Assembly (NCBI RefSeq): GCF_000341085.1 | Contig: NZ_ANBA01000015.1 | Span: 62,001-126,000 of the forward strand | Length of the DNA: 64,000 nucleotides | Direction: 5' to 3' | Source: Nocardiopsis ganjiahuensis DSM 45031 | GTDB taxonomy: Bacteria; Actinomycetota; Actinomycetes; Streptosporangiales; Streptosporangiaceae | Shown: positions 1 to 64,000 of the stretch, piece by piece | How the letters are laid out: every line of letters starts with the position of its first letter | Numbering within the stretch: the first letter of the stretch is position 1 | Notes under the pieces: generated by a model | Told to the model about the DNA's origin: nothing | Database searches by the model: none | The model's input: the letters and a program-made list of their open reading frames with translations, nothing else | Position numbers and translations under genes: made by a program

Positions 1-204
1 GGCGGCCAGGCCGATGGGTACGGCGAAGGTGAGCGTGGTGCGGACGGTGCCCGAGTCGGTGAGCATGTCCTGGCCGGTGATGACGCGGAGGCCGGCCAGG
101 GAGACGAGCACCGCGGCGAACAGGGTGAGGAAGCGCCAGCGCGACCATCCCCTGGGCCGTGACCGCGGCTTCACCGCTTCCTTGATGTTCAGTTCCTGGC
201 TCAC
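1..204 (-). CDS. Nucleoside-type ABC transporter permease, second subunit (partial, N-terminus)
   Basis: This is the first 68 codons of a second inner-membrane permease; the rest lies beyond the window edge. The GTG start at 204 overlaps the stop of the preceding permease by four bases (GTGA), the usual sign of translational coupling. The visible part has a short basic cytoplasmic head (Lys-Pro-Arg-Ser-Arg-Pro-Arg) followed by a first hydrophobic helix and the beginning of a second. In BMP-type nucleoside importers (NupNOPQ, YufNOPQ, PnrABCDE) two LivM/BPD_transp_2 permeases follow the ATPase, so this is expected to be the second one. The identification rests on position and the membrane profile, because too little sequence is visible for a family match. 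Confidence 0.8.
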   Translation of the reverse strand, partial: MSQELNIKEAVKPRSRPRGWSRWRFLTLFAAVLVSLAGLRVITGQDMLTDSGTVRTTLTFAVPIGLAA

Positions 205-1679
205 TGTGCCTCCCCGCTGGACTCGACGGTCCTGCCGAGCTGCTTGCCGATCTGCTGCTGCTGGTAGCGACGGCCCCAACGGTGCACGACCTCGTAGACC
301 ACGACGACCGTGAGGACGATGGTGGCCTGCGCGATGACCGCGATCTCCTGCGGGATGCCGTCGAAGGGCAGGATGCCCGCCGCCTGGTCCAGGAAGGCCC
401 ACAGCAGCGCGGCGAAGACGATGCCCACCGGGTGGTTGCGGCCCAGCAGGGCGATGGCGATACCGATGAAGCCGATACCCGCCGGGAAGTCCAGCGCGTA
501 GTAGTGCGAGTGGCCGAGCAGCTGGGGCAGGCCCACCAGCCCGGCGATCATGCCCGAGAAGAGCATGGACAGGAAGACCATCTTCTTGACGTTCACGCCG
601 CTGGCCTCGGCCGCGGTCTGCGACTGGCCGGTGGCCCGCAGCTCGAAACCGAAGCGGGTGCGGTTGAGCATCATCCAGTAGAGGACACCGACCGCGGCGG
701 CCAGGAAGACGAGGCCGTAGATCTCCCGCTGCGAGCCGAGGAAGCCCGCGGGGATGCCCGGCACCCACGCCGACTCGGGCATGGGCGGCGTGCCGATGTT
801 GTTGGTGCTGATCTCCACCGCGAGGCGGTCGGTGCTCAGCAGGTAGGCGGTGATGCCGGTGGCGATCGCGTTGAGCATGATCGTGGAGATCACCTCGGAC
901 ACCCCGCGCGCCACCTTGAGGTAACCGGCGATGCCGGCCCACACACCGCCGACCACGATGGCAGTGGCGATGATGACGATCTGGCTGATCACCGGCGGCA
1001 GCACGAGGTAACCGCCCACGGCCGCGGCCAGCAGCGCCGCGAGCCGGTACTGGCCGTCCACGCCGATGTTGAACAGCTTCATCTTGAAGCCGATCGCCAC
1101 GGCCACGGCGGCCAGGTAGTACGTGATGCTGCTGTTGATGATCTGGACCATGCTGTCCGGCCGGGTGCCGAACTCGGCCATCCGCCCGAAGGTCTGGAAC
1201 GGTGCGATACCGCTGAAGTACAGCACGGCGGCGGTGACGGCGATCGCGATCACGCCGGCGGACAGGACCGCGGCGAAGGACAGCGCCATCATCGCGGCCA
1301 GGCGGTGGAACAGCACGAACGCCAGGGCCGAGCCGACCAGCGCGCCGAGAGCCGCCGCGACGGGTTCGATCAGCTGGAGGTCCAGTACCCAGGCGGAGAC
1401 CAGGCCGCCCGCCACCGCCAGGATGAACGACATCGGGAGGACGAGGACGTTGTGGAGGGGCGTGCCCTCCTCCTTGGTCCCGTCGGCCCCGATCCGGCGC
1501 TCGTCCGGGGTGATCGGCGCCAGCGCCGCCACGAGGCCGAAGGCCAGCGTGACGCCGATGAGGAGCGCCGCCCACCACAGGAGGAACAGGTCCAGGGCGA
1601 AGGTGGCCGCGACCCCCAGGACCACGGCCAGGAGAAGGACGACGGGTGCCGCGACGGTGCGGCGTCCGGAGTTACTCAT
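201..1679 (-). CDS. ABC transporter permease (BPD_transp_2/LivM-like), nucleoside uptake
   Basis: A 492-aa polytopic membrane protein with about ten or more hydrophobic helices. Its C-terminal two thirds have the BPD_transp_2 pattern, including the EVISTIMLNAIA segment and the TGQSQTAAEASGVNVKK cytoplasmic loop typical of ribose/nucleoside-type permeases. The roughly 150-residue N-terminal extension of three to four additional helices is normal for actinobacterial members. Its ATG start overlaps the ATPase stop by four bases and its own stop overlaps the next permease start. With the BMP lipoprotein and double-domain ATPase upstream it forms an importer of purine (and perhaps pyrimidine) nucleosides. 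The exact substrate is inferred from the family and from the neighbouring nucleoside salvage genes. Confidence 0.9.
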   Translation of the reverse strand: MSNSGRRTVAAPVVLLLAVVLGVAATFALDLFLLWWAALLIGVTLAFGLVAALAPITPDERRIGADGTKEEGTPLHNVLVLPMSFILAVAGGLVSAWVLDLQLIEPVAAALGALVGSALAFVLFHRLAAMMALSFAAVLSAGVIAIAVTAAVLYFSGIAPFQTFGRMAEFGTRPDSMVQIINSSITYYLAAVAVAIGFKMKLFNIGVDGQYRLAALLAAAVGGYLVLPPVISQIVIIATAIVVGGVWAGIAGYLKVARGVSEVISTIMLNAIATGITAYLLSTDRLAVEISTNNIGTPPMPESAWVPGIPAGFLGSQREIYGLVFLAAAVGVLYWMMLNRTRFGFELRATGQSQTAAEASGVNVKKMVFLSMLFSGMIAGLVGLPQLLGHSHYYALDFPAGIGFIGIAIALLGRNHPVGIVFAALLWAFLDQAAGILPFDGIPQEIAVIAQATIVLTVVVVYEVVHRWGRRYQQQQIGKQLGRTVESSGEAQ

Positions 1680-3286
1680 GCGCCGCCCTCGCTCTCGTTC
1701 CGGTTGGTGCCCTCAGCACCGCTGCCACCTTCTGTCGTGTGCGCGTCCGCGCCGTCCAGCCCGGCGCCGGTCATGGCGGAGCCGAGCTGTTCGGGGGTGA
1801 CGCTGGTCGGGTCGGCCTCCGCGACCAGGCGGCCGCGCAGGATGACGTGGAGTGTGTCGGACATGCCGATGAGCTCGTCGAGGTCGGCGGAGATCAGCAG
1901 GACGGCCAGCCCGGCGGCGCGCGCCTCGCGCAGCTGCTCCCAGATGGCCGACTGCGCGCCCACGTCCACGCCCCGGGTGGGGTGCGCGGCGACCAGAAAG
2001 CGCGGGTCCCCGCTCATCTCACGGCCGATGATGAACTTCTGCTGGTTGCCCCCGGACAGCGCGTCGGCGATGACGTCGATGTTGGGGGTGCGCACGTCGT
2101 ACTCGGAGACGATGCGCTCGGAGTCGGCGCGGGCCCCGGCCCGGTTGATCCAGGAGCCCCTGACGCTGGGCCGGCGGGTCTGGTGGCCCAGGATCCGGTT
2201 CTCCCACAGCGGGGACTCCAGCAGCACGCCGTGCCGGTGGCGGTCCTCGGGGATGTAGCCGACCCCGGCCTCGCGGATGCGCAGCGTGGCCCAGTCGGTG
2301 ATGTCCCGGCCCTCGAGGGTGATGGTGCCGGAGGCGATCCGGCGCATGCCCATGATGGCCTCGATCAGTTCGGACTGGCCGTTGCCCTCGACGCCGGCGA
2401 TACCGACGATCTCGCCCTGGCGGATGTCCAGGGAGACGTCGTCGACGACGGGCCGGTCCTCCGGCGAGCGCACGGTGACCCCGGTCATCGACAGGACGAC
2501 GTGGTCGGTGACGGTGGACTCGCGCAGCTCGGGCACGGGCAGCTCGCCGCCCACCATGAGTGTGGCCAGCTCGCGGGCGGTGGTGGCGCGCGGGTCGGCG
2601 GTGGCCACCGTGGTGCCGCGGCGGATCACGGTGATCTCGTCGGCGACCGACAGGACCTCGTCGAGCTTGTGCGAGATGAAGATGACCGTGAGGCCCTCGC
2701 GCTTGAGCTCGCGCAGGTTGTCGAAGAGCTCGTCGACCTCCTGCGGGACCAGGACGGCGGTGGGCTCGTCCAGGATGATCGTCTCGGCGCCGCGGTAGAG
2801 GACCTTGAGGATCTCCACGCGCTGGCGGTCGCCGACGCCCAGTTCCTCCATGAGGCGGTCGGGGTCGACCCCGAGCCCGTACTGGGCGGACAGCTCCTGG
2901 ATGCGGCTCCTGGCGTTGCGGCCGATGCCGTGCTTGCGCTCGGCGCCCAGGACCACGTTCTCCAGCACGGTGAGGTTGTCGGCGAGCATGAAGTGCTGGT
3001 GCACCATGCCGATGCCGTGCCTGATGGCGTCCGAGGGCGAGTTGAAGCGTACTTCCTGGCCCCGGACCAGGATCTGGCCCTCGTCCGGCTTGTGCATGCC
3101 GTACAGGGTCTTCATCAGCGTGGACTTGCCTGCGCCGTTCTCGCCGACGATGGCGTGCACGGTACCGGGAGCCACGGTGATGTCGATGTCGTGGTTGGCC
3201 ACGACGCCGGGAAAACGTTTCGTGATCCCGTGCAGCTCAACAGCGAAGGGCTCCAAGGCCTCGTCGCCCGATGGCGTGCTGCTCAT
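1676..3286 (-). CDS. ABC transporter ATP-binding protein, double NBD (nucleoside/sugar type)
   Basis: A 536-aa ATPase made of two tandem nucleotide-binding domains, as in NupO/RbsA-type importers. The first NBD has Walker A GENGAGKST and Walker B ILDEPTAVL. The second has a degenerate Walker A (GVEGNGQSE) and signature ALSGGNQQK, the asymmetry usual for this family. The ATG at 3286 is chosen because it has an AGGAG ribosome binding site eight bases upstream; in-frame codons further upstream lack one. It energises uptake from the cytoplasmic side for the two permeases encoded downstream. It is separated from the binding-protein gene by 188 bp that contain two stem-loops. Confidence 0.93.
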   Translation of the reverse strand: MSSTPSGDEALEPFAVELHGITKRFPGVVANHDIDITVAPGTVHAIVGENGAGKSTLMKTLYGMHKPDEGQILVRGQEVRFNSPSDAIRHGIGMVHQHFMLADNLTVLENVVLGAERKHGIGRNARSRIQELSAQYGLGVDPDRLMEELGVGDRQRVEILKVLYRGAETIILDEPTAVLVPQEVDELFDNLRELKREGLTVIFISHKLDEVLSVADEITVIRRGTTVATADPRATTARELATLMVGGELPVPELRESTVTDHVVLSMTGVTVRSPEDRPVVDDVSLDIRQGEIVGIAGVEGNGQSELIEAIMGMRRIASGTITLEGRDITDWATLRIREAGVGYIPEDRHRHGVLLESPLWENRILGHQTRRPSVRGSWINRAGARADSERIVSEYDVRTPNIDVIADALSGGNQQKFIIGREMSGDPRFLVAAHPTRGVDVGAQSAIWEQLREARAAGLAVLLISADLDELIGMSDTLHVILRGRLVAEADPTSVTPEQLGSAMTGAGLDGADAHTTEGGSGAEGTNRNESEGGA

Positions 3287-3371
3287 CTTTCTCCTCGTGG
3301 AAACAGCAACGTGGCGCACGGGACCGGTGTGGTCGTGTCCGGACGCCCTCGTCGCGGAAAACGGCAACCGG

Positions 3372-3413
3372 GACGGCACCGGGAGGGGACTGCTCCCCTG
3401 CACCGGTGCCGTC
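3372..3413 (-). terminator. Large intercistronic stem-loop between binding protein and ATPase genes
   Basis: GACGGCACCGG (3372-3382) pairs perfectly with CCGGTGCCGTC (3403-3413), and inside it AGGGGA pairs with TCCCCT around a CTGC loop. It lies in the transcribed gap after the lipoprotein gene. No T-tract follows, so it is more likely an attenuator or RNA-stabilising hairpin than a full terminator. Confidence 0.6.
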
Positions 3414-3425
3414 CTGGGGCACTGT

Positions 3426-3448
3426 CACCGCGGGCTCTGCCCGCGGTG
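3426..3448 (-). terminator. Second intercistronic stem-loop
   Basis: CACCGCGGGC and GCCCGCGGTG form a perfect ten-base stem with a three-base TCT loop, closer to the lipoprotein stop than the first hairpin. On the minus strand it is met first by polymerase. It probably reduces read-through into the ATPase gene, or protects the 3' end of the binding-protein message. Confidence 0.6.
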
Positions 3449-3474
3449 GGACAACATCATGCCTCGACCAGCGC

Positions 3475-4536
3475 TTACGGCTGGGTCGGGACCTCGATCT
3501 CGCCGTCGATGATCTCCTGCTTGATGGCGTCGAGCTCTTCCTGGATCGGCGCGATGGCCTCCTCGTTCGACTGTGTGTAGTCCACACCGCCGTCGGCGAG
3601 GTCGAAGCGCTGGATGCCGGTCTGCGGCTCACCGTCGACGACGGCCTTGATCATCTCGAAGACGGAGACGTCGACCTGCTTGATGGCGGAGGTCAGCACG
3701 TACGGCTTCTGCTCGTCCTCGGCGTTCTCGTACTGGTCGCTGTCGACGCCGATGAAGGTGAAGTCGTTGTCGACGGCGGCCTGGAGGACACCGTTGCCCG
3801 AGGCGCCGGCGGCGTGGTAGATCACGTCGGCGCCGCGGTCGTACTGGGCCTGGGCGGCCTCACGGCCCTGGGCCGGGTCGCTGAAGCCGCTGAAGTCCGG
3901 CGGCTGGCTCAGGTAGTTGACCTCGACCTCGATGTCCTCGTTCACGTGCTCGACGCCCGCGGCGAAGCCGGCCTCGAACTTGTGGATCAGCGGGGTCTCG
4001 ACCCCGCCGACGAAGCCGACGTGGTCCTCCTCGGTGGTCAGCGCCGCGGCCGCACCGGCCAGGAAGGAGGCCTGCTCCTCGGCGAAGACCAGGCTGGTGA
4101 CGTTCGGGAACTCCTCCTCGTCGACCTCGGAGTCGACGATCGCGAAGTTGGTGTCGGGGTAGTCCCCGGCCACGGCCTCCATGGGCTCCTGGTAGGCGAA
4201 GCCGACGCCGATGACGACGTCGAAGCCCTCCTCGGCCATGTTGGCGAGGCGGTCCTGCTTGTCGGAGTCGGCCTCACCGTCGGCCGGCTCGAAGTCGGCC
4301 GTCTCGACGCCGAGTTCCTCGGCCGCGCGCTCCAGGCCCCGGAAGGCGGAGTCGTTGAAGGAGCGGTCGCCGCGGCCACCGACGTCGTAGGCGAGACCGA
4401 CGCGGACCTCGGAAGAGGCCTCCTCGTCGCTGCCTCCGTCGGCTCCGCCGTCTTCGGCCGCGTTGTCACACGCGGTCAGTGCCAGCACGCCCGCCGCGGC
4501 GACCGCGGCGAACTTGGCTGCGTTGCTGCGCTTCAC
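3475..4536 (-). CDS. BMP-family substrate-binding lipoprotein (nucleoside importer)
   Basis: A 353-aa secreted lipoprotein. After a short basic N-terminus and hydrophobic stretch it has the lipobox Leu-Thr-Ala-Cys, followed by an acidic Gly/Glu/Asp-rich linker. The mature part matches the Bmp/Med family (AYDVGGRGDRSFNDSAF near the start, VIYHAAGASGNGV for the ligand pocket). This family binds purine nucleosides outside the membrane and hands them to the NupOPQ-type permease. The GTG start at 4536 follows a GGGGAG ribosome binding site at good distance; upstream in-frame codons do not look translated. It is the first gene of the transporter operon, and a dre-like palindrome lies about 300 bp upstream. 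Confidence 0.92.
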   Translation of the reverse strand: MKRSNAAKFAAVAAAGVLALTACDNAAEDGGADGGSDEEASSEVRVGLAYDVGGRGDRSFNDSAFRGLERAAEELGVETADFEPADGEADSDKQDRLANMAEEGFDVVIGVGFAYQEPMEAVAGDYPDTNFAIVDSEVDEEEFPNVTSLVFAEEQASFLAGAAAALTTEEDHVGFVGGVETPLIHKFEAGFAAGVEHVNEDIEVEVNYLSQPPDFSGFSDPAQGREAAQAQYDRGADVIYHAAGASGNGVLQAAVDNDFTFIGVDSDQYENAEDEQKPYVLTSAIKQVDVSVFEMIKAVVDGEPQTGIQRFDLADGGVDYTQSNEEAIAPIQEELDAIKQEIIDGEIEVPTQP

Positions 4537-4900
4537 TTGAAACTCTCCCCTTCGCCCTCTCAGCGGCCCGCATTCCGAGCGGAACCGACCTGAGTTCTGC
4601 TGCCGGACAATATCCGCTGGCCGAAAGTACACCTAACCAACGGACGGAGTTGTTATGAAGGCGAGAGCAGAGTGACACGGTGCCTTACCTGGAAGTTACC
4701 AACAGCACACCGGATCGGGGCAACCAACGGCCTATTGGCTGTTTTTGACCTCCCCTTCCCCTGAAAAACCGGCCCGTGCGACGGCGCGTGTCGTGACCTT
4801 CACCCAAGGTCACACGCCCACGTCGGACCCAACCGGTCTAGACCGGACTGACCCATTCGCGGCCGGTGCCCTCGGGCCACGGCGCCTCGTCGGGCCGAGC
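4537..4900. promoter_or_regulatory. Promoter region of the nucleoside importer operon
   Basis: This 364-bp gap separates the importer lipoprotein start (4536, minus strand) from the hydrolase stop (4901). No coding sequence is convincing here. It contains the CCGGTCTAGACCGG palindrome at 4833-4846. Local GC falls around 4600-4760, consistent with a promoter, but no clear -35/-10 pair can be assigned. Confidence 0.5.
4833..4846. promoter_or_regulatory. dre-like GntR/HutC operator palindrome
   Basis: CCGGTCTAGACCGG is a perfect 14-bp palindrome. Its ten-base core GGTCTAGACC is the core of the DasR/NagR operators (consensus around TGGTCTAGACCA) bound by HutC-type GntR regulators. A second copy of the same core lies upstream of deoC at 17154. 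Binding is inference. Confidence 0.6.
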
Positions 4901-5632
4901 TCATTCGTCGAGGAAGGCCACGACGGCTTCCTTGAAGACCCTGGAGGAGACGGCGTTGGCGTGGTCGCGGCCGGGGATCTCCACGTGCGATCCGCCGCAG
5001 CGTTCGGCGAGCTCCCGCGCACCCTCCGCGACGGTGTCCCTGGCTCCGGAGACCAGGAGCACCGGGATCCCCTCGGGACGCGGTTCCTCCTGGAAGGGGC
5101 GGGAGGCCTGCCCCCGGGCACAGGCGGCGAGGGCCGCGGCGTCGTTGCCCGGAAGCCCGGCGACGGTGCGGTAGACGTGGTCGAAGGGGCTGTCCCCCTC
5201 GCCGGGTCCGGTCGTGTCCAGGCCGGCCAGGGCGTCGGCCGGGCCGAACCCGCCCAGGACCAGGCGGCGCACCCGCTCGGGCGCGGTGAGCGCGAGCTCC
5301 CAGGCCAGCCGGGACCCCATGGAGTAGCCGACGGCGTCGACGCTCTCCAGGCCCAGCTCGTCGAGCATCGCCAGGAGGTCGGCGACGAAGTGTTCGGGCA
5401 GGTAGAGACCGCTGTCGGTGGGTTTGTCGCTGGCCCCGTGGCCGCGCAGGTCCGGGCCGATGACACGGCGTCCGGCGGTGTCGAGGACACGCGGCCATCC
5501 GGCGGCGCGCCAATTCATGTCGAAGCTGGTCCCGAAACCGTGCAGCAGAAGCACCGGTACGGAGTCGGCCGGGTTCTGGGAAGGCAAATCCGCATAGCGC
5601 ATTGTCACGTCTCCAGCGAGATTCGCAGTCAT
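4901..5632 (-). CDS. Alpha/beta hydrolase
   Basis: A 243-aa single-domain alpha/beta hydrolase. The oxyanion-hole motif HGFG is at 31-34, the nucleophile elbow Gly-Tyr-Ser-Met-Gly places the catalytic Ser at 104, and Asp199 (GARDT) and His224 (GRDHANAV) complete the triad. Length and the PDLRGHGAS motif fit small esterases or epoxide/lactone hydrolases. The substrate cannot be told. The ATG at 5632 follows GGAAGG. It is transcribed alone: a terminator-like hairpin separates it from the dehydrogenase operon upstream, and the importer promoter region lies downstream. Confidence 0.88.
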   Translation of the reverse strand: MTANLAGDVTMRYADLPSQNPADSVPVLLLHGFGTSFDMNWRAAGWPRVLDTAGRRVIGPDLRGHGASDKPTDSGLYLPEHFVADLLAMLDELGLESVDAVGYSMGSRLAWELALTAPERVRRLVLGGFGPADALAGLDTTGPGEGDSPFDHVYRTVAGLPGNDAAALAACARGQASRPFQEEPRPEGIPVLLVSGARDTVAEGARELAERCGGSHVEIPGRDHANAVSSRVFKEAVVAFLDE

Positions 5633-5704
5633 GAATCCTTCCGTTCTTATGCCGGGGGTGGGATTTGGTGGAAAAACACGAGGACCCATTCAGATGTTCC
5701 TATA

Positions 5705-5761
5705 AACGGGGACCCGTACGGGGCGCTGCCGTTTGTGTCGACATCCGAACGGGTCCCCGTT
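5705..5761 (-). terminator. Terminator-like inverted repeat after the 2-oxo-acid dehydrogenase operon
   Basis: AACGGGGACCCGT (5705-5717) and ACGGGTCCCCGTT (5749-5761) are perfect 13-base complements with a 31-base loop. The repeat sits 43 bp past the last gene of the operon. On the minus strand it is followed by a short TTTAT, so termination is plausible but not canonical. Confidence 0.55.
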
Positions 5762-5803
5762 GAAGGTGGGACCTTCGGCGTAGTGGTCCAGGGGTGCCGG
5801 GCG

Positions 5804-6148
5804 TCAGTCCGTCGGGGGCTTGAGCCGCACCCGGCGCTTGGGCTTGGCGTCCTCGGTCGGGACGCGACCGACGATGCCGGCCTGCGGGGCGCTCTCCTCG
5901 ACCTCGACGGCGAAGGTCACCAGCGGGTCGCCGACCGGGACGACCTGCTCCTCCTCGGCGTGCAGCTCGACCACGCGCCCGGCCTTGGGCGAGGGGATGA
6001 CCACGGCCGACTTGGTGGTCTCCACCTCGACCAGCGGGTCGTTGCGGCCGATGGTGTCACCGACCGAGACCTGCCATTCGAGGACGGTGGCCTCGACCAG
6101 TCCTTCGCCCAGGTCGGGAAGGGTGAAGGTGATGTTCTCTTCTGCCAT
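5804..6148 (-). CDS. Stand-alone lipoyl-domain protein (E2-like, no catalytic domain)
   Basis: A 114-aa protein consisting of one biotinyl/lipoyl domain (residues 5-80) with the lipoylation lysine at Lys46 in the motif Val-Glu-Thr-Thr-Lys-Ser-Ala, then a basic tail rich in Lys, Arg and Pro. Normal E2 acyltransferases are 400-600 aa and continue into a peripheral subunit-binding domain and a catalytic domain, both absent here. The reading frame ends at a clean stop with a terminator-like repeat downstream and no continuing E2 sequence in other frames, so this looks like a true small gene rather than a fresh frameshift. It lies 5 bp after the E1 beta stop. It probably serves as a swinging arm for E1 with an acyltransferase encoded elsewhere. 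Confidence 0.85.
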   Translation of the reverse strand: MAEENITFTLPDLGEGLVEATVLEWQVSVGDTIGRNDPLVEVETTKSAVVIPSPKAGRVVELHAEEEQVVPVGDPLVTFAVEVEESAPQAGIVGRVPTEDAKPKRRVRLKPPTD

Positions 6149-6153
6149 GTCGG

Positions 6154-7173
6154 CTAGTACTCCAGGGTTCGCTGGACCGCGAGCAGGACGCGGTCGATCG
6201 TCGGCAGGTACTGGGGCTCCAGCGGTCCAGCCGGGTAGGGGACGTCGAATCCGGTGACGCGCTGGACCGGGGCGGCCAGCTCACGGAAGCAGTTCTCGGT
6301 GACGAGGGTGGCCACCTCGGCACCGAGCCCGGCGGTGAGCGGGGCCTCGTGGACGACCACGGCGCGCTTGGTCCGCGAGACCGAGGCGGCCAGTCCGGCG
6401 GTGTCGATGGGCTTGAGCCAGCGCAGGTCCAGGACCTCCAGGTCGACCCCGTCCTCGGCGGCGAGTTCGGCGACCTGGACGCACTTGTGCACCATCGCGC
6501 CCCAGGCGACGAGGGTGGCGTGGCGTCCGGGGCGGACGATGCGGCTGGTGCCGATGGGGTCGGTGGGCTCGCTCAGTTGGACCGGGCGGCGGTCCCAGTA
6601 GCGGGCCTTGGGCTCCATGAAGACGACCGGGTCGTCGGAGCGCACCGACTGCAGCAGCAGGCTGTAGGCCTCACCGGGGTCCGAGGGGGCGACGACCTTC
6701 AGCCCGGGGGTGTGGGCGAAGAGGGCCTCGAGGCTCTCGCCGTGGTGTTCGGGCGCCTGGATGCCGCCGAAGGAGGGCAGGCGCAGGGTGATCGGCATGG
6801 GTGCGGCGCCGCGGGTGCGGTAGTTCATGCGCGCCACCTGGTTGACGATCTGGTCGACGGCCGGGTAGGCGAAGCCGTCGAACTGGAGCTCGGGGACGGG
6901 CCGCCAGCCGTTCATGGCCAGGCCGACCGCCATGCCCATGATGGCGGACTCGGCCAGCGGGGTGTCGAAGACGCGCTGGTCGCCGAACTCCTTCTGGAGG
7001 CCGTCGGTGACCCGGAAGACCCCTCCGAGGGCTCCGACGTCCTCACCGAAGACGAGGACGTTCGGGTCCTCCGAGAGCAGGACGCGCAGGGCGCGGTTGA
7101 TGGCCTGCTGCATGGACAGCTCGACGGTGCGGGGCTCGACCGCGGTGTCGGCGCGTTCGATCAGCTCTGTCAC
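6154..7173 (-). CDS. 2-oxo-acid dehydrogenase E1 component, beta subunit
   Basis: A 339-aa transketolase-like pyrimidine-binding protein, full length for E1 beta of branched-chain or pyruvate dehydrogenases. Typical motifs are visible: VFGEDVGALGGVFRVT near residue 40, DTPLAESAIMG, and the C-terminal transketolase domain with VVVHEAPLTAGLGAEVA. The start is the GTG at 7173, which overlaps the E1 alpha stop by four bases (GTGA). With E1 alpha it decarboxylates a 2-oxo acid and acylates a lipoyl arm in the cytoplasm. The divergent Lrp/AsnC regulator favours branched-chain 2-oxo acids, but pyruvate cannot be excluded. Confidence 0.92.
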   Translation of the reverse strand: MTELIERADTAVEPRTVELSMQQAINRALRVLLSEDPNVLVFGEDVGALGGVFRVTDGLQKEFGDQRVFDTPLAESAIMGMAVGLAMNGWRPVPELQFDGFAYPAVDQIVNQVARMNYRTRGAAPMPITLRLPSFGGIQAPEHHGESLEALFAHTPGLKVVAPSDPGEAYSLLLQSVRSDDPVVFMEPKARYWDRRPVQLSEPTDPIGTSRIVRPGRHATLVAWGAMVHKCVQVAELAAEDGVDLEVLDLRWLKPIDTAGLAASVSRTKRAVVVHEAPLTAGLGAEVATLVTENCFRELAAPVQRVTGFDVPYPAGPLEPQYLPTIDRVLLAVQRTLEY

Positions 7174-8207
7174 AGCTCGACCTCTTCCTGCCAGGTGCGG
7201 TGCTGCCGGGTCAGCTCGTCGGTGGTCTCCCGGAAGACGTGGGTGAACAGCTCCGAGCCGTCGGGCTCGGGGGCGGCGGCGACCCCGTCGCGGATCTCCT
7301 CGGCCCTTCTGGCGGCCTCGGCATCGACGTCGGCGAAGAACTCCTCGTCGGCGTGCCCGGCCTCGAGCATGGCGGCGCGCAGCAGGTCGATGGGGTCGCG
7401 CCGGCGCCAGCGGTCGGCGTCGGACTCGTCGCGGTAGCGGCCGGGGTCGTCGGAGGTGGAGTGGGGCTCGACGCGGTAGGTGAGGGCCTCGATGACGGTG
7501 GGGCCGCCGCCGTTGCGGGCGCGTTCGACCGCCTCGGCGGTGACCGTGTGGACGGCTCCGGCGTCGTTGCCGTCGACGAGGACGCCGGTCATGCCGTAGC
7601 CCTCGGCGCGCGCGGCGATGGAACCGCCCGCGACCTGGCGCTCGTTGGGCACCGACAGGGCCCACTGGTTGTTCTGGCAGAAGAAGATGACGGGTGCCGT
7701 GAAGACCCCGGCGAAGTTCATGGCCTCGTGTACGTCGCCCTCGGAGCTGGCGCCGTCGCCGAAGTAGGCCATGGCGACGCCGTCGTCACCGCGGAGGCGT
7801 TCGCCGAGCGCCCAGCCCACGGCGTGGGGGACGGGGCCGCCGACCACCGCGTTGATGGCGCCGAAGCGGGACTCCATGACGTCGTAGAGGCCGCCGTGCC
7901 ACAGGGCCCGGTGGGTGGCCATGTAGCCGACCATCTCGACGCCGTAGGCGAGGGCGGCGGCCATCTCACGGTAGGTGGGGAAGACGAAGTCGCGGGTGGG
8001 GTCGAGAGCGCTGGCGCTGCCGACCTGCGCGGCCTCCTGTCCCCGGACGGAGACGTAGGCGGGGAAGACGCCCTGGCGCTGGAGGGCGATGGCCTCGGTG
8101 TCCAGATCACGCGCGGTGCGCATGTCGCGGTAGAGGCCGCGGGTCAGTTCGGGTGTCAGGTGCTCCACGGTGATGGCGCCCTGACCCGTCGACTCTTGGG
8201 GTGGCAT
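7170..8207 (-). CDS. 2-oxo-acid dehydrogenase E1 component, alpha subunit
   Basis: A 345-aa ThDP-dependent E1 alpha subunit. The thiamine diphosphate motif runs from Gly-Asp-Gly (150-152) to Asn-Asn (179-180). HSTSDDPGRYR near residue 255 is the phosphorylation-loop region conserved in BCKDH/PDH E1 alpha. The ATG at 8207 has a GGAG nine bases upstream. It is the first gene of a three-gene operon (E1 alpha, E1 beta, lipoyl domain) transcribed away from the Lrp-type regulator at 8911. Branched-chain 2-oxo acids, the source of branched fatty-acid primers in actinomycetes, are the most likely substrates by context. Confidence 0.92.
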   Translation of the reverse strand: MPPQESTGQGAITVEHLTPELTRGLYRDMRTARDLDTEAIALQRQGVFPAYVSVRGQEAAQVGSASALDPTRDFVFPTYREMAAALAYGVEMVGYMATHRALWHGGLYDVMESRFGAINAVVGGPVPHAVGWALGERLRGDDGVAMAYFGDGASSEGDVHEAMNFAGVFTAPVIFFCQNNQWALSVPNERQVAGGSIAARAEGYGMTGVLVDGNDAGAVHTVTAEAVERARNGGGPTVIEALTYRVEPHSTSDDPGRYRDESDADRWRRRDPIDLLRAAMLEAGHADEEFFADVDAEAARRAEEIRDGVAAAPEPDGSELFTHVFRETTDELTRQHRTWQEEVEL

Positions 8208-8910
8208 GTCGAGCGGCTCCCAACGTGGCCCTGCGCGCGTGGTGGCGCGACCGGGGCTCGGGGGTGGTCACGGTATGCCTTGATTCTCCGGCTAACTGTA
8301 CATTTGCGCTAGATATGTCCGAACAGTCGATACATCAGCGAACGAAGACCCTGGTTTCGTTCCCATGTGTCCAGGTTCAGACACTCCACGCGAGGGAAAA
8401 CGACACACAGCGCCAAACATCACGAAACGCCATCAACACCCTCACTCCCGAAGGCCACCCGAGGGTTGGAGCCCGGACACGGAGAGTGCACACACGGGGC
8501 GCGGGGAGCACCTTCACCTGCCCCGTCACAGGAGTCGTTGTATGTCCTTACAGATACGACAAATACGCACGGAATGGACCCATGGGCAAGAATTTCTGGC
8601 TGATTCCGGACAGGAGGGTGTAGTTACCGGCCAGTCAGGGAAACCCTGGGCCCACCCCGCGCGTCAACCTGAGTACAGTCGGAACTCCTCCGCCACACCC
8701 CCGTCTGGCGGTTCGCACAAGAGGTCCGAGCGCACCAATCCCCCGATCCCCCACTCGACCCACCAGCATCCGCCGAACGTGCGCCCAGCATCTCGCCGAC
8801 TGAGATTTCGATGGACGAAAACAACGTTTACCTGGTATTTGCTTAGCTCCCTGTCAAAGATGACAGCGAGGAGCTGAGCACTGCGACAAGAGCACACGAG
8901 GAGCACGCAC
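8208..8910. promoter_or_regulatory. Divergent intergenic region between E1 operon and Lrp-type regulator
   Basis: About 700 bp with lower GC than the flanking genes and no convincing gene; open frames here have irregular codon use. Near 8290-8340 is an AT-richer stretch (for example CTGTACATTTGCGCTAG) that could hold the E1 promoter. Near 8820-8870 is another AT-richer stretch before the regulator. The length suggests several operator sites for the Lrp-type protein, but no clear repeat can be defined by eye. Confidence 0.5.
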
Positions 8911-9405
8911 ATGGCCATGGGCGACCAGCGCAGGAGCGGCCGGCGGCCGGACACGACCGACCAGACCATTCTGAGCGCGCTCGCCAAGGACGCTCGGACC
9001 GGCATCACGGAGATCGCCGCACTGGCCAACGTCTCCCGGGCCACGGCCTACAACCGGATCAAGCGGCTCACTGACGAGGGGGTCATCCGCGGCTACTCCG
9101 TGGTGACCGACCACTCCAAGATGGGGCTCGGCGTCACCGCGCTCGTCCTCATCTCCGGCAGCCAGCCCGACTGGCGGGCCAACCGGGAGATCCTCTCGTC
9201 CTACCCCGAGATCGAGTACTGCTGGTACGTGGTGGGGTCGGCGGACATCGTCCTGCTGGTCCGCGTCGCCAACACCAACCAGCTGCGTGACCTGATTCTG
9301 AGCCGTCTCCAGTCGCTCCCCGGCGTGACGTCCACCCAGACGCTCACCGTCATCGACGAGGTCGTACACCGACCGGTCGTGGAGCCCTCCGAGGGGAGCG
9401 AGTGA
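8911..9405 (+). CDS. Lrp/AsnC family transcriptional regulator
   Basis: A 164-aa protein with an N-terminal AsnC-type winged helix-turn-helix (about residues 15-65; DARTGITEIAALANVSRATA recognition region) and a C-terminal RAM/Lrp ligand-binding domain (70-150; IEYCWYVVGSADIVLLVRV). The ATG at 8911 is preceded by GAGGAG; a second ATG two codons later is possible. It is divergent from the E1 alpha/E1 beta operon. Lrp relatives commonly control branched-chain 2-oxo-acid dehydrogenases (BkdR-like), so it probably senses an amino acid or oxo acid and regulates that operon. The ligand is unknown. Confidence 0.9.
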   Translation: MAMGDQRRSGRRPDTTDQTILSALAKDARTGITEIAALANVSRATAYNRIKRLTDEGVIRGYSVVTDHSKMGLGVTALVLISGSQPDWRANREILSSYPEIEYCWYVVGSADIVLLVRVANTNQLRDLILSRLQSLPGVTSTQTLTVIDEVVHRPVVEPSEGSE

Positions 9406-9423
9406 CCTCGCCCCTCCCCCGGC

Positions 9424-11097
9424 TCAGCCCCTGACCACCTCGGCGACCGAGGCCATCAGTTCGGACAGCAGTTCCGATCCGCGCGCGCGGATGGCCGCGA
9501 CGTCGTCGTCCACCCCCAACACCACCTCGGCGTAGGCCTTGAGCTTGGGTTCGGTCCCCGAAGGGCGCAGCGTCACCCGCCCCCACACCCCGCCCCCCAG
9601 CTCGAAGCGCAGAGCGTCGGTCGGCGGCAGCCCCTCATGGCCGCCGGCGAAGTCGACGACCCCCGACACCTTCAGGGGGCCGAACGCGGCGGGCGGTTCG
9701 GCGCGCAACCGCCGCATCGCCGCGGAGATCTCCGACAGGTCCTCCACTCGGACCGACAGCTGGTCGCTCAGGTGCAGACCGTACCTGCGCGCCTGGTCGT
9801 CGAGGAGGTCGACCAGGGTGCGGCCCCGCGCCTTGGCCTCCGCGGCCAGGGACAGCGCCGTCAGCGCGGCACTGATCCCGTCCTTGTCGGCCACCGGTCG
9901 GTCCCGGTCACCGCCCACGCAGTACCCCAGCGCCTCCTCGTAGGAGAACACCCTGCGCTGCCCGGGGGCGCCCGCGCGGGCCAGCCACTTGAACCCGGTC
10001 AGGGTCTCCTCGTAGTGCACGCCCCGGTCCCGGGCGATCTTGCCGAGCAGGCTGGAGGAGACGATCGAGGTGGCCACCACCCGCTCGTCACCGCTCGTGT
10101 GGTCGAGCACGTACGCGGCGAGCAGGCCGCCGACCTCGTTCCCGGTGAGCAGGCCGTGCCCGGGAACGGCGAGCGCCAACCGGTCGGCGTCGGGGTCGTT
10201 GGCCACCACCAGGTCGGCCCCGTGCGCCTCCCCCGCCGCCAGGGCCAGGTCCATCGCCCCCGGCTCCTCCGGGTTCGGGAAGGCGACCGTGGGGAAGTCG
10301 GGGTCGGGCTCGAACTGCTCCGCCACGACCTCGGGCGACGCGAAACCGGCCTTCTCCACCGCGGCCAGCAGCACCCGGCCGCCCACCCCGTGCAGGGGTG
10401 TGTAGACCACCGACAGGTCACGGGGGCCCTCGGGCACCATCGCGGTCACCGCGTCCAGGTACCCGCTGACCGCCTCGGGCCCCAGCACCGCCCAGTCCTC
10501 GCCCAGCGGGAGCGCGCCGACCGGCCCCACCTCGTCGATGGCGGCGGAGATCTCGGTGTCCACCGGGGAGACGATCTGACTGCCCGCGTCGTCGCCGGAG
10601 CCGCCCACGTACACCTTGTAGCCGTTGTCCTGGGGCGGGTTGTGGCTGGCGGTGACCACGATCCCGGCGTCCGCGCCGAGCTCTCGCAGGGTGTACGCCA
10701 GGACGGGGGTGGGCAGCGGGCCGGGCAGCAGGGACACCCTGTGCCCGGCCCCGGTGAGCACGGCCGCGCTGTCCCGGGCGAAGTCGGCGGACCGGTGCCG
10801 GGCGTCGTAGCCGATGACCACGTGCTTGCCGCCCTCGCCGAGCCAGGCTCCGATCCCCGCCGCGGCGCGCATGACCACGACCCGGTTCATCCGGTTGGGC
10901 CCGGCGCCCAGGGCACCGCGCAGACCCGCCGTACCGAACTCCAGCCGGGCGGCGAAGCGGTCGGTGAGGTCGGCCAGGGCCGCCCCGTCACCGGCCTCGA
11001 CCCGGGCCAGCAGCGCACCCAGTTCTCCCCGGGTCGCGGGGTCCGGGTCCTGGTCGAGCCAGTCCCTGGCCTGGACGAGGAGGGCGGAGTCGAGCAT
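9424..11097 (-). CDS. Phospho-sugar mutase (PGM2/PmmB-like), probable phosphopentomutase
   Basis: A 557-aa alpha-D-phosphohexomutase, the length of the PGM2/PmmB subgroup. The phosphoserine loop TASHNPPQDNGY places the catalytic Ser at 151, the Mg site is DPDADR at 301-306, and the C-terminal phosphate loop RPSGTEPKLKAY is intact. The ATG at 11097 has GGAAAGGA upstream; the in-frame ATG at 11178 lacks support. Usually annotated phosphomannomutase, but it lies just downstream of purine nucleoside phosphorylase, as pmmB lies beside deoD in mycobacteria. Human PGM2 of the same subgroup is a phosphopentomutase. Interconversion of (deoxy)ribose-1-phosphate and -5-phosphate is therefore the likely role, by inference. 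Confidence 0.9.
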   Translation of the reverse strand: MLDSALLVQARDWLDQDPDPATRGELGALLARVEAGDGAALADLTDRFAARLEFGTAGLRGALGAGPNRMNRVVVMRAAAGIGAWLGEGGKHVVIGYDARHRSADFARDSAAVLTGAGHRVSLLPGPLPTPVLAYTLRELGADAGIVVTASHNPPQDNGYKVYVGGSGDDAGSQIVSPVDTEISAAIDEVGPVGALPLGEDWAVLGPEAVSGYLDAVTAMVPEGPRDLSVVYTPLHGVGGRVLLAAVEKAGFASPEVVAEQFEPDPDFPTVAFPNPEEPGAMDLALAAGEAHGADLVVANDPDADRLALAVPGHGLLTGNEVGGLLAAYVLDHTSGDERVVATSIVSSSLLGKIARDRGVHYEETLTGFKWLARAGAPGQRRVFSYEEALGYCVGGDRDRPVADKDGISAALTALSLAAEAKARGRTLVDLLDDQARRYGLHLSDQLSVRVEDLSEISAAMRRLRAEPPAAFGPLKVSGVVDFAGGHEGLPPTDALRFELGGGVWGRVTLRPSGTEPKLKAYAEVVLGVDDDVAAIRARGSELLSELMASVAEVVRG

Positions 11098-11344
11098 GGG
11101 GAGGTCCTTTCCGGATGGCGGGCCACAGGGGGTGTTCTTTCCCGTTCGATCGCCGGGGAGGCCGATCCCCTTCAACACAGTGCGAGAGGAGTCGAGCCGT
11201 CAGCGAGGAACGAGCCAGAGTGAGAACTGCGCCCGAGGCGTCTGTCGAGGGTGGTGGCGGGCGACGGGCGGACGTGGACGACGATGCCGTGCCGCCTCGA
11301 CCCGAACCCCTCCGCGGAAGCGACGGGCGGGCGGAGGCCCGAAA

Positions 11345-12142
11345 TCAGAGCCGTTCGACGACGTCCGCGAGCAGGCGGCCCACGGTGGCGGCGGAGTCGC
11401 GTCCGGTGGCCAGGACGTCCTCGTGGTCGAGGTTGGCGCCCTGCAGACCGGCGGCGATGTTGGTGACCAGGGACATCCCCAGCACCCGCATCCCGGCCTC
11501 ACGGGCGGCGATGGCCTCCAGGACGGTGGACATGCCGACCAGGTCGGCGCCCATGGCGCGGAGCATGCGGATCTCGGCGGGGGTCTCGAAGTGCGGGCCG
11601 GGCATGGCCGCGTAGACGCCCTCGGGCAGGTCGGGGTCGACCTCGCGGGCGATCGCGCGCAGTTCGGGGGTGTAGGTCTCGGTGAGGTCGACGAAGGTCG
11701 CTCCGCTCAGCGGCGACTTCGCGGTCATGTTGATGTGGTCGGCGATGAGCACCGGCGAGCCCACGGCGTAGTCGGTGTTGATACCGCCGGCGGCGTTGGT
11801 GAGCACGATGGTCTTCGCGCCCGCCGCGGCGGCGGTGCGCACGTTGTGCACGACCGCGTCGGTGCCGTGGCCCTCGTACAGGTGGGTGCGGCCCAGGAAG
11901 GCGAGGACGTGGCGGTCGCCGTCGGCGATGCTCCGGAGGGTGCCGCTGTGGCCGTCCACGGCCGGGGGCAGGAACCCGGGGAGTTCGGAAGAGGGGAGTT
12001 CGTGCTCGGAGTCGCCGAGCAGGTCGGCGGCGGTCGCCCAACCGGACCCCATCACCAGGGCCACGTCATAGCTGTCCACACCGGTGCGCGAACGCAGCTC
12101 GGTTGCGGCCTCCTCGGCGGCGGCCTGGGGTGTGCGAGTCAC
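11345..12142 (-). CDS. Purine-nucleoside phosphorylase
   Basis: A 265-aa enzyme of the trimeric (mammalian-type) PNP/MTAP family. Visible motifs are the phosphate loop VMGSGW (30-35), GRTHLYEGH (His of the active site), TNAAGGIN, and the MSTVLEAIAAREAGMRVLG helix. It cleaves inosine, guanosine and deoxy forms to base plus (deoxy)ribose-1-phosphate. The start is a GTG at 12142 with GGAG nine bases upstream. The mutase gene follows after 247 bp on the same strand, linking phosphorolysis to pentose isomerisation. Confidence in the family is high; substrate breadth is not visible. Confidence 0.94.
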   Translation of the reverse strand: MTRTPQAAAEEAATELRSRTGVDSYDVALVMGSGWATAADLLGDSEHELPSSELPGFLPPAVDGHSGTLRSIADGDRHVLAFLGRTHLYEGHGTDAVVHNVRTAAAAGAKTIVLTNAAGGINTDYAVGSPVLIADHINMTAKSPLSGATFVDLTETYTPELRAIAREVDPDLPEGVYAAMPGPHFETPAEIRMLRAMGADLVGMSTVLEAIAAREAGMRVLGMSLVTNIAAGLQGANLDHEDVLATGRDSAATVGRLLADVVERL

Positions 12143-12227
12143 TGCGAGTTCTCCGTTCGTCGGTACCGCGTGCGCGGTTCGGGGTGGGTGCCGGTGTCCC
12201 GGAACCGGGTGTGTGCCGGCCCCGGGT

Positions 12228-12824
12228 CTACGGGCTTCCGGGGTGCAGGGGGCGCGCCATCACTTCCTGGGGTCCCGCGCTTCCGGGCACGACCGTCCCG
12301 GTGAAGTCGAAGCCCGAGGCCTTGTAGACGCGCTGCGCCGGCTGGTTGGCCTGGTTGACGCACAGCACGATGGTGTCGGCGTGCGGTGCCACCTCCTCGG
12401 CCAGGCCGTCCAGCAGGGGTGCGGAGCACGAGGCCCGGCCGACCCCCCGGCCCTGCCATTGTGGCGTGACGTAGTAGGCGCGCAGCAGTACGGCGCGCTC
12501 CGGCGAGTCGACCAGCTCCGATCGGATGGCCCGGTCCAGGACCCCGAACCCGGCGCAGGCGGCCCGGGCCGAGTCGAGGTCGGTCAGCGCCCCTTCCAGG
12601 GCCACGACCGCGTACGGGAAGCGCTCGGGGTCGCGGTCGGCGTCGGGGAGGGTCCGGACGGGCAGGCCGGTGAAGCGCAGCTGCTCGGGCGGCAGGTCGT
12701 GTCCGAGCAGGGCCTCGCGGAGCAGGGCCGTCTCGGCGGACTCCTCGTCCAGCCGGACCAGGCGCACCTGGGCGGTGTCCCAGCGGCCCGCCGCCCTCTT
12801 CCGGGAGCCCTTCCAACGCGTCAT
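12228..12824 (-). CDS. GNAT family N-acetyltransferase (copy 2 of a tandem pair)
   Basis: A 198-aa protein with a GNAT fold. The acetyl-CoA P-loop motif is WQGRGVGRA, preceded by a beta-strand ending AYYVTP and followed by the conserved C-terminal KASGFDFTG. It is strongly similar to the upstream neighbour: both contain DP(E/D)R(F/Y)PYAVV, ACAGFG(V/I)(L/I)DR and AVLLRA(Y/F)YVTP. The ATG at 12824 overlaps the stop of that copy (ATGA), so the two are translated together. Substrate unknown. PNP follows after 85 bp, and transcription may continue into it. Confidence 0.85.
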   Translation of the reverse strand: MTRWKGSRKRAAGRWDTAQVRLVRLDEESAETALLREALLGHDLPPEQLRFTGLPVRTLPDADRDPERFPYAVVALEGALTDLDSARAACAGFGVLDRAIRSELVDSPERAVLLRAYYVTPQWQGRGVGRASCSAPLLDGLAEEVAPHADTIVLCVNQANQPAQRVYKASGFDFTGTVVPGSAGPQEVMARPLHPGSP

Positions 12825-13474
12825 CGTGGCTCCGGCAGCTGGGGGACGGGGTGGTAGCCGGTCCGCACCGGCCGCGCGAGGACGCTCTGCATGCCGTGCT
12901 CGCCCGCGTCGTGGCGGCGGCCGGTGGGCGTGAACCCGGCGGCCCGGTAGGTGCGGTCCCCGGCTTCGTTGCCGTCGGTGACGCACAGCACGATCCGGTC
13001 GGCACGGGGCGCGATCGCCGCCACCAGCAGGTCGAGGAGCGGGGCGGCGCAGGCGGCCCGGCCGATGCCCCGGCCCTGGTGTTCGGGGGTGACGTAGAAG
13101 GCGCGCAGCAGCACCGCGCGGTCGGGGTCGTCGACGAGCGCGCGCAGCACGGCCGGGCGCCGGTCGATGATGCCGAACCCCGCGCAGGCCTCGAGTGCGG
13201 CGGAGCGGTCGGTCAGCGGGACGTCGTTGCGCACGACGGCGTAGGGGTAGCGGTCCGGGTCCTCGTCGGCACGCGGCAGGGTGTGTACCGCCTCGGCGAC
13301 GAACCGGCGCTGCTCCGGGGCCACCCGGTGGCGGGGCACCACCTCGCGCAGCAGGGCCACCTCGGGAGTGGTGCGGTCCAGGCGGACCAGGCGCAGACCC
13401 GGCACGCGACGCGGTTCGGGCACCGGGGCCCCGGTGAGCTGGGTCTCGGCCTGTTCTGGAGTGTTCGCGGACAC
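12821..13474 (-). CDS. GNAT family N-acetyltransferase (copy 1 of a tandem pair)
   Basis: A 217-aa GNAT acetyltransferase with acetyl-CoA binding motif HQGRGIGRA near residue 140 and a downstream RTYRAAGFTPTG strand. It has a 25-residue N-terminal extension and a Pro-rich tail that the second copy lacks. The GTG at 13474 follows GGAGGAACG, a good ribosome binding site. The shared blocks with the second copy, and their direct overlap, show a tandem gene duplication followed by divergence. It is separated from the aldehyde dehydrogenase genes by a strong hairpin, so it probably starts its own transcript. Acceptor substrate unknown. Confidence 0.85.
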   Translation of the reverse strand: MSANTPEQAETQLTGAPVPEPRRVPGLRLVRLDRTTPEVALLREVVPRHRVAPEQRRFVAEAVHTLPRADEDPDRYPYAVVRNDVPLTDRSAALEACAGFGIIDRRPAVLRALVDDPDRAVLLRAFYVTPEHQGRGIGRAACAAPLLDLLVAAIAPRADRIVLCVTDGNEAGDRTYRAAGFTPTGRRHDAGEHGMQSVLARPVRTGYHPVPQLPEPR

Positions 13475-13502
13475 CGTTCCTCCATTGGGCTGTCGGTCCG
13501 GT

Positions 13503-13524
13503 CCGCCCCCCGAAGCGGGGGCGG
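13503..13524 (-). terminator. Terminator-like hairpin after the deoC-ALDH operon
   Basis: CCGCCCCC (13503-13510) pairs with GGGGGCGG (13517-13524) around CGAAGC, and weaker pairing extends on both sides. It lies 16 bp past the stop of the short aldehyde dehydrogenase on the minus strand. No T-run follows, as is common in high-GC actinobacteria. Confidence 0.6.
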
Positions 13525-13539
13525 GCCGGGCCGTCAGTC

Positions 13540-14508
13540 TTACACCCCGACCGGGTGCCAGACCGTCTTGGTCTCCAGGAAGGGAGTCATCCGGGAGGTG
13601 CCGGGGTCGGCGTCGAACCAGGCGTCCTCCCCTCCCTCGGCCTCGGGGCCGGGGCGCAGCACCCGGGTGAGGGTGTCCGCCGCGGCCTTCTCGAACTCCA
13701 CCGCCGACGTCCCGGCCCCGGTCAGGTCCAGGGCGTTGACGTCGGCGTGCGAGGCCAGGTGCGGGCCGATCTCGGCCGCCTTGCCGGTGAGCAGGTTGAC
13801 CACGCCGCCGGGCAGGTCGGAGGTGGCGAGCACCTCGGCGAGGTCGATCGCGGCCAGCGGCGCCTTCTCGGAGGTGACCACCACGGCGGTGTTGCCGGTG
13901 GCGATGACCGGGGCGATCACCGAGGTGAGCCCGAGCAGCGGGGCGTCCTGGGGCGCGAACACCGCGACCACGCCGGTGGGTTCGGGTGCGGAGTGGTTGT
14001 AGAAGGGCCCGGAGACGGGGTTGGCCCCGCCCAGGACCTGGGCGAACTTGTCGGTCCAGCCCGCGTAGTACACCCAGCGGTCCACGGCCGTGGACACCGT
14101 GCGGTCCGCCTCGGCCCGGGACAGGCCCCGGGCGTCGACGAGCCGGGCGGCGAACTGCTCGCGGCGCCCCTCCATGACCTCGGCGACCCGGTACAGGATC
14201 TGGCCGCGGTTGTAGGCGGTGCGCCCGGACCAGCCGCCGAAGGCCTTGCGGGCGGCGCCGACCGCGTCGCGGGCGTCCTTGCGGGAGGCGAGCGAGGCGT
14301 TGGCCAGGTGGGTTCCGTCCGCTGAGGCCACGGGGTAACTCCTGCCGGACTCCGAGCGCGGGAAGGCCCCGCCGAGGTAGAGCTTGTAGGTCTTGCGGAC
14401 CGCGAGGCGGGCCGGTACGGCGCCGGCCCCGGCCGCCGTCCCGGCCGCCTCGGCCTTGGCGCCGGCCTTGGCCGCGCCCTTCTTCTTGTTCTCGCGCCGC
14501 TCAGCCAA
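13540..14508 (-). CDS. Truncated aldehyde dehydrogenase family protein (no catalytic domain)
   Basis: A 322-aa protein matching only the N-terminal NAD-binding part of aldehyde dehydrogenases. It has a Lys/Ala-rich head (residues 1-35), then YKLYLGGAF and the family core up to about residue 270, after which the sequence leaves the family. The catalytic cysteine region is absent. The NAD-binding KPAE motif is replaced by VTSEKAPL, and the ELGGK glutamate motif by DLTGAG. The TTG at 14508 has GGAGG six bases upstream and overlaps the stop of the complete ALDH by eight bases. Codon use is normal, so it looks selected as a pseudoenzyme or partner subunit rather than decaying. Confidence 0.85.
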   Translation of the reverse strand: MAERRENKKKGAAKAGAKAEAAGTAAGAGAVPARLAVRKTYKLYLGGAFPRSESGRSYPVASADGTHLANASLASRKDARDAVGAARKAFGGWSGRTAYNRGQILYRVAEVMEGRREQFAARLVDARGLSRAEADRTVSTAVDRWVYYAGWTDKFAQVLGGANPVSGPFYNHSAPEPTGVVAVFAPQDAPLLGLTSVIAPVIATGNTAVVVTSEKAPLAAIDLAEVLATSDLPGGVVNLLTGKAAEIGPHLASHADVNALDLTGAGTSAVEFEKAAADTLTRVLRPGPEAEGGEDAWFDADPGTSRMTPFLETKTVWHPVGV

Positions 14509-15931
14509 GGTAGGCCTCCAAACCGTGGCGGCCGCCCTCGCGGCCGTATCCCGACTCCTTGTAGCCGCCGAAGGGGCTGGTCGGGTCGAACTTGTTGAAC
14601 GTGTTGGACCAGATCACACCGGCACGCAGGCGCTCGGCGGTCCACAGCATGCGGGAGCCCTTCTCGGTCCACACGCCCGCGGACAGCCCGTAGGGGGTGT
14701 TGTTGGCCTTGGTGACGGCCTCCTCCGGGGTGCGGAAGGTCAGGACCGACAGCACGGGGCCGAAGATCTCCTCGCGGGCCACCCGGTGCGCCTGGCTGAC
14801 GCCGGTGAGCACGGTGGGCGCGAACCAGTAGCCGCGCTCGGGCAGCTCGCACGCGGGCGACCAGCGCTCGACGTTCTCCTCGTCGGCGGTGGCGGTGAGC
14901 TCACGGACCCGCTCCAACTGGGCGGCGGAGTTGATCGCGCCGATGTCGGTGTTCTTGTCCAGCGGGTCGCCCAGGCGCAGCTTGGAGATGCGCTCCTTGA
15001 GACGGGGCAGGAACTCCTCGGCGATCGACTCCTGGACGAGCAGGCGCGAACCCGCGCAGCACACGTGGCCCTGGTTGAAGAAGATGCCGGAGACCACGCC
15101 CTCCACGGCCTGGTCGAGGGCGGCGTCGTCGTAGACGATGTTGGCGCCCTTGCCGCCGAGCTCCAGGGTGACGCGCTTGTCGGTGCCGGCCACGGCGCGG
15201 GCGATCTGGCGGCCCACCTCCGTGGAGCCGGTGAAGGCGACCTTGTCGGTGCCCGGGTGCTGGACCAGGGCCCGGCCGGTCTCGCCGGCGCCGGTGAGGA
15301 TGTTGACCACGCCCGGGGGCAGGTCGGCCTCCTGGCAGATCTGGGCGAAGACCAGCGCGGTCAGCGGGGTGGTCTCGGCGGGTTTGAGCACGACGGTGTT
15401 GCCGGTGGCCAGGGCCGGGGCGATCTTCCACGCGAGCATGAGCAGCGGGAAGTTCCACGGGATGACCTGGGCGGCCACGCCGAGCGGCCTGGGGTCGGGG
15501 CCCAGCCCCGCGTGGGAGAGCTTGTCGGCCCAACCGGCGTAGTAGAAGAAGTGCGCGGCGACCAGCGGGAGGTCGACGTCGCGGGTCTCCTTGATGGGCT
15601 TGCCGTTGTCCATCGACTCCAGGACGGCCAGCTCGCGGGAGCGCTCCTGGATGATCCGGGCGATGCGGAAGAGGTACTTGCCGCGCTCGGCTCCGCTCAT
15701 GCGGCTCCACACGGTGTCGTACGCGCGTCGGGCGGCGGCGACGGCGCGGTCGACGTCCTCCGGCGCGGCGACGGCCACCTGGGCGAGCTTCTCCTCGTCG
15801 GCCGGGTTGAGCGTGGTGAGGTACTCACCGCTCCGCGCCGGGGTGAACTCGCCGTCGATGAACAGGTCGTAGGTCTCGCGCAGGCTGACGACGGAGCGGG
15901 ACTCCGGTGCGGGCGCGTACTCGAAGATCAC
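14501..15931 (-). CDS. Aldehyde dehydrogenase, NAD(P)-dependent
   Basis: A complete 476-aa ALDH. Key motifs are PWNFPL (159-163), KPAE (183-186), the general base in ELGGK (Glu257) and the catalytic Cys291 in GHVCCAGSR. The GTG start at 15931 lies 3 bp after the deoC stop, so the two are co-transcribed. DeoC releases acetaldehyde from deoxyribose-5-phosphate, and oxidation of this acetaldehyde to acetate is the obvious role here. The following short ALDH-like gene overlaps its end by eight bases and may form a hetero-oligomer with it. Cofactor preference is not clear from sequence. Confidence 0.92.
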   Translation of the reverse strand: MIFEYAPAPESRSVVSLRETYDLFIDGEFTPARSGEYLTTLNPADEEKLAQVAVAAPEDVDRAVAAARRAYDTVWSRMSGAERGKYLFRIARIIQERSRELAVLESMDNGKPIKETRDVDLPLVAAHFFYYAGWADKLSHAGLGPDPRPLGVAAQVIPWNFPLLMLAWKIAPALATGNTVVLKPAETTPLTALVFAQICQEADLPPGVVNILTGAGETGRALVQHPGTDKVAFTGSTEVGRQIARAVAGTDKRVTLELGGKGANIVYDDAALDQAVEGVVSGIFFNQGHVCCAGSRLLVQESIAEEFLPRLKERISKLRLGDPLDKNTDIGAINSAAQLERVRELTATADEENVERWSPACELPERGYWFAPTVLTGVSQAHRVAREEIFGPVLSVLTFRTPEEAVTKANNTPYGLSAGVWTEKGSRMLWTAERLRAGVIWSNTFNKFDPTSPFGGYKESGYGREGGRHGLEAYLG

Positions 15932-15934
15932 GGC

Positions 15935-16882
15935 TCAGTCCTGCGTGTAGTAGTCGGGGCCCGGGTAGGTGCCGGTGGACAGCCTGGTGCGCTGCATGAG
16001 CAGGTCGTTGAGCAGGCTGGAGGCGCCGATGCGGAACAGGTCCGGGGTCAGCCAGTCGGGGCCGGCGGTCTCGTTGACCAGGACCAGGTTGCGGACGGCG
16101 TCCTTGGTGGTGCGGATCCCCCCGGCGGGCTTGACGCCGATGCGGCGGCCGGTGGCGGCGAAGTGGTCGCGCACGGCCTCCAGCATGATCAGGGTGACCG
16201 GCGGCGTCGCGGCCGGGGCGACCTTGCCGGTGGAGGTCTTGATGAAGTCCCCTCCGGCCCGCATGGCCAGGTGGGAGGCGCGGCGCACGTTGTCGTAGGT
16301 GACCAGCTCGCCGGTCTCCAGGATGACCTTCAGGTGCGCTTCACCGCAGGCCTCCTTGACCGCGACGATCTCCTCGTGCACCTTCAGGTAGTCGCCGGAC
16401 AGGAAGGCGCCGCGGTCGATGACCATGTCGATCTCGCTCGCGCCGTCGGCGACCGCCTGCCGGGTGTCGGCCAGCTTGACCTCCAGGGGCGCGCGCCCGG
16501 ACGGGAACGCGGTGGCCACCGAGGCCACGCCGATCCCGGTGCCGCGCAGCGCCTCGACGGCGGTGGCGACCATGTCGGGGTAGACGCACACGGCGCCCAC
16601 GTGCGGCACGGTGCGGTCGGCCGGGTCGGGCAGGGCGGCCTTGGCGCACAGGGACCGGACCTTGCCGGGTGTGTCCGCGCCCTCGAGCGTGGTGAGGTCC
16701 ACCATGGAGATGGCCAGGTCGATGGCCTTCGCCTTGGCGGTGGTCTTGATCGACCGGGTGGACAGGTCCTGGGCACGGGCCCGGGCGCCGACCTCGTCGA
16801 CCCCCGGGAGGCCGTGCAGGTAGGCCCGGAGCGCGTGGTTGGTCGTCGCCTCGGGCGCGAATGCGGTGTGGGGCACGGGCAC
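15935..16882 (-). CDS. deoC: Deoxyribose-phosphate aldolase (long, DERA-like form)
   Basis: A 315-aa class I aldolase that splits 2-deoxyribose-5-phosphate into acetaldehyde and glyceraldehyde-3-phosphate. The Schiff-base lysine is Lys215 in FIKTSTGK and the second active-site lysine lies in GVKPAGGIRT. At 315 residues it is the long form resembling eukaryotic DERA rather than the 220-250-aa E. coli-like DeoC; the extra length is mostly N-terminal. The start is a GTG at 16882 with a weak ribosome binding site; a GTG two codons later is an alternative. It leads the deoC-ALDH-ALDH' operon and completes the salvage route begun by the phosphorylase and mutase. Confidence 0.93.
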   Translation of the reverse strand: MPVPHTAFAPEATTNHALRAYLHGLPGVDEVGARARAQDLSTRSIKTTAKAKAIDLAISMVDLTTLEGADTPGKVRSLCAKAALPDPADRTVPHVGAVCVYPDMVATAVEALRGTGIGVASVATAFPSGRAPLEVKLADTRQAVADGASEIDMVIDRGAFLSGDYLKVHEEIVAVKEACGEAHLKVILETGELVTYDNVRRASHLAMRAGGDFIKTSTGKVAPAATPPVTLIMLEAVRDHFAATGRRIGVKPAGGIRTTKDAVRNLVLVNETAGPDWLTPDLFRIGASSLLNDLLMQRTRLSTGTYPGPDYYTQD

Positions 16883-17153
16883 CTACAGCTCGTCGGTTCA
16901 ACTGGGGCCGTCCGCTGCTGCCAGCGCAAACGGCGTGTCCTCGCTTGACGCGGGGTGGTGTCCCCCGCCGTCAGGCAGTCACCATAACCCCGGGCCGGGC
17001 CGCCGTCAGTCCCCCTCGGGTACGCGCCCGCCAAGGTTGGAGGAGACTCTAAAGCCAGACCGCATCTGAAGTCGTCCTTTCATCCAACCATGCGGCGGGA
17101 AAGCCTGAAAAACACGGTTTCGGACCGAAGGGTCGGCGCACGTGAGCCAGCCG

Positions 17154-17165
17154 CGGTCTAGACCG
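17154..17165. promoter_or_regulatory. dre-like GntR/HutC operator palindrome (second copy)
   Basis: CGGTCTAGACCG is a perfect 12-bp palindrome sharing the GGTCTAGACC core, plus the following GGAC, with the site at 4833. It lies about 270 bp upstream of deoC and about 70 bp upstream of the 17232 gene. The pairing of a nucleoside importer and deoC with the same palindrome suggests one regulator. Confidence 0.6.
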
Positions 17166-17219
17166 GACCACTCCCCTGGACCGCCCGAACGCTTCCGTGT
17201 CCGGTGTCGGAGTGGGGCG

Positions 17220-17225
17220 TAACCT
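17220..17225 (+). promoter_or_regulatory. -10 element TAACCT of a probable leaderless transcript
   Basis: TAACCT ends six bases before the ATG at 17232. This is the spacing expected if transcription starts at the A of the start codon. No convincing -35 is visible. Confidence 0.5.
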
Positions 17226-17231
17226 GGGGGC

Positions 17232-17954
17232 ATGGCGGAGTTTCGGATCAGCAGCGATGACAAGCAGGTCGACCTGCGCAGAATGGCCACGGCGCTGGCC
17301 GAGTCGCAGGGGTGGGCGCGCGAGGACGTGAGCATCTGGGACAACCGCCAGGGAGAGGTGATCGTGACGATCGACGACTCCCTGCTGCGCAAGCCCGACG
17401 CCGACCCGCTGCACCGGCCCCGGCACACACCGCACGCGGTGCACGACGCCTGCGAGATGCTGCGCCGGGAGGACGCCTCGCTGCGCGGGGTGGACTTCCC
17501 CTATCTCAAGGCCGAGAGCGCCCGGTTCTTCTCCGCCGGATGGACCCTGGCCGACCTCCAGCACGCCCTGGGCCACCGGCCCGACGGGGTGGAGTGGGAG
17601 CGGGGACCCGAGTACCGGGGCACCCGCTGGTTCGTCCACCGGTTGTCGGCGTGGAAGACGCCCGACGGCGACATCCGGCCCTCGCAGTCCCAGGAGTCGG
17701 CGCAGCTGCGGGTGATCAGCCGGGCCGGGCTGCCCATGGACATCGGACTGCCCGAGGACACCGAGCTGTCCGCGCGCCCGGTGGCCAGCCCTGCGGTGGC
17801 GCGTTCGGCCGCCGACGACGCCCGCCGCCTCATCCGGCAGAACACGCGCACCACCACGGACACGCTGGCGCTCCAGGACCGCACCTCGGCACACATCACG
17901 CGCCCTGGCGACCAGCACGGGGACCAGCCCGGAGAGCGGTCCGGGGACCGGTAG
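17232..17954 (+). CDS. Conserved-looking protein of unknown function
   Basis: A 240-aa soluble protein with no recognised family. The first 70 residues are mixed alpha/beta with DDKQVDLRRMATALAESQGW. The middle contains SAGWTLADLQHALGHRPDG, which looks like a helix-turn-helix-like helical segment, and the C-terminal 60 residues are polar and probably disordered. Codon use is typical, supporting expression. The only ribosome binding site candidate is a GGGGG run directly upstream; together with the -10 element six bases further it suggests a leaderless mRNA. It is divergent from deoC and convergent with the membrane protein at 17982. Function unknown. Confidence 0.7.
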   Translation: MAEFRISSDDKQVDLRRMATALAESQGWAREDVSIWDNRQGEVIVTIDDSLLRKPDADPLHRPRHTPHAVHDACEMLRREDASLRGVDFPYLKAESARFFSAGWTLADLQHALGHRPDGVEWERGPEYRGTRWFVHRLSAWKTPDGDIRPSQSQESAQLRVISRAGLPMDIGLPEDTELSARPVASPAVARSAADDARRLIRQNTRTTTDTLALQDRTSAHITRPGDQHGDQPGERSGDR

Positions 17955-17981
17955 CAGGCACGGCGTCCGGCCGTCGTTGGA

Positions 17982-19274
17982 TCAGCCCGCCCCGCGGTCG
18001 GGGGCGCGGTCGGCACGGGCGCTCTCGACGAGGTTCACCGTCCCGTCGGCGAAGGCGCCCAGGGCCAGCTCGAACGGCCCCCGGCCCACGCCCCAGCGCC
18101 ACAGGCTCGCGAAGACGAACGACCCCAGGATGAACAGCTCCAGGTGGTAGGGGCCGCTCACGGAGCCTTCCGGGTTCAGGGCCACGACCACCGCCAGGAC
18201 CAGGATGTGTCCGGAGTAGACGGTCAGGGGCATCCGGCCCACGGAGGTCAGAGGGTACGTCAGGCGGGGCAGCCGCTCGGCGAGCAGCATGCACAGCACC
18301 AGCACGACGAGCGCCTGGCCCACCGCCTCGAAGATCTCGAAGGTGGTGCCGGTGTGCGGGGTGTTCACCGCGAGCCACCACCAGGAATCCGTGGGCACCT
18401 GGCCGCTGACGCTGTGGGCCGCGTCGATCGTGTCCCACCGCAGTTCCTCGGCGATCTCTGGGTCGACCGAGCTCAGCGGGCGGCCGTCGAGGTAGGTGCT
18501 GTGCGCCTCGGTCAGCCGGTCCAGCCCGCCCATCGGGTTGAGCAGCACCCACGAGCCCAGGTAGCCGATGGCGGCCGTGACCGCGCCGCCGACCGCCATC
18601 CGGACCCGCACCGCGGTGGCGGTCAGATCGGTCCGGCCCACCGCCATACCCGCGAACACGAACGCCATGAAGGTGATCGCCGGGTAGTAGCCCGTCAGGA
18701 AGAACTCGGTGAACGAGGTGAGCGCGCCGGTGCGGACGCCCGCCGGGAACAGGTCCTGGCGCAGCAGGAAGGACACGGCCGGCCCCACCACGGCCAGGGT
18801 TCCGGCGACCGCCCACAGCAGGGCGGCGCGCGCCCGCAGCAGCGGCAGCGCCAGCACGAAGAAGCCGGCGTAGTAGGTGAGGATGATCGCCACCGGCACG
18901 GCGAAGGCGTCCAGGACGAAGCCGAGCAGCCCGATCAGGAACGCGCGGGCCAGGATACGGATGACGGCCCGGCGCAGGGAGTCGCCCCCGGCCGGCTGGG
19001 TGCGTCCGGTCATCAGGGCCAGGGACACCCCGGCGAGGAAGGCGAAGAGGGCCGAGGAATTGCCGCGTACGAGGCTGTGCAGCTCCCAGCCCTGCTCCTC
19101 CGGGAGCAGACCGAAGGAGGCCACCCCGAGGTGGACGGCGAACATCCCGAACACCGCGAGTGCCCGCGCGGCGTCGATGCCGTCGATACGGCGCTTGGCT
19201 GGGGGCAGGGCCTGGGGAGCCGTACCTGTGTCGTCTGACTGGTTCTGTGCCACATCCGTCAGGCTATGCCGCAT
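17982..19274 (-). CDS. DUF418/YeiB-like multi-pass membrane protein
   Basis: A 430-aa integral membrane protein with about ten hydrophobic helices. The N-terminal RIDGIDAARALAVFGMFAVH and the C-terminal SVGRMPLTVYSGH block match the DUF1624/DUF418 (YeiB, acyltransferase-3-like) group. Such proteins are thought to move acyl groups across membranes, but this one has no assigned substrate. The ATG at 19274 has GGAGG nine bases upstream; in-frame codons upstream lack one. It is divergent from the histidine kinase gene, with 154 bp between the starts. Confidence 0.8.
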   Translation of the reverse strand: MRHSLTDVAQNQSDDTGTAPQALPPAKRRIDGIDAARALAVFGMFAVHLGVASFGLLPEEQGWELHSLVRGNSSALFAFLAGVSLALMTGRTQPAGGDSLRRAVIRILARAFLIGLLGFVLDAFAVPVAIILTYYAGFFVLALPLLRARAALLWAVAGTLAVVGPAVSFLLRQDLFPAGVRTGALTSFTEFFLTGYYPAITFMAFVFAGMAVGRTDLTATAVRVRMAVGGAVTAAIGYLGSWVLLNPMGGLDRLTEAHSTYLDGRPLSSVDPEIAEELRWDTIDAAHSVSGQVPTDSWWWLAVNTPHTGTTFEIFEAVGQALVVLVLCMLLAERLPRLTYPLTSVGRMPLTVYSGHILVLAVVVALNPEGSVSGPYHLELFILGSFVFASLWRWGVGRGPFELALGAFADGTVNLVESARADRAPDRGAG

Positions 19275-19428
19275 TCGCACGGGCCTCCAACGCCCTGACG
19301 CTCTCCTGACGGCCACTCCTGGCCACGGTGCGGATCCGTGGCCCGTTTCCCGTCCGGAGCCCCCCTCCGCCGGTTATTCTCTTCGTCCTTCCCCGGCTCC
19401 TCCCTCTCCGACGGACAGGACGACGCCC

Positions 19429-20943
19429 ATGCCGCCCGAACCCCCCGCGCGTTCCGGTCCCACCGCCCGCCGGCGTCCGGCGCCCCGGTCCCCCTGTGTG
19501 ACCGAGGAGCAGCTGCGCGGGGTGGAGCTCTTCACCGGCCTGTCCTCGGAGCAGTACGCGTGGCTGCTGGACGCGGGCACCGCCCTGGCCCTGGCCGACG
19601 GTGAGATCCTCTTCCACGACGCCGAACCCGCTCGCTGGTTCTGTGTGCTGGTCTCGGGCCGACTGGTGATCTCCAAGGTCGTCGACGGCCGCGAGGAGGT
19701 CCTCACCCGGCACAGCGCGCCCCGCGACCCGGCCGATCCGGACCGGGGCAAACCCTCCGCGGCGCACGGCTTCACCGGGGAGATGCCGCTCCTCGTGGAG
19801 GGCGCGTACGTCGCGACCGCGACCGCCGACGGGCCCACCCTCCTCCTGCGGTACGACCGGGAGGCCTTCATGGAGATGCTCGTGCGCTGTCCGGAAGTGG
19901 CCAGGGTCCTGGTCCCCGTGCTGGCCTGGCGCATCCACGCCTCCGAGACGCAGGCCGCCCAGCGCAGCCGCCTGGACGCCCTGGGCACCCTGGCGGCCGG
20001 CCTGGCCCACGAGCTCAACAACCCGGCCGCCGCCGTCAGCAGGGCCACCACCGAACTCGGGGCCGCCCTGCCCGACCTGGAGTCCCGCGCCAGGCTCTGG
20101 GGGGCCGTCGCCACCGGGTCCGAGGCCGAGCGGCTGGCAGCCGCCCGGGCCGAGGTCCTGTCGCTGGACCGGAGCCGCGCCCACCGCGACCCCCTGGCCG
20201 TCGCCGAGGCCGAGGACGACCTGGCCGACTGGCTGGCCGAGCACGGCCTCCCCGACGCCGTGGGGCTGGCGGAGATCCTGGCCGAACGCGGCCTGGACCC
20301 CGGGTGGCCTGCGCGTCTGACCTCCGGGATGTCCGCCGACGTCCGGACCGCCGCCCTGTCCTACCTCGAGTCCTCTCTCGGCGCCGCCGGGATGGTGGCG
20401 GAGGCGGGCGAGGCCGGTGCGCGGGTCTCGGGGATCATCGCCACCGTCCGCGACTACACCAACCTGGACCGCGCCCCGGAACAGGAGGTGGACCTGGAAA
20501 GGGGGCTGGAGTCCACGCTGGGGATCATGCGCGGACGCCTGTCCGGGGTGTCGGTCGAGCGTGACTACGCTCCGGACCTGCCTCGCGTGCGCGGCTACCC
20601 CACCGAGCTCAACCAGGTGTGGACCAATCTGGTCGACAACGCCGTGGACGCCATGGCCGATGCCGCCCGGACCGGCGGCCGCGCACCCCGTCTGCGCGTC
20701 AGCACGGCGGCCGAGGGCACCTGCGTGATCGTGCGGATCGCCGACAACGGCGGCGGCGTGCCGGAGGAGGCCCTGCCCCGCCTGTTCGACCCGTTCTTCA
20801 CCACCAAGGACGTGGGCCGGGGCACCGGTCTCGGACTCCACCTGAGCCACCGGATCGTGACCCGGCGGCACAACGGAACGCTCACGGTGGAGACCTCCCC
20901 CGAGGGCAGCGTGTTCGCCGTCCGCCTGCCCACGGGGCGCTGA
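19429..20943 (+). CDS. Histidine kinase with N-terminal cyclic-nucleotide-binding domain
   Basis: A 504-aa cytoplasmic sensor kinase. Residues about 28-165 are a CRP-like cyclic-nucleotide-binding (cNMP) beta-roll (ELFTGLSSEQYAWLL start). The dimerisation helix carries the H-box LAHELNNPAAA, and the C-terminal HATPase has the N-box NLVDNAVDAM, G1 DNGGGVP and G2 GTGLGLHLSH. There are no membrane segments. The ATG at 19429 is preceded by GGACAGGA. It heads an operon with a receiver-oxidoreductase fusion and an NTF2-like protein, so the receiver at 21092 is the likely phosphorylation target. A cNMP, redox or other signal at the N-domain is inferred. Confidence 0.88.
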   Translation: MPPEPPARSGPTARRRPAPRSPCVTEEQLRGVELFTGLSSEQYAWLLDAGTALALADGEILFHDAEPARWFCVLVSGRLVISKVVDGREEVLTRHSAPRDPADPDRGKPSAAHGFTGEMPLLVEGAYVATATADGPTLLLRYDREAFMEMLVRCPEVARVLVPVLAWRIHASETQAAQRSRLDALGTLAAGLAHELNNPAAAVSRATTELGAALPDLESRARLWGAVATGSEAERLAAARAEVLSLDRSRAHRDPLAVAEAEDDLADWLAEHGLPDAVGLAEILAERGLDPGWPARLTSGMSADVRTAALSYLESSLGAAGMVAEAGEAGARVSGIIATVRDYTNLDRAPEQEVDLERGLESTLGIMRGRLSGVSVERDYAPDLPRVRGYPTELNQVWTNLVDNAVDAMADAARTGGRAPRLRVSTAAEGTCVIVRIADNGGGVPEEALPRLFDPFFTTKDVGRGTGLGLHLSHRIVTRRHNGTLTVETSPEGSVFAVRLPTGR

Positions 20944-20953
20944 ACCGTCGGCC

Positions 20954-20994
20954 CCGGGACCCCGCGCCCCAGTCGTTCTATTGACTGGTCCCGG
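20954..20994 (+). terminator. Intercistronic hairpin in the kinase operon
   Basis: CCGGGACC (20954-20961) pairs with GGTCCCGG (20987-20994), with an inner CAGTC/GACTG stem. It lies between the kinase and the receiver fusion gene and may attenuate or process the transcript. Confidence 0.5.
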
Positions 20995-21091
20995 AGGGCC
21001 CGCCCGCCGATAATGGGGGCGCCCTGCACGGGAGCCCCGCGAAGCACCGGCATCACCCCCTGGCCGACCCCTCACCCCCCGAGGAGCCCTC

Positions 21092-22753
21092 TTGGCAGAG
21101 GACAACCGCACGCGCCCCGTCCTTCTCACCGTCGACGACGACCCCCAGGTCCTCCGGGCCATCCGGCGTGACCTGCGCCGAAAGTACGCGGACCGGTACC
21201 GGGTGCTGTCCGCCTCCTCCGGCCGGGAGGCGCTGGACCTGCTGGAGGCCCTGGAGGCACGTGAAGAGGAGCCCGCCCTGCTCCTCGTGGACCAGCGCAT
21301 GCCCGCCATGTCCGGGGTCGAGTTCCTGTTGGAGGCCGTGCCCCGCTTCCCCAACGCCCGCAAGGTCCTGCTGACGGCCTATGCCGACACCGAGGCGGCG
21401 ATCACCGCCATCAACCAGGTCCGGCTCGACCACTACCTGATGAAGCCCTGGGACCCCCCGGCGGAACGCCTCTACCCGGTGCTGGACGACCTGCTCACCG
21501 ACTGGTGGGCCGCGTACGACCCGCCCTACGACGGCATCCGGGTGGTCGGTCCGGCCGTGTCCTCCGCCGCGCACCGCGTCCGCGACTTCCTCACCCGCCA
21601 CCAACAGCCGTTCCGCTTCCTCGACGTGGAGCGCGACGCCGAGGCGGCCGAGCTCGCCCGCCGGCCCGGGGCCGCGCTCCCCCTCGTCCTCTTCCCCGAG
21701 GGCGACGCCCTGTCAGCGCCGACCAACGCGGAACTCGCCCGGCGGGCGGGGATCGCGGGCACCGCCAGCCGCCCGCACTACGACTCGGTGATCATCGGCG
21801 GCGGCCCCGCCGGGCTGGGCGGCGCCGTCTACAGCGCCTCCGAGGGCCTGTCCACGCTGTTGCTGGACGCCGACGTCCCCGGCGGGCAGGCGGGGACGTC
21901 GAGCCGGATCGAGAACTACCTGGGTTTCCCCAACGGCCTGTCCGGGGCGGACCTGGCGCGGCGCGCGGTCACCCAGGCACGCCGGTTCGGGACGGAGATC
22001 CTGGCACCCATGCGGGCGGTCGGACTGCGCCGGGCCGGCCCCGCGCACATCGTCACCCTGGAGGACGGCCGCGAGATCAGCGCGGAGACAGCCGTCCTGG
22101 CCACCGGGGTGTCCTACAACCGGGTGGACGTGGCCGGCGCGGAGCGGTTCGAGGGAGCGGGCCTGTTCTACGGTGCGGCGATGACCGAGACCTCCGCCTG
22201 CGTGGACCGGGACGTGTACGTGATCGGCGGGGCCAACTCGGCCGGGCAGGCGGCGATGCACTTCGCGCACCACGCCCGGCGCGTGGTGGTGCTGGTGCGC
22301 GGCTCCAGCCTGGAGAAGGGCATGTCGCAGTACCTGGTGGAGGAGATCCGCCGCACGGACAACATCGAGGTGCGGCTCAACACCGGAGCGGTCGGCTTCG
22401 AGGGCGCGGAGTCCCTGGAGCGGATCACCCTGCTGGACTCGGTGACGGGGGCGACCGAGACAGTACCGACCGGTTTCGTGTTCACCTTCATCGGCGCCCG
22501 GCCGCGCACGGAGTGGCTGGAGGGGGTGGTCGAGCGCGACGAGGCGGGGTTCGTCCTGACCGGCCCCGATCTGCCGGGCGGGGAGGACGGCCCGCCCGGG
22601 TGGGACGCGCCGCGCCGCCCCATGCTGTTGGAGACCAGCCTGCCCGGGGTGTTCGCTGCCGGGGACGTGCGGTCGTCGTCGGTCAAACGGGTGGCCTCGG
22701 GGGTCGGCGAAGGCGCCCTGGCCGTGTCACTCATCCACCGGTACCGGGCCTGA
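21092..22753 (+). CDS. Receiver domain fused to thioredoxin-reductase-like FAD oxidoreductase
   Basis: A 553-aa fusion. Residues 8-135 are a response-regulator receiver: acidic pocket DDD 15-17, phospho-acceptor Asp67 in LLLVDQRMP, Thr in LLTAYAD and Lys in YLMKPWD. A linker (about 140-245) follows, then a pyridine nucleotide-disulfide oxidoreductase with FAD motif GGGPAGLGGA, NAD(P) motif GGANSAGQAA and terminal GDVRSSSVKR. The CxxC redox centre of thioredoxin reductase is missing: the equivalent stretch is TETSACVDRD with a single cysteine. It starts at TTG 21092 after GAGGAG. It is probably a phosphorylation-gated flavoenzyme working with the kinase encoded upstream; its electron acceptor is unknown. 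Confidence 0.88.
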   Translation: MAEDNRTRPVLLTVDDDPQVLRAIRRDLRRKYADRYRVLSASSGREALDLLEALEAREEEPALLLVDQRMPAMSGVEFLLEAVPRFPNARKVLLTAYADTEAAITAINQVRLDHYLMKPWDPPAERLYPVLDDLLTDWWAAYDPPYDGIRVVGPAVSSAAHRVRDFLTRHQQPFRFLDVERDAEAAELARRPGAALPLVLFPEGDALSAPTNAELARRAGIAGTASRPHYDSVIIGGGPAGLGGAVYSASEGLSTLLLDADVPGGQAGTSSRIENYLGFPNGLSGADLARRAVTQARRFGTEILAPMRAVGLRRAGPAHIVTLEDGREISAETAVLATGVSYNRVDVAGAERFEGAGLFYGAAMTETSACVDRDVYVIGGANSAGQAAMHFAHHARRVVVLVRGSSLEKGMSQYLVEEIRRTDNIEVRLNTGAVGFEGAESLERITLLDSVTGATETVPTGFVFTFIGARPRTEWLEGVVERDEAGFVLTGPDLPGGEDGPPGWDAPRRPMLLETSLPGVFAAGDVRSSSVKRVASGVGEGALAVSLIHRYRA

Positions 22754-22764
22754 GGAGAGGAAGC

Positions 22765-23124
22765 ATGGACGTGAACCCTGACATCGCGGAAGGCGCGGCG
22801 GAGGCCGCGGAGCTCTTCCGGCGGCAGGTGGCCGCTCTCGGCTCGCGCGACCTGGACGCGCTGATCGCCAACTACACCGAGGACGCGGTGCTGGTCCGCT
22901 TCGACCGGGTGGCGCACGGACGGGCGGAGGTGCGCGTCCTCCTCGCCGACTACCTCGCCCGGAGCCCCAGGGTGCTCGAACCCCTGGGGCTCCGCGTCAC
23001 GGAGGACGTGATCACCTACCGCTCCCGGATCGAGCTGGACGGCGTGGAGCACGACAGCCACGGCACGTTCGTACTGCGCGGCGGGTTGATCTGGCGGCAG
23101 ACCACCGCCTTCGTCCCCCTCTGA
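22765..23124 (+). CDS. NTF2/SnoaL-like small protein
   Basis: A 119-aa protein with the cone-shaped NTF2/SnoaL pattern (LGSRDLDALIANYTEDAVLV at the start, a beta-rich end with GTFVLRGGLIWRQTTAF). Members are small-molecule isomerases, hydrolases or ligand-binding partners. It begins 11 bp after the flavoenzyme stop with a strong GAGGAGAGG ribosome binding site, so it belongs to the kinase operon. It is convergent with the acetoacetyl-CoA synthetase, with only 6 bp between the stops. Ligand unknown. Confidence 0.85.
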   Translation: MDVNPDIAEGAAEAAELFRRQVAALGSRDLDALIANYTEDAVLVRFDRVAHGRAEVRVLLADYLARSPRVLEPLGLRVTEDVITYRSRIELDGVEHDSHGTFVLRGGLIWRQTTAFVPL

Positions 23125-23130
23125 GCAGGC

Positions 23131-25233
23131 TCAGCGGTGGGCGAGACCGCTGAAGTAGTCCAGCGCCTCCGGGTTGGCCAGGGAGTCGCGGCTGGCCACC
23201 TTCTCCGGGCTCTCACCCATGAGGATGCGCTTGACCGGAACCTCCAGCACCTTGCCGGACAGGGTGCGCGGCACCGACCTGATGGCGCGCACCCGGTCGG
23301 GCACGTGCCGGGGCGAGCAGTCGGTGCGGATCCGGCGGGCGATCTCCTTGGGGAGGTCGCCCTCCAGGTCCGCGCCCTCGCGCAGCACCGTGAAGAGTTC
23401 GATCCTCGAGGAGCCGTCCTCCTGGGGGACGTCCACGACCAGGGCGTCCACCACGTCGTCCAGGGCCAGGACGGCACGGTAGATCTCGCTGGTGCCCATG
23501 CGCACGCCGCCGCGGTTGATGGTGGAGTCCGAGCGGCCGTAGATGATCGCGGTGCCGCGCTCGGTGATCTCGATCCAGTCGCCGTGCCGCCAGATGCCGG
23601 GGTAGACGGCGAAGTAGCTGTCCCTGAGCCGTTCCCCGTCGGTGTCGCCCCACAGGAACACCGGCATGGACGGGGCGGGTTCGGTGACCACGAGCTCACC
23701 GACCTCGCCGATCAGCTCGTTGCCGTCGGGGTCCCAGGAGGCCACGGCCATGCCCAGGCCGCGCGACTGGATCTCCCCCTCGTACACGGGCAGGGTGGGG
23801 GTGCCGCCGACCAGGCAGCTGCAGATGTCGGTGCCGCCGCTGGTGGAGAACAGCCACAGGTCGTCGCCGAACTCCTCGTACACCCAGGAGAACGCCTCGG
23901 GGCTGAGCGGGGACCCGGTGGAGCCGATCGCCTTGAGCGCGGACAGGTCGCGGCCCCGGCGCGGGTGAACGCCCTCCTTCATGCAGGAGGACAGGTACCC
24001 GGCACTGGTGCCGAAGACCGTGACCCCGGCCTCGGCGGCCAGGTCCCAGAGGGCACCCAGGTCCGGGGAAGAGGCCGCGGCCGGAGGCCGACCGTTGAGG
24101 GTGGTGGAGGGTGACGAAGAGGGAGGAGCCGCGGCCGGAGGCCGACCGTTGAGGGTGGTGGAGGGTGACGGGTGGGCGGGGCTGCCGTCGTACAGCACGA
24201 TGGAGGCCCTGGTCAGCAGCACGCTGACCAGGAAGTTCCACATCATCCAGCCGGTCGTGGTGAACCAGAAGACCCGGTCGTGCTCCTGCGCGTCCAGGTG
24301 CAGGTTCAGGTTCTTGAGCTGTTCGAGGAGGATGCCTCCGTGGCCCTGGACGATCGCCTTGGGCAGGCCCGTGGTGCCCGAGGAGTAGAGCACCCACAGG
24401 GGGTGGTCGAAGGGGACGGGGGTGAAGGTGAGTTCGGCGCCCGCGCCGCGCCCGGTCAGCTCGCTCCAGGGCAGGGTGCCCTCGAGGGTCGCGCCGGGGG
24501 TGAGGTAGTCGAGCAGGACCGTGTGCTCGGCGCTCGGCAGCGCGGCGCGCAGCTCCTCCACCACCGGACGGCGGTCGAAGTCCTTGCCGCCGTAGCGGTA
24601 GCCGTCGACGGCGAGGAGGACCTTGGGTTCGATCTGCGCGAAGCGGTCGATCACGCTGCGCACACCGAAGTCGGGCGAACAGGAGGACCAGATCGCGCCG
24701 AGGGAGGCGACGGCGTAGAACGCGGCCGCGGTCTCGGGCAGGTTGGGCAGGTACGCGGCGACCCGGTCGCCCTCGCCCACCCCGAGCTCGCGCAGTCCGG
24801 CGGCGATCGCCGCGGTGCGCTCGCGCAGGTCGCCCCAGGTCCAGGAGTCGAGCGCGCGGAGTTCGGTGGCGTGGCGGATGGCCACCTCGTCGGCGTCGCG
24901 GCCCTCGAAGACGTGCTCGGCGTAGTTGAGGGAGGCACCGGGGAACCACTGGGCGCCGGGCATGCTCCGGTCGGCCAGGACCTGTTCGTAGGGGGTCCTG
25001 GACCGGACCCCGTAGAACTCCCAGACCGACGCCCAGAAACCGTCGACGTCGGTGACCGACCAGCGCCACAGGGCGTCGTAGTCGAAGTCCGCGGCGGCGG
25101 TGGACCCGCTTCCGCCGAAGGCCTCGACTCCCCGCTCCCGTGCGGCCCATCGGGCGAACGCGACGATGTTGGAGGACTCGATCCGTTCCTCGTCGGGCTC
25201 CCAGAGCACACGGGGCACGTTGCTCTCCGTCAT
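23131..25233 (-). CDS. Acetoacetyl-CoA synthetase with an in-frame repeat insertion
   Basis: A 700-aa ANL-superfamily ligase that activates acetoacetate with ATP and CoA in the cytoplasm. The family N-terminus ([15 protein letters not shown]), the AMP-binding P-loop [15 protein letters not shown], the TTGWMMWNF motif and the C-terminal catalytic Lys in [10 protein letters not shown] are intact. The normal length is about 650-660 aa. About 35 extra residues lie between YDGSPAHP and [13 protein letters not shown], consisting of two copies of [14 protein letters not shown]. The frame is kept, so the enzyme may still work with a Pro/Ala/Ser loop inserted in its core. The ATG at 25233 is chosen by family alignment; its ribosome binding site is modest. 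Confidence 0.92.
24074..24170. repeat. 43-bp direct repeat (two copies, 54-bp period) inside the synthetase gene
   Basis: Positions 24074-24116 and 24128-24170 are identical over 43 bp and separated by 11 bp. Each copy contains the small hairpin CGGCC-GGA-GGCCG. The 54-bp period equals 18 codons, so the host frame is preserved. Confidence 0.9.
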
Positions 25234-25383
25234 TGGCCCGCCTTCCCAATCGCGTGGCTGTGTGTTGCTGCGAGACCCATCTAACAACACCGCACGATCG
25301 GGAGCACGGGCCGGTCCGGCCTAACGGCGCACGCCGCGAACCTCCGAGTACGCAGGTCATCGCGGGGTCGCGGGGACGTGGAA

Positions 25384-25417
25384 CGCCCACCCCCGAGGAG
25401 TGCTCGAAGGGTGGGCG
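25384..25417 (-). terminator. Terminator-like hairpin after the HAD gene
   Basis: CGCCCACCC (25384-25392) pairs with GGGTGGGCG (25409-25417). It lies 24 bp past the HAD stop on the minus strand, between that gene and the synthetase promoter. Confidence 0.6.
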
Positions 25418-25441
25418 GGCCACGTTGACGGTGACGGAGCG

Positions 25442-26119
25442 TCAGACGAACTCGCGCAGGGCCGCGACCGCGTCCTGCGGTGTGTCCACGACCAGGGCGC
25501 CGGTGGCCTCCAGCCGTTCGCGGGCCATCAGGCCGCTGGCGACCAGGATGGGCCGGGCTCCGGCCTCACGGGCCGCACGGGCGTCGTCGTCGATGTCGCC
25601 GATGAGCACGACCCGGGACGGGTCCAGGTCCTGGTGCTCCAGGTGGTGGACCAGGTGTTCGGCCTTGGAGTCGTGTTCGGTCTCGAACTTGCGCCCGTCC
25701 ACACGTGTGAAGTGCGGGTCGAGGCCGCGCTCGGCGATGAGGGGCACCAGGTGCTCGTGCGAGGCCATGGACAGCAGGGACTGGGTGCCGCCCGAGCCGG
25801 CCCACTGGTGGAGGACGTCGGGGACGCCCGAGGCCAGCTCACAGGTGTGCAGGTACTCCAGGTAGCTGCTGTCGTAGATCTTCTCGGCGCGCTCCCACTC
25901 GCCCTCGGCGAAGCTCCGTCCGAGGAGCTCCTCGTAACAGGGGATGAGAGGGCGGCGGAAGACGGAGCGCCAGTAGTCCATCTCGACCGGCTCACGGCCG
26001 AACTGGGCGCACACCGCGTTGACCGCGGCGAGGTTGGCGTGGTTGTCGTCGAGGAGGGTGCCGTTCCAGTCCCAGACGATGTGGTGGGTGTTCGGTTTCG
26101 CAGAAGTCATCTCAGCCAT
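25442..26119 (-). CDS. HAD superfamily hydrolase (phosphoglycolate phosphatase-like)
   Basis: A 225-aa haloacid dehalogenase-like phosphatase. Motif I is WDWNGTLLDD (nucleophile Asp near residue 14), motif II lies around LLSMASHEH, and motif IV is VVLIGDIDDDARAAREAG. The four-helix cap is of C1 type. The start is probably the ATG at 26119; another ATG three codons later is possible, and neither has a strong ribosome binding site. A -10 hexamer TAAAGT ends seven bases before the ATG at 26119, which suggests a leaderless mRNA. The phosphorylated substrate is unknown. Confidence 0.85.
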   Translation of the reverse strand: MAEMTSAKPNTHHIVWDWNGTLLDDNHANLAAVNAVCAQFGREPVEMDYWRSVFRRPLIPCYEELLGRSFAEGEWERAEKIYDSSYLEYLHTCELASGVPDVLHQWAGSGGTQSLLSMASHEHLVPLIAERGLDPHFTRVDGRKFETEHDSKAEHLVHHLEHQDLDPSRVVLIGDIDDDARAAREAGARPILVASGLMARERLEATGALVVDTPQDAVAALREFV

Positions 26120-26126
26120 TGTGAGA

Positions 26127-26132
26127 ACTTTA
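26127..26132 (-). promoter_or_regulatory. -10 element TAAAGT of a probable leaderless transcript
   Basis: On the minus strand TAAAGT ends seven bases before the ATG at 26119. The start lacks a Shine-Dalgarno sequence. Confidence 0.45.
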
Positions 26133-26241
26133 CGACCAGCCGCACCGTTTCCGATATGCGTTTTCTGCCACCCTGTCATGGTTTGCGCTGGCCAGACGCT
26201 GTCCGGCCGCCGGTGTCCGGCGCGGGTCCGGGGCCGGCCCG

Positions 26242-26964
26242 CTAGGGGGTCGGGCCGTTCCACGTACCGCCCGGGCCGGGGTCCCGCCGGGTACCGGAGT
26301 CGCGCCCCTGCCGGAACTGCTGCCCGAGGACCCTGCCGTTCGTCTCGGCCTCGCGCCGGGCACGCCGCTCCGCCCGCGTCCTCCGTGCCTTGCGCACCGC
26401 CCACACCCCGAACACGATCAACAGCGGGAACACGATGATGATGAGCAGGGGCAGCAGGACGGCCAGCAGCGCGGTGACGACGCTGGCCAGGTCCTCCAGG
26501 ACGGAGGCCACGGGTGCGCCGACGCCCAGGGTGAGGGTGTTGATCACCGGCCGGGCCAGCGCCTTGGCCACATGGAAGAAGAAGGCGATGACCACGCCTG
26601 CGATCACCGCTCCCCAGGCGATCCCGTTCGAGGTGACCGCGGCTCCGGAGGCCTCACCGGTGATCTCGCTGAGGGCGATCGTGGAGGCCCCGGCACCGAA
26701 GGTGATCCCGCCCGAAGTGGGACGGATGACGGTCTGGACGACGTCGTTGATGCTGTCGACCGCGGGCACCTTGTCAGCCACGAGCTCCACGACGAGCAGC
26801 ACGCCGATGGTGACGAGGGTGGCGGGGTGCTCGAGCCATGTCCAGGTCGGCGACAACGGGATGAAGTCGGTGTAGCGGGCCAGTAACCCGACCACGAGGA
26901 GAGGGATGTAGGCGTTGAGCCCGGCGGCCGAGGCCAGACCGAGGCCCGTGAGGGAGGCGAGCAT
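26242..26964 (-). CDS. DUF4126 family membrane protein
   Basis: A 240-aa membrane protein with five or six hydrophobic helices. The family start LTGLGLASAAGLNAYIPLL and the internal DKVPAVDSINDVVQTVIRP block match DUF4126. The C-terminal 50 residues are strongly basic and then Gly/Arg-rich, probably cytoplasmic. The ATG at 26964 follows AAGGAG at good distance. It is transcribed on the minus strand between DUF2630 and the HAD phosphatase. Function unknown in the family. Confidence 0.85.
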   Translation of the reverse strand: MLASLTGLGLASAAGLNAYIPLLVVGLLARYTDFIPLSPTWTWLEHPATLVTIGVLLVVELVADKVPAVDSINDVVQTVIRPTSGGITFGAGASTIALSEITGEASGAAVTSNGIAWGAVIAGVVIAFFFHVAKALARPVINTLTLGVGAPVASVLEDLASVVTALLAVLLPLLIIIVFPLLIVFGVWAVRKARRTRAERRARREAETNGRVLGQQFRQGRDSGTRRDPGPGGTWNGPTP

Positions 26965-27078
26965 GGGGGCTCCTTCGCGCGTACAGGACAGGGGGCGGTA
27001 CCGGACCGGGAACACGGTCCGTCACCGCTCATGTGTGTTGACGCTCGGGAAGGGCCGGAAGTTTTCGCCTGCGAGGCC

Positions 27079-27324
27079 CTACTGCCGGTAGTTCTCGACC
27101 TCGGCGACCGGGCGGACCTCCGCCTCGTCCGGGTCCTGACCGAACTCACGGCGGGCCCGGCGCTGGCGGAGCAGGTCCCAGCACTGGTCGAGGGCCTCCT
27201 CGACCTCCTTCATGCGGCCGCGCTCCTGTGGTTCCAACCCTCCGGGGGCGGAGCGGAGCGCGTGCTCCTCGTCCATCAGACCGCGGATGGTCGTCATGAT
27301 GTCCTGCTCGGCGCTGTCGCTCAT
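27079..27324 (-). CDS. DUF2630 family protein
   Basis: An 81-aa soluble, charged, mostly helical protein with the near-invariant DUF2630 core: MDEEHALRSAPGGL followed by EVEEALDQCWDLLRQRRARR and PDEAEVRPV. The size is the normal size of this actinobacterial family. It sits alone between the LPXTG protein and DUF4126. The function of the family is not known. Confidence 0.92.
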   Translation of the reverse strand: MSDSAEQDIMTTIRGLMDEEHALRSAPGGLEPQERGRMKEVEEALDQCWDLLRQRRARREFGQDPDEAEVRPVAEVENYRQ

Positions 27325-27385
27325 ACCGCCATGGTCAGGGCGGCCCGGGGCCGGAGCAAGGGCTCCGGACCCGGGATTGCCGAGT

Positions 27386-28780
27386 TCACGCCGAACGTTT
27401 ACGCGAGACCGCGAAGGCGACGGCCGAGGCGCCGATGGCCGTGAGTCCGCCGATCACCAGGGCCGCGACGCCGGCACCGGTCACCGGGAGCTTCGGCCCG
27501 TCGGCCGGAGGCGCGGGCCTGGGCGGCACGGGATCGATGGGATCGGTGGGTGGAGAGGACGGGCTCGGGGAAACCGACGGTGACGGGCCGGGGCTGGGTG
27601 AGGCGGTCGGGCTCGGAGTCGCTGTGGGCGACGGGCTCGGGCTGGGCGACTCCGTCGGGGACGGGGTCGGGGACGGCGCGGGTGACGGGGTCGGGGTCGG
27701 GGACGACGTGGGCGTGGGCGACGGACTCGGTGTGGGTGTGGGCGACGGGCTCGGGCTGGGTGTGGGCGACGGGCTCGGGCTGGGTGTGGGCGACGGGCTC
27801 GGGCTGGGCGACTCCGTCGGGGACGGCGAGGGTGACGGGGACGGGGTCGGACTCGGTGTGGGTGACGGGGACGGTGACTCCGTCGGGGAAGGCGTCGGGC
27901 TCGGGGTCGGCGACTCCGTCGGGGTCGGGGACGGCGAGGGCTCAGGAGGACGGCAGTCGACGTGGACGTCGCCGAGGGTCATGTCGAACAGGGTCACCGG
28001 AGCTCCCACCGGGTTCCCGTCGGCGTCCTCCCCCTGGACGACCGCGGTGTAGTCGGTACGCGCGTGGCCGGTGTAGGGGTCGTCGACCTCGTAGACGTGC
28101 GAGATGGTGACGGTGACGTGCGCGTTGGTGACGCCGTCCCCGTAGTCGCCCGGGAAGTCGAGTTCCGTGACGGCGGTCCCGGGGGCGTTGGGCGCGGGCG
28201 CCTCGACCAGCTGTCCCAGGAACATGGGAGCGGTGGTCGAGTCCTGCACGATGACATCGGCGGGCGGGGCGCACTGCACCCGGTTGTTCCACGTGGAGAC
28301 GGTGAAGATCTGGTACCGGCCGTCCGGCTGCCTCGGCCCTCGTGTGATGAGGGAGGCCGCCCCGCCGACGGTGGGCGGAGGCACGTTCAAGGCGGTGAAG
28401 GCACCGTTGGCGTTGGTCATCGCCGATTCCGGGTCGGTGACGGCGTTCACCTCGGCGGTACCGGTGGCGGAGGTCAGGTTGCCGGAGATGTCCGAGCCGG
28501 GCCCGGTGCCGATGTCCCACTGCTCGTTGCCGTTTCCACTCACCTCCAGCTCGGTGAGCGTTCCGGAGACCGCGCCCGCGCCGTAGGCCGAGGCGTCCAG
28601 GGTGAGCTGTCCCCAGGTGCTGGACGCGTAGGGTGTGGCCTGCTGGGCGATGGCGTCCCGGGCGCTGAAGGCCGCGCCTGCCGTGACGGCTCCCGAGGCG
28701 AGCAGGACCGACGCCACCACGGCCACCCCTGCCTGCCGGACCGACGCGGCCCGTGTCACCGCTTCCCGTGTCGCCACCAC
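27386..28780 (-). CDS. LPXTG cell-wall-anchored surface protein with Pro-Ser-Thr stalk
   Basis: A 464-aa secreted protein. It has an N-terminal signal peptide (hydrophobic run about 17-38, AFSARD region), then a beta-rich globular domain (about 45-270) with choice-of-anchor-like [21 protein letters not shown] roughly 130-residue stalk of [13 protein letters not shown] repeats follows, then the sorting signal LPVTG, a hydrophobic helix and a basic tail ending SRKRSA. Sortase would attach it to peptidoglycan, the stalk holding the head outside the wall. The GTG at 28780 follows GGGGAG. No sortase gene is nearby. The ligand or adhesive role of the head is unknown. Confidence 0.88.
27545..27950. 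repeat. Low-complexity repeats encoding the Pro-Ser-Thr stalk
   Basis: Degenerate short repeats of the GACGGGCTCGGGCTGGG type, one run repeated almost exactly at about 27730-27800. They encode PSPSPTPSP and TESPSPSP units and are prone to slippage and copy-number change. Confidence 0.85.
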
Positions 28781-29033
28781 GAACTCCCCACCCAGTGAAT
28801 AAACATGACTACTCAGGGCAACGTTACGGTTTTCGGTCCGGCGGAATCACGAGGCGCGAGGATCGCCTCGGGCAAGTTCCTGCCAACGCGGCCACAACCG
28901 GCCTCCGGCTGCACGGCGAACGGAGCGACCGTCCCCTGCCGTCTGGGAAACTTCTCGTACGGCCAGGTTGGTGACAAATCGTTCGCCGGGCGGCGGCCGT
29001 AGGGGCGGAATAGACCGCGAAGCTCCTCACTTG

Positions 29034-29052
29034 AATACCTTGAGGGGGTATT
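29034..29052. promoter_or_regulatory. CsoR-type operator
   Basis: AATACC (29034-29039) and GGTATT (29047-29052) form an inverted repeat around a G-rich centre. This is the ATACC...GGTAT architecture of CsoR operators. It lies immediately upstream of the csoR start, which implies autoregulation. Confidence 0.65.
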
Positions 29053-29055
29053 GTT

Positions 29056-29382
29056 ATGGCAGCTGAGCAGGAACGACACGGAGACGGTGGCATGGCGGCG
29101 AACCACGGTTACAGCAATGACAAACAGAGCCACATCAACCGGCTCCGTCGCATCGAGGGACAGATCCGCGGCCTCCAGCGCATGGTCGAGGACGACCAGT
29201 ACTGCATCGACATCCTCACCCAGACCTCCGCGGTCAACAAGGCGCTGCGCTCCTTCGCGCTGTCCATGCTCGACGAGCACCTCAAGCACTGCGTGGCGCA
29301 CGCCGTGGCCAACGGCGGCGACGAGGCCGACGAGAAGGTCCGCGAGGCCTCGGACGCGATCGCGCGACTGGTCCGTTCCTGA
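29056..29382 (+). CDS. csoR: Copper-sensing CsoR-family transcriptional repressor
   Basis: A 108-aa all-helical metal-sensitive repressor (DUF156). The Cu(I) ligand set Cys50 (DDQYCIDIL), His75 and Cys79 (DEHLKHC) is complete, and RRIEGQIRGLQRMV is the DNA-contacting helix. Two starts are possible: ATG 29056, which has GAGGGGG upstream inside the operator, or ATG 29092 with GGAG, giving 96 aa closer to typical length. The second start would place the operator about 40 bp upstream. No copper exporter or chaperone is adjacent, so the regulon is presumably elsewhere. When copper is low the protein would repress its own promoter. Confidence 0.9.
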   Translation: MAAEQERHGDGGMAANHGYSNDKQSHINRLRRIEGQIRGLQRMVEDDQYCIDILTQTSAVNKALRSFALSMLDEHLKHCVAHAVANGGDEADEKVREASDAIARLVRS

Positions 29383-29480
29383 CCGCCCCTGCTCCTGTTC
29401 CCCGCCACCGGCCGCCGCCCCTGGCTCCACGGCGCGCGGCCGAACCCGGCCGGCCCACGCAGCGGGCACCACACCGGGGC

Positions 29481-29486
29481 TAACGT
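29481..29486 (+). promoter_or_regulatory. -10 element TAACGT of a probable leaderless transcript
   Basis: TAACGT ends six bases before ATG 29493, which has no ribosome binding site. The layout is the same as at 17220 and 51150. Confidence 0.5.
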
Positions 29487-29492
29487 ACCGAC

Positions 29493-30161
29493 ATGCCCCC
29501 TGAACATCCCCCCGGCCCCGGAAAGGCCCAGGCCACCGAGGAGAACAGCCACGCCCGCGCGCTGGAGCGCCGCCTGGCCCTGCCGGTACTGGTCTGCGCG
29601 CTGGTCTCCGTCCCCGCCGTCTTCCTCGACATGTGGGGCGAGGGGCTGTGGGCCGAGATCGGGAACCGGACCAACTGGCTGGCCGGCCTGGTCCTGTGGG
29701 CGGAGTGGATCCTGCTCATCGCGCTGGCCGAGGACAAGCTCGGGTGGCTGCGCACCCACAAGTGGAGCACCTTCGTCGCCGCGGTGACCCTGCCCGCCGT
29801 CGTCTTCGCGCTCGGCCCGGCCCAGGTCCTGCGCCTGGTCCGGGCAGCCGGAACCCTGCGCCTGCTGCGTGTCACCCGGATCATCGAGGCCGGCGGGGTC
29901 CTGCGGCGCCGCATGGGGCTGACCGGGACACGCGGAACGGTGGTGGCCGTGGCCACCACCGTTCTGTCGGCCGTGTTCGTCACGGCGGTCCTGCTCAACC
30001 CGGACTCCCCCAGTCGGCGCTTCCTCGCCGGCCTGCCGAAGAGCTTCGAGCTCTGGCAGGTCGCGCTGGCGCTGGGACTGGTCGGAGCGGCGACCGCGCT
30101 CATCCTGTACCTGAGGCGCAGGGGCGCGGGCCGGACCGGGCGGGATCAGTCCTCGCCGTAG
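29493..30161 (+). CDS. Voltage-sensor-like membrane protein without a pore
   Basis: A 222-aa membrane protein. After a polar N-terminus it has four closely spaced helices. The fourth region, VLRLVRAAGTLRLLRVTR (about 110-127), has arginines every three to four residues like the S4 helix of voltage-gated channels. A fifth and sixth hydrophobic helix follow, but no pore loop or selectivity filter (no TVGYG-like motif) is seen. It may be an ion-channel relative, a proton-channel-like voltage sensor, or an unrelated membrane protein. The 3' end overlaps the convergent NADH dehydrogenase by 16 bp. Confidence 0.75.
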   Translation: MPPEHPPGPGKAQATEENSHARALERRLALPVLVCALVSVPAVFLDMWGEGLWAEIGNRTNWLAGLVLWAEWILLIALAEDKLGWLRTHKWSTFVAAVTLPAVVFALGPAQVLRLVRAAGTLRLLRVTRIIEAGGVLRRRMGLTGTRGTVVAVATTVLSAVFVTAVLLNPDSPSRRFLAGLPKSFELWQVALALGLVGAATALILYLRRRGAGRTGRDQSSP

Positions 30162-31522
30162 CGCTCCCGTTCGTTGTCGAGCAGCCGGGCACCCTCCGTG
30201 CGGGAGGCTTTCTGGTCCAGGTAGTCGACGGTCTCGTTGGCCACGAACGACGACGGCCGGCCCTCGTCGGCGAACCCCATCCGGGAGACCTCTCCCCCGG
30301 TGAAGGCGCGGATGCCCCAGTTGGCGGCGATGCGCGCCCGCGCCGTCGGGGACGGCACCGACAGCATGTGGTAGCCGCGGGTGGCGGCCAGCGCGGGCAG
30401 GCCGCTCAGGTCGAACTGCATGATCCTGGCCAGCGCGTCCTTGCCGCTCAGGTCCACCACCAGGCCCATGTCCTTGTGCCTGAACTCCTTCAGCGGCCTG
30501 CCGAGCACCGAGTTGACCACGTTCTGCGCGACGGTGGCGGCCTGCCTGGTCGCGTACTGGGCCGTGGGCGGGCAGTAGGCGCTGTCGGCGTGGGAGAGGT
30601 TGGGCACGGCCGCGGCGTCGCCGATCGCGAACACGTCGGGCTGCCCGGGGACCGCCAGGTCCGCGCCGACCTCCAGGCGGCCGCGCTGGGTCGGTTTCCC
30701 GAGGGTCTCCATCAGCGGGCTGGGTGAGACCCCGGCGGTCCAGATGAGGGTGCGGCAGGGCAGCGCGCGCCCGTCGGTGAGGACCACCTTGTCCGCGGTC
30801 ACCTCCCGGACGCTCACCTTCAACTTGACCTCGATGCCCAGGCCGCGGAGCAGGTCGAGGGCCTTGCGGCCGAGCCGGTCGCCGAGTTCGGGCAGCACCT
30901 TGGGCGCGATGTCCACCAGGTGCCAGCGGATGACCGAGCGCAGCTCGGGGTAGCGCTTGGCGGCCTCCTCGCACAGGCGCATCAGCGAGGCCGCGGTCTC
31001 CACTCCGGTGTAGCCGCCGCCGACGACGATGAACCGGCAGCGCTCCTCGCGCTCGACCGGGTCACGTGAGTCGTTGGCCAGCTCCAGCTGCGCCAGCACG
31101 TGGTCGCGCAGCAGGACCGCTTCGGCCAGGGTCTTGGCGCCGTAGGCGTGCTGGGTGAGCCCGGGGATGTCGAACTCCCTGGTGAGCGCACCCGGTGCGA
31201 GCACGAGCCGGTCGTACCGGCAGGGCGCGAGTTCACCGGTGGGCCTGCGCACGACAACCGTGCGGTCCCTGGTGTCCACCCCGACCGCGTGCCCGGGCAC
31301 CAGGCGGGTCTTGCGGGTGAGCCGGTGCACCGACATGGCGACCGACTGCGGGGTCAGAAGTCCCGAGGCCACCTGGGGCAGCAGGGGACTGTAGAGCATG
31401 TAGTCGTTCGGTGCGATCAGCGCGATGTCCGCCGCACCGTTGGGGATTCGCCGTTCGAGGTGACGCAGGGTGTGGAGTCCACCGAAACCCGCGCCGACCA
31501 CCACGATCCGAGGCCGAGACAT
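30146..31522 (-). CDS. ndh: Type II NADH:quinone oxidoreductase-like FAD enzyme
   Basis: A 458-aa two-dinucleotide-binding flavoprotein. The FAD motif is VVVGAGFGGLHT (residues 7-18), the NAD motif VVGGGYTGVETAASL (about 165-180), and the terminal FAD motif DVFAIGDAAAVP (about 295). The C-terminal 100 residues are amphipathic, as in NDH-2 enzymes that sit on the inner face of the membrane and reduce menaquinone without proton pumping. The ATG at 31522 follows AAGGAG. A carotenoid- or sulfide-quinone-type relative cannot be excluded, but the length and motif spacing fit NDH-2. Confidence 0.85.
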   Translation of the reverse strand: MSRPRIVVVGAGFGGLHTLRHLERRIPNGAADIALIAPNDYMLYSPLLPQVASGLLTPQSVAMSVHRLTRKTRLVPGHAVGVDTRDRTVVVRRPTGELAPCRYDRLVLAPGALTREFDIPGLTQHAYGAKTLAEAVLLRDHVLAQLELANDSRDPVEREERCRFIVVGGGYTGVETAASLMRLCEEAAKRYPELRSVIRWHLVDIAPKVLPELGDRLGRKALDLLRGLGIEVKLKVSVREVTADKVVLTDGRALPCRTLIWTAGVSPSPLMETLGKPTQRGRLEVGADLAVPGQPDVFAIGDAAAVPNLSHADSAYCPPTAQYATRQAATVAQNVVNSVLGRPLKEFRHKDMGLVVDLSGKDALARIMQFDLSGLPALAATRGYHMLSVPSPTARARIAANWGIRAFTGGEVSRMGFADEGRPSSFVANETVDYLDQKASRTEGARLLDNERERYGED

Positions 31523-31826
31523 ATGTACACCGCTCCTTCTCCGTGTCGGGGGCGGGACGTCCTTCGCGTCTGGGGGCCGTCGGACGCGGGCGTACCCACT
31601 TCACCGCTGCCGAATGTACGGGCGGCGGAACTAATTCGAGACGCTCCCACGCGAGTCGTTCCGGGGTCTTTGTCAGCCATTGGCCGACGAGCCGAAAAGC
31701 CATACGGGGTCTTCACGGTGACAACACCCGCCTTTGGTCTCTTCGGACCGAGACTGGGTAACTGTGTGTGGTCATGCATAAACGGAACGTGCTGACCCGT
31801 GTCGCAGAGAGGGGCAAGGAACGCGT
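31523..31826. promoter_or_regulatory. Divergent promoter region of ndh and the acidic secreted protein
   Basis: A 304-bp gap without a gene. It contains the inverted repeat GTCTC...GAGAC (about 31737-31754) and AT-richer patches around 31630 and 31780. No firm -35/-10 assignment is possible. Confidence 0.4.
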
Positions 31827-32261
31827 ATGCGTGCGTTCACCAGGATCGCCGCCACCACGGTGCTGGCCGGAGGACTGACCATGTTCTGTGCGGGGTCGGC
31901 TCTCGCCGACCCGTCGGACGAGGTCACCAAGCCCGTGGAAGAGGTCGCCGGCACCACCGGGAACCTCTCTCCCGAGGCGGAGGCCCTGCTCGAGAACCCT
32001 CAGGTCCAGGAGATCCTGGCCAACGAGGACGCCGTCGAGCTGCTCAGCGATCCCGAAGCCCTGGAGGCGCTCCAGGCGCTGCTGGAGCTCGAGGATCCGC
32101 TGGGAGCCCTCGAGGAACTCGACCTCCCGGTCGCCACTGGCGACCTTCCCGCGGACACCGGCGACGTGACCGGTGAGCTGCCGGTCGACGACGTCGACGC
32201 CGGGGACGTCACCCAGCCGGTGGACGACGTCGTCGGCGGTCTCGGGGGCGGCCTCCCGTAG
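31827..32261 (+). CDS. Small acidic secreted protein
   Basis: A 144-aa protein with a Sec signal peptide (RAFTRIAATT basic head, hydrophobic core, probable cleavage after Ala-Leu-Ala before Asp-Pro). The mature part is very acidic with helical segments (LSPEAEALLENPQVQEIL, EALEALQALLELEDP) and a Gly/Asp/Val-rich tail ending VVGGLGGGLP. There are no cysteines or catalytic motifs. The ATG follows AAGGAA. A strong double hairpin ends the transcript. Family not recognised; calcium or cation binding is possible from the composition but unproven. Confidence 0.78.
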   Translation: MRAFTRIAATTVLAGGLTMFCAGSALADPSDEVTKPVEEVAGTTGNLSPEAEALLENPQVQEILANEDAVELLSDPEALEALQALLELEDPLGALEELDLPVATGDLPADTGDVTGELPVDDVDAGDVTQPVDDVVGGLGGGLP

Positions 32262-32274
32262 GGGTCGGGCCGCC

Positions 32275-32336
32275 CCGGTCCCCCTGCGGGGACCGGAGGA
32301 GCCGAACGGAAGGGGCGGGTACTGCACCCGCCCTTT
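32275..32336 (+). terminator. Tandem terminator hairpins
   Basis: The first stem is CCGGTCCCC (32275-32283) with GGGGACCGG (32288-32296). The second is GGGCGGGT (32313-32320) with ACCCGCCC (32326-32333), followed by TTT. They lie between convergent genes and can serve both. Confidence 0.75.
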
Positions 32337-32391
32337 CCCGTGTCCCGGTCGGGCCGGCGCCCGGCCGGGCCGAACCGCGTTCCACGGAAGA

Positions 32392-33018
32392 TCAGGTCGG
32401 CGTCGGCGCGGGTTCCCCCGACGGGTCCCCGGCCGGGTCCTCGGCGAGCAGGGCGGCGGAGCCCATCCGCAGCAGCAGGGCGGCCATGTCGCCCCGGGGG
32501 AGCGCGCCCCGGCTGTGCGGGGTGGAGTTGAGCAGACCGAACGCGGCGTGCACCGACGCACGCAGGGCGGCGCGCGGGACACCGGGACGGAGCTCGGCCA
32601 GGACGTTGACCCACTCCTCCACGTAGCCGCGCTGGAGGCGGCGGACCCGGCCGCGGTCCTCGTCAGTGAGGTTGCCCAGCTCGCGGTCGTGCACGGTGAT
32701 CAGGTCGGGTTCGTCCAGGGAGAACTCGATGTGCCCGCGCAGCAGGGCTTCGAGGGCCGCCTCCGGCCCGTCCGAGCGGGCGACCAGCTCACGCCCCCGC
32801 CGGGAGAGGCGGTCGCTGACGTCCACGAGAACCGCGCCGAGCAGTGCCTCCTTGCCGGGAAAGTGCCGGTAGAGCGCCGGTCCGGTGGTGCCCACGGCGC
32901 GCCCGAGGTCGTCGATGGTCACCCCCCGGTAGCCGTGCGCCGCGAAGAGCCGGGCCGCCGCGCCCAGGATCGCCGTCCGCCGTTCACCCGCGGGCCTGCC
33001 GTTCGGTCTCGTCCCCAT
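32392..33018 (-). CDS. TetR family regulator of the acyl-CoA carboxylase operon
   Basis: A 208-aa TetR-type repressor. The N-terminal HTH is ILGAAARLFAAHGYRGVTI through GTTGPALYRHFPGKEAL (residues 17-60). The C-terminal ligand domain resembles the TetR_C domains found beside acyl-CoA metabolism genes. The ATG at 33018 follows GGAAGG. It is divergent from the carboxylase operon, and two palindromes of the same TGTTAGT half-site lie between them, so it very likely represses the operon (and itself) until an acyl-CoA or acid ligand binds. The ligand is inferred from the operon content. Confidence 0.9.
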   Translation of the reverse strand: MGTRPNGRPAGERRTAILGAAARLFAAHGYRGVTIDDLGRAVGTTGPALYRHFPGKEALLGAVLVDVSDRLSRRGRELVARSDGPEAALEALLRGHIEFSLDEPDLITVHDRELGNLTDEDRGRVRRLQRGYVEEWVNVLAELRPGVPRAALRASVHAAFGLLNSTPHSRGALPRGDMAALLLRMGSAALLAEDPAGDPSGEPAPTPT

Positions 33019-33087
33019 TCGTCCGCCTTCCGCCGCCTCGCCCGGGGCCGCCTTCCGTGGCCCGCGCCGCCCCGGCCCTGGACACCC

Positions 33088-33107
33088 ATGTTAGTAGTTA
33101 CTAACAT
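33088..33107. promoter_or_regulatory. TetR operator 1
   Basis: ATGTTAGTAGTTACTAACAT is a perfect palindrome with nine-base arms around a central GT. It lies 45 bp before the carboxylase start and 70 bp before the TetR start. Confidence 0.8.
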
Positions 33108-33113
33108 CACCGT

Positions 33114-33131
33114 TGTTAGTGAGCATTAACA
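33114..33131. promoter_or_regulatory. TetR operator 2
   Basis: TGTTAGTGAGCATTAACA repeats the TGTTAGT half-site with an imperfect opposite arm. The centre is 25 bp from operator 1. It overlaps the expected start of the carboxylase transcript. Confidence 0.7.
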
Positions 33132-33151
33132 TCCCTCCACGAGAGGACACC

Positions 33152-34777
33152 ATGAGCAGGGCACCTGTGCTCGGTTCGGCGGTCGACACCGCCGGGCCCG
33201 CGTTCGCCGCCAACGACGCCGCGAACCGCGCGCTCGCGCTGGAGCTGCGGGAACGGATCGCTACCGCGGCCCTCGGCGGCCCCGAGAAGACCCGAGCGCG
33301 CCACGTCGAGCGCGGCAAGCTCCTCCCCCGCGACCGCGTCGACCTCCTCCTCGACCCCGGTTCACCGTTCCTGGAGATCGCCCCGCTGGCCGCCTACGGC
33401 CTCTACGGCGAGGACGGCCAGGACGCCCCCGGCGCCGGGATGATCGCCGGGATCGGCCGTGTGGCCGGACGGGCGACGGTGGTGGTCGCCAACGACGCCA
33501 CCGTCAAGGGCGGCAGCTACTACCCGATGACGGTCAAGAAGCACCTGCGCGCCCAGGAGGTGGCTCTGCACAACCGCCTCCCCTGCGTCTACCTGGCCGA
33601 CTCCGGCGGCGCCTTCCTGCCCATGCAGGACGACGTCTTCCCCGACCGCGAGCACTTCGGCCGCATCTTCTACAACCAGGCCACCATGTCGCGCGCGGGC
33701 ATCCCGCAGATCGCCGCGGTCCTGGGTTCGTGCACCGCCGGCGGCGCCTACGTCCCGGCGATGAGCGACGAGGCGGTGATCGTCCGCGAGCAGGGCACGA
33801 TCTTCCTCGGCGGCCCGCCCCTGGTGAAGGCCGCCACCGGCGAGGTCGTCACCGCCGAGGACCTGGGCGGCGGCGACCTGCACTCGCGGGTCTCCGGGGT
33901 CACCGACCACCTCGCCGACGACGACGCCGACGCGCTCGCCAAGGTGCGCCGGATCGCCGACACCATCGGCCCGCAGGACCCCCCGGCCTGGGAGGTGCGT
34001 GAGCCGCGCCCGCCCCTGCTGGACCCCGAGGAGCTCTACGGGGTGGTCCCGGCCGACACCCGCACCCCCTACGACGTGCGCGAGGTCATCGGCCGGATCG
34101 TCGACGGCAGCGAGTTCACGGAGTTCAAGTCCGAGTACGGCACCACCCTGGTCACCGGGTTCGCCCACATCAACGGCCACCCGGTCGGGATCATCGCCAA
34201 CAACGGCATCCTGTTCGCCGAGTCCGCGCTCAAGGGCGCGCACTTCATCGAACTCTGCGACCGCCGCTCCATCCCGCTGGTGTTCCTGCAGAACATCTCC
34301 GGGTTCATGGTCGGCCGCGCCTACGAGGCGGGCGGCATCGCCAAACACGGCGCCAAGATGGTCACCGCCGTGGCCTGCGCGCGGGTCCCCAAGTTCACCG
34401 TGGTGGTCGGCGGGTCCTTCGGCGCCGGCAACTACTCGATGTGCGGCCGCGCCTACTCGCCCCGGTTCCTGTGGATGTGGCCCAACGCCCGTATCTCCGT
34501 CATGGGCGGTGAACAGGCGGCGTCGGTGCTCTCCACCGTCCGCCGCGACCAGAAGGAACTGCGCGGGGAGGAGTGGTCGGCCGAGGACGAGGAGGCCTTC
34601 AAGGCACCCATCCGCGACCAGTACGAGGCCCAGGGCAGCCCGTACTACTCCACCGCCCGCCTGTGGGACGACGGGGTCATCGACCCCGCCGACACCCGCG
34701 ACGTGCTCGCCATGGCCCTGTCCGCCGCCCGCCACGCGCCCCTGGACCCGGTGGGCTACGGCGTCTTCCGGATGTGA
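33152..34777 (+). CDS. Acyl-CoA carboxylase carboxyltransferase (beta) subunit, MCC-like
   Basis: A 541-aa biotin-dependent carboxyltransferase with both crotonase-like halves. [57 protein letters not shown] and the C-terminal [16 protein letters not shown] with [13 protein letters not shown] match 3-methylcrotonyl-CoA carboxylase beta subunits better than propionyl-CoA ones. It transfers the carboxyl group from biotin to a branched enoyl-CoA. The ATG at 33152 follows GAGAGGA. It is the first gene of a three-gene operon with the biotin carboxylase subunit and an acyl-CoA dehydrogenase, an arrangement for leucine (isovaleryl-CoA) or related branched acyl-CoA breakdown. Confidence 0.92.
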
Positions 34778-34785
34778 GGAACCCC

Positions 34786-36954
34786 TTGACCACGACGCCA
34801 ACCAGAACCTCAGCCGCGACCGGCACAGCCGGTGCGTCCGGCGGTTTCGGACCGACCACCGTGCTGGTCGCCAACCGGGGCGAGATCGCGCTCCGGGTCA
34901 TGCGCACCCTGCGCCGCACCGGCCTGCGCTCGGTCGCCGTCTACACGGACGCCGACGCCGGGTCCCCGCACACCCTGGCCGCCGACGAGGCGTTCAGGGT
35001 GGAGCGCTACCTGGACATCGACGCCATCGTCGCCGCGGCCCTGGCCGGCGGGGCCACCATGGTCCACCCCGGCTACGGATTCCTGTCCGAGAACGCCGAC
35101 TTCGCCCGGGCCTGCACCGACGCCGGGCTGGTCTTCGTGGGCCCGCCCGCCGCCGCGATCGAGGCCATGGGCGACAAGATCCGCGCCAAGGACACCGTGG
35201 CCGCCGCGGGCGTGCCGGTCCTGGGCGGGTTCACCGAGAAGCCCGGGCAGCCGCTGTCCGACGACGAGCTCCTGCGCGCCGCCGAGGAGACCGGCTACCC
35301 GCTGCTCATCAAGCCGTCCGCCGGCGGCGGCGGCAAGGGGATGCGGGCCGTGCACTCGCCCGACTCGCTGGTGGCCGAGGCCGCGGCCGCCCGCCGGGAG
35401 GCGCTGGCCTCCTTCGGCGACGCCACCCTGCTCGTGGAGAAGCTGGTCCAGCGGCCGCGCCACATCGAGGTGCAGGTGCTGGCCGACTCCCACGGCAACG
35501 TCCTGCACCTGGGCGAGCGCGAGTGCAGCCTGCAGCGCCGCCACCAGAAGGTGGTGGAGGAGGCGCCCTCGCCCCTGCTCGGCGAGGAGCAGCGGGCCAC
35601 CATGGGCGAGGCCGCCGTGGCCGCCGCACGCTCCTGCGGGTACGTGGGCGCGGGCACGGTGGAGTTCATCGCCGAGACCGGGTCCGACGGCGAGCTGTCG
35701 TTCTCGTTCCTGGAGATGAACACCCGCCTGCAGGTGGAGCACCCGGTGACCGAGGAGGTCGTGGCCGTCCGCGGCGAGCGCGGCGTGGACCTGGTGGAGC
35801 TCCAGCTCCGCGTGGCCGCCGGGGAGCCGCTGCCGTTCACCCAGGACGAGGTCTCGTGGGTCGGGCACGCGGTGGAGACCCGGATCTACGCCGAGGACGC
35901 CGACCGGGGTTTCCTGCCCTCGGGCGGTCCGATCCTGGCACTGCACGAGCCCTCGGGCCCGGGCGTGCGCGTGGACTCGGGTATCGCCGAGGGGGGCGCG
36001 GTGACCTCCGACTTCGACCCCATGCTGGCCAAGGTCATCACCTGGGGGGCCGACCGGGCCGAGGCGCTGCGCCGGATGGACGCGGCGCTGGGCTCCTACG
36101 CGCTGCTCGGCTGCGTGACCAACACCGCCTACCTGCGGCGGCTGCTGCTGCACCCGCGTGTGGTGGCCGGTGACCTGAGCACCGACCTCATCGCCGAGGA
36201 CCCGCCGCCCGCCGCCCCCGAGGGCGTCCCCGGGGAGGTCTGCGCGGCCGCCGCCGTGGACCACCAGCTGGACCTCGAAGGGCCGCCCGGTCCCGGAGGC
36301 GCCGGTTCCGCGGGCGCGGTGAGCGCCGACCGGTTCGCCGTGCCCGACGGCTGGCGGATGGGGGGTCCGGCCTGGACCCCGTGGCGGCTGCGGGCACCCG
36401 GGCAGGAGGCCACCGTCGTCAGGGTTCGACGCGACGGCGCCGCCGGCCGGTACCTGGTGAGCGTGGCCGACGGGGAGCCCGTCGCCCTGCGTGCCCGGCG
36501 CTCCGCCGACGGGACCCGGCTCACCGTCACCGCGCCCGACCGGATCCGCACCTACCTGCGCGCGGACGATCCGGCCACCGCACACCGGTGGCTGGGCATC
36601 GACGGCTCCGCCTGGACCCTGCACGAGGAGCCCGTCGCCGCCGCCCTGCGCGAGGACGACGCGGCCGCCGACGGCACGGTGCGCAGCCCCATGCCCGGAA
36701 CCGTCCTGGACGTCCCCGTCCGGGTGGGCCAACGGGTCACCGCCGGAACCACCCTGGCCGTGGTCGAGGCGATGAAGATGGAGCACTCCGTTCCCTCGCC
36801 CGTCGACGGCACCGTCACCACCGTGGCGGTCCGTCCCGGTTCCTCCGTGCCCATGGACGCCGTCCTGGTCACCGTCGAGGCCGAGAACCCGGCCGACGAC
36901 GCCCCTTCCACACCTGCTTCCACAACGGCTACCCCCGAGGAGCACCAGCGATGA
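34786..36954 (+). CDS. Acyl-CoA carboxylase biotin carboxylase/biotin carrier (alpha) subunit
   Basis: A 722-aa protein with biotin carboxylase N-domain (VLVANRGEIALRVMR), ATP-grasp domain (SAGGGGKGMR; EMNTRLQVEHPVTE), biotin carboxylase C-domain, a BT-like linker domain and a C-terminal biotinyl domain with the biotin-accepting Lys in EAMKMEHS. The start is a TTG at 34786 with AGGA upstream, 8 bp after the beta subunit stop; no ATG gives a full N-terminus. A Thr/Ala-rich head of about 15 residues precedes the domain. The length is normal for MccA/AccA1 subunits. It carboxylates biotin with ATP and bicarbonate for the beta subunit. Confidence 0.93.
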   Translation: MTTTPTRTSAATGTAGASGGFGPTTVLVANRGEIALRVMRTLRRTGLRSVAVYTDADAGSPHTLAADEAFRVERYLDIDAIVAAALAGGATMVHPGYGFLSENADFARACTDAGLVFVGPPAAAIEAMGDKIRAKDTVAAAGVPVLGGFTEKPGQPLSDDELLRAAEETGYPLLIKPSAGGGGKGMRAVHSPDSLVAEAAAARREALASFGDATLLVEKLVQRPRHIEVQVLADSHGNVLHLGERECSLQRRHQKVVEEAPSPLLGEEQRATMGEAAVAAARSCGYVGAGTVEFIAETGSDGELSFSFLEMNTRLQVEHPVTEEVVAVRGERGVDLVELQLRVAAGEPLPFTQDEVSWVGHAVETRIYAEDADRGFLPSGGPILALHEPSGPGVRVDSGIAEGGAVTSDFDPMLAKVITWGADRAEALRRMDAALGSYALLGCVTNTAYLRRLLLHPRVVAGDLSTDLIAEDPPPAAPEGVPGEVCAAAAVDHQLDLEGPPGPGGAGSAGAVSADRFAVPDGWRMGGPAWTPWRLRAPGQEATVVRVRRDGAAGRYLVSVADGEPVALRARRSADGTRLTVTAPDRIRTYLRADDPATAHRWLGIDGSAWTLHEEPVAAALREDDAAADGTVRSPMPGTVLDVPVRVGQRVTAGTTLAVVEAMKMEHSVPSPVDGTVTTVAVRPGSSVPMDAVLVTVEAENPADDAPSTPASTTATPEEHQR

Positions 36955-38108
36955 ACCGCCACGAACTCTCGACCGACCACGCGGACCTGCGGGCCGCCGT
37001 GGAGGCCTTCGCCCGCACCGAGGTCGCGCCGGTGATCGGCGACTTCTACGAGCGGGGCGCGTTCCCGTACGACATCATCGCCAAGATGGGCCGGATGGGC
37101 CTGTTCGGGCTGCCGTTCCCCGAGGAGCACGGCGGTATGGGCGGCGACTACTTCGCCCTCTGCCTGGCCCTCGAGGAGCTGGCCCGGGTGGACTCCTCCG
37201 TGGCGATCACCCTCGAAGCCGGGGTGTCGCTCGGAGCCATGCCGATCTACCGCTTCGGCACCGAGGAGCAGAAGAAGACCTACCTGCCCAGGCTCACCTC
37301 CGGCGAGGCGCTCGGCGCGTTCGGCCTGACCGAACCCGGCGGCGGCTCCGACGCCGGGGCGACCAGGACCACCGCGCGCCTGGAGGACGGCGAGTGGGTG
37401 ATCAACGGGACCAAGTCGTTCATCACGAACTCGGGCACCGACATCACCGCCCTGGTCACCGTCACCGCCGTGACCGGCGAGCGCGAGGACGGGCGGCCGG
37501 AGATCTCCTCCATCCTCGTCCCCAAGGGCACCCCCGGGTTCTCCGTGGGCCAGAAGTACTCCAAGGTCGGTTGGAACGCCTCGGACACCAACGAGCTGGT
37601 CTTCGAGGACTGCCGTGTCCCCGAAGCCAACCTGGTGGGCGAGCGCGGACGCGGCTACGCCCAGTTCCTGCGCATCCTCGACGAGGGCCGCATCGCCATC
37701 GCCGCGCTCTCCGTGGGCCTGGCCCAGGGCTGCGTGGACGAGAGCGTGCGCTACGCCCACGAGCGCCAGGCCTTCGGCCACAGCATCGGCCAGTACCAGG
37801 CGATCCAGTTCAAGATCGCCGAGATGGAGGCCCGCACCTACAGCGCGCGCCTGGCCTACTACGACGCGGCCTCCCGCATGCTCGCCGGCGAGCCCTTCAA
37901 GAAGGAGGCGGCCATCGCCAAGCTCATCGCCTCCAACGCGGCGATGGACAACGCCCGCGACGCGACGCAGGTCTTCGGCGGCTACGGCTTCATGAACGAC
38001 TACCCGGTGGGCCGCTTCTACCGCGACGCCAAGATCCTCGAGATCGGCGAGGGGACGAGCGAGGTCCAGAAGATGCTCATCGCGAGGGAGCTCGGGCTGC
38101 CCGCCTGA
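36951..38108 (+). CDS. Acyl-CoA dehydrogenase (isovaleryl/short branched-chain type)
   Basis: A 385-aa flavoenzyme with all acyl-CoA dehydrogenase signatures: FGLTEPGGGSDAG for FAD/substrate, ERQAFGHSIGQYQAIQFKIA, the QVFGGYGFMNDYPVGRFYRDAK block and the terminal IGEGTSEVQ with the conserved Glu. The ATG at 36951 overlaps the carboxylase stop by four bases (ATGA). It forms the enoyl-CoA substrate used by the carboxylase. In leucine catabolism it would act on isovaleryl-CoA, giving 3-methylcrotonyl-CoA. HMG-CoA lyase, which often sits in such operons, is not present here. Confidence 0.92.
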   Translation: MNRHELSTDHADLRAAVEAFARTEVAPVIGDFYERGAFPYDIIAKMGRMGLFGLPFPEEHGGMGGDYFALCLALEELARVDSSVAITLEAGVSLGAMPIYRFGTEEQKKTYLPRLTSGEALGAFGLTEPGGGSDAGATRTTARLEDGEWVINGTKSFITNSGTDITALVTVTAVTGEREDGRPEISSILVPKGTPGFSVGQKYSKVGWNASDTNELVFEDCRVPEANLVGERGRGYAQFLRILDEGRIAIAALSVGLAQGCVDESVRYAHERQAFGHSIGQYQAIQFKIAEMEARTYSARLAYYDAASRMLAGEPFKKEAAIAKLIASNAAMDNARDATQVFGGYGFMNDYPVGRFYRDAKILEIGEGTSEVQKMLIARELGLPA

Positions 38109-38119
38109 CCCGCGGACCA

Positions 38120-38167
38120 GCGGCCCCGGATGGCGTCATCGAAACCCGATGACGTCCCCGGGGCCGC
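38120..38167 (+). terminator. Strong bidirectional terminator
   Basis: GCGGCCCCGG (38120-38129) pairs with CCGGGGCCGC (38158-38167), and the inner CGTCATCG pairs with CGATGACG. GTTCTTCT follows. It separates the carboxylase operon from the convergent NTPase gene. Confidence 0.8.
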
Positions 38168-38185
38168 GTTCTTCTGTGTGGATCC

Positions 38186-41047
38186 TCAGGACCCGAGCCC
38201 GGCCAAGCGCTCACGTACGGCGGTGACCCACCGCTCCTCGGCTCCCTCGGCCTCCGGGAGCAGTGCCAGTACCTCCTCCAGCTCCGCTCGCGCCTCACCA
38301 GGGGACAGCTCTTCCAGTTGGTGAGCAAGCGTAGCGATCCACTGCCGGGTCATCAGGGGTTCGGCGTGATCCGGACCGTACAACTCGCACTCATTCCGGT
38401 AGAGCTGACGATGAAGGCGGAGCGCTTCCTCCAGGTCACCCTGTTTCCGCGTGCTGAACGCGAGGCACCCCAGGGCGTCCAAGGTCTTCGGATCAATGGG
38501 CCCCAGCAGGTCGTCGAAGGCCGCGTGCACCAGGATCAGCTGTTCTGCGGCCTCCTCGAAGCGTTCCTGGTGTTGCAGAGCGTGGGCGAGACAGTGCCGG
38601 TCCTGAAGCACCTTGGTGTCGCACTCGTCATTCGTTTCCAGACGATCCGCCAGGACTTCTTGGAAGGTGTTCGAGGCGCTCAAATGGTGCCCGAACCGGG
38701 CCAGAAAGTCGCCGTAGTCGTGTCTGCGTCCCAGCCAACGCTCTCCGCTGGCCTCTCCTGTCTCCTCCATCAACTCCAGAAGGCGCCTGTACTGCTTGAG
38801 GCCCTCCTGTTTTTGCTGTTTCACCAGGTTGTCAGCGAGACACCTGAGCAGGTCCCCGTACTTCCTGCGGTTCTCCGCGATGGCGTGTTCGATCTCGAAC
38901 CTGGCAGCCCCCTCCCCGGAATTGAGAAGGGACGCCAGATGTGCCCTGCGGTCGTCCAGTTCCGAGAGCACAGCCCGGTAATCGTGCTCCGCTTCCTCGT
39001 AGCGTTCCAGATCATCCAGGCGGTGGGCAGTGTGGTGCCGACTCTCGATACTGAGCAGATCCCTGCTCTCAGGGAACTCCTGGATCAGCTCGTCGTAGTG
39101 CCCTTGGCTCTCTTCCTCCTTTCCCCTCCTCGACATCACGCCGATCAGAGCCCGCAGCGTGACTTCGGTGTACGAGCTCTCCACCCCGAGCACCCGCCGC
39201 CTCGCCTCAAGCACCGCCCGGAACTCGGCCTCGGTCTCCGCCGAGTCGTTGGGAAGAAGGAGCGCCAAGTCGTGACGCGCTGTGAGAGTCTCGGGATGCT
39301 CATCACCGAGGACCCGCCTCTGCGCGGCCACAACGACGGAGAGTTCCTCCAGCCGTTCCGGCCTGGGCAAAGAGGCGATCGCGTACCTGTGTCGGACGAC
39401 CAACCGTACGGCGTCTTCCTCCTGGAACTTCTCGCTTCGCCTCCGCATCAGGGCCACAAGGTCCTCGGCTCGGCCTCGCTGGGAACTGAACCAGAGGTAG
39501 GCGAAGGTGCTGACCCCCGTGTACAGAACCATGGAGAGCGTTCCGGCCGGGCGATCATCCACTCGGCGCATCGCACCGATCACGTGCGGTGCCAGCAGGC
39601 GCCACCAGCCCCAGTTCGCGGTGGACTCGGGCGGGTGTTCCGCCCCCTTGGCGAGCATCTCCACGGCGGCGCCCCACACCGCCTCGCGCTCCTTCCCATC
39701 CGACTCGCGCACCCGGTGGGCGTTCGCGTCCAGGACCAGACGGTGGGCCCGCAGGCAGGGCACCGGACCGGCGCCGGCGAAGACCTCGGGAAGCTCCACC
39801 ACCTCCACCAGTCCCAGGTCGACCAGCGCCTCCAGGGCCCGGTCCACCCGGTCCAGGTCCGGGGGTTCCGGCAGGAGCCCGTGCCGGGACGCCGCTGCCA
39901 CGTCCAGCAGGTCCACCGGGAAGGGTTCGGCGGAGAAGCACGAGAGCAGGCGCATCAGCGGCCGCGCCTCCACGGTCCCCTGTTCGTCGAGGAGGTCGAG
40001 GCTCAGTTCCCAGGTACGGCTGATCAGACGGCGGTGCAGGCGTTCGGCGGCCCCCGTGCCCGGCGGCAGGCCCTGGTCCAGCAGTTCCGGGCCGAGATCG
40101 CCCACCGCCTCCAGATACGCGTCGAAGGTGCGTGTCCGGTGGGGCCCGCCGCCCCGCTGACGCAGGAGTCCGGCGCCGCGCGCGGTCCGTGCCAGGTAGG
40201 AACCGGCCAGGCGCAGGGCCAGGGGCAGACCGCCGAGGCGTTCGGACAGGGCTCGGGCCTCCTCCTCGGTTCCGGCGTTGCCCGCGAGGTCGATGAGGAC
40301 GTCCGCACCGTCCTCGGCGGACAGTTCGCGGACCGGGTGCAGGCGGGGCCCTTCGCCCCACGCCTCGGCGGTGCCCACACGGGTGGTGACCACGGTCAGT
40401 CCGGTCTCGCCGGCCCGGACCCATCCCGTCCCGTCGCACGCCGTGTGCCCGGCCTCGGCAAGCCGGTCGGGACTGTCCGCGTTGTCGAACACCAGCAGCC
40501 AGGGCCGTTCCGCGGCCTCCAGGCGCCCCCACAGCAGATCGGTGGCGCTGGCACCGCCCGCCCAGGCCTCGGCGACCTGCTCCTCGTCGGCGCCGAGCTC
40601 CAGCGCGACCTCCCGCAGGGCGGTCACCATGCGGTCGGGCTCGTCGGCCGACACCCAGAACACCGTGTAGCCGAGCGCACGGGCGTCCCGGGCCAGCCTC
40701 AGCGCGAGTGTGGTCTTGCCGCAGCCGCCGAGTCCGTGCAGAACCTCCACCTGGCCCCCAGGCGCGGCCAGGGCCTCACCCAGCAGTGCCAGGAGCCCGT
40801 CGCGGCCGCGTACCCGGGCGGGGAGCTCGCCGAGCGGCGGGCGGATCGAGTGCAGGCCGGGGCCGGCGGGGGCCGCGTCCGAGCCCGTACCCTCACCCGC
40901 GTCCGCGTCCTTTCGCCTCCAGGCCCGTTCCGCCTGTTCGCGCACACCCGTGTGGTCCGCCCCGTCCACCGCTTCGCGGAGGCGCTCGGCCAGGCGGCGG
41001 ACCTCCTCGGGAGCGTCCGGGTCGACGGGGTCCTGGGGGCGTGCCAT
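38186..41047 (-). CDS. STAND NTPase (NB-ARC-like) with C-terminal helical repeats
   Basis: A 953-aa cytoplasmic signalling ATPase. After a charged N-terminal helix region (1-75) the NB-ARC module has Walker A GLGGCGKTT (105-113), Walker B LLVFDNAD, an Arg-containing sensor in VVTTRVG and the GLPLAL motif of the winged-helix junction. Residues 560-950 are TPR-like helical repeats (for example LAHALQHQERFEEAAEQL, QGDLEEALRLHRQLY), which usually sense ligands. There is no recognised N-terminal effector. The 3' third is less GC-rich than neighbouring genes, a hint of acquisition. It is divergent from a small ORF and a kinase. It is probably a regulator or defence/conflict protein; the trigger is unknown. 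Confidence 0.88.
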   Translation of the reverse strand: MARPQDPVDPDAPEEVRRLAERLREAVDGADHTGVREQAERAWRRKDADAGEGTGSDAAPAGPGLHSIRPPLGELPARVRGRDGLLALLGEALAAPGGQVEVLHGLGGCGKTTLALRLARDARALGYTVFWVSADEPDRMVTALREVALELGADEEQVAEAWAGGASATDLLWGRLEAAERPWLLVFDNADSPDRLAEAGHTACDGTGWVRAGETGLTVVTTRVGTAEAWGEGPRLHPVRELSAEDGADVLIDLAGNAGTEEEARALSERLGGLPLALRLAGSYLARTARGAGLLRQRGGGPHRTRTFDAYLEAVGDLGPELLDQGLPPGTGAAERLHRRLISRTWELSLDLLDEQGTVEARPLMRLLSCFSAEPFPVDLLDVAAASRHGLLPEPPDLDRVDRALEALVDLGLVEVVELPEVFAGAGPVPCLRAHRLVLDANAHRVRESDGKEREAVWGAAVEMLAKGAEHPPESTANWGWWRLLAPHVIGAMRRVDDRPAGTLSMVLYTGVSTFAYLWFSSQRGRAEDLVALMRRRSEKFQEEDAVRLVVRHRYAIASLPRPERLEELSVVVAAQRRVLGDEHPETLTARHDLALLLPNDSAETEAEFRAVLEARRRVLGVESSYTEVTLRALIGVMSRRGKEEESQGHYDELIQEFPESRDLLSIESRHHTAHRLDDLERYEEAEHDYRAVLSELDDRRAHLASLLNSGEGAARFEIEHAIAENRRKYGDLLRCLADNLVKQQKQEGLKQYRRLLELMEETGEASGERWLGRRHDYGDFLARFGHHLSASNTFQEVLADRLETNDECDTKVLQDRHCLAHALQHQERFEEAAEQLILVHAAFDDLLGPIDPKTLDALGCLAFSTRKQGDLEEALRLHRQLYRNECELYGPDHAEPLMTRQWIATLAHQLEELSPGEARAELEEVLALLPEAEGAEERWVTAVRERLAGLGS

Positions 41048-41290
41048 ACCGGTCCTGCCTTCCTGCCGCGGGGGCCTGCGGGGGTTCGAGGGCTGCGGCG
41101 ACCGGGGCGGCCGGGGCGCACCGCGCTGCCGAACTACTCGCATTGTTCAGCGAACAACCGGCTCACGGCGGGTTGTTCGCGCCTTGTTCGTGGCCGCTTC
41201 CGGACAACCGGCGCCCTCCGTATCCATGGGATCACCGCACAGACGGTGCGGTTCCGCCGAATCGGCGGAGATCCCCGGAGGTCCCACCCC

Positions 41291-41482
41291 ATGGACACGC
41301 TCGCCCAGATCGTCACCGAACACGGACCCTCGGCCCCGCTCCTCCTGCGCGGACTCCGGATCACGCCCCGGGACGCCCGGGACTCCCGGAAGGCCGAGGA
41401 GGCCCGGGATCTGCTGCGTTCCCGGCCGGTCGAGGAGAGCCGACGGCGGGGGTGCGCGACGACTCCTTCACTGCAAGGATGA
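41291..41482 (+). CDS. Possible small protein upstream of the kinase
   Basis: A 63-aa open frame with a GGAGG ribosome binding site ahead of ATG 41291 and normal GC-rich third positions for the first 50 codons. The last 12 codons look less typical. It has one predicted helix and no known motif. It is divergent from the STAND NTPase and 43 bp before the kinase start, so it may be part of the kinase transcript. The assignment rests only on codon use and the ribosome binding site. Confidence 0.4.
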   Translation: MDTLAQIVTEHGPSAPLLLRGLRITPRDARDSRKAEEARDLLRSRPVEESRRRGCATTPSLQG

Positions 41483-41525
41483 CCTCACCCCAGCACCCCC
41501 TCTAGCCACACGAGGTCCCATCGCA

Positions 41526-42485
41526 GTGCCTCCCACCACCCCCTCTCCCCGTTCCACACCCGGCGGCGACCGGACCGGGGGCGCGACCGTCACGCCCCTG
41601 GGGGCGCACGACCCTGTCCGGCTGGGGCCGCACCGGTTACTCGGGCGGCTGGGATCCGGGGGGATGGGCACCGTCTACCTGGGCCGCTCCAGGTTCGGGC
41701 GGCTGGTCGCGGTCAAGGCCGTGCACCCGGAACTGGCCGACGAACCGGAGTTCCGGGCCCGCTTCGCACGTGAGGTGGGGGCGCTGCGGCGGGTCCGCAG
41801 CCCCTTCGTGCCGCGCTTCGTCGGAGCCGATCCCCGGGCACGGTCCCCTTGGCTGGCCACCGGTTTCGTGCCCGGTCCGACCCTGCGGGAGCGGGTCGAG
41901 AGCGCCGGTCCGCTGCTCGGCGGCACCCTGACCGGGTTGGCCGCGGGGGTGGCCTCGGCTCTGGCCGACATCCACGACGCCGGGGTCGTGCACCGCGACC
42001 TCAAGCCGAGCAACGTCATCCTCTCGCCGGAAGGCCCCCGGATCCTGGACTTCGGCATCGCCCGCACGGCCGACGCCACCGCACGGACCCCGAACGGCGG
42101 CGTCCGCACGTCGGGCAGCGCCTCCCGCACCGGGGCGGGCGAGGTGATGGGCACCCCCGGCTGGATCGCCCCCGAACGCCTCCACGGCGCCCCGGCGACC
42201 ACCGCCTCGGACGTCTTCAGCTGGGGACAGCTGACCGCCTACGCCGCCACCGGCCGCAACCCCTTCGGCCGCGGGAACTCCGAGGCGGTCAACCAGCGGG
42301 TGCTGCGCGGTGAGGCCAACCTGGCAGGGCTCCCCGAGGAGCTGCTCACCCCGGTCCGCGCCGCGCTGACCGAACCGCCCGAGCACCGGCCCGGCCCGGC
42401 TCAGATCCTCCGTGTGCTGGGGAGGGGCCGGAGGATGTCGGACACCCGCGGGGTGGCCAGCCGGATCGTGCACGACGAGTGGTAG
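41526..42485 (+). CDS. Serine/threonine protein kinase, catalytic domain only
   Basis: A 319-aa Hanks-type kinase. The Gly loop GSGGMGTVYLG, catalytic Lys in LVAVKAVHPE, HRDLKPSNVI, DFGIAR and IAPERL are all present. The protein stops after the C-lobe: no transmembrane helix, PASTA or other sensor domain follows, and about 30 Pro/Ser-rich residues precede it. The GTG at 41526 is the best start, although its GAGG site is somewhat distant. It is cytoplasmic, and its location opposite the STAND NTPase suggests that the two act in one signalling pathway. Substrates are unknown. Confidence 0.85.
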   Translation: MPPTTPSPRSTPGGDRTGGATVTPLGAHDPVRLGPHRLLGRLGSGGMGTVYLGRSRFGRLVAVKAVHPELADEPEFRARFAREVGALRRVRSPFVPRFVGADPRARSPWLATGFVPGPTLRERVESAGPLLGGTLTGLAAGVASALADIHDAGVVHRDLKPSNVILSPEGPRILDFGIARTADATARTPNGGVRTSGSASRTGAGEVMGTPGWIAPERLHGAPATTASDVFSWGQLTAYAATGRNPFGRGNSEAVNQRVLRGEANLAGLPEELLTPVRAALTEPPEHRPGPAQILRVLGRGRRMSDTRGVASRIVHDEW

Positions 42486-42547
42486 GAGCACGCCGCACCG
42501 CCCCGGCCCGGCCCGTGCAGGCCCTCGCGAGGGGTGTGCCCGAGGAC

Positions 42548-43090
42548 TCAGGCGAACAGCTCCACGAGGTCGTCCATGACGACGACGAGGACACCTGCGA
42601 CCAGCCCCGTCACCACGGTGAGAAGCACACCCGCCAGTTCGGCGGGCCCCGGAGCCCCCGCAGGCAGCGCGGCCAGTCCACCGGCCACGGCGACCACACC
42701 CAGTGCGGCGTTGCGTACCACGTGGCGCGAGGAGTACACCGCCCCGGAACGTCCGAAACAGTGGCAGCGCGCCGACGACCCGCGCCGCAGGGAAGCGAGG
42801 ATCACCGCCGTGAACACGGCCAGCAGGGCGAACGATCCGCCGAAGGCGATCCACCCCGCCGGTCCGATCCCCAGGGCATAACCCGCGAAGGCCGCGACCA
42901 CGGCGGCCTCCCCCGCGGCGGCCGCCCACGCCGCTGCGCTCAGCAGCCGGGTCGGCACCAGCCCCAGGGGTTCCAGGGAGGCTGCGAAGCCGCGGTGGTC
43001 ACGGACCTTGCCGAACGCGGAGACGGCGAAGACCGTCGCGAGCAGGGCCGCAGCCCCCGGCACCAGGTAGTCCCACAGCATCGTTGTCAT
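42548..43090 (-). CDS. MauE/DoxX-like membrane protein of the peptide cluster
   Basis: A 180-aa membrane protein with four to five helices and the MauE-type start (FAVSAFGKVRDHRGFAASL). A conserved Cys-His-Cys-Phe-Gly (109-113) lies at a helix boundary. MauE proteins work with MauD-type thioredoxins, like DsbD/CcdA, to move electrons for disulfide formation outside the membrane. The ATG at 43090 overlaps the S26 protease stop (ATGA); ATG 43081 has the better ribosome binding site distance and is an alternative. It is the last gene of the operon that follows the cysteine-rich peptide, so it probably supports oxidation of that peptide. Confidence 0.85.
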   Translation of the reverse strand: MTTMLWDYLVPGAAALLATVFAVSAFGKVRDHRGFAASLEPLGLVPTRLLSAAAWAAAAGEAAVVAAFAGYALGIGPAGWIAFGGSFALLAVFTAVILASLRRGSSARCHCFGRSGAVYSSRHVVRNAALGVVAVAGGLAALPAGAPGPAELAGVLLTVVTGLVAGVLVVVMDDLVELFA

Positions 43091-43554
43091 CCCTCCAGGC
43101 GGCGCAGCACGGTTCCGACGACCCGGCCGACCGGTACCAGACCGAACCTGCGCGAGTCGGTGCTGTGGTCGGAGTTGTCGCCCAGGACCGCCACGAACCC
43201 ATCCGGTACGGTCCTGGGCCCGCTCCCCCGGCCACCGGGGACGCCCTCGGGCACCGGGTCACCGGCCACCGCGGCCACTCGCTTGACGAGGTAGTTGGGG
43301 CGGCGCCGGTCGCGTTCGTCACGGAGCACGGGGGTCTCCGGATCGCGCAGGACCACGAGTTGGCGGGGGACGATCACCGTGCGCCGGTTGGCCCGTTCGG
43401 CGAGCATCCGGTCCCCCTGGCGCAGCGCGGGCAGCATGCTCACACCGGAGACCTCCGTGACGAAGACCCTGCGCCGGACCCACAGGAGCACGGCCAGGAC
43501 CGCGGTCACCGCCACGGCGGCCGACGATCCCAGTACGACGAGCGCGGTCAGCAC
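43087..43554 (-). CDS. S26 (signal peptidase I-like) protease of the peptide cluster
   Basis: A 155-aa membrane-anchored serine protease. One N-terminal transmembrane helix (about 5-25) is followed by box B with the nucleophile Ser39 in VSGVSMLP, box D with the general base Lys91 in NYLVKRVAAVAGDPV, and box E GDNSDHSTDSRRFG. It is shorter than housekeeping LepB enzymes. Its stop overlaps MauE and its start overlaps the ABC transporter by seven bases, so it is dedicated to this operon. The neighbouring exporter lacks a C39 peptidase domain, so this enzyme is the obvious candidate for removing the precursor leader outside the cell. Confidence 0.88.
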   Translation of the reverse strand: MLTALVVLGSSAAVAVTAVLAVLLWVRRRVFVTEVSGVSMLPALRQGDRMLAERANRRTVIVPRQLVVLRDPETPVLRDERDRRRPNYLVKRVAAVAGDPVPEGVPGGRGSGPRTVPDGFVAVLGDNSDHSTDSRRFGLVPVGRVVGTVLRRLEG

Positions 43555-45386
43555 GGTGCCCCCTCGTCCTGGCGGTACCCCTGCGCCTGGATGGAGAACA
43601 GCCGGGCGTACACCCCGTCCGCGGCCATCAGCTCCCCGTGCGTTCCCGACTCGGTGACCGTCCCCTCGTCGAGCACCACGATCCGGTCCGCGTCGCGCAG
43701 AGCACCGAGCCGGTGGGAGACCAGCAGGCTGGTGCGGCCCCGGCGCCGTTCCCTGAGCCGTGTGTGCAACTCGTGCTCCGCCTCCGCGTCCAGCCCGGCG
43801 CTGGGCTCGTCGAGGATGAGCAGGTCACGTTCCTCCCGGAGCAGGGCGCGGGCGATCGCGACCCGCTGCTGCTGGCCGCCGGAGAGGTCGACGCCCTGTG
43901 CGTTCTCCTCCCCCTGGAAGAAGATCCGGGTGATGAGCGTGTCGTAGCCGCTTGGGAGCGCGGCGATCGCATCGTGGACACCCGCGCGGTGAGCGGCGGT
44001 CTCGATGGCCGCGCGGTCCTCGAAACGGCTCAGGTCGCCCAGCCCGATGTTCTCGGCGGCGGTCATGTCATAGGTCATGAAGTCCTGGAACACCGCGCCG
44101 ATCCGCTCGCGCAGGGCTTCGGGGGCCACCTGGCGGATATCGGTCCCGTCCCAGGTGATGGTGCCGTGATCGGGGTCGTAGAACCGGCACAGCAGCTTGG
44201 CCAGGGTGCTCTTGCCCGACCCGTTGAGCCCGACCAGGCCCAGCGCCGTCCCCGCGGGGATGTCCAGGTCGACCCCCTTCAGGACCCAGGGGTGGTCGGG
44301 GGTGTAGCGGAACCACACGTCGCGCAGCTCGATACGGCCGGTCAGCGGGGCGACCCGTGCCGTTCCGGTGGGCAGGTCCGGTTCGATCGCGACGATGGAG
44401 CGGTAGTGCGTGAACAGCAGCAGTCGCTGGTGGGCCTGGGCCAGGAGTGAGATCATCCCGGCCATCCCCTGCTGCACCGCGCCGACCGCGGCGATGTACA
44501 GGGCGACGTCGCCGACGGCCCCCCGGCCCTGGCCCGCCTGGAAGATCACCCACACGAGCCCCCCGCCGGAGATCAGTGCGGCCAGCAGCCCGGCGGCGAC
44601 CTGGACGAGCATGTCGCGCCGGTCCATGAGTCGGGTCTCCGTGTTGGCCGTGCGGCGCTCGGCCAGCATGCGTCGGCGGAGCATGTCGCCGAGGCCGAAG
44701 AGGCGGATCTCCTTCGCCGCCTCCGCGCTCGACATCAGGTCGCGGTAGAAGAGCTCCCTGCGCTCGACCGGGCCGAGCTGCCAGACCATGGCCGCCCGTC
44801 GGCGCGACAGCTCCAGCTGTCCCCACAGCGGTGGCAGGGTTCCGAGCAGGACGACCACGGCCAGCAGCGGGTGGATCACCACGAGGGAGGTCACGAAGCC
44901 GAGGACCGTCACGAGTCCGCCCAGCAGACCGAGAACGGCCTGGAGGACCTGGGCCGGGGTCTGGCCGCCGCTGTCGGCCGCCAACCGCAGGCGGTCGAGG
45001 AAGGCCGGGTTCTCGAACCGGCCGAGCCCGGAGAGCCGGTTGACCGACGTGAACAGGTGGTCGTCCGCGTGCAGGCCGACCCTGCGGGCCAACTCGTCCT
45101 CCGCGTACGTCTGCACCGCGGTGGTCACGGCGGTCAGGAGTCCGAGGGTGGCCAGCAGGACGGCTACCACCAGCACTGTCGCCATCACGGCGTCGACGGC
45201 CAGGTCGTTGAGGACCGTGCGCATGAGCCAGGCGGTGGCGACCGGTACCGCACCCGCGGTGACGGCCAGGAGGGCCAGCCCGAGCGCCCACCAGCGGCCC
45301 GCCTGCCACACGAGCCGGACCGCGGGAAGCAGGCCGGCGACGACGTGGCGACCGCCGAGTCGGGGGGTGTTTTCCGTCGTGTCCAT
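43548..45386 (-). CDS. ABC exporter (fused TMD-NBD) of the peptide cluster
   Basis: A 612-aa half-transporter with six transmembrane helices in residues 20-320 and one NBD: Walker A GLNGSGKST, signature LSGGQQQR, Walker B LLILDEPSAGLD, H-loop LLVSHRLG. There is no N-terminal C39 peptidase domain. The architecture resembles the LanT/McjD-type exporters of small peptides and would act as a homodimer. ATG 45386 lies 3 bp after the thioredoxin-like stop. Its context between a secreted thioredoxin, a signal-peptidase-like protease and a cysteine-rich precursor makes peptide export the likely role. Confidence 0.92.
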   Translation of the reverse strand: MDTTENTPRLGGRHVVAGLLPAVRLVWQAGRWWALGLALLAVTAGAVPVATAWLMRTVLNDLAVDAVMATVLVVAVLLATLGLLTAVTTAVQTYAEDELARRVGLHADDHLFTSVNRLSGLGRFENPAFLDRLRLAADSGGQTPAQVLQAVLGLLGGLVTVLGFVTSLVVIHPLLAVVVLLGTLPPLWGQLELSRRRAAMVWQLGPVERRELFYRDLMSSAEAAKEIRLFGLGDMLRRRMLAERRTANTETRLMDRRDMLVQVAAGLLAALISGGGLVWVIFQAGQGRGAVGDVALYIAAVGAVQQGMAGMISLLAQAHQRLLLFTHYRSIVAIEPDLPTGTARVAPLTGRIELRDVWFRYTPDHPWVLKGVDLDIPAGTALGLVGLNGSGKSTLAKLLCRFYDPDHGTITWDGTDIRQVAPEALRERIGAVFQDFMTYDMTAAENIGLGDLSRFEDRAAIETAAHRAGVHDAIAALPSGYDTLITRIFFQGEENAQGVDLSGGQQQRVAIARALLREERDLLILDEPSAGLDAEAEHELHTRLRERRRGRTSLLVSHRLGALRDADRIVVLDEGTVTESGTHGELMAADGVYARLFSIQAQGYRQDEGAPC

Positions 45387-45389
45387 GGC

Positions 45390-45944
45390 TCAGCGGACCG
45401 CCGTACCGAGCTCGGCTCCACCGGTCTCGGGCACGAAGACGCTGGTCGCCGTCGCGACGCCGTTCACGAGCGTGACGAAGGCCGGGGTCCCCTGGATGTC
45501 GAGGAGCCGGGGGATCTCACCGCCCCAGGGCTCGACCACCACCGGCACCGCCGGCTCCAGGAGTTCGACCATCTCCGCCTCCGCCCCGCCCTCCTCGATC
45601 ACCACGGCGAGCACACGCGCGTCCGGATGCCGTGCCGTGTGGTCGAGCAGGAGGGGGAGGCGTTCCCGGCACGGTGAGCAGTCCGGGGAGAGGACCGCCA
45701 TCAGGAGGGGCTCCGCGGTCTCCTCGAACGACAGTTCCACGCCCCGGGTGGACCGGGCCCGGAACGCCCCGACCCTGGTGCCGACGGACACCGCGGGGGC
45801 GGAGACGTCGTCGCCGACCGCCTTCGGCCTGTTCGCCAGGAGCTCGGTGTGCTGCCGCAGCCTGCGGACCACCCCCACCGCCAACAGGAGGTTCAGCAGG
45901 CCGAGTGCTCCTGTCAGGACTATCGCGACGACCATGAAAAACAC
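45390..45944 (-). CDS. Membrane-anchored MauD/TlpA-like thioredoxin of the peptide cluster
   Basis: A 184-aa protein with an N-terminal membrane anchor (residues 2-27), a polar linker and a thioredoxin-fold domain facing outside. The redox centre Cys-Ser-Pro-Cys is at 89-92 (LSPDCSPCRER) and the cis-Pro loop is GTPAFV. The GTG at 45944 is preferred: it follows GAGAGG at six bases, whereas TTG 45965 upstream lacks a good site. It matches MauD, the partner of MauE, and MauE lies in the same operon. Together they would form or correct the disulfide bonds of the exported six-cysteine peptide. Confidence 0.85.
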   Translation of the reverse strand: MFFMVVAIVLTGALGLLNLLLAVGVVRRLRQHTELLANRPKAVGDDVSAPAVSVGTRVGAFRARSTRGVELSFEETAEPLLMAVLSPDCSPCRERLPLLLDHTARHPDARVLAVVIEEGGAEAEMVELLEPAVPVVVEPWGGEIPRLLDIQGTPAFVTLVNGVATATSVFVPETGGAELGTAVR

Positions 45945-45973
45945 GACGTACCTCTCGTTCCACAACGAATTCG

Positions 45974-46003
45974 GTGGGGGCGGAGCACGTGCTCCGCCCC
46001 CAC
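45974..46003 (-). terminator. Perfect 30-bp palindrome between precursor gene and biosynthetic operon
   Basis: GTGGGGGCGGAGCAC (45974-45988) is followed directly by its exact complement (45989-46003). It lies 28 bp past the precursor stop and 30 bp before the thioredoxin start. Without a T-tract it probably acts as an attenuator or 3' stabiliser that keeps precursor mRNA in excess. Confidence 0.75.
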
Positions 46004-46030
46004 GTCCTCACCTCGGATCAGGTGCTCTGA

Positions 46031-46234
46031 CTAGCAGGTGCCGCAGGACAGTTCGCGGATCTGAGTTCCGCTGCTGCAGTTCCGCGACTGGTACTGGACC
46101 TTGTTGGTCCAGAAGAGTCCGCACCTGTTGCAGTGCGAGTTTTTCCACCCGGTGCAGGAAGCGGCTTCGACCCGCACCTGCGGGACAACGGACTGGATCA
46201 TTCGGTCGCTCAGCGACGTGATCAGACTGATCAT
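46031..46234 (-). CDS. Precursor of a secreted six-cysteine peptide (RiPP/bacteriocin-like)
   Basis: A 67-aa peptide. The leader (about residues 1-24, ISLITSLSDRMIQSVVPQV then RVEA) is amphipathic and not a Sec signal. The core holds cysteines at 27, 35, 38, 53, 64 and 67, with two CxxC pairs (CNRC, CGTC), four aromatic residues and a net positive charge. A Val22-x-Ala24 site fits cleavage by an S26 protease, giving a mature peptide of about 43 aa. The ATG at 46234 follows AAGGGA at seven bases. Genes for export, proteolysis and disulfide formation follow on the same strand, and a SARP gene is divergent. No family is recognised. Confidence 0.8.
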   Translation of the reverse strand: MISLITSLSDRMIQSVVPQVRVEAASCTGWKNSHCNRCGLFWTNKVQYQSRNCSSGTQIRELSCGTC

Positions 46235-46555
46235 GACGGGTCCCTTCTCGACGTGTGCCGTGTTCGGCGATCAGCAGACAACCACCGTCCGGTACACGGA
46301 GGGTTCACAGCTGATTCATCAGACCGAAAAACTTCCACCAGCCTCCCGAACAGCCAACACGCCATCGAAACTCGATACCAAGGCGGCCGGGACCGGCCAA
46401 TCACGGTTCCATATCTCGCGCGCAGGTTAGGATACGCTCACCGGACGATGAATTTGATCATCGCCTTTCCATCGGATGTACGAGAAGAATAGAAACACCC
46501 ATCGAAAGTCCTCATGATCAGCAGTCATCTGAAATAAGGGCGGACAGAGATATTC
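46235..46555. promoter_or_regulatory. Divergent promoter region between SARP and precursor genes
   Basis: A 321-bp region with clearly lower GC than its surroundings. It contains three copies of CCATCGRA: 46362 and 46499 (both CCATCGAAA) and 46469 (CCATCGGA). SARP proteins bind direct heptamer repeats near -35 boxes, so these are candidate sites, but their spacing (107 and 30 bp) is not the standard 11 or 22 bp. No gene is seen. Confidence 0.45.
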
Positions 46556-47380
46556 ATGGACTTCAGAATGCTCGGACCACTCGAAGTCACGGACGACTCA
46601 GGGGAGCCTGTTCCCGTCAACCGCAAAAAACACCGCCAACTCCTGGCCACCCTCCTGGTACGGGCGAACAGCGTGGTGCCCTTCGGCCGGATGGTTGACA
46701 ACATCTGGGGCGACGTCCCCCCGCGCTCGGCACGCGGGAACGTCAAGACGTACGTCTCCCAGCTGCGTCAGCGGATCGACCGGATCGAGACCGGAGGCGA
46801 CGGCTACCGCATCCGGGTCGGGGAGCACGAACTGGACTCCTGTGTCTTCGACGCCTTGCTGCGACGGGGCCTGCGACAGTTCACGGAGGGGCACCTGACC
46901 GAGGCGGCACAGATCCTCGAGGAGGCACTCGACCTGTGGCGCGGTGACGTCCTCCAGGGCACGTCCCTGTACAACGACCTGGCGCTCGCCCACACGCACC
47001 TGGACGAGCAGCGCTTCACCTGTTTCAAACACCTGATGGACGTACGGCTGGCCCAGGGCCGGCACTCGGAGGTCCTCGCCCGCCTGCGCCCGGTGATGGG
47101 CTCCCACCTGCTGCACGAACAGCTGTGCGGACTGCAGATGATGGCCCTGTACCGCGACGGTCGCTGCGCCGAGGCACTCGTCTCCTACGAGGACATGCGC
47201 GCACGCCTGGCCGGGGAGCTGGGTGTGGATCCCAGCCCGGAACTGCAGCAACTGCACCTGCGGATCCTGGCCCACGACCCGAAGCTGTCCGGTCCCTCTG
47301 TCCGGCTCCCCGTGCCGCAGGAGAGCCCGGGCCTCCCGTCACGGATACCGCTGACCCATCTGTCAGGTCAGTACACCTAG
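46556..47380 (+). CDS. SARP family transcriptional activator
   Basis: A 274-aa regulator with an OmpR-like winged helix (residues 1-92; RKKHRQLLATLLVRANSVV through NVKTYVSQLRQRID) and a bacterial transcriptional activation domain of helical repeats (95-245). There is no NB-ARC extension, so it is a short SARP like ActII-ORF4. The start is ATG 46556; the ribosome binding site is weak. SARPs switch on neighbouring specialised-metabolite clusters, and this one is divergent from the cysteine-rich peptide gene. It is very probably the pathway-specific activator. No TTA codon is obvious in the frame. Confidence 0.9.
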   Translation: MDFRMLGPLEVTDDSGEPVPVNRKKHRQLLATLLVRANSVVPFGRMVDNIWGDVPPRSARGNVKTYVSQLRQRIDRIETGGDGYRIRVGEHELDSCVFDALLRRGLRQFTEGHLTEAAQILEEALDLWRGDVLQGTSLYNDLALAHTHLDEQRFTCFKHLMDVRLAQGRHSEVLARLRPVMGSHLLHEQLCGLQMMALYRDGRCAEALVSYEDMRARLAGELGVDPSPELQQLHLRILAHDPKLSGPSVRLPVPQESPGLPSRIPLTHLSGQYT

Positions 47381-47923
47381 GCCGCGGCGGACACACCCCC
47401 GGAGCCACCGACCCTGGAGCCACCGGCCCCGGGCAACGCAGGGACTCCCCCTGAGACCGGGGCACGGCGGTACGAACCCCGCCCCGAACCGCGAGCGATC
47501 CCGCATCCGAAGTTCCCGGGTGTCCGAGGATGGCCACTTCCGGACACCCCCGCCCTCCGCTCACCCGTGGGTACCGTTCGCACGGAACCGGCCCGGCGGC
47601 AACCAGCGAGGTGTCGGAGCGATCACCGAGCGTGAGCGTGGACGCCGGCATCCCCGCAGGCAGCGGCCCCGCACACCAGCTCCGCCACCACCCGAGGGAC
47701 CCGCGGCCGGAGCGGGAACCGGGCACGGGTGTGGGGCGTACGCCTCCCCAGCGTCATCGGAGGAGGGCAACAAGGGGTGACAAGCACCACCGATCGGCAC
47801 AGAATGGACCTGTACGGCCGGTGCGGGCCCCCTGATGACCGGGCTCGCGGAGATCCGATCCGCCTCGGTGGAGGCACAGCGGGTCCCTGGCCTCTCACAT
47901 TTCCCCACCGGAGGAGACACCGG
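47381..47923. other. Non-coding stretch downstream of the SARP gene
   Basis: About 540 bp without a convincing gene. Several long open frames exist on both strands, but none has good codon use with a ribosome binding site. The last 60 bp carry the promoter and GGAGGAG site of the next gene. Confidence 0.5.
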
Positions 47924-48613
47924 ATGGAAGGCGCCCTGTCCCTGATCGCCCTGGTCGCCGTGGTGGTGTCGGCCGGAGCGATCACGGTCGCCGCGCACTT
48001 TCGCAAGGAACGGGTCAGCGAGCTGAAGGGGTGGGCCGGCGAACACGGCTGGCACTACACCGAGCACCATCCGCGCCCGCTGGAGGAGGCGGTCCTGCCT
48101 CTGGCCCTGCGCGGCAAGGACCCGCGTGTGCAGCACGTGCTCACCGGGCGGCGCGGGGCACACCTGGTCACCATGTTCGAGCTCACACACAGCTCCTCCA
48201 CGGCCGCACGGCGCGGCACGGGTCGGGCCAGGCACACCCACCGCGTCGTGGCGGTGCACACACCGGGCGTCGGGGCGGACCTGGAGATCCGCCGGCGCGA
48301 CCTGGCGCGTACCGTGTCCCTTGACGGCAGAGGCGGCCCGGAGGAGGTCGACCGGTCCTTCGCCGAGGCCTTCCACACCGTCGGCTCCGACGACCGCTTC
48401 ACCCGCACCGTCCTGGACCACGACACGGTCTCCTGGCTGCTGTCGGACTGCCGGTCGCGTTCCCTCCCGGTGCGCTTCACCGGCGGCCACGTCATGACCT
48501 GGGCGGCCATGCGACTGGACCCCGACCGCGCCCTGACCGCGGCGGACTACCTGATCGAACTGGTGATCCGGGTCCCCGACCAGGCCTGGGAACGCAACAC
48601 CACGGGCTCCTGA
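47924..48613 (+). CDS. Single-pass membrane protein of unknown function
   Basis: A 229-aa protein with one N-terminal transmembrane helix (about 4-26) and a cytoplasmic or periplasmic mixed alpha/beta domain (ELKGWAGEHGWHYTEHH; FTRTVLDHDTVSWLLSDC). The pattern resembles DUF3137-like or other actinobacterial membrane proteins that carry one TM helix and a soluble domain, but no firm family can be named. The ATG at 47924 follows GGAGGAG. It lies between the peptide cluster and the small duplicated-motif protein, with no clear functional link. Confidence 0.8.
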   Translation: MEGALSLIALVAVVVSAGAITVAAHFRKERVSELKGWAGEHGWHYTEHHPRPLEEAVLPLALRGKDPRVQHVLTGRRGAHLVTMFELTHSSSTAARRGTGRARHTHRVVAVHTPGVGADLEIRRRDLARTVSLDGRGGPEEVDRSFAEAFHTVGSDDRFTRTVLDHDTVSWLLSDCRSRSLPVRFTGGHVMTWAAMRLDPDRALTAADYLIELVIRVPDQAWERNTTGS

Positions 48614-48696
48614 ACAGCATCACCGCCCCCGAACGTGCGGCCCTTGCGGGAGAGGCCGATAAAATCCGGCTTGCCCCAACGCACAAGGAGTACCTC

Positions 48697-48855
48697 ATGA
48701 GCGACCCCAACGCCACACACCGCATCTCGCGCGCGGACCTGTTCCGCGACGACGAGGAGGAGACCGCGCCGGACCCCAACGCCACCGCGAAGATCTCCCG
48801 CGAGGACCTCTTCAAGGACGAGAAGGACGGCAAGAGCCCGAGTGAGCGCGGCTGA
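48697..48855 (+). CDS. Small acidic protein with an internal duplicated motif
   Basis: A 52-aa protein below usual size cut-offs. It contains two copies of the motif Asp-Pro-Asn-Ala-Thr-x-x-Ile-Ser-Arg-x-Asp-Leu-Phe-(Arg/Lys)-Asp, starting at residues 3 and 26, each followed by an acidic run. The ribosome binding site AAGGAG is perfect and six bases from ATG 48697. A TAAAAT -10 element lies at 48660-48665. A very strong terminator follows the stop. Signals and repeat conservation support a real, highly expressed gene. Family and function are unknown. Confidence 0.75.
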   Translation: MSDPNATHRISRADLFRDDEEETAPDPNATAKISREDLFKDEKDGKSPSERG

Positions 48856-48871
48856 CCCGCCCCGTCCCGAT

Positions 48872-48915
48872 ACAGCGGAGCGCCCGCCCCCGGCAGGGGA
48901 CGGGCGCTCCGCTGT
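48872..48915. terminator. Strong bidirectional terminator
   Basis: ACAGCGGAGCGCCCG (48872-48886) and its exact complement (48901-48915) form a 15-bp stem, with an inner CCCC/GGGG. It lies between the small protein and the convergent thrS. Confidence 0.85.
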
Positions 48916-48948
48916 CTCTCACGGGCCGCGGGCCCGGACAGCAGGTCC

Positions 48949-50925
48949 CTACGGGCGGCGCTCGCGGACGGCGGCGACGATCTCGGCCACCGCCTCGTCC
49001 ACGGGAACACCGTTGTTCTGCGAACCGTCGCGGTAGCGGAAGGACACCGCGTTCTTGCTGATGTCCTCGTCACCGGCCAGCAGCATGAAGGGCACCTTCT
49101 GCTTCTGGGCGTTGCGGATCTTCTTCTGCATCCGGTCGTCGCTGGCGTCGACCTCGACGCGGATCCCCTCCGCGCGCAGCTTGGCGGCGACCTCCTGCAG
49201 GTACGGGACGTGCTCGTCGGCGATGGGGATGCCCACCGCCTGGACCGGGGCCAGCCAGGCCGGGAAGGCGCCGGCGTAGTGCTCCAGCAGCACGGCGAAG
49301 AACCGCTCGATGGAGCCGAACAGGGCGCGGTGGATCATCACCGGGCGCTGACGGGTGCCGTCGGCGGCGGTGTACTCCAGGTCGAAGCGCTCGGGCAGGT
49401 TGAAGTCCAGCTGGATGGTGGACATCTGCCAGGTACGGCCGATGGCGTCCTTGGCCTGCACGGAGATCTTCGGGCCGTAGAAGGCGGCGCCGCCCGGGTC
49501 CAGGACCAGCTCCAGGCCCTGCTTCTCGGCGGCCCGGCGCAGGGTGTCGGTGGCCTCGTCCCAGCTGGCGTCGTCACCGACGTACTTCTCCGGGTCCTTG
49601 GTGGACAGCTCCAGGTAGAAGTCCTCCAGGCCGTAGTCGCGCAGCAGCTCCAGCACGAAGGTGAGCAGCGAGTCCAGCTCGTCGGCCATCTGCTCGCGGG
49701 TGCAGTAGATGTGCGCGTCGTCCTGGGTGAAGCCGCGGGCGCGGGTCAGGCCGTGCACCACACCGGACTTCTCGTACCGGTACACGGTGCCGAACTCGAA
49801 CATGCGCAGCGGCAGCTCACGGTAGGAGCGCCCGCGCGCGTCGAAGATCAGGTTGTGCATCGGGCAGTTCATCGGCTTCAGGTAGTAGTCCTGACCGCCG
49901 TCGAGCTGCATGGGGGGGTACATGCCGTCCGCGTACCAGTCCAGGTGCCCCGACTTCTCGAACAGGGCGCTCTTGGTGGCGTGCGGCGAGTAGACGAACT
50001 CGTAGCCGCTCTCCTCGTGGCGCTTGCGCGAGTAGTCCTCCATCACCCGGCGGATGACACCGCCCCTGGGGTGGAAGACGGCCAGGCCGGAGCCGATCTC
50101 GTCCGGGATGGAGAACAGGTCGAGCTCGGAGCCGAGCTTGCGGTGGTCCCGCTTCTCGGCCTCCTCCAGGAAGGCCAGGTACTCCTTGAGCGCGTCCTTG
50201 TTCTCCCAGGCGGTGCCGTAGACGCGCTGGAGCTGCGGGTTGGTCTCCTTGCCGCGCCAGTAGGCGGCGGCGGTGCGCATCAGCTTGAAGGCCGGGATCG
50301 CCTTGGTGGTGGGGATGTGCGGACCGCGGCACAGGTCCTTCCAGCACAGCTCGCCGGTGCGGGAGTGGATGTTGTCGTAGATGGTGAGCTCACCGGCGCC
50401 GACCTCGGCGGAGGCGCCCTCGGCGGCCTCCGCGGCACCGCCCTTGAGGCCGATCAGCTCCAGCTTGTAGGGCTCGGTGGCGAGCTCGGCGCGGGCGTCG
50501 TCGTCGGAGACGACCCGGCGGTCGAAGCGCTGCCCCTGCTTGATGATCTGCTGCATCTTCTTCTCGATGCTCTTGAGATCGGCGGGGGTGAAGGGCTCGG
50601 CGACGTCGAAGTCGTAGTAGAAACCGTTCTCGACGGGCGGGCCGATACCCAGCTTGGCCTCGGGGAAGAGCTCCTGGACGGCCTGGGCGAGGACGTGCGC
50701 GGTGGAGTGGCGCAGGATCGCCCGCCCCTCGTCGGAGTCGATCGCGATCGGTTCGACGGCGTCGCCGTCGGAGAGCTCCCAGGCCAGGTCGCGGGGCTCG
50801 CCGTTGACCAGGGCGGCGATCACGGTCCTGCCGTCCGCCTCCAGAGCCTGCCCCGCGGTAGTCGTGGCCGCCACCGCACGCGGGGTTCCGGCGAGGGTGA
50901 TGTGCAGCTCAGACGCGGCGGACAC
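48949..50925 (-). CDS. thrS: Threonine--tRNA ligase
   Basis: A 658-aa class II aminoacyl-tRNA synthetase, full length. Domains in order: TGS (about 8-65), the editing domain with HxxxH HSTAH (73-77), the catalytic core with motif 1 ([17 protein letters not shown]), motif 2 ([14 protein letters not shown]) and motif 3 ([13 protein letters not shown]), and the anticodon-binding domain to the end. The zinc ligand Cys in KPMNCPMHN is present. The GTG at 50925 follows TAGGAG. No T-box leader is evident in the 236 bp upstream. It charges tRNA-Thr in the cytoplasm. Confidence 0.97.
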
Positions 50926-51149
50926 GGTGACTCCTAGGGATTACGTCGATGTCGTGGATGCGAGCCGGCCGACGGCGGTGCGGAGGCCAGGCGTTTCGCT
51001 CCCACGATGCTATCGGCTTCGTGGTGTCCGGGGATTCTCCACAGGTCCGGGAGGAACCATTGATCACACCCGCGAGATCGGTGAGAATCAGCAGACATCC
51101 GATCACTCCCTTGGAGCCTGGTCCGAAAGCACTCGTCGCATTGACCGAA

Positions 51150-51155
51150 TACTGT
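51150..51155 (+). promoter_or_regulatory. -10 element TACTGT of a probable leaderless transcript
   Basis: TACTGT ends six bases before ATG 51162. Only a weak GAG-like sequence could serve as a ribosome binding site. Confidence 0.45.
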
Positions 51156-51161
51156 GAGCGC

Positions 51162-51611
51162 ATGTCACCGAGTCCACCGAGCGGGCCTCCGGCCCCGGAG
51201 ACATCCCCCAGTCGTCATGCCCGTCTACGACGGTGGAGGCGCCTGCGCGCACGGCTCCGCCTGTTCCGCAGACGCATGCACACGCACCCCGCCCTGCACC
51301 TTCCCTGGCGCGTTCTGGTCGGCACGGTGGGCACCGTCGTCATCCTGGCCGGAATCGCCATGCTCATCGTGCCCGGCCCCGGGATCACCTCGATTCTCCT
51401 CGGGCTGCTCGTGCTGAGCACCGAGTTCCGCTGGGCCCACCGTCTGCTGCGTCCCGCGCGCGTGTGGGCGCGCAGGGGTGAGAAATGGGCGATCCGCACC
51501 AAGAACGACCTGTTGGAGCGGTACCGCGGGCGCAGGTCCGCCAAGGCCGCGCGCCGTGACGGCACCGCTCCCCCCTCGCCTCCCTCTCCCCCGGACGCAC
51601 CTGGCGAATAG
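51162..51611 (+). CDS. PGPGW/TIGR02611-type small membrane protein
   Basis: A 149-aa protein with a strongly basic N-terminus (RHARLRRWRRLRARLRLFRRR) and two adjacent hydrophobic helices. Between them lies the family turn IVPGPGITSILLGLL, matching actinobacterial TIGR02611/PGPGW proteins (here PGPGI). The C-terminus is charged and then Pro-rich. ATG 51162 is chosen because it follows a -10 element at leaderless spacing; longer in-frame extensions have no start signals. The gene is divergent from thrS. Function of the family is unknown. Confidence 0.82.
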   Translation: MSPSPPSGPPAPETSPSRHARLRRWRRLRARLRLFRRRMHTHPALHLPWRVLVGTVGTVVILAGIAMLIVPGPGITSILLGLLVLSTEFRWAHRLLRPARVWARRGEKWAIRTKNDLLERYRGRRSAKAARRDGTAPPSPPSPPDAPGE

Positions 51612-51703
51612 GCGGGGACCTTTCCCGGCCCCGGACGCTTCCGAAACCCGCCTCCGGTCGCATACGCGCACGTTGCCCGGGCTTGGCCGGACCAAAACAA
51701 AAA

Positions 51704-51744
51704 AAGAGGGACCCAGTCCGTGCGATACGGAGTGGGTCCCTCTT
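51704..51744 (-). terminator. Rho-independent terminator of tRNA-Val(CAC)
   Basis: AAGAGGGACCCA (51704-51715) and TGGGTCCCTCTT (51733-51744) form a perfect 12-bp stem with an inner CCGT/ACGG. On the minus strand it is followed by seven T residues, a G and four more T. This is the most canonical terminator in the window. Confidence 0.92.
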
Positions 51745-51749
51745 GTCGG

Positions 51750-51823
51750 TGGGCGATACTGGACTCGAACCAGTGACCTCATCGGTGTGAACGATGCGCT
51801 CTAGCCAACTGAGCTAATCGCCC
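51750..51823 (-). tRNA. tRNA-Val (anticodon CAC)
   Basis: A 74-nt cloverleaf: acceptor GGGCGAT/ATCGCCC, D-stem GCTC/GAGC, anticodon stem CATCG/CGATG with loop TTCACAC, T-arm ACTGG-TTCGAGT-CCAGT, discriminator A. CCA is not encoded. Confidence 0.96.
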
Positions 51824-52301
51824 CCTGGGCTGCTGCCCTGTCCGGCCTCGTCGGCCTGACAAGAAAAACTCTAGCGCATGTTCGGGAGTGATCGACGCAC
51901 CCGAACCCGCCCAGCGGGGCCGCGGGCATGTGATCGAGGTCACACATGGCGATCGGCGGGTTCCCACAGGATTCCTTTACCGACCGCGATCCCCGCAATG
52001 AGTAGGAGTTCCCGCTTCTGTGGACCCTCCCGACGCGACCGCGGATTGACCTCCGCGTGACACGGGCCACTCATCATGGGGAAATCTTTGGTTTCCCCTG
52101 GTCATTACAGTGACGAAGGATCGTGGTGCCGCCCTGCGGCGCGCTGGACCCGCTGGGCGGGCAGCGAGACCTCCGGTCCCACCGACCAAGAAAGTCTCCG
52201 TACTCACGTCATAGTCCGCGGACAGCCGCGTTGGAGCGAGTGAGACGGCAACCGGCCCGCGACCCAGGACTCTGGGCCGGACGAGAAAAGGTTTGGCGAA
52301 C
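51824..52301. promoter_or_regulatory. Long upstream region of ssgB
   Basis: A 478-bp gap between tRNA-Val and ssgB without a gene. It holds a CRP-type palindrome (51929-51944), a GGGGAAA/TTTCCCC inverted repeat (52078-52098) and AT-richer stretches near 51850 and 52085-52125 that could be promoters. The length fits a developmentally regulated gene. Confidence 0.5.
51929..51944. promoter_or_regulatory. Consensus CRP/cAMP-receptor-type binding site
   Basis: TGTGATCGAGGTCACA matches TGTGA-N6-TCACA exactly, the consensus shared by E. coli and actinobacterial CRP proteins. It is 358 bp before ssgB and about 105 bp upstream of the tRNA-Val 5' end. The regulated target is uncertain. Confidence 0.6.
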
Positions 52302-52724
52302 ATGAACAGTAGCGACACCACTGCCACCGCCGAGCTGGGCCTGCGACTCGTGGTCCCGGAGCGCACTGCGGTTCCCCTCGTCGCGCAACTCGACTACAGC
52401 GCTGACGACCCCTACGCGATCCGCGTCGCGTTCCACACCGGCGAGGACACCCCCGTCGAGTGGATCTTCGCGCGCGAGCTCCTCACCGTGGGCATCGTGC
52501 GCCCCGTCGGCGAGGGCGACGTCCGCGTGTGGCCCTCCAAGGACGACGGCGGGGACCGCACGGTCAGCATCGCGCTCTCCTCGCCCTTCGGCCAGGCCGA
52601 GTTCGACACCCAGGTCTCCCCGCTGGCGGAGTTCCTCCACCGCACCTACGAGATCGTCCCCGCGGGCCAGGAGGGCCAGTTCGTGGACCTCGACGAGGAG
52701 ATCCAGCAGCACCTGCACTCCTGA
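52302..52724 (+). CDS. ssgB: SsgA/SsgB-family sporulation and cell-division protein
   Basis: A 140-aa SsgA-like protein restricted to sporulating actinomycetes. The body matches SsgB: LRLVVPERTAVPLVAQLDYS, YAIRVAFHTGEDTPVEWIFARELL, and the C-terminal FLHRTYEIVPAGQE. SsgB helps recruit and position FtsZ at septa during sporulation in the aerial hyphae. ATG 52302 has an AAAGG site about ten bases upstream; a TTG three codons earlier is less likely. The gene is transcribed alone with a long upstream region carrying a CRP-type site and ends at a strong terminator shared with the convergent gene. Confidence 0.93.
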   Translation: MNSSDTTATAELGLRLVVPERTAVPLVAQLDYSADDPYAIRVAFHTGEDTPVEWIFARELLTVGIVRPVGEGDVRVWPSKDDGGDRTVSIALSSPFGQAEFDTQVSPLAEFLHRTYEIVPAGQEGQFVDLDEEIQQHLHS

Positions 52725-52752
52725 GGGCCCGCCTCCTGCTCCGCGCACCAGA

Positions 52753-52800
52753 ACAGAAGGTCACCCGCCGGTGACCCGGAGACAGAAGGTCATCCGCCGG
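52753..52800. repeat. 29-bp-period direct repeat downstream of ssgB
   Basis: ACAGAAGGTCACCCGCCGG (52753-52771) recurs at 52782-52800 with one change (C to T). It lies in the 3' gap before the terminator. Confidence 0.7.
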
Positions 52801-52834
52801 ACGACCCGCGGACCGCGGTGATCCGGCAGAACCG

Positions 52835-52866
52835 GGGAGGGACGGCGCCTGGGCGCCGTCCCTCCC
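52835..52866. terminator. Strong bidirectional terminator
   Basis: GGGAGGGACGGCGC (52835-52848), loop CTGG, then its perfect 14-base complement (52853-52866). It lies between convergent ssgB and the PLP-enzyme gene. Confidence 0.85.
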
Positions 52867-52912
52867 TCTCGTGCTCCCACCCGTCACTCCTGTGTCACGG
52901 GCGGGCCCTGCC

Positions 52913-53755
52913 TCACGGGTCGATGTCGGCCGCGGAGCGCTCCGCGAACACGGCCATCGCCTTCGCCGTGACCGGGCCCGGCTCGGCCGACACCCGCTGG
53001 TCGTCGATGTTGAGGATCGGCTGCACGTCACGGCCGGTGGAGGTCAGGAAGGCCTCGGTGATCTCGGGGAGCCGCTCCATGGGAACGTCCTCCTCCTCAC
53101 CGCCGAACCACTCCAGGACCAGTTCCCGGGTGATGCCCGCCAGCGGACCGGCCGACAGCGGAGGGGTGACGAGCCTGCCGTCGAGCACCACGAAGACGTT
53201 GCTTCCGGTGCCCTCGCACAGGTTCCCGCCGATGTTGCGGAAGACCGCCTCGGTGGCACCGCGCTCACGCGCGTAGGCCAGGGCGCGCACGTTGTCCGCG
53301 TAGGAGGTGGTCTTGAGCCCGGCCAGCGCACCGAACTCGTTGCGGGGCCACGGCGCCAGGGCCACGTCCGTGGCCGGGGCGATGCCGGGGAAGGGACCCA
53401 GCGCCACGATCGCGGTCTGCTCCCCCTGGCCCCGGTCCGAACCGAGCGGCCCTGCCCCGTCCGTGACGGTGATGCGCACACGGGCGTCGGGCAGCTCCGG
53501 GTTGGCGGCCACGGCCTGGGCCACACCGTCCGCGATCAGTTCGAGGTCGGGTTCGTCCATGCCCAGCCCCTGCGCGGAGCGGGCCAGACGCTTCAGGTGA
53601 CGGGTGAGCGCGAACGGCCTTCCGTTCTGCGCGCGCACCGTCTCGAAGACGCCGTCCCCGACCGTGATGCCGTGGTCGGCCACGGGGATACGCGCGTCCT
53701 TCTCCTCCAGCACGGCGCCGCGGCCGTAACCGGCGCCGGCGATCCACACCCTCAT
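52913..53755 (-). CDS. Class IV PLP enzyme (aminodeoxychorismate lyase / branched-chain aminotransferase-like)
   Basis: A 280-aa fold-type IV PLP protein. The start VWIAGAGYGRGAVLEEKDARI, DHGITVGDGVFETVRA, the PLP-binding Lys in LAGLKTTSYADNVRAL and the phosphate-binding TGSNVFVV region with PLSAGPLAGITR are as in PabC and D-amino-acid/branched-chain aminotransferases. The length and FETVRA motif favour 4-amino-4-deoxychorismate lyase (folate synthesis), but an aminotransferase is possible. ATG 53755 has GGGGG upstream; the in-frame TTG four codons earlier is less likely. It is monocistronic, convergent with ssgB. Confidence 0.85.
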   Translation of the reverse strand: MRVWIAGAGYGRGAVLEEKDARIPVADHGITVGDGVFETVRAQNGRPFALTRHLKRLARSAQGLGMDEPDLELIADGVAQAVAANPELPDARVRITVTDGAGPLGSDRGQGEQTAIVALGPFPGIAPATDVALAPWPRNEFGALAGLKTTSYADNVRALAYARERGATEAVFRNIGGNLCEGTGSNVFVVLDGRLVTPPLSAGPLAGITRELVLEWFGGEEEDVPMERLPEITEAFLTSTGRDVQPILNIDDQRVSAEPGPVTAKAMAVFAERSAADIDP

Positions 53756-54155
53756 TCCAACCCCCAAGTTCTCAAGGGCCCTGGTCGGGCCGGTGACACC
53801 TCGAATCCTCCCACCTCAACCCCTCACCTCGCCTGGTGATCCCCCGGACCGGCCCCTACCCGCCGGGGTCGCACGTTGGCAAGTCCCCTGTCCGGCACCG
53901 GCCGCCGGTCCGGTCTCCCCACTCTTTTCAGGGAACCGTCACCACTGGTCAGAGTCGTTATCCACCAGGGGCGGCCCACCCGGAACCGATGGCTGCAGCC
54001 GGACAGATAAGTTACGAATGACTATCATCTGGGCAACGCTTATGCGGGGCCGGTGGCAACCCCTCGAGCCACTTCTCCAGCCGGTACACGTGAAGCGCCC
54101 CGAAGCGCGCGTGCCCCCTCCACGCACGCCCACACCAGACACAGCAAAGAGAGAC
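53756..54155. promoter_or_regulatory. Divergent upstream region of the PLP enzyme and roadblock genes
   Basis: About 400 bp without a credible gene. AT-richer stretches at 53990-54045 (ATAAGTTACGAATGACTATC) are the best promoter candidates for the roadblock gene. No operator repeat stands out. Confidence 0.4.
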
Positions 54156-54587
54156 ATGACCCCATCGAGCACCGCCCGCGGCGAACTCAGCTGGCTGCTG
54201 GACGACCTCCTCACCCGCGCCTCGGGCACACAACACGCCATCGTCCTGTCCACCGACGGCCTCCTCATGGCGACCTCCAGCGGACTGGACCGCCCCGCCG
54301 CCGAACACCTCTCGGCCATCGCCTCCGGCCTGCACAGCCTGGCCGGCGGAGCCAGCAAGCAGTTCTCCGCGGGGAACATCCGGCAGAGCATCATCGAGAT
54401 GGACCGCGCCTTCCTCTTCGTGGCCGCCGCCGGTGAGGGCGCGTGCATGGCCCTCATGTCGGACGCCGACAGCGACGTGGGCCTGATCGCCTACGAGATG
54501 AACAAGGTGATCGAGAGGGTCGGCCAGTACCTGTCCGCCCCGCCCCGACCCGACATGCCCTCCTCCCCCGCGCACGTGGAGAAGTAG
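54156..54587 (+). CDS. Roadblock/LC7 domain protein (CvnB-like), orphan
   Basis: A 143-aa protein that is one roadblock/LC7 domain (residues 8-120; ELSWLLDDLLTRASGTQHA, VLSTDGLLMATSSGL, YEMNKVIERVGQYL). In actinomycetes such CvnB proteins are usually encoded in conservons next to a membrane kinase (CvnA), a DUF742 protein (CvnC) and a small GTPase (CvnD), and act on the GTPase. None of these is adjacent here. ATG 54156 follows AAAGAGAG. A solo gene suggests that it partners with a conservon elsewhere or has its own role in signalling or polarity. Confidence 0.9.
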   Translation: MTPSSTARGELSWLLDDLLTRASGTQHAIVLSTDGLLMATSSGLDRPAAEHLSAIASGLHSLAGGASKQFSAGNIRQSIIEMDRAFLFVAAAGEGACMALMSDADSDVGLIAYEMNKVIERVGQYLSAPPRPDMPSSPAHVEK

Positions 54588-54746
54588 CTCCTGCCGCCGC
54601 GGCGGGCCGGCCAGGCCTGCCACGGCAGAGCGCGGAACCCCCTGGGAGAAGCCGATTTCGCACTTCCCCCAACTTCCGCTAGAGTTCTTAACGCAGCGAG
54701 GGACGCGGCGCCGGGAAAACCGGAGCCGCACCGAAGCACTCGCCGC

Positions 54747-54819
54747 GCGGACGTGGCTCAGCTGGTAGAGCATCACCTTGCCAAGGTGAGGGTCGCGGGT
54801 TCGAATCCCGTCGTCCGCT
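54747..54819 (+). tRNA. tRNA-Gly (anticodon GCC), copy 1
   Basis: A 73-nt cloverleaf with acceptor GCGGACG/CGTCCGC, anticodon stem-loop CACCT-TGCCAA-GGTG reading GCC, T-arm GCGGG-TTCGAAT-CCCGT and discriminator T. Confidence 0.96.
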
Positions 54820-54890
54820 CGAGCGATTCGCATAGTGCCGCTTCAGGTGGCACAATCGGATCGGATCGGGGAGAGCATCCCGGATCACAC

Positions 54891-54963
54891 GCGGACGTGG
54901 CTCAGCTGGTAGAGCATCACCTTGCCAAGGTGAGGGTCGCGGGTTCGAATCCCGTCGTCCGCT
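54891..54963 (+). tRNA. tRNA-Gly (anticodon GCC), copy 2
   Basis: Identical to copy 1 over all 73 nt. Confidence 0.96.
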
Positions 54964-55034
54964 CGAGCGATTCGCATAGTGCCGCTTCAGGTGGCACAAT
55001 CGGATCGGATCGGGGAGAGCATCCCGGATCACAC

Positions 55035-55107
55035 GCGGACGTGGCTCAGCTGGTAGAGCATCACCTTGCCAAGGTGAGGGTCGCGGGTTCGAATCCCGTC
55101 GTCCGCT
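55035..55107 (+). tRNA. tRNA-Gly (anticodon GCC), copy 3
   Basis: Identical to copies 1 and 2 over all 73 nt. Confidence 0.96.
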
Positions 55108-55156
55108 CGGAGAAAGGCACGCGTGGGTGCCGCTCGGTTCCCCCGTGCTTCTGCAA

Positions 55157-55228
55157 GCCGGAGTGGCCGAGTGGTTGAGGCAAGGGACTGCAAATCCCTG
55201 CACACGGGTTCGATTCCCGTCTCCGGCT
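55157..55228 (+). tRNA. tRNA-Cys (anticodon GCA)
   Basis: A 72-nt cloverleaf with acceptor GCCGGAG/CTCCGGC, anticodon stem GGGA/TCCC with GCA in the loop, T-arm ACGGG-TTCGATT-CCCGT and discriminator T. Confidence 0.95.
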
Positions 55229-55251
55229 CCACGGGCACCACATTTCCATAA

Positions 55252-55325
55252 GGGCGATTAGCTCAGTTGGCTAGAGCACTACCTCGACACGGTAGGGGTC
55301 ACAGGTTCGAGTCCTGTATCGCCCA
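55252..55325 (+). tRNA. tRNA-Val (anticodon GAC), integration target
   Basis: A 74-nt cloverleaf with acceptor GGGCGAT/ATCGCCC, anticodon stem CTACC/GGTAG with loop TCGACAC, T-arm ACAGG-TTCGAGT-CCTGT. Its last 36 nt plus one base recur at 59279, marking an integrated element. Confidence 0.96.
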
Positions 55326-55326
55326 C
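55290..55326. repeat. att direct repeat, left (3' half of tRNA-Val)
   Basis: A 37-bp sequence from the anticodon stem to the tRNA end, identical to 59279-59315. Confidence 0.92.
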
Positions 55327-55332
55327 AAGCAG

Positions 55333-55360
55333 AAGGCGGGTTCCTCCGGGAGCCCGCCTT
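55333..55360 (+). terminator. Terminator downstream of tRNA-Val
   Basis: AAGGCGGG (55333-55340) pairs with CCCGCCTT (55353-55360). It lies inside the island's left end, so it was presumably brought in with the element. Confidence 0.75.
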
Positions 55361-55567
55361 CGCTGTTTCCACAACAGTGCCCTTCGAGGGTCGGCGCCAT
55401 GCCGAACAGCCGCTCCCGCTCCTTGTTCGTGAGAGCGCCCACACACCGCATCCACCGGGTCTCGGGCACCGTGGGTACGCTCTTCTCCATCTCCTCGGCA
55501 ACCATCTCGCAGATGCGCTTCACCCCCGGGAGCGTGGGCCCCAGCCCCGCAGCTGGAGACCGACAGC

Positions 55568-56491
55568 TCACCCAGCCTGCATCGCAGCCTGCTTAGCGTC
55601 CTCGCGGCGGTAGCGGCCTGGAGCGGTGCCGTGGATCCGCTTGAAGGCCTTCGCGAACGCGTACTCCGAGCTGTAGCCGACGTACCTGGCGACAGCCGAC
55701 AACGGTTCTTCGCCGCCGCGCAGTCGCCGTGCGGCCGTGACCATCCGCCACCGCGTGAGATACGCCAGTGGCGACTCGCCCACGTCGGCAGTGAACCGGC
55801 GAGCGAACGTCGCCCGGGACATGCCCGCGTGGGCGGCCAACTCCTCGACCGTCCACTGTCGGCCCGGGTGCTCGTGCATCTCGCCGAGCGTCGCGGCCAG
55901 GCCGGGATCGCGCAGTGCCGAAGCCCAGCCCGCGCCGCCCCTGTCCTGTTCCGACAGCCACGCCCGCAGGATGTACACCAGCAGGGCGTCCAGGAGCGCG
56001 GGCGCCACCGCGTCACCGCCCGGTCGGCCTTCGTCCAGCTCGGCGGTCAGCAGGTCCACGATCGCACGGAGCTGCGGATGGCGGCCCAGCTGTGCGGGCA
56101 CGTGCACGACCTCGGGAAGGCTGTCGAGCAGCGGGTGCGACCAGTCACGCTCGAACTCGTACACCCCGCACAGCAGCGCCGTCCGCATCCCGGGGCCCTC
56201 CACGATCTGCGGCTCCCCGGGGCCCGCGACCTCGGTCAGCGGCGTCTCGGGGCTGTCGGCCAGGCCGTGTCCCATATCCCCGTACAGGAACACCACGTCG
56301 CCGACCGAGAGCGGCGTCGGATCCCCCTGGCGCGGAAGGAGCCAACACGACCCCTGCAGCACCATGTGGAATCCGGCCCCGGCCAACTTCGGATACGAGC
56401 GCCCCCAGGGCGCGTGCCGCACGGTCGTCCCGAACCCGGGCCGGCCCACGCGGGTCGCGGCGATCATGTCACTCAACACGTCCATGTGCAT
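55568..56491 (-). CDS. AraC family regulator (cupin sensor domain), island gene
   Basis: A 307-aa regulator with an AraC-type cupin_6 ligand domain (residues 1-190; RPGFGTTVRHAPWGRSYPKL, VFLYGDMGHGLADSP) and a C-terminal double HTH (205-300; WTVEELAAHAGMSRATFARRF; VARYVGYSSEYAFAKAFKR). ATG 56491 follows GGAGG. It is divergent from the MFS exporter with 138 bp between, so it likely activates the exporter and oxidoreductase in response to a compound they handle. It is the left-most gene of the tRNA-Val island. Confidence 0.9.
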   Translation of the reverse strand: MHMDVLSDMIAATRVGRPGFGTTVRHAPWGRSYPKLAGAGFHMVLQGSCWLLPRQGDPTPLSVGDVVFLYGDMGHGLADSPETPLTEVAGPGEPQIVEGPGMRTALLCGVYEFERDWSHPLLDSLPEVVHVPAQLGRHPQLRAIVDLLTAELDEGRPGGDAVAPALLDALLVYILRAWLSEQDRGGAGWASALRDPGLAATLGEMHEHPGRQWTVEELAAHAGMSRATFARRFTADVGESPLAYLTRWRMVTAARRLRGGEEPLSAVARYVGYSSEYAFAKAFKRIHGTAPGRYRREDAKQAAMQAG

Positions 56492-56629
56492 ATCCTAACC
56501 TCCGGATCGGTGAGTGTTTCGGACATCCATCTGCGCCTCACGATCATTGTTGCGCTCATTTCAGCTCCGTAATGTCAGTTGGGAGCGGGCCGACCGGCCC
56601 GCACTGCGAATGCGACGGAAGGCATGACG

Positions 56630-58105
56630 ATGGGACAGCGAGCGGCAACGACTCGACAGGCGGCACCGGCAACCGGGCGCGGATGGGCGATGGGCGTGCT
56701 GCTCGCCATGCAGCTCATGGTCATCCTCGACGGCACCATCGTCACGGTGGCGCTCCCGACCATCCAGGACGACCTCGGCTTCACCGACTCGGGCCTGGCC
56801 TGGGTCGTCAATGCCTACCTCATCGCCTTCGCCGGGCTCCTGCTCCTGTCCGGGCGCCTGGGCGACCTCCTCGGCGGCAAGAGGGTGTTCATCGCCGGGC
56901 TGGCGACCTTCACCCTCGCCTCCGTCCTCGCCGGACTCGCGGTCAACCCCGCCATGCTCATTGCCGGTCGCTTCGGCCAAGGCGTCGGTGGAGCCATGGC
57001 CTCCGCAGTCATCCTCGGCATGATCGTCGCGCTCTACCCCCGACCCGGTGAACAGGCCAAGGCCATGGGCATCTACAGCTTCGTCTCCGCAGGCGGCGGC
57101 GCGATCGGCCTCATCGCAGGCGGTGTCATCACCCAGACCCTCGGCTGGGAAAGCGCGTTCCTCGTCAACGTCCCCATCGGCATCGCCACCCTCGTCCTCG
57201 CGCTCCGCTTCATCACCGGGCAGCCCGGCATCGGCTTCGACAAGGGCGCCGACCTCCTCGGGGCGGCCCTCGTCACTATCGGCCTCTCACTCGGCGTCTA
57301 CACCATCGCCCAGATCGCCGAACCCGAATCCACCACCGGACGCTCGCTCGGACTCGGCGCAATCGCCGTGGCCCTCCTCATCGGATTCCTCTGGCGCCAG
57401 ACCAGAGCCGCCACCCCGCTGCTGCCCCTGCGCATCTTCCGCGACCGCCGGCTCTCCACCGCCAACCTTGTGGTCGTCACCATCTTCGTCGCCGGTTTCG
57501 GCTTCCAGTTCCTCGGGGCCCTCTACCTCCAGCGGGTGCTCGGTCTCGACTCATTGCACACCGGCCTGGCGTTCCTCCCCGCCCCGGTGACACTCGGCAT
57601 CACCTCTCTGTTCCTGTCATCCAGGCTCACCGGCCGATTCGGCATCCGCAAGGTCCTGATGTCCGGAATGACGGCACTGGCCGCCGGACTCCTGCTCCTG
57701 AGCCGCGTTCCGGAGCAGGGGAACTACTTCGCCGACGTCATGCCTGCCCTCTTCATCATGGGCGTGGGCATGGGCCTGGCGCTCCCGGCGGCGATCATGG
57801 CCGCGATGTCCGGCGCCGCTCCCGAAGACCAGGGCCTGGCATCGGGGCTCAACAACACCGCACAGCAGGCGGGTGGCGCAATCGGTCTCGCCGTTCTCGC
57901 TACTGCCGCAGCCGCTGTCACTGCGGACCGGATCGAGTCCGGCACCGCTGCCATGACCGCCCTGCGCGACGGATACAGCCTGGCGTTCCTCATCGCGGCC
58001 GGAGTCGTGGCAGCTGGAACGGTCCTCACCGCCTTCGCCCTGCGCACCCCCGCCACACCTGAGACCGCCGCCGAAGAATCCGAACCCGCGACCGCGGCCC
58101 TCTGA
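56630..58105 (+). CDS. MFS exporter, DHA2 (14-TM, EmrB/QacA) family, island gene
   Basis: A 491-aa drug:proton antiporter-type membrane protein with about 14 hydrophobic helices. DHA2 motifs are visible: MVILDGTIVTVALPTI (motif D1) in helix 1, the loop GRLGDLLGGKRV (motif A), and motif C-like GAIGLIAGGVI in helix 5. ATG 56630 has GGAAGG at seven bases; ATG 56624 is too close to it. It probably exports toxic small molecules. The oxidoreductase follows 29 bp later on the same strand, suggesting co-transcription under the AraC protein. Confidence 0.92.
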   Translation: MGQRAATTRQAAPATGRGWAMGVLLAMQLMVILDGTIVTVALPTIQDDLGFTDSGLAWVVNAYLIAFAGLLLLSGRLGDLLGGKRVFIAGLATFTLASVLAGLAVNPAMLIAGRFGQGVGGAMASAVILGMIVALYPRPGEQAKAMGIYSFVSAGGGAIGLIAGGVITQTLGWESAFLVNVPIGIATLVLALRFITGQPGIGFDKGADLLGAALVTIGLSLGVYTIAQIAEPESTTGRSLGLGAIAVALLIGFLWRQTRAATPLLPLRIFRDRRLSTANLVVVTIFVAGFGFQFLGALYLQRVLGLDSLHTGLAFLPAPVTLGITSLFLSSRLTGRFGIRKVLMSGMTALAAGLLLLSRVPEQGNYFADVMPALFIMGVGMGLALPAAIMAAMSGAAPEDQGLASGLNNTAQQAGGAIGLAVLATAAAAVTADRIESGTAAMTALRDGYSLAFLIAAGVVAAGTVLTAFALRTPATPETAAEESEPATAAL

Positions 58106-58134
58106 CCCCTGCCACCGGACAAGGAAACAAGGCA

Positions 58135-59259
58135 ATGAACGAGAAGATCGCGATCGGCGTCATCGGAGCGCACGCCCAGCGAGGTTGGGCGAGGGCGGTG
58201 CACCTTGCGGCCCTGCGGGATTCACATGATTTCGACATCGTGGCCGTGGCGTCCACCGATGCGACACAAGCCGCCGAAGCGGCGGAGGCGTGGGGCGCCG
58301 AGCGTTCCTACGGGGACGCACACGCGCTGCTGGCCGACCCTGCGGTGGAGGCGGTGCTCATCGCCGTCCAGTTGCCGAAGCGCGACGACCTGGTCGCAGC
58401 GGCGATCGCCGCCGGCAAGCACGTGTACGTCGAATGGCCGCTGGCGCTGGACGCCGCGACCGCCGAGCGCTACCGCGACCTGGCCGCCGCAAAGGGCGTC
58501 CAGCACGCGGTCGGCCTGCAGACCCGCCACCACCCGGCGATCCGGTACCTGCACGAGCTCATCGCCCAAGGCGCTGTCGGCGACGTGCTCTCGGCCTCGC
58601 TCCACTATTCGATCGGCGCGGCCGAGGAATGGTCCGAGCGGTACGCCGACCTGTTCGACGCGACCAAGGGCGTCAACCACCTCGCGGTGGTCGGCGGGCA
58701 CGCGATGGACCAGTTCGCGCACGCGCTCGGCCGTCTCACAGCGCTGTCGGGCCGGCTCGCGACCCGCATCCCCGAAGTGACGATCACGGAGACCGGTGAG
58801 CGGTTGAAGGTCACGTCGCCCGACCAGATCCTGGTCCACGGCGTCCTGGAATCGGGCGCGCCTGCTTCGGTCCACATCATGACCGGCGGTCCCGCCGGCG
58901 CCGGGTACCGCATCGAGGTGCAGGGCCGCACCGGCCGTCTGGTCCTGGAATCGGCGGACGACTCGCTGGTCGCTCCCCGCTACCAACTGCGGAAGACGAC
59001 CACGGGCGACACCGCGGTGCTCCCGGTACCGGAGCGCTTCTGGACCAAGGGCTCCGACAACCCTTCGCCCGCCGCGAATGCGGGGGAGGTCTACCGGGGA
59101 TTCGCCGCCGCGATCCGGACCGGCGCGGCGCACGAACCGAACTTCGACACCGCCATCGCCGTGCACCGCACGCAGGACGCCATCCGCCGCTCGAACGAAA
59201 GCGGCGCGAGCGAACTCGTCCAGCCAGGAGAACCAGAGGAAGACAACGGTTCACTCTGA
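58135..59259 (+). CDS. Gfo/Idh/MocA family oxidoreductase, island gene
   Basis: A 374-aa NAD(P)-dependent dehydrogenase. The Rossmann N-domain starts IAIGVIGAHAQRGWARAVHL and has the EKP-like HVYVEWPLAL (the usual Lys is Trp here). The C-terminal Gfo/Idh domain (about 125-370) includes NHLAVVGGHAMDQFAHAL with the catalytic His region. The altered EWP motif resembles Gal80p-like members, so catalytic activity is uncertain. ATG 58135 follows AAGGAAACAAGG. The gene ends 19 bp before the right att repeat, making it the last gene of the island. Confidence 0.88.
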   Translation: MNEKIAIGVIGAHAQRGWARAVHLAALRDSHDFDIVAVASTDATQAAEAAEAWGAERSYGDAHALLADPAVEAVLIAVQLPKRDDLVAAAIAAGKHVYVEWPLALDAATAERYRDLAAAKGVQHAVGLQTRHHPAIRYLHELIAQGAVGDVLSASLHYSIGAAEEWSERYADLFDATKGVNHLAVVGGHAMDQFAHALGRLTALSGRLATRIPEVTITETGERLKVTSPDQILVHGVLESGAPASVHIMTGGPAGAGYRIEVQGRTGRLVLESADDSLVAPRYQLRKTTTGDTAVLPVPERFWTKGSDNPSPAANAGEVYRGFAAAIRTGAAHEPNFDTAIAVHRTQDAIRRSNESGASELVQPGEPEEDNGSL

Positions 59260-59278
59260 TCTGCGCGGCAGGGGTCAG

Positions 59279-59315
59279 CGGTAGGGGTCACAGGTTCGAG
59301 TCCTGTATCGCCCAC
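59279..59315. repeat. att direct repeat, right (displaced tRNA-Val 3' end)
   Basis: Identical over 37 bp to 55290-55326. It contains the T-arm and acceptor 3' strand but no 5' half, so it is not a functional tRNA. Confidence 0.92.
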
Positions 59316-59344
59316 TTCATTACGGAACGACCCTGCTGGGGACC

Positions 59345-59500
59345 TTGAGCCTCCTCGGTGCGCGGGCCCCGGCCCAGGATCATCCGGGACAGCTGCTGGA
59401 TGATGTTGGGCCAGGCCGCCACCCCGATGAGCGTGAGGCGCAGCAGGTCCGGATGGTCGCGGTGGAACTCGTGGACGCGCCGGACGCAGTCGGCCGGGTC
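59345..59500 (-). pseudogene. Possible TetR-family C-terminal fragment
   Basis: The minus-strand frame encodes VRRVHEFHRDHPDLLRLTL followed by GVAAWPNIIQQLSRMI, which resembles the ligand-domain end of TetR regulators. No HTH part is present. It abuts the aldo-keto reductase fragment on the opposite strand just outside the island. The assignment is from pattern only. Confidence 0.4.
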
Positions 59501-59515
59501 GGTCTCCGCCTGGCG

Positions 59516-59836
59516 CGTTTCGCCGAGGGGCGGGCCGAGGCCAACGCGCGCCTCCTGACCCCCCTCACGGAGGCCGCAGAGGCGCACGGTGCCACACCCG
59601 GCCAGGTCGCGCTCGCTTGGGTGCGCCAGCGAGCCGACGTCTGGGGGCTGCCGGTCGTGCCGATTCCCGGTACCAAGAAGGTTCACCGCCTGGAGGAGAA
59701 CGCGGCGTCCGTCGACGTGTGTCCGACCGGTCCCGAACTCGACGCCCTGGACGCGATCGCCGCCGCTGTGGAGGGTGACCGCTACCCGGACATGACCCTT
59801 ACCTCCGCGGGGCCTCGCGCCCAGGCACTGATGTAG
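59516..59836 (+). pseudogene. Aldo/keto reductase C-terminal fragment
   Basis: About 106 codons match the C-terminal third of aldo-keto reductases: EAHGATPGQVALAWVRQ, VVPIPGTKKVHRLEENA (the NADP-binding loop) and a terminal LDALDAIA helix. The catalytic Tyr and Lys regions are missing and no upstream frame supplies them. A deletion has removed the 5' part, possibly together with the TetR neighbour, near the insertion point of the island. The remaining reading frame is still open. Confidence 0.75.
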
Positions 59837-59922
59837 GCGCTCATCAGTGTCGGCACCGGTCGGCGACAGCCGAAGGGCGTCAGGGTTCACGGAGCGCGCT
59901 CCGGCCCCTGACGCCCTTCCGC

Positions 59923-60492
59923 TCAGCGGCTGATGGTCCAGTCGCCGTCGGCCTGGACGTGGATGAACTCGATCTCTCCGGCGTCGCCGAAGATCGCCCC
60001 CTCCTCCAGGACGAACTCGCTCTCGACCGCGCCGATGTCGTTGGCGATACTGCCCATGCGCACCCCCTCCGCGTCGTAGGGGACCACGATGAAGTTGGCC
60101 GTACCCGTGTGGGTGAGTTCCAGGGAAGCGTTGACCTGGGGCGTCCATTCGAGCTGGTAGAGCGCGTCCCCGGACCCGCTGAGCCAGTAGGTCTCGTCGT
60201 CCCAGACCACGGCGTCGGCGGGGTCCACGGGCATGGCGGAGCCGGCGTCGGCGTCGGCGGCCTCCTCCGCTTCGCCTTCCTCCTCCGCGGGCTGTTCGTC
60301 GGCCTCTGCCGCCTCGGTCTCCTCGGCTTCGGCGTCGGTCGGGGCCGACTCCTCCTCACCCACCGGCCTCAGGTCACCGACGGAGAAGGAACAGGAGGTC
60401 ACGGCTGTCGCGAAGATGACGGCGGCGAGTCCGGCGGCCGCCCGGACGAGCACGTTGCCGGTCAGGGGCCGGGGGACGAGGACACGGTTCAT
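59923..60492 (-). CDS. Secreted lipoprotein with acidic linker and beta-rich domain
   Basis: A 189-aa lipoprotein. The signal peptide ends in the lipobox Val-Thr-Ser-Cys near residue 31. A very acidic Glu/Ala linker of about 45 residues follows (starting GEEESAPTDAEAEE), then a beta-rich C-terminal domain (about 90-189) with YWLSGSGDALYQLEW and EIEFIHVQADGDWTI. ATG 60492 follows CGGAG. It is transcribed divergently from dnaE2. The C-terminal domain is not a recognised enzyme; a role as an envelope-associated binding or stress protein is a guess. Confidence 0.82.
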   Translation of the reverse strand: MNRVLVPRPLTGNVLVRAAAGLAAVIFATAVTSCSFSVGDLRPVGEEESAPTDAEAEETEAAEADEQPAEEEGEAEEAADADAGSAMPVDPADAVVWDDETYWLSGSGDALYQLEWTPQVNASLELTHTGTANFIVVPYDAEGVRMGSIANDIGAVESEFVLEEGAIFGDAGEIEFIHVQADGDWTISR

Positions 60493-60644
60493 GAGTGGTC
60501 TCCGAGAGTGAAGCGAGGAGGACGAGGAGAACGTCCGGTTCCCGGACCCGGAGGCCGTGAGGCCGAAGGGCCAGGAGGAGCCGGACCACTCTTGTGACGG
60601 GGGAGCGCGCGGTTTGGTTCGGAACTTCCCGTGGCGGCTGCCAC

Positions 60645-60685
60645 GGTCACCACACGTGCACACGCTGGTCACCACGCGTGCACGC
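60645..60685. repeat. Two-copy direct repeat upstream of the lipoprotein gene
   Basis: GGTCACCACACGTGCACAC (60645-60663) recurs at 60667-60685 with two changes (A to G). Each copy contains a CACGTG- or GCGTGC-like core. It may be an operator. Confidence 0.6.
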
Positions 60686-60844
60686 CCTCGCAGGGTCGCC
60701 TCCGCCGTTGCCGCGGTGGGCCGGGGCCCGGCCCGGTCAGGGCTGACACGGCCGCTTCCCCTGTCCTGTAGGCCTTGACGCCCTCTGGAGTCGGTGTCGG
60801 TCCAGGTCAGGGGGTGCGACGCAACCTCCCGTGCGCTACAGTTA

Positions 60845-60860
60845 TCGAACATTTGTTCGA
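60845..60860. promoter_or_regulatory. LexA-binding SOS box
   Basis: TCGAACATTTGTTCGA is a perfect match to the actinobacterial SOS consensus TCGAAC-N4-GTTCGA. It lies 56 bp before the dnaE2 start, as expected for LexA repression. Confidence 0.92.
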
Positions 60861-60915
60861 GTCGTGGTGTCTTTCCCCTTGGCTGCGCTGTCCGTTCTCC
60901 AGGGGAGGGGTCTAC

Positions 60916-63900
60916 CTGTTCTCGCATCTGCGGGTCGCCTCGTCGTTCTCCCGGCGGTACGGGACCGCCACCCCGACCGCCCTGGTGGCCCGTGCCGCCG
61001 ACGCGGGCCAGGGCATGGCCGCGCTCACCGACCGCGACGGGGTCTGGGGCGCCGCCGAGCACGTCCGGGCCTGCGAGTCCGCCGGGCTCCGGCCCGTGCT
61101 CGGTGTGGACCTGGCACTGGCCACCCCCGAGGGAGGCCGTGTGGTCGTGCTCGCCCGGGGGCGTTCCGGCTGGGCGGGAGTGTGCCGCCTGGTCACCGCC
61201 GCCCACCGCGGCCCGGGGCCGGTGGCCGTCACACCGGAACAGGTGGTGGAGCACTCCGAGGGGGCCGTGGTCCTGCTCGGCCCCGACTCCGACGTGGGCC
61301 GGGCCCTGGCCCAGGAACGGCCCGGCCGGGCCCGGGAGCTGTTGGCCGTCTGGCTGGCCACCGGCGCCCAGACGGTGTTGGCACCCCACGACCACGGCGC
61401 CCCGGGGCAGCGCCTGCTCGCCCGGAGCATGGTCCGGCTGGCCGACCGGGAACGGCTCCTGGCGGTACTGACCAACGCCGTCCGCTACACCGCGGCCCGC
61501 GACGCCGAGGTGGCGTGGGCGCTGGACCGCGTCCGCGCCCACTCCCCCGGCGGCCGCTCCCCCGAACCGCGCACCGCGCACGCCCACCTGGCCACCGGTG
61601 CCGACATGCTGGAGACCGCGGTCGGAGTGTGCGCCGGGGACACCGCGCGCGCCCGGCGGCTGCTCGCCCACACCACGGCACTGGCCACCTCCTGCGCCCT
61701 GAACCCGGTCGCCGACCTGGGCTGGGGCCGTCTGCACCTGCCCGACCGGCCCCGGGCCCGCGCCGAACTGCGTTCCCGGGTCGCCCAGGGCGCGGCCCGG
61801 CGGGGGCTGGACCACGGCCGCCGGGCCCGGGCGGCCCGGGACAGGGCCGCCCAGGAGCTCGCCGTCATCGACCGGATGGGGTTGTGGGAGTACTTCCTGA
61901 CCGTCGCGGACGCCGCGGCCGCGATCCGGGACAAGGGCATCCGCTGCTCCGCCCGGGGGTCGGCGGTGGGGAGCCTGGTGGTGCACCTGCTCGGCATCTC
62001 CTCGATCGACCCCGTCGAGAGCGGGCTGCTCTTCGAGCGGTTCCTGACACCCAGCCGCCCCGGCCAGCCCGACGTCGACCTGGACGTGGAGTCCGCCCGG
62101 CGGTTGGAGGCCTACGACGCGGTGCTCGCCTCCCACGCGGGGGCGAGCGCTGCGGTCGGGATGCTGGAGACCTACCGGGCCCGCTCGGCGCTGCGTGACG
62201 CAGGGCTGGCCCTGTCCCTGCCGGCGGTGGAGGTGGAGCGGATCAGCCGGGTGTTCCCGCGGGTGCGGGCGAGCAGGATCGGTGAGACCGCGCGCGACCT
62301 GCCCGAGCTCCGCCGCCTCGAGGGCCTGGACTCCGCACACGTCCGGAGGCTGTTCCGGCTGGCGGAGCGGTTGGACGGCCTCCCCCAGCACGTGGCGATG
62401 CACCCCTGCGGGCTGGTCCTGTCCTCCGAGGACATGGCCGCGCGGGTACCCACCCAGCCCTCGCAGGCCGGTTATCCCGTCACCCAGGCCGACAAGCACG
62501 ACGTGGAGGAGTGGGGACTGCTCAAACTGGACGTCCTGGGCGTACGGATGCAGTCGGCGCTGGCCCACGCCCACACCGAGATCATCCGTACCACGGGCAC
62601 CGAACTGGACCTGGAGGCCCTGCCCGACGACGACGAGGGCACCGCCCACCTGATGGCCGGCAGCCACACCCTCGGGTGCTTCCAGATCGAGTCACCCGGC
62701 CAGCGCGAACTGGTCTCCCGGCTGCGGCCCCGGACCCGGGACGACCTCGTGGCCGACATCAGCCTGTTCCGCCCCGGGCCGATGGGGGTGGACATGGTCT
62801 CCGTGTACCTGGCCGGGCGCCAGGGGGCCGTGCTGCCGGTGCCGCACCCGTCCCTCGAACCGGTCCTGGCGCCCACCGGCGGAGCGCTGCTCTGGCACGA
62901 ACAGCTCCTTCTGGCCCTGGACGCGATCACCGGCTGCGGGCTGGACCGCGCCGAGGCGATGCGGCGGGCCCTGGGCTCCGAAGAGGGGCGCGCCCAGGTG
63001 GAGAGCGAGTTCCGCTCGCTGGCGGGCGGGCGCGGCCACACCCCCGGGGTGGTCGACCGGGTGTGGTCGATGGTGGCCGCCTTCGGGAACTTCGGGTTCT
63101 GCCGCGCACACGGTGCCGCCTTCGCCGAGCCCACCTACCAGTCCGCCTACCTCAAGGCGCACTTCCCCGCGGCGCTGTTCGCCGGGGTGATGACCCACGA
63201 CCCCGGCATGTACCCGCGCAGGGCGCTGCTGCACGACGCGCGCCGCCACGGCGTGCCGGTGCTGGACCTGGACCTGAACGCCTCCGGCGCCGCGTGGAAC
63301 GTGGAGCGCCACCCCGTGACCGGCCGGTGGGCCCTGCGCCCCTCCCTGTCCGACGTCGGGTCGCTGACCGACGCCGACCGCGACCGCCTCCTCACCGGCC
63401 GCCCCTACTCCGACCTGCGCGACCTGACCGCCCGCACCCGGCTGCCCCGCGAGACCCTGGACGACCTCGCCCTGGTCGGTGCCCTGGACGCCCTGGCCGA
63501 CCCGGGTCCCGGGGCCGGTGGGCGAACCGCTGCCCGGGACCGGCGCGACGTGCTGGTGCGCGCCCGCGCCCTGGCGCGCGCCCGACCGGGCCCCTCGGCC
63601 TCCCCGGGGCAGCTCCGCCTGGACTCGGACGCCCCGGTCCCGGCGGGCGCCGGTTCGCTTCCGCCGATGACCCACGCCGAGCGGGTCACCGAGGAGATGC
63701 GCGTCCTCGGGTACGAGCTGTCCGGACACGTACTGGACCCGTACGTGGACCGGCTCGCGGACCTGGAGGCCCGCCACGGCCTGGTCACCGCCCACCAGCT
63801 GCACCGGGTCCCCGACGGAGCCCGGGTCACGGTGGCGGGGGTGCGGGTGAGCGTGCAGACCCCACCCACCCGCTCGGGGCGGCGGGTGGTCTTCACCTCC

Positions 63901-64000
63901 GTGGAGGACCGCAGCGGCATCACCGAGGTCGCGCTGTTCTCCGACGCCCAGGAGTCCTCCGCGGCCGTGGTGCTGGGCTCCCGCCTGCTGGTCGTGGAGG
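60916..64000 (+). CDS. dnaE2: Error-prone DNA polymerase III alpha subunit DnaE2 (3' end beyond window)
   Basis: About 1028 codons are visible of a protein of usually 1050-1150. It has an N-terminal PHP domain (FSHLRVASSFS; ALTDRDG with a degenerate metal site), the polymerase palm with RPGQPDVDLDVESARR, the fingers with FGNFGFCRAHGAAFAEPTYQ, helix-hairpin-helix, and an OB-fold near the end (VTVAGVRVSVQTPP). DnaE2 (ImuC) performs translesion, mutagenic synthesis after DNA damage. The frame has no ATG, GTG or TTG close to the family start; CTG 60916 follows AGGGGAGGGG at five bases and is the best choice. The SOS box upstream implies LexA control. Confidence 0.92.
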   Translation, partial: MFSHLRVASSFSRRYGTATPTALVARAADAGQGMAALTDRDGVWGAAEHVRACESAGLRPVLGVDLALATPEGGRVVVLARGRSGWAGVCRLVTAAHRGPGPVAVTPEQVVEHSEGAVVLLGPDSDVGRALAQERPGRARELLAVWLATGAQTVLAPHDHGAPGQRLLARSMVRLADRERLLAVLTNAVRYTAARDAEVAWALDRVRAHSPGGRSPEPRTAHAHLATGADMLETAVGVCAGDTARARRLLAHTTALATSCALNPVADLGWGRLHLPDRPRARAELRSRVAQGAARRGLDHGRRARAARDRAAQELAVIDRMGLWEYFLTVADAAAAIRDKGIRCSARGSAVGSLVVHLLGISSIDPVESGLLFERFLTPSRPGQPDVDLDVESARRLEAYDAVLASHAGASAAVGMLETYRARSALRDAGLALSLPAVEVERISRVFPRVRASRIGETARDLPELRRLEGLDSAHVRRLFRLAERLDGLPQHVAMHPCGLVLSSEDMAARVPTQPSQAGYPVTQADKHDVEEWGLLKLDVLGVRMQSALAHAHTEIIRTTGTELDLEALPDDDEGTAHLMAGSHTLGCFQIESPGQRELVSRLRPRTRDDLVADISLFRPGPMGVDMVSVYLAGRQGAVLPVPHPSLEPVLAPTGGALLWHEQLLLALDAITGCGLDRAEAMRRALGSEEGRAQVESEFRSLAGGRGHTPGVVDRVWSMVAAFGNFGFCRAHGAAFAEPTYQSAYLKAHFPAALFAGVMTHDPGMYPRRALLHDARRHGVPVLDLDLNASGAAWNVERHPVTGRWALRPSLSDVGSLTDADRDRLLTGRPYSDLRDLTARTRLPRETLDDLALVGALDALADPGPGAGGRTAARDRRDVLVRARALARARPGPSASPGQLRLDSDAPVPAGAGSLPPMTHAERVTEEMRVLGYELSGHVLDPYVDRLADLEARHGLVTAHQLHRVPDGARVTVAGVRVSVQTPPTRSGRRVVFTSVEDRSGITEVALFSDAQESSAAVVLGSRLLVVE

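What the first reader, a model, noticed from the sequence alone, without database searches (positions are those of the whole stretch)
42548..47380. Compact cluster for a secreted six-cysteine peptide
One operon-like block holds a 67-aa cysteine-rich precursor, a MauD/TlpA-like thioredoxin with CxxC, an ABC exporter without a peptidase domain, an S26 protease and a MauE protein, with a divergent SARP activator. All overlaps and spacings (3 bp, 7 bp, 4 bp) point to one unit. The absence of lanthionine or other modification enzymes implies a peptide matured only by leader cleavage and disulfide formation. To my knowledge this exact combination is not a described RiPP class.
Basis: partly seen in the sequence, partly recalled or inferred. 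Interest (0 to 1): 0.9.

Follow-up and report, generated by a model that had tools for sequence, protein, structure and literature searches.

The report
Disulfide-rich secreted peptide gene cluster
A Nocardiopsis genome carries a small gene set that very probably makes, folds with disulfide bonds, exports and trims a short cysteine-rich peptide, and the same gene set with wildly varying peptides recurs in many actinobacteria, so it looks like a large, unnamed family of bacterial disulfide-bonded peptides.

Summary
On the minus strand lie a 67-aa six-Cys precursor, a membrane-anchored TlpA/MauD-type thioredoxin, an ABC exporter without C39 peptidase, an S26 protease and a MauE protein, with a divergent SARP gene. 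The precursor belongs to a much wider family defined by its leader (M-x3-I-x2-L-x-DR-LL-x3-V-P-x3-AxA) before hypervariable Cys-rich cores. Searching with the thioredoxin alone, 34 new loci were fetched: 28 carry such a leader (32 with the full precursor model), 29 carry MauE, ABC and S26; six weak control hits carry none by model. All 74 precursors have an even number of core cysteines; of 39 more, 38. No other modifying enzyme recurs. Reading: leader-guided ABC export, S26 cleavage after AxA, full disulfide pairing by MauE/TlpA. Chemistry and bioactivity are inferred. Partly anticipated: decRiPPter (2020) listed MauE/MauD clusters with precursors of 8 or more Cys in Streptomyces as candidate RiPPs; the unifying leader, even-Cys rule and range were not found described. 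No Pfam or NCBIfam model matches the precursors.

The parts
46163..46234 (-). Leader of the precursor: MISLITSLSDRMIQSVVPQVRVEA (24 aa), amphipathic, ends in VEA (AxA-like)
   Evidence: family leader alignment; not Sec-like: max Kyte-Doolittle over 12 aa 0.99 in the window leader, family median 0.77, against 2.2 for a Sec-type secreted neighbour in S. clavuligerus; cleavage site inferred
46031..46162 (-). Core peptide ASCTGWKNSHCNRCGLFWTNKVQYQSRNCSSGTQIRELSCGTC (43 aa, six Cys) and stop codon
   Evidence: Cys invariant in five Nocardiopsis
45390..45965 (-). Membrane-anchored TlpA/MauD-type thioredoxin with CxxC (CSPC)
43548..45386 (-). ABC exporter, fused membrane and ATPase domains, no C39 peptidase domain
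   Evidence: about 84% identical orthologs
43087..43554 (-). S26 signal-peptidase-type protease with N-terminal membrane segment; SGVSMLP, LVKRVAAVAGD and GDN..STDSR motifs present
42548..43090 (-). MauE/DoxX-family redox membrane protein with CxCFG motif (CHCFG)
46556..47380 (+). SARP-type transcriptional activator, divergent from the operon
   Evidence: present in the same place in all five Nocardiopsis

Best explanation
The block is a biosynthetic cluster for a secreted, disulfide-only peptide. A SARP activator switches the operon on. The 67-aa precursor is not a Sec substrate; its conserved amphipathic leader (D-R centre, Pro, AxA-type end) is recognised by the dedicated ABC exporter, which moves it across the membrane. 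On the outer face the membrane-anchored S26 protease cuts after the AxA-like site (VEA) to free a core of about 43 aa, and the membrane pair MauE plus TlpA oxidises or isomerises its six cysteines into three disulfides. The same machine is used in many actinobacteria with hypervariable cores, so it is a general device for making stable folded peptides, most likely antagonistic (bacteriocin-like). Shown: gene identity, conservation, shared leader, co-occurrence, even Cys counts, absence of other recurrent enzymes. Inferred: order of steps, cleavage site, the disulfides themselves, bioactivity.
For: Block conserved in four other Nocardiopsis genomes at the same chromosomal site. Precursor profile finds the leader in other genera of the family and beyond. 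Non-circular test: loci chosen by the TlpA profile alone; 28 of 34 carry the leader next to the module, 32 of 34 with the full precursor profile, 29 of 34 carry TlpA, MauE, ABC and S26. Outside the modules, 664 kb gave 9 leader hits, all plausible members of the family. 74 of 74 precursors (55 after thinning similar cores) have an even number of core Cys; among 502 control ORFs of like size in the same DNA 68% are even, 40% if 5 or more Cys. Replicate in 39 further loci, mostly another genus: 35 carry precursors, and 38 of 39 precursors have even Cys counts. 70 of 74 have AxA before the first Cys. MauE proteins keep CxCFG and TlpA proteins keep CxxC throughout. No other gene family recurs in more than 11 of about 60 loci, and that one is a generic response regulator. 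Named relatives: S. clavuligerus, S. nigrescens, S. atratus.
Against: No biochemical data. In class I lasso peptide clusters, knock-outs of a similar DoxX/thioredoxin pair did not abolish disulfides (PMC9266682), so the redox pair may be an isomerase or yield factor rather than strictly required. One of 113 precursors (L154) has seven core Cys. Two loci with MauE, TlpA and ABC (L132, L134) show candidate 8-Cys precursors without AxA, and no S26 was detected there. AlphaFold gave no confident fold for the precursor (pLDDT 57).
Confidence: 0.85

Rival explanations
1. The small protein is a Sec-exported peptide cut by ordinary signal peptidase; the ABC gene is only self-immunity and the S26 is a spare signal peptidase.
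For: The leader ends in AxA like a Sec signal, and S26 is a signal-peptidase family.
Against: Leaders carry a nearly invariant Asp-Arg in the middle and often basic residues in the c-region, low hydrophobicity (median max KD 0.77) and strong conservation, unlike Sec signals. A dedicated ABC exporter and S26 are nearly always present.
Confidence: 0.1
2. The cysteines carry another modification (thioether, azoline, metal centre), i.e. it is a different RiPP or a small metal protein.
For: Cys-rich short proteins can bind metals; a non-significant zinc-ribbon hit, E 0.75.
Against: No lanthionine, YcaO, radical SAM or other modifying enzyme recurs; cysteines are even in number but have 39 spacings in 48 six-Cys cores, not a fixed metal site; membrane redox pair conserved.
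Confidence: 0.06
3. The peptide is a signal or developmental factor (or a surface peptide) rather than an antimicrobial; the biosynthesis is as in the best explanation.
For: SARP control; no dedicated immunity gene recurs.
Against: Hypervariable cores, tandem paralogs, several clusters per genome and patchy presence (12 of 40 Nocardiopsis) fit antagonism better than a conserved signal.
Confidence: 0.3

Closest known systems
decRiPPter candidate families with MauE/MauD in Streptomyces (PMC7794033)
   Same: MauE (three families), MauD (one of them), Cys-rich precursor of at least 8 Cys, transporter, peptidase and regulator required by the filter; proposed as RiPP clusters.
   Different: The main text describes no shared leader, no S26/AxA logic and no members outside Streptomyces; precursor sequences are in a supplement not readable here, so identity with this family is likely but not proven.
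Class I lasso peptides (siamycin, humidimycin, sviceucin)
   Same: Actinobacterial peptide clusters with a DoxX membrane protein plus CxxC thioredoxin for disulfides (PMC7168211, PMC9266682).
   Different: They have lasso B and C proteins and a short core (21 aa in humidimycin) closed by a macrolactam; none of these genes here.
Class II (double-glycine) bacteriocins such as pediocin
   Same: Unmodified, disulfide-bonded, ABC-exported, thioredoxin-like helper (from general knowledge).
   Different: GG leader and C39 peptidase-ABC; here AxA leader, ABC without C39, separate S26.
TMcins (PMC13252029)
   Same: Leader removal, a disulfide made by a cluster-encoded thiol oxidoreductase, secretion.
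   Different: Transmembrane helix in the mature peptide, site-2-type metalloprotease, DsbA-family enzyme; unrelated genes.
Glycocins / sublancin
   Same: Thiol-disulfide oxidoreductases needed for production (general knowledge; cited in PMC9266682).
   Different: Glycosyltransferase is defining; none here.

Membership tests
decRiPPter MauE/MauD candidate families | MauE and MauD-like genes with Cys-rich precursor, transporter, peptidase, regulator | tested here: met
decRiPPter MauE/MauD candidate families | Precursor with at least 8 Cys | tested here: not met
   The window precursor has 6; relatives range from 4 to 10
decRiPPter MauE/MauD candidate families | Precursor sequence homology to the published families | not testable with these tools
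Class I lasso peptides | Lasso cyclase (Asn_synthase), B1/B2 proteins | tested here: not met
   none among the cluster genes, none recurrent in about 60 loci
Class I lasso peptides | DoxX plus thioredoxin redox pair | tested here: inconclusive
   MauE/DoxX-type and CxxC thioredoxin present; homology to HumE/HumF not tested
Class II bacteriocins with double-glycine leader | GG leader and C39 peptidase-ABC transporter | tested here: not met
   leader ends VEA; no C39 domain
Lanthipeptides / azole peptides / sactipeptides | Lanthionine synthetase, YcaO or radical SAM enzyme | tested here: not met
TMcins | Transmembrane helix in the core and DUF3267 protease | tested here: not met
   hydrophilic core, S26 instead
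Mau (methylamine dehydrogenase) maturation | Methylamine dehydrogenase light chain in the genome | tested here: inconclusive
   no PF02975 hit in the genome, but the control genomes were silent too

The most novel reading that the evidence does not exclude
A separate, undescribed class of bacterial peptides with conotoxin-like architecture: one conserved export leader, hypervariable disulfide-only cores with an even number of cysteines, and a dedicated extracytoplasmic module (ABC, S26, MauE, TlpA) that folds and releases many different cores; spread through many actinobacteria.
Probability: 0.6. Interest if true: 0.8.

Novelty: new variant of a known kind. Interest (0 to 1): 0.72.

Why it matters
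It would define a large reservoir of secreted, disulfide-stabilised miniproteins (4-10 Cys, 39 different six-Cys frameworks already) that current family libraries do not recognise, made by a compact module that could be used to produce other disulfide-rich peptides. It also makes the open role of MauE and MauD-like proteins in peptide disulfide formation directly testable in a five-gene system with simple substrates, some of them in S. clavuligerus.

Tried and rejected
AlphaFold of the precursor: low confidence (pLDDT 57), no disulfide pairing can be read from it. PDB search with the precursor profile: nothing. Pfam and NCBIfam on the window precursor and eight diverse relatives: nothing significant. 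Weak precursor hits L063 and L064 were false. Methylamine dehydrogenase check uninformative because the control also failed. Literature searches for MauE, MauD, DoxX and S26 with RiPP terms found only decRiPPter, lasso peptide and TMcin papers as relevant; most subscription journals are not covered. Considered and rejected: zinc ribbon, Sec peptide, lanthipeptide, glycocin, double-glycine bacteriocin.

Full report
Check of the observation. The six genes are present exactly as described. On the minus strand, in order: precursor (46234-46031, 67 aa), TlpA/MauD-like (45965-45390), ABC exporter (45386-43548), S26 protease (43554-43087), MauE (43090-42548); SARP on the plus strand (46556-47380). 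Gaps and overlaps are 65, 3, -7 and -4 bp. Pfam confirms MauE, S26, ABC ATPase and SARP domains and shows no C39 peptidase. The window's TlpA protein has no meaningful Pfam hit of its own, but its family does (AhpC-TSA/Redoxin in 9 of 12 members), its profile matches ResA and DsbE chains, and its model (pLDDT 86) is a thioredoxin fold behind one long N-terminal helix, closest to DsbE/ResA. The window precursor matches nothing significant in Pfam or NCBIfam, nor its family profile in the PDB.

Conservation within the genus. Two named relatives are Nocardiopsis. The entire block SARP-precursor-TlpA-ABC-S26-MauE is kept in four other genomes of the genus, with precursor identity 72-79% and all six Cys invariant. 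It sits at one chromosomal place between an acyl-CoA dehydrogenase-like gene and a threonyl-tRNA synthetase-like gene (named from sequence, not tested). In many genomes without it the two flanks lie about 2-4 kb apart (for example G007 and G015, 97% identical over the right flank), against 11.2 kb in the window and 6.7-14 kb in the other carriers. So it is an accessory cluster. The window genome has a second cluster of the same kind on another contig (L124).

The wider family. A profile of six precursors, run over 395 genomes of the class, found leaders of the same type in other genera, often as tandem copies with different cores. The consensus is M-x3-I-x2-L-x-D-R-L-L-x3-V-P-x3-A-x-A-x2-C. 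Most of these lie beside the same five genes. To avoid circularity, the TlpA profile alone was used to find loci; 34 new strong loci were fetched. In these, 28 carry the leader by a leader-only model, 32 by that or the full precursor model, and 29 carry MauE, ABC and S26 as well as TlpA. Six weak TlpA loci gave no precursor by model. Over all loci, 351 kb inside modules held 55 leader hits and 664 kb outside held 9, all of them plausible orphan or nearby members of the family. Named plasmid examples: S. clavuligerus (two precursors, WP_003953191.1 and WP_009999284.1, annotated hypothetical), S. nigrescens and S. atratus.

The even-cysteine rule. In 74 precursors, thinned to 55 distinct cores, the number of Cys in the core is always even: 4 (1), 6 (48), 8 (23), 10 (2). 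Small ORFs of like size from the same DNA with 4 or more Cys are even in 68%, and 40% when there are 5 or more. A further 39 precursors from loci not used to build the models gave 38 even and one with seven. Spacing is free: 39 patterns in 48 six-Cys cores. One precursor (L052) has an extra Cys in the leader and still an even core. This is what full pairing into disulfides predicts, and not what a metal site or Ser/Thr-Cys thioethers would predict. Relatedness among sequences means the counts are not independent trials.

Leader, protease and export. 70 of 74 leaders have AxA before the first Cys; the window has VEA. Leaders are only mildly hydrophobic and have the D-R pair in the middle, so they are unlike Sec signals; with an ABC exporter lacking its own peptidase and a membrane S26 in the operon the simplest reading is ABC export followed by S26 cleavage. 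Two divergent loci (L132, L134) have candidate 8-Cys precursors with no AxA and no detected S26, which fits but does not prove the pairing of S26 with AxA.

Redox pair. MauE keeps CxCFG and TlpA keeps CxxC in the members examined. DoxX plus a thioredoxin also occurs in class I lasso peptide clusters, where it was proposed for disulfide formation but knock-outs reduced yield or changed location rather than abolishing disulfides (PMC7168211, PMC9266682). Hence the pair may act as oxidase, isomerase or quality control; its exact role is inferred.

Nothing else recurs. Clustering genes around about 60 modules, only the five module families, SARP and a generic response regulator (11 loci) recur notably. 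This supports a peptide matured by cleavage and disulfides alone, and also means there is no obvious conserved immunity gene.

Comparison with the known. decRiPPter reported three Streptomyces candidate families with mauE, one also with mauD, each with a precursor of 8 or more Cys (PMC7794033). These are very likely part of the same family, but the paper's main text gives no leader, S26 logic or spread outside Streptomyces, and its sequence table could not be read here. No later characterisation was found in the open literature searched. It is therefore rated a new variant of a known kind (RiPP-like secreted peptide), with the case for a class of its own left open.

Noticed in passing
window 38108-42548: A stretch holding an NB-ARC/TPR-like 985-aa protein and a Ser/Thr kinase-like gene (named from sequence only) beside the cluster is missing from the four relatives that share the cluster (about 60 bp remain there in one), so it looks like a strain-specific insertion.
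   Followed up: partly
L124 (window genome contig C7, 35500-49500): Second cluster of the same kind in the window genome: 8-Cys core CGYQYRCVSSTCTRGVYRQRRECCLQGGDARCSSWVTIACDC with MauE, TlpA, ABC, S26.
   Followed up: partly
L053 7908-8832: Four tandem precursors with different cores next to a SARP gene but no module; modules lie on another contig of the same genome (L097, L098). Suggests one module may serve precursors elsewhere.
   Followed up: partly
L013 2799-2996: Orphan precursor with the family leader beside a P450-like gene, no module within the 12 kb fetched.
   Followed up: no
L122 and L123: Clusters with two different TlpA genes flanking the precursor and MauE.
   Followed up: no
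L132 7718(-), L134 7931(-): Sister group with MauE, TlpA and ABC, an 8-Cys core (CPPDCRYEESCAGG...CC...CGAWTQIGSC) and a leader without DR or AxA; no S26 detected.
   Followed up: partly
L136 4997-5489: Streptomyces clavuligerus megaplasmid carries two annotated hypothetical precursors of this family, a convenient laboratory test case.
   Followed up: partly

What the first reader, a model, noticed from the sequence alone, without database searches (positions are those of the whole stretch)
46031..46234. Precursor with non-Sec leader and a predicted S26 cleavage site
The leader MISLITSLSDRMIQSVVPQV lacks a Sec-type hydrophobic core but ends with Val-Glu-Ala, which satisfies the -3/-1 rule of signal peptidases. 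A dedicated S26 protease is in the operon. This suggests ABC export with extracytoplasmic cleavage by a type I signal peptidase relative instead of C39 or LanP proteases.
Basis: partly seen in the sequence, partly recalled or inferred. Interest (0 to 1): 0.7.

Follow-up and report, generated by a model that had tools for sequence, protein, structure and literature searches.

The report
Cysteine-rich peptide with nickel-SOD-like leader
A Nocardiopsis-type actinomycete carries an operon, found in about seventy diverged actinobacterial versions, that makes small peptides whose cysteines all appear to be paired in bridges and whose unusual leader and dedicated protease resemble those that mature nickel superoxide dismutase; apart from a 2020 list of candidate families that probably overlaps with it, it seems undescribed.

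Summary
The 67-aa precursor (46031-46234, minus strand) has a 24-aa non-Sec leader ending V-E-A and a six-cysteine core.

The precursor belongs to a recurrent actinobacterial cassette: precursor, TlpA/MauD-like thioredoxin, MauE, ABC exporter without C39, and S26 peptidase. I found 76 cassette loci; about 71 contain such a precursor.
(1) All 76 cores have an even number of cysteines, so full pairing is likely.
(2) The leader (LxDRMLxxxVPxxxAxA|) resembles the Ni-SOD (SodN) leader at its known cleavage site. The cassette S26 groups with SodX rather than housekeeping signal peptidase I, although the genus sample lacks SodN.
(3) Membrane-flanking charges of S26, the thioredoxin protein and MauE are opposite to housekeeping SPase I. 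They predict catalytic parts on the cytoplasmic face, against the proposed extracytoplasmic cleavage.

Best reading: S26 cleavage in a SodX-like manner, disulfides by TlpA/MauE, then ABC export. Site and protease are well supported; cellular side, product and activity are unproven. decRiPPter (2020) probably overlaps; the S26/SodN-leader link appears new.

The parts
46163..46234 (-). leader-coding part of the precursor gene (24 aa, MISLITSLSDRMIQSVVPQVRVEA); predicted cleavage after A24
   Evidence: alignment of 17 relatives; leader statistics; SodN leader comparison
46031..46162 (-). core-coding part and stop: predicted mature peptide ASCTGWKNSHCNRCGLFWTNKVQYQSRNCSSGTQIRELSCGTC, six cysteines
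   Evidence: even cysteine number in 76/76 relatives
45974..46003 (-). 13-bp perfect hairpin between the precursor gene and the rest of the operon; probably sets precursor level above that of the other genes
   Evidence: -41.7 kcal/mol for the 73-nt stretch, z -5.2; strong hairpins follow 33 of 51 precursor genes versus 6% of random windows
45390..45965 (-). TlpA/MauD-like membrane-anchored thioredoxin-fold protein, CxxC motif DCSPC (true start may be the GTG at 45944, after a GAGAGG site)
   Evidence: relatives match AhpC-TSA/Redoxin and weakly MauD; the window copy itself has no family hit; CxxC in 70 of 71
43548..45386 (-). ABC exporter (transmembrane plus ATPase), no C39 peptidase domain
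   Evidence: conserved in the cassettes
43087..43554 (-). S26 peptidase with one N-terminal transmembrane helix, Ser/Lys dyad, SPase I fold, grouping with SodX
42548..43090 (-). MauE (PF07291), CxCFG motif, predicted thiol-oxidising partner of the TlpA-like protein
   Evidence: 73.2 bits, cut-off 27
46556..47380 (+). divergent SARP-type (BTAD) regulator, probable cluster regulator
   Evidence: present beside several related cassettes

Best explanation
The gene encodes the precursor of a secreted, fully disulfide-bonded 43-residue peptide. The 24-residue amphipathic leader addresses it to a membrane-bound processing complex. The operon's S26 Ser/Lys peptidase, which resembles SodX, cuts after the A/V-x-A motif (V22-E23-A24). 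The TlpA/MauD-like protein and MauE oxidise the cysteines to three disulfides, and the ABC exporter without C39 secretes the peptide. Membrane-flanking charges and the SodX/SodN parallel suggest that cleavage takes place at the cytoplasmic face, before or during export. Shown by sequence: the cassette, leader conservation, even cysteine number, S26 fold (predicted) and grouping. Inferred: cleavage itself, disulfide formation, order of steps, side of the membrane and biological activity.
For: 17 of 17 homologues carry [AV]-x-A before the first Cys. 76 cassette loci were found; 44 had a precursor by pattern and about 27 more by a position matrix. All 76 cores have an even Cys number in 49 of 49 clusters, against 61% of control short ORFs. 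S26 has an invariant Ser and Lys and an SPase I fold (pLDDT 91.9, VIA Z 13.3 to SpsB). Cassette S26 form a clade (98/98) placed beside SodX (98/78) and separated from 17 SPase I. Anchored at A|HC, 9 of 13 SodN leaders score in the top 0.03% of 80,000 windows with the cassette leader matrix. SodN is absent from the window genome and from the 36 congeneric genomes searched, so this S26 is not a Ni-SOD maturase. Charge bias is opposite to SPase I and the MauE CxCFG loop is strongly positive.
Against: No experiment exists for any cassette product that I could find. The positive-inside rule is only a prediction. Disulfides in bacteria normally form outside the cytoplasm, which fits export before oxidation and extracytoplasmic cleavage. 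TlpA/MauE might do another thiol reaction. The leader counts come partly from motif-based searches (only the 17-sequence set is free of that). The S26 tree has few columns (123), and the closeness to SodX depends on rooting with SPase I. A minimal version in Actinomadura (L070, L093) shows no TlpA/MauE match near the S26 gene.
Confidence: 0.55

Rival explanations
1. One reading: the ABC exporter secretes the whole precursor with its leader, and S26 cuts it outside, as type I signal peptidases do; disulfides also form outside.
For: S26 has the SPase I fold and a membrane anchor; A-x-A sites are typical of SPase I; oxidative folding outside the membrane is usual in bacteria; TlpA-type proteins usually face outward (general knowledge; L172 in the same genome has an N-terminal RRRR lipoprotein signal).
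Against: Flanking charges of S26 and the TlpA-like protein are opposite to those of 17 housekeeping SPase I, and the MauE motif loop is strongly positive. S26 groups with SodX, which in the loci read here has no transmembrane helix. The leader has no hydrophobic core to span the membrane.
Confidence: 0.33
2. The leader is an atypical Sec or Tat signal, and the housekeeping signal peptidase (contig C18 copy) cleaves it.
For: A-x-A at the cleavage site.
Against: No hydrophobic core in any of 77 leaders, no twin-arginine motif, dedicated ABC exporter and S26 in nearly all cassettes.
Confidence: 0.04
3. The cysteines are not paired as disulfides: the core binds a metal or carries thioethers, and TlpA/MauE serve another thiol chemistry.
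For: Leader resemblance to a nickel enzyme; no direct proof of disulfides.
Against: Only even cysteine numbers; no lanthionine or radical-SAM enzyme among the window operon's genes; MauE and MauD are linked to disulfide formation in methylamine dehydrogenase (PMC7794033).
Confidence: 0.08

Closest known systems
Ni-superoxide dismutase precursor SodN and its maturation protease SodX
   Same: Leader with hydrophobic patch, Pro about seven residues before the cut, [AV]-x-A at the cut and a cysteine-containing mature start; related S26 enzyme
   Different: SodN is an enzyme and not a small peptide; SodX has no membrane helix in the loci read; cassette S26 scores 43 bits against the 63-bit SodX cut-off; no SodN in this genome; the cassette leader has an extra LxDRM part
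decRiPPter candidate families with mauE and mauD (PMC7794033)
   Same: mauE, one family also mauD, and cysteine-rich precursors in Streptomyces, including S. viridosporus (compare L115)
   Different: That text has no mention of signal peptidase or of S26, of leader conservation or of SodX; at least 8 cysteines reported there, 6 here; identity with this family is likely but could not be checked
Linear polyphosphorylated peptides, LPP (PMC13381572)
   Same: RiPP leader removed by a signal-peptidase-like enzyme; MsbA-like transporter
   Different: Bacillota, archaeal-type SipW-like enzyme, depends on an RRE and a kinase, leader motif YxxPxVLxHQ; none of these in this operon
Housekeeping signal peptidase I (S26A)
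   Same: Fold, Ser/Lys dyad, A-x-A preference
   Different: Opposite flanking charges, separate clade, non-Sec substrate
Methylamine dehydrogenase accessory proteins MauD/MauE
   Same: MauE family and a weak MauD match of a relative
   Different: No match to another mau gene in the operon; the substrate is a small peptide

Membership tests
Signal peptidase I (S26) | Peptidase_S26 match, Ser/Lys dyad and SPase I fold | tested here: met
Signal peptidase I (S26) | N-in, catalytic domain outside (positive charges before the transmembrane helix) | tested here: not met
   K/R 0.3-0.75 before and 2.7 after in 67 cassette enzymes; 3.2 and 0.06 in 17 SPase I; prediction only
Signal peptidase I (S26) | Groups with housekeeping SPase I in a tree | tested here: not met
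   SPase I separate (100/92)
SodX (TIGR02754) | Reaches the curated score | tested here: not met
   43.2 bits against 63.25
SodX (TIGR02754) | Linked to sodN | tested here: not met
   no PF09055 match in the window genome or 36 congeneric genomes
SodX (TIGR02754) | Groups with SodX on the tree and handles a SodN-like leader | tested here: met
   (98/78); leader similarity only, cleavage not tested
RiPP-type peptide system | Conserved leader, hypervariable core, local processing and export genes | tested here: met
RiPP-type peptide system | Enzymatic modification of the core | not testable with these tools
   disulfide formation inferred from even cysteine counts and TlpA/MauE; no product known
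C39 / double-glycine exporters | C39 domain on the ABC protein and GG/GA/GS site | tested here: not met
   no C39 hit; no conserved double-Gly in 77 leaders
LPP RiPPs | RRE and HprK-like kinase in the operon | tested here: not met
   operon 42548-46234 is filled by five other genes

The most novel reading that the evidence does not exclude
A widespread actinobacterial peptide class that uses the leader and protease logic of nickel superoxide dismutase: a membrane-tethered SodX-like enzyme cuts the leader on the cytoplasmic face, and a TlpA/MauE relay oxidises the cysteines at the same face before ABC export.
Probability: 0.4. Interest if true: 0.82.

Novelty: new variant of a known kind. Interest (0 to 1): 0.7.

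Why it matters
It would define a large, searchable class of fully disulfide-bonded bacterial peptides with very diverse cores, add a new type of leader protease to peptide natural-product biosynthesis, and connect it to Ni-SOD maturation, whose leader recognition is poorly understood. If oxidation and cleavage occur at the cytoplasmic face, it would also challenge the usual assumption that such peptides are matured outside the cell.

Tried and rejected
Precursor against Pfam and NCBIfam: no family. Phylum-wide precursor profile search found nothing outside the own genome, because only 14 candidates per genome are scored and the cores are too variable; solved by anchoring on S26. The alignment of precursors could not be used directly for a contig scan. 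The Lentzea core CVPENGQCCKKGYRFNCNGICSSKSSSCK looked knottin-like but matches no solved structure by sequence. Lantibiotic and double-glycine readings were rejected for lack of the enzymes and sites. Literature searches for a described S26/MauE/TlpA peptide system found only decRiPPter and LPP. The original SodX paper (PMC524918) was not held; SodX function is taken from PMC3919588 and PMC8346466. Five cassette loci without a detected precursor are partly cut by contig ends.

Full report
Observation. The ORF at 46031-46234 (minus strand) is real: 67 codons, ATG, good ribosome-binding site, ending in six cysteines. The leader is charged and amphipathic rather than Sec-like, and V22-E23-A24 stands three residues before the first cysteine, C27.

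Setting. On the same strand follow, closely packed, a TlpA/MauD-like protein with CxxC, an ABC exporter without C39, an S26 peptidase and MauE (PF07291); a SARP regulator is divergent. A 13-bp perfect hairpin separates the precursor gene from the rest. Strong hairpins follow 33 of 51 precursor genes in related loci, against 6% of random windows and 19% after other cassette genes; this looks like a device for making more precursor than enzymes (inference).

Relatives. The precursor has close relatives in 5 of 40 congeneric genomes (the window's own counted) and distant ones across the family. The genus is Nocardiopsis by a contig match: G035 contig 9 and NZ_JASFDV010000009.1 have the same length and the same precursor. 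In 17 aligned homologues found by BLAST score, without use of the motif, [AV]-x-A precedes the first cysteine in all. A scan with the S26 alignment fetched 80 loci from Streptomyces, Nonomuraea, Micromonospora, Catellatospora, Lentzea, Actinomadura, Nocardia and others. Of all loci held, 76 are cassettes by the rule ABC plus TlpA and/or MauE (a few are near-duplicates of the same locus); 44 have a precursor by pattern and about 27 more by a position matrix. Gene order varies, which argues that the genes belong together functionally. The consensus leader is L[AG]DR[ML]LxxxVPxxxAxA|, with the first cysteine within a few residues of the cut in nearly all. The window genome has a second, diverged cassette (L029).

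Cysteines. In 76 distinct cores (49 clusters) the cysteine number is always even: 4, 6, 8, 10 or 12. Other short ORFs with four or more cysteines in the same loci are even in 61%. This is strong indirect evidence that every cysteine is paired, and it fits TlpA/MauE as a thiol-oxidising pair. MauE has been linked to disulfide formation in methylamine dehydrogenase (PMC7794033).

Protease. Ser38 and Lys90 are invariant in 34 enzymes, and the predicted structure (pLDDT 91.9) is the SPase I fold (SpsB Z 13.3, E. coli LepB Z 11-13). In a tree of 86 S26 proteins the cassette enzymes form one group (98/98) next to SodX (98/78), and the 17 housekeeping enzymes lie apart (100/92). Few columns are available, and the neighbour relation depends on rooting with SPase I. 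The SodN leaders, aligned at their known A|HC cut, fit the cassette leader matrix very well (9 of 13 in the top 0.03%). The N-terminal part differs: SodN has no LxDRM part. The window genome and the 36 congeneric genomes searched have no SodN, so this enzyme has another substrate, most simply the precursor next to it.

Side of the membrane. S26 and the TlpA-like protein each have one N-terminal helix with almost no K/R before it and 2.7-2.8 after it; housekeeping SPase I has the reverse. The MauE CxCFG loop carries about +4 net charge. By the positive-inside rule all three active parts face the cytoplasm. I therefore give cytoplasmic-face cleavage a modest lead only.

Known work. decRiPPter (PMC7794033) listed three Streptomyces candidate families with mauE, one with mauD, and cysteine-rich precursors, as part of 42 candidates; overlap is likely (S. 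viridosporus also appears here as L115), but that text does not mention a signal peptidase or S26. LPP peptides (PMC13381572) are described by their authors as the first RiPP pathway with a signal-peptidase-I-like enzyme, in Bacillota and with an RRE. I found no description of the present class in the held literature, which does not include most subscription journals.

Verdict. A real, widespread and mostly undescribed peptide system. Leader cleavage by S26 at A/V-x-A: likely (about 0.85, inference). All cysteines paired: likely (about 0.85, inference). Cytoplasmic-face cleavage: slightly favoured (about 0.55-0.6). Biological activity: unknown; a secreted antimicrobial or signalling peptide is the default guess.

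Noticed in passing
L029 (own genome contig C7:33500-49500), precursor ORF near 7966-8240, MauE 8271, TlpA 8853, ABC 9029, S26 11041: The same genome holds a second, diverged cassette with an eight-cysteine precursor (MKAAPLLRLADRILERFIPRAEAQAAAAPCGYQYRC...), also followed by a strong hairpin.
   Followed up: partly
L070 about 7923-10922; L093; L107: Actinomadura loci carry a precursor with a four-cysteine core (CWWTSTGMHCCIYAGHTYC) with S26 (and ABC in L070 and L093) but no TlpA or MauE match in the stretch held; probably a minimal version.
   Followed up: partly
L124, L126, L142, L145, near 4900-5100: Lentzea and Actinosynnema precursors have nearly identical, knottin-like cores (CVPEHGQCCKKGYRFNCNGICSSKSSSCK) behind the same leader; no match among solved structures by sequence.
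   Followed up: partly
45974-46003: Perfect 13-bp hairpin between precursor gene and TlpA gene; unrelated but equally strong hairpins occur after most precursor genes in relatives.
   Followed up: yes
54747-55326: Tandem array of three tRNA-Gly(GCC) genes at a 144-base spacing followed by tRNA-Cys and tRNA-Val; the mechanical ORF list reads spurious repeated proteins there.
   Followed up: no
38186-41143: 985-aa protein with an NTPase-like N-terminal half and a TPR-like C-terminal half by eye, downstream of the cassette on the same strand but separated by a convergent kinase-like gene (40710-42485).
   Followed up: no

Follow-up and report, generated by a model that had tools for sequence, protein, structure and literature searches.

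A tRNA-Val locus of Nocardiopsis ganjiahuensis that very probably holds a foreign three-gene cassette in the stranded remnant of an integrative element

Results

Gene content and repeats at the tRNA-Val locus

We analysed a stretch of 64,000 nucleotides from the genome of Nocardiopsis ganjiahuensis DSM 45031 (positions 62001-126000 of contig C15), hereafter the window. It comprises an array of tRNA genes (54747-55326), of which tRNA-Val(GAC) is the last in the row (55252-55326, + strand, identified with ARAGORN). The last 37 bases of this gene (55290-55326, +), which form the left, attL-side repeat, are found again at 59279-59315 (+), 3,989 bp downstream. The original prediction of an exact repeat of the tRNA 3' half 3.99 kb downstream is thus borne out. 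An intact tRNA gene accompanied by a displaced 3' fragment in direct orientation is the arrangement of a tRNA-targeted island, with tRNA-Val(GAC) as the integration target. As the whole 7.35-Mb assembly (54 contigs) has no more than two full genes for tRNA-Val(GAC) and two orphan 3' copies, namely the right repeat of the island and one copy on contig C14, chance is not an issue for this repeat. Further upstream in the array, a 144-bp unit containing a tRNA-Gly(GCC) gene occurs twice in exact tandem repetition (54746-55033) and is followed by one more tRNA-Gly gene.

Three cargo genes, all open reading frames of normal length, lie between the repeats. They code for an AraC-family regulator with a Cupin_6 domain (55568-56491, -; Pfam and comparison with Glycomyces algeriensis), a DHA2-type MFS exporter (56624-58105, +; Pfam MFS_1) and a Gfo/Idh/MocA oxidoreductase (58135-59259, +; Pfam and the same comparison). 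The exporter, for which an alternative upstream TTG start is possible at 56579, scores slightly below the TIGR00711 cut-off. These genes had been taken for the entire content of the island; all three are there and look intact, but a relic of an integrase gene was overlooked. At 55335-55553 on the minus strand, tblastn revealed a C-terminal stub of a gene for a tyrosine integrase, which we call int1; 15 bp lie between the stub and the end of the AraC gene. The stub corresponds to residues 335-407 of the intact protein of genome G021, with 59% identity over 73 aligned residues (E = 9e-24, a value obtained with a small database). The first four fifths of that protein have no counterpart in the window. 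Relative to the intact protein, the active-site motifs LGH and VYE have become LGP and ICE. By the roles of these motifs in the family, the stub has lost both the active-site His and the catalytic Tyr. The view that the island is devoid of an integrase therefore holds for an intact enzyme only. Since the interval contains nothing more of an integrase gene than this 73-residue C-terminal stub without the catalytic Tyr, we consider the locus to be the remnant of a tRNA-targeted island rather than an intact one.

The gene from which the stub derives is present in full beside the tRNA in G021 and G022, on the opposite strand and with its 3' end towards the tRNA, and an intact int1 is also found at the second tRNA-Val gene of G020. 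The G021 and G022 integrases both match phrog_1 (integrase). The G022 protein is above the Pfam cut-off for PF00589, and the G021 protein is missed by Pfam at the default threshold; its PHROGs match together with the G022 homologue settles its identity as an integrase.

Origin of the cargo genes

Protein identity to Glycomyces algeriensis is 90.5% for the regulator and 86.5% for the oxidoreductase. These values are well above those of RecA (74.7%) and TrpA (55.1%) for the same pair of genomes, and the two genes are thus of foreign origin, having arrived by horizontal transfer. In G. algeriensis, the two are neighbours without an intervening MFS gene (L136 4983-7086), which indicates gain or loss of the exporter within the cassette. 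Pairs of MFS and Gfo/Idh genes occur in other genera of the family, with 56-64% protein identity, and no close copy of the three-gene cassette was found among the members of the genus that were searched. The dN/dS ratios of the two genes relative to G. algeriensis, 0.15 and 0.21, are rough estimates at this GC content and are silent on the time since arrival; they suggest that both genes have been kept by selection over the split from G. algeriensis. Compared with the Glycomyces protein, the oxidoreductase of the window has 12 additional residues at its C-terminus; the Glycomyces stop codon corresponds to positions 59224-59226.

A truncated right repeat

To characterize the right end, we aligned each of 15 orphan tRNA-Val copies, including that of the window, with the tRNA of the genome in which it lies. 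All 14 other orphan copies examined in the genus retain the core of the anticodon loop (xTxGACA or a near variant), and those that have not diverged have 43-49 bp in common with the tRNA. The right repeat of the window begins immediately 3' of the anticodon loop, and we regard it as a truncated remnant of attR, on the basis of the direct repeat and of this alignment. Most of the other orphan copies are preceded by one of two recognizable element arms. Neither arm matched the 250 bp upstream of the right repeat of the window above shuffled controls, and the arm of the orphan copy in G030 is likewise unrecognizable. From the comparison of arms, the right junction, between the ancestral end of the Gfo/Idh gene and the repeat (59227-59278), is where the right arm of the element is missing. 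Crossovers in tRNA genes are known to occur in the anticodon loop, in the T loop or at the junction of the T and acceptor stems (PMC4383910). At this tRNA-Val gene, the reach of the identity suggests that the anticodon loop is the crossover site, and loss of both loop and arm would have inactivated the right site.

Empty sites and the right flank

We compared the tRNA-Val locus with 37 other genomes of the genus using blastn. Similarity mostly ends at or soon after the 3' end of the tRNA, and the site is thus variable. The sequence found here after the second repeat directly adjoins the tRNA in G005, G015 and G008, and this is the very empty site, with 55326 joined to 59316, that had been anticipated. 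None of the 37 other genomes has the cassette at this site, and it is therefore not fixed together with both repeats in all relatives, the situation that would have spoken against an island. The empty site is seen in more distant members of the genus, not in the nearest relatives. The same right flank follows a second repeat copy in G029, behind a different insert of about 1.8 kb.

The sequence directly after the tRNA in the three empty-site genomes corresponds to a remnant of the chromosomal tRNA-Val terminator in the window (59316-59356, +). The match extends over only about 40 bp, after which the flank of the window is broken. From 59316, this flank thus opens with a broken terminator, followed, outside the repeats, by a C-terminal fragment of an aldo/keto reductase gene (59525-59836, +, start approximate; Pfam PF00248), whose match is confined to profile positions 218-288 of 291. 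In this genome, 13.6 kb separate the tRNA from a BCCT transporter region downstream; in G037, the distance is 0.5 kb.

An integration hotspot in the genus

A pattern search identified orphan tRNA-Val 3' copies in eleven genomes including that of N. ganjiahuensis, and the tRNA-Val locus is an integration hotspot across the genus. Among nine att-bounded islands examined at tRNA-Val, four have an integrase gene that is open over its length (two islands in G020, one each in G023 and G039). The island at the second tRNA-Val gene of G020 has int1 and is 35.3 kb long. The second G020 island and those of G023 and G039 harbour int2, the gene of an unrelated 449-aa tyrosine integrase that adjoins the right att site (L122:12702-14051, L123 about 2971-4293 and L124 about 2911-4233) and is 84% identical between genomes. 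Two unrelated integrase families therefore target the same tRNA. The other five islands are without an intact integrase: that of the window and those of G001, G008, G029 and G030. Molybdopterin oxidoreductase is found in the G001 island, a GH65 hydrolase in the G008 island, and S9 peptidases and an MFS gene in the G030 island. Behind the second tRNA-Val gene of G020 is a tandem array (L120-L122, G020:C1:3445121-3493245), in which the 35.3-kb island with intact int1 is followed by a 12.7-kb island with int2 and by a further att copy with a broken int1.

Discussion

The exact repeat, the empty sites in relatives, the int1 stub, the truncated and armless right repeat and the lack of a full-length int1 or int2 gene in the genome together make it very likely that the island is the decayed, stranded remnant of a tRNA-Val-targeted integrative element holding a foreign three-gene cassette. 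An element with a tyrosine integrase would have landed at tRNA-Val with int1 adjoining attL, its 3' end towards the tRNA. On insertion, the tRNA would have been made whole again, with a displaced 3' copy at the opposite boundary of the element. Of int1, only about the last 73 conserved codons would have survived the deletions that followed, in an order that we can only propose; these would also have taken the left arm, any backbone and, at the other end, the right arm together with the 5' part of the attR core. The remaining AraC, MFS and Gfo/Idh cassette would now be a fixed chromosomal gene block that is probably immobile.

Such a history leaves room for two views of how the cassette reached the locus. 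It could have travelled on the element, as we are inclined to believe by a modest preference, or ordinary recombination could have joined it to a remnant that had already decayed, the repeats then marking the older element only. The latter scenario is a serious contender, if somewhat short of an even chance. On its left, the cassette is 15 bp from the int1 stub, and on its right it borders the truncated repeat, element sequence being absent from both junctions. In the genus, we found no int1 element carrying the cassette, and nothing connects these genes with such an element elsewhere. However, cargo is usually found next to the att end away from the integrase, and the same picture would result from two deletions, one internal and one at the right end. 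As for a plain partial duplication of the tRNA, with no site-specific integration at all, the exact tRNA-Gly tandem repeats just upstream indicate that duplication does occur in this array. Nevertheless, relatives have empty sites, the left end bears the int1 stub, and equivalent copies elsewhere in the genus are accompanied by element arms; we therefore discarded that explanation, which has next to nothing left to recommend it.

The original prediction saw a minimal accessory island, possibly moved in trans by the recombinase of another element. An accessory island bounded by tRNA-derived att-type repeats is indeed what we find. If its attL and attR were still usable, the integrase of another element could excise or carry it, in cis or in trans, in the manner of a cis-mobilizable element (CIME). 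The genus offers a favourable setting, with two unrelated integrase families at tRNA-Val, tandem arrays in G020 and recurrent islands without an integrase. However, the island has an int1 stub of its own, its right repeat is cut off at the anticodon loop and has no arm, and the genome has no full-length integrase of either family. In this genome, the best match to int1 is a C-terminal fragment, 68% identical, in a frame of 138 aa, and nothing near int2 was found, with 28-29% identity at best over long stretches. Continued mobility thus seems improbable. It is tempting to speculate more broadly that tRNA-Val 3' ends serve as docking sites, where cargo islands with a dead integrase continue to be swapped, either in trans or through recombination of att cores, and where even the truncated 37-bp core is a substrate, but we consider this scenario slightly more improbable still.

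Three known systems come closest to this locus. Like the tRNA-gene-targeted islands with tyrosine integrases collected by Islander (PMC4383910), the locus has an intact tRNA at one end and a displaced 3' fragment at the other, with an integrase gene beside the tRNA and accessory cargo between. In contrast with those islands, only a C-terminal stub of the integrase is left, and the displaced fragment is itself truncated. As Islander's own filter requires an integrase gene (PMC4383910), it would miss this island. CIMEs are likewise decayed elements, which have lost their integration and transfer genes but retain flanking repeats of the target gene (PMC5704250). The island has lost both kinds of genes, but the definition of a CIME includes keeping attL and attR (PMC5704250), and here the right copy is devoid of the anticodon loop and the arm. 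For this reason, we do not file the island as a CIME; no accreted partner element was found beside it. With actinomycete integrative and conjugative elements (AICEs; PMC3218068), it shares a tyrosine integrase beside the att site, insertion at a tRNA 3' end and an actinomycete host. Unlike AICEs, which have replication and FtsK-like transfer genes between their att sites, it contains only the AraC, MFS and Gfo/Idh genes and the int1 stub, with no replication or transfer gene left.

Decay and stranding are an ordinary fate for tRNA islands, and this locus is ordinary in kind, if well resolved in detail. It illustrates the way in which decay can turn an integrating element into a block of genes fixed in the chromosome, and a single tRNA site provides a genus-wide series in which the integrase is intact, broken, a stub or absent. 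It also serves as a warning that islands called integrase-free might conceal a short integrase relic. It gives no pointer to a new mobility mechanism.

The second orphan copy of the genome, on contig C14, is 49 bp long and far from any tRNA (L039 7995-8031, minus strand; 7645-7986). On one side is a right arm almost identical to that of the G020 element, and on the other an int1 stub 96% identical to the left end of the window island. A DUF2637 gene adjoins related att copies both on C14 and in G020. This copy looks like a junction between tandem elements or a displaced attP. Nearby, at L039 8956-11438, repetitive frames (GSPPLARGR / LTPARAGKT) resemble putative CRISPR repeat arrays.
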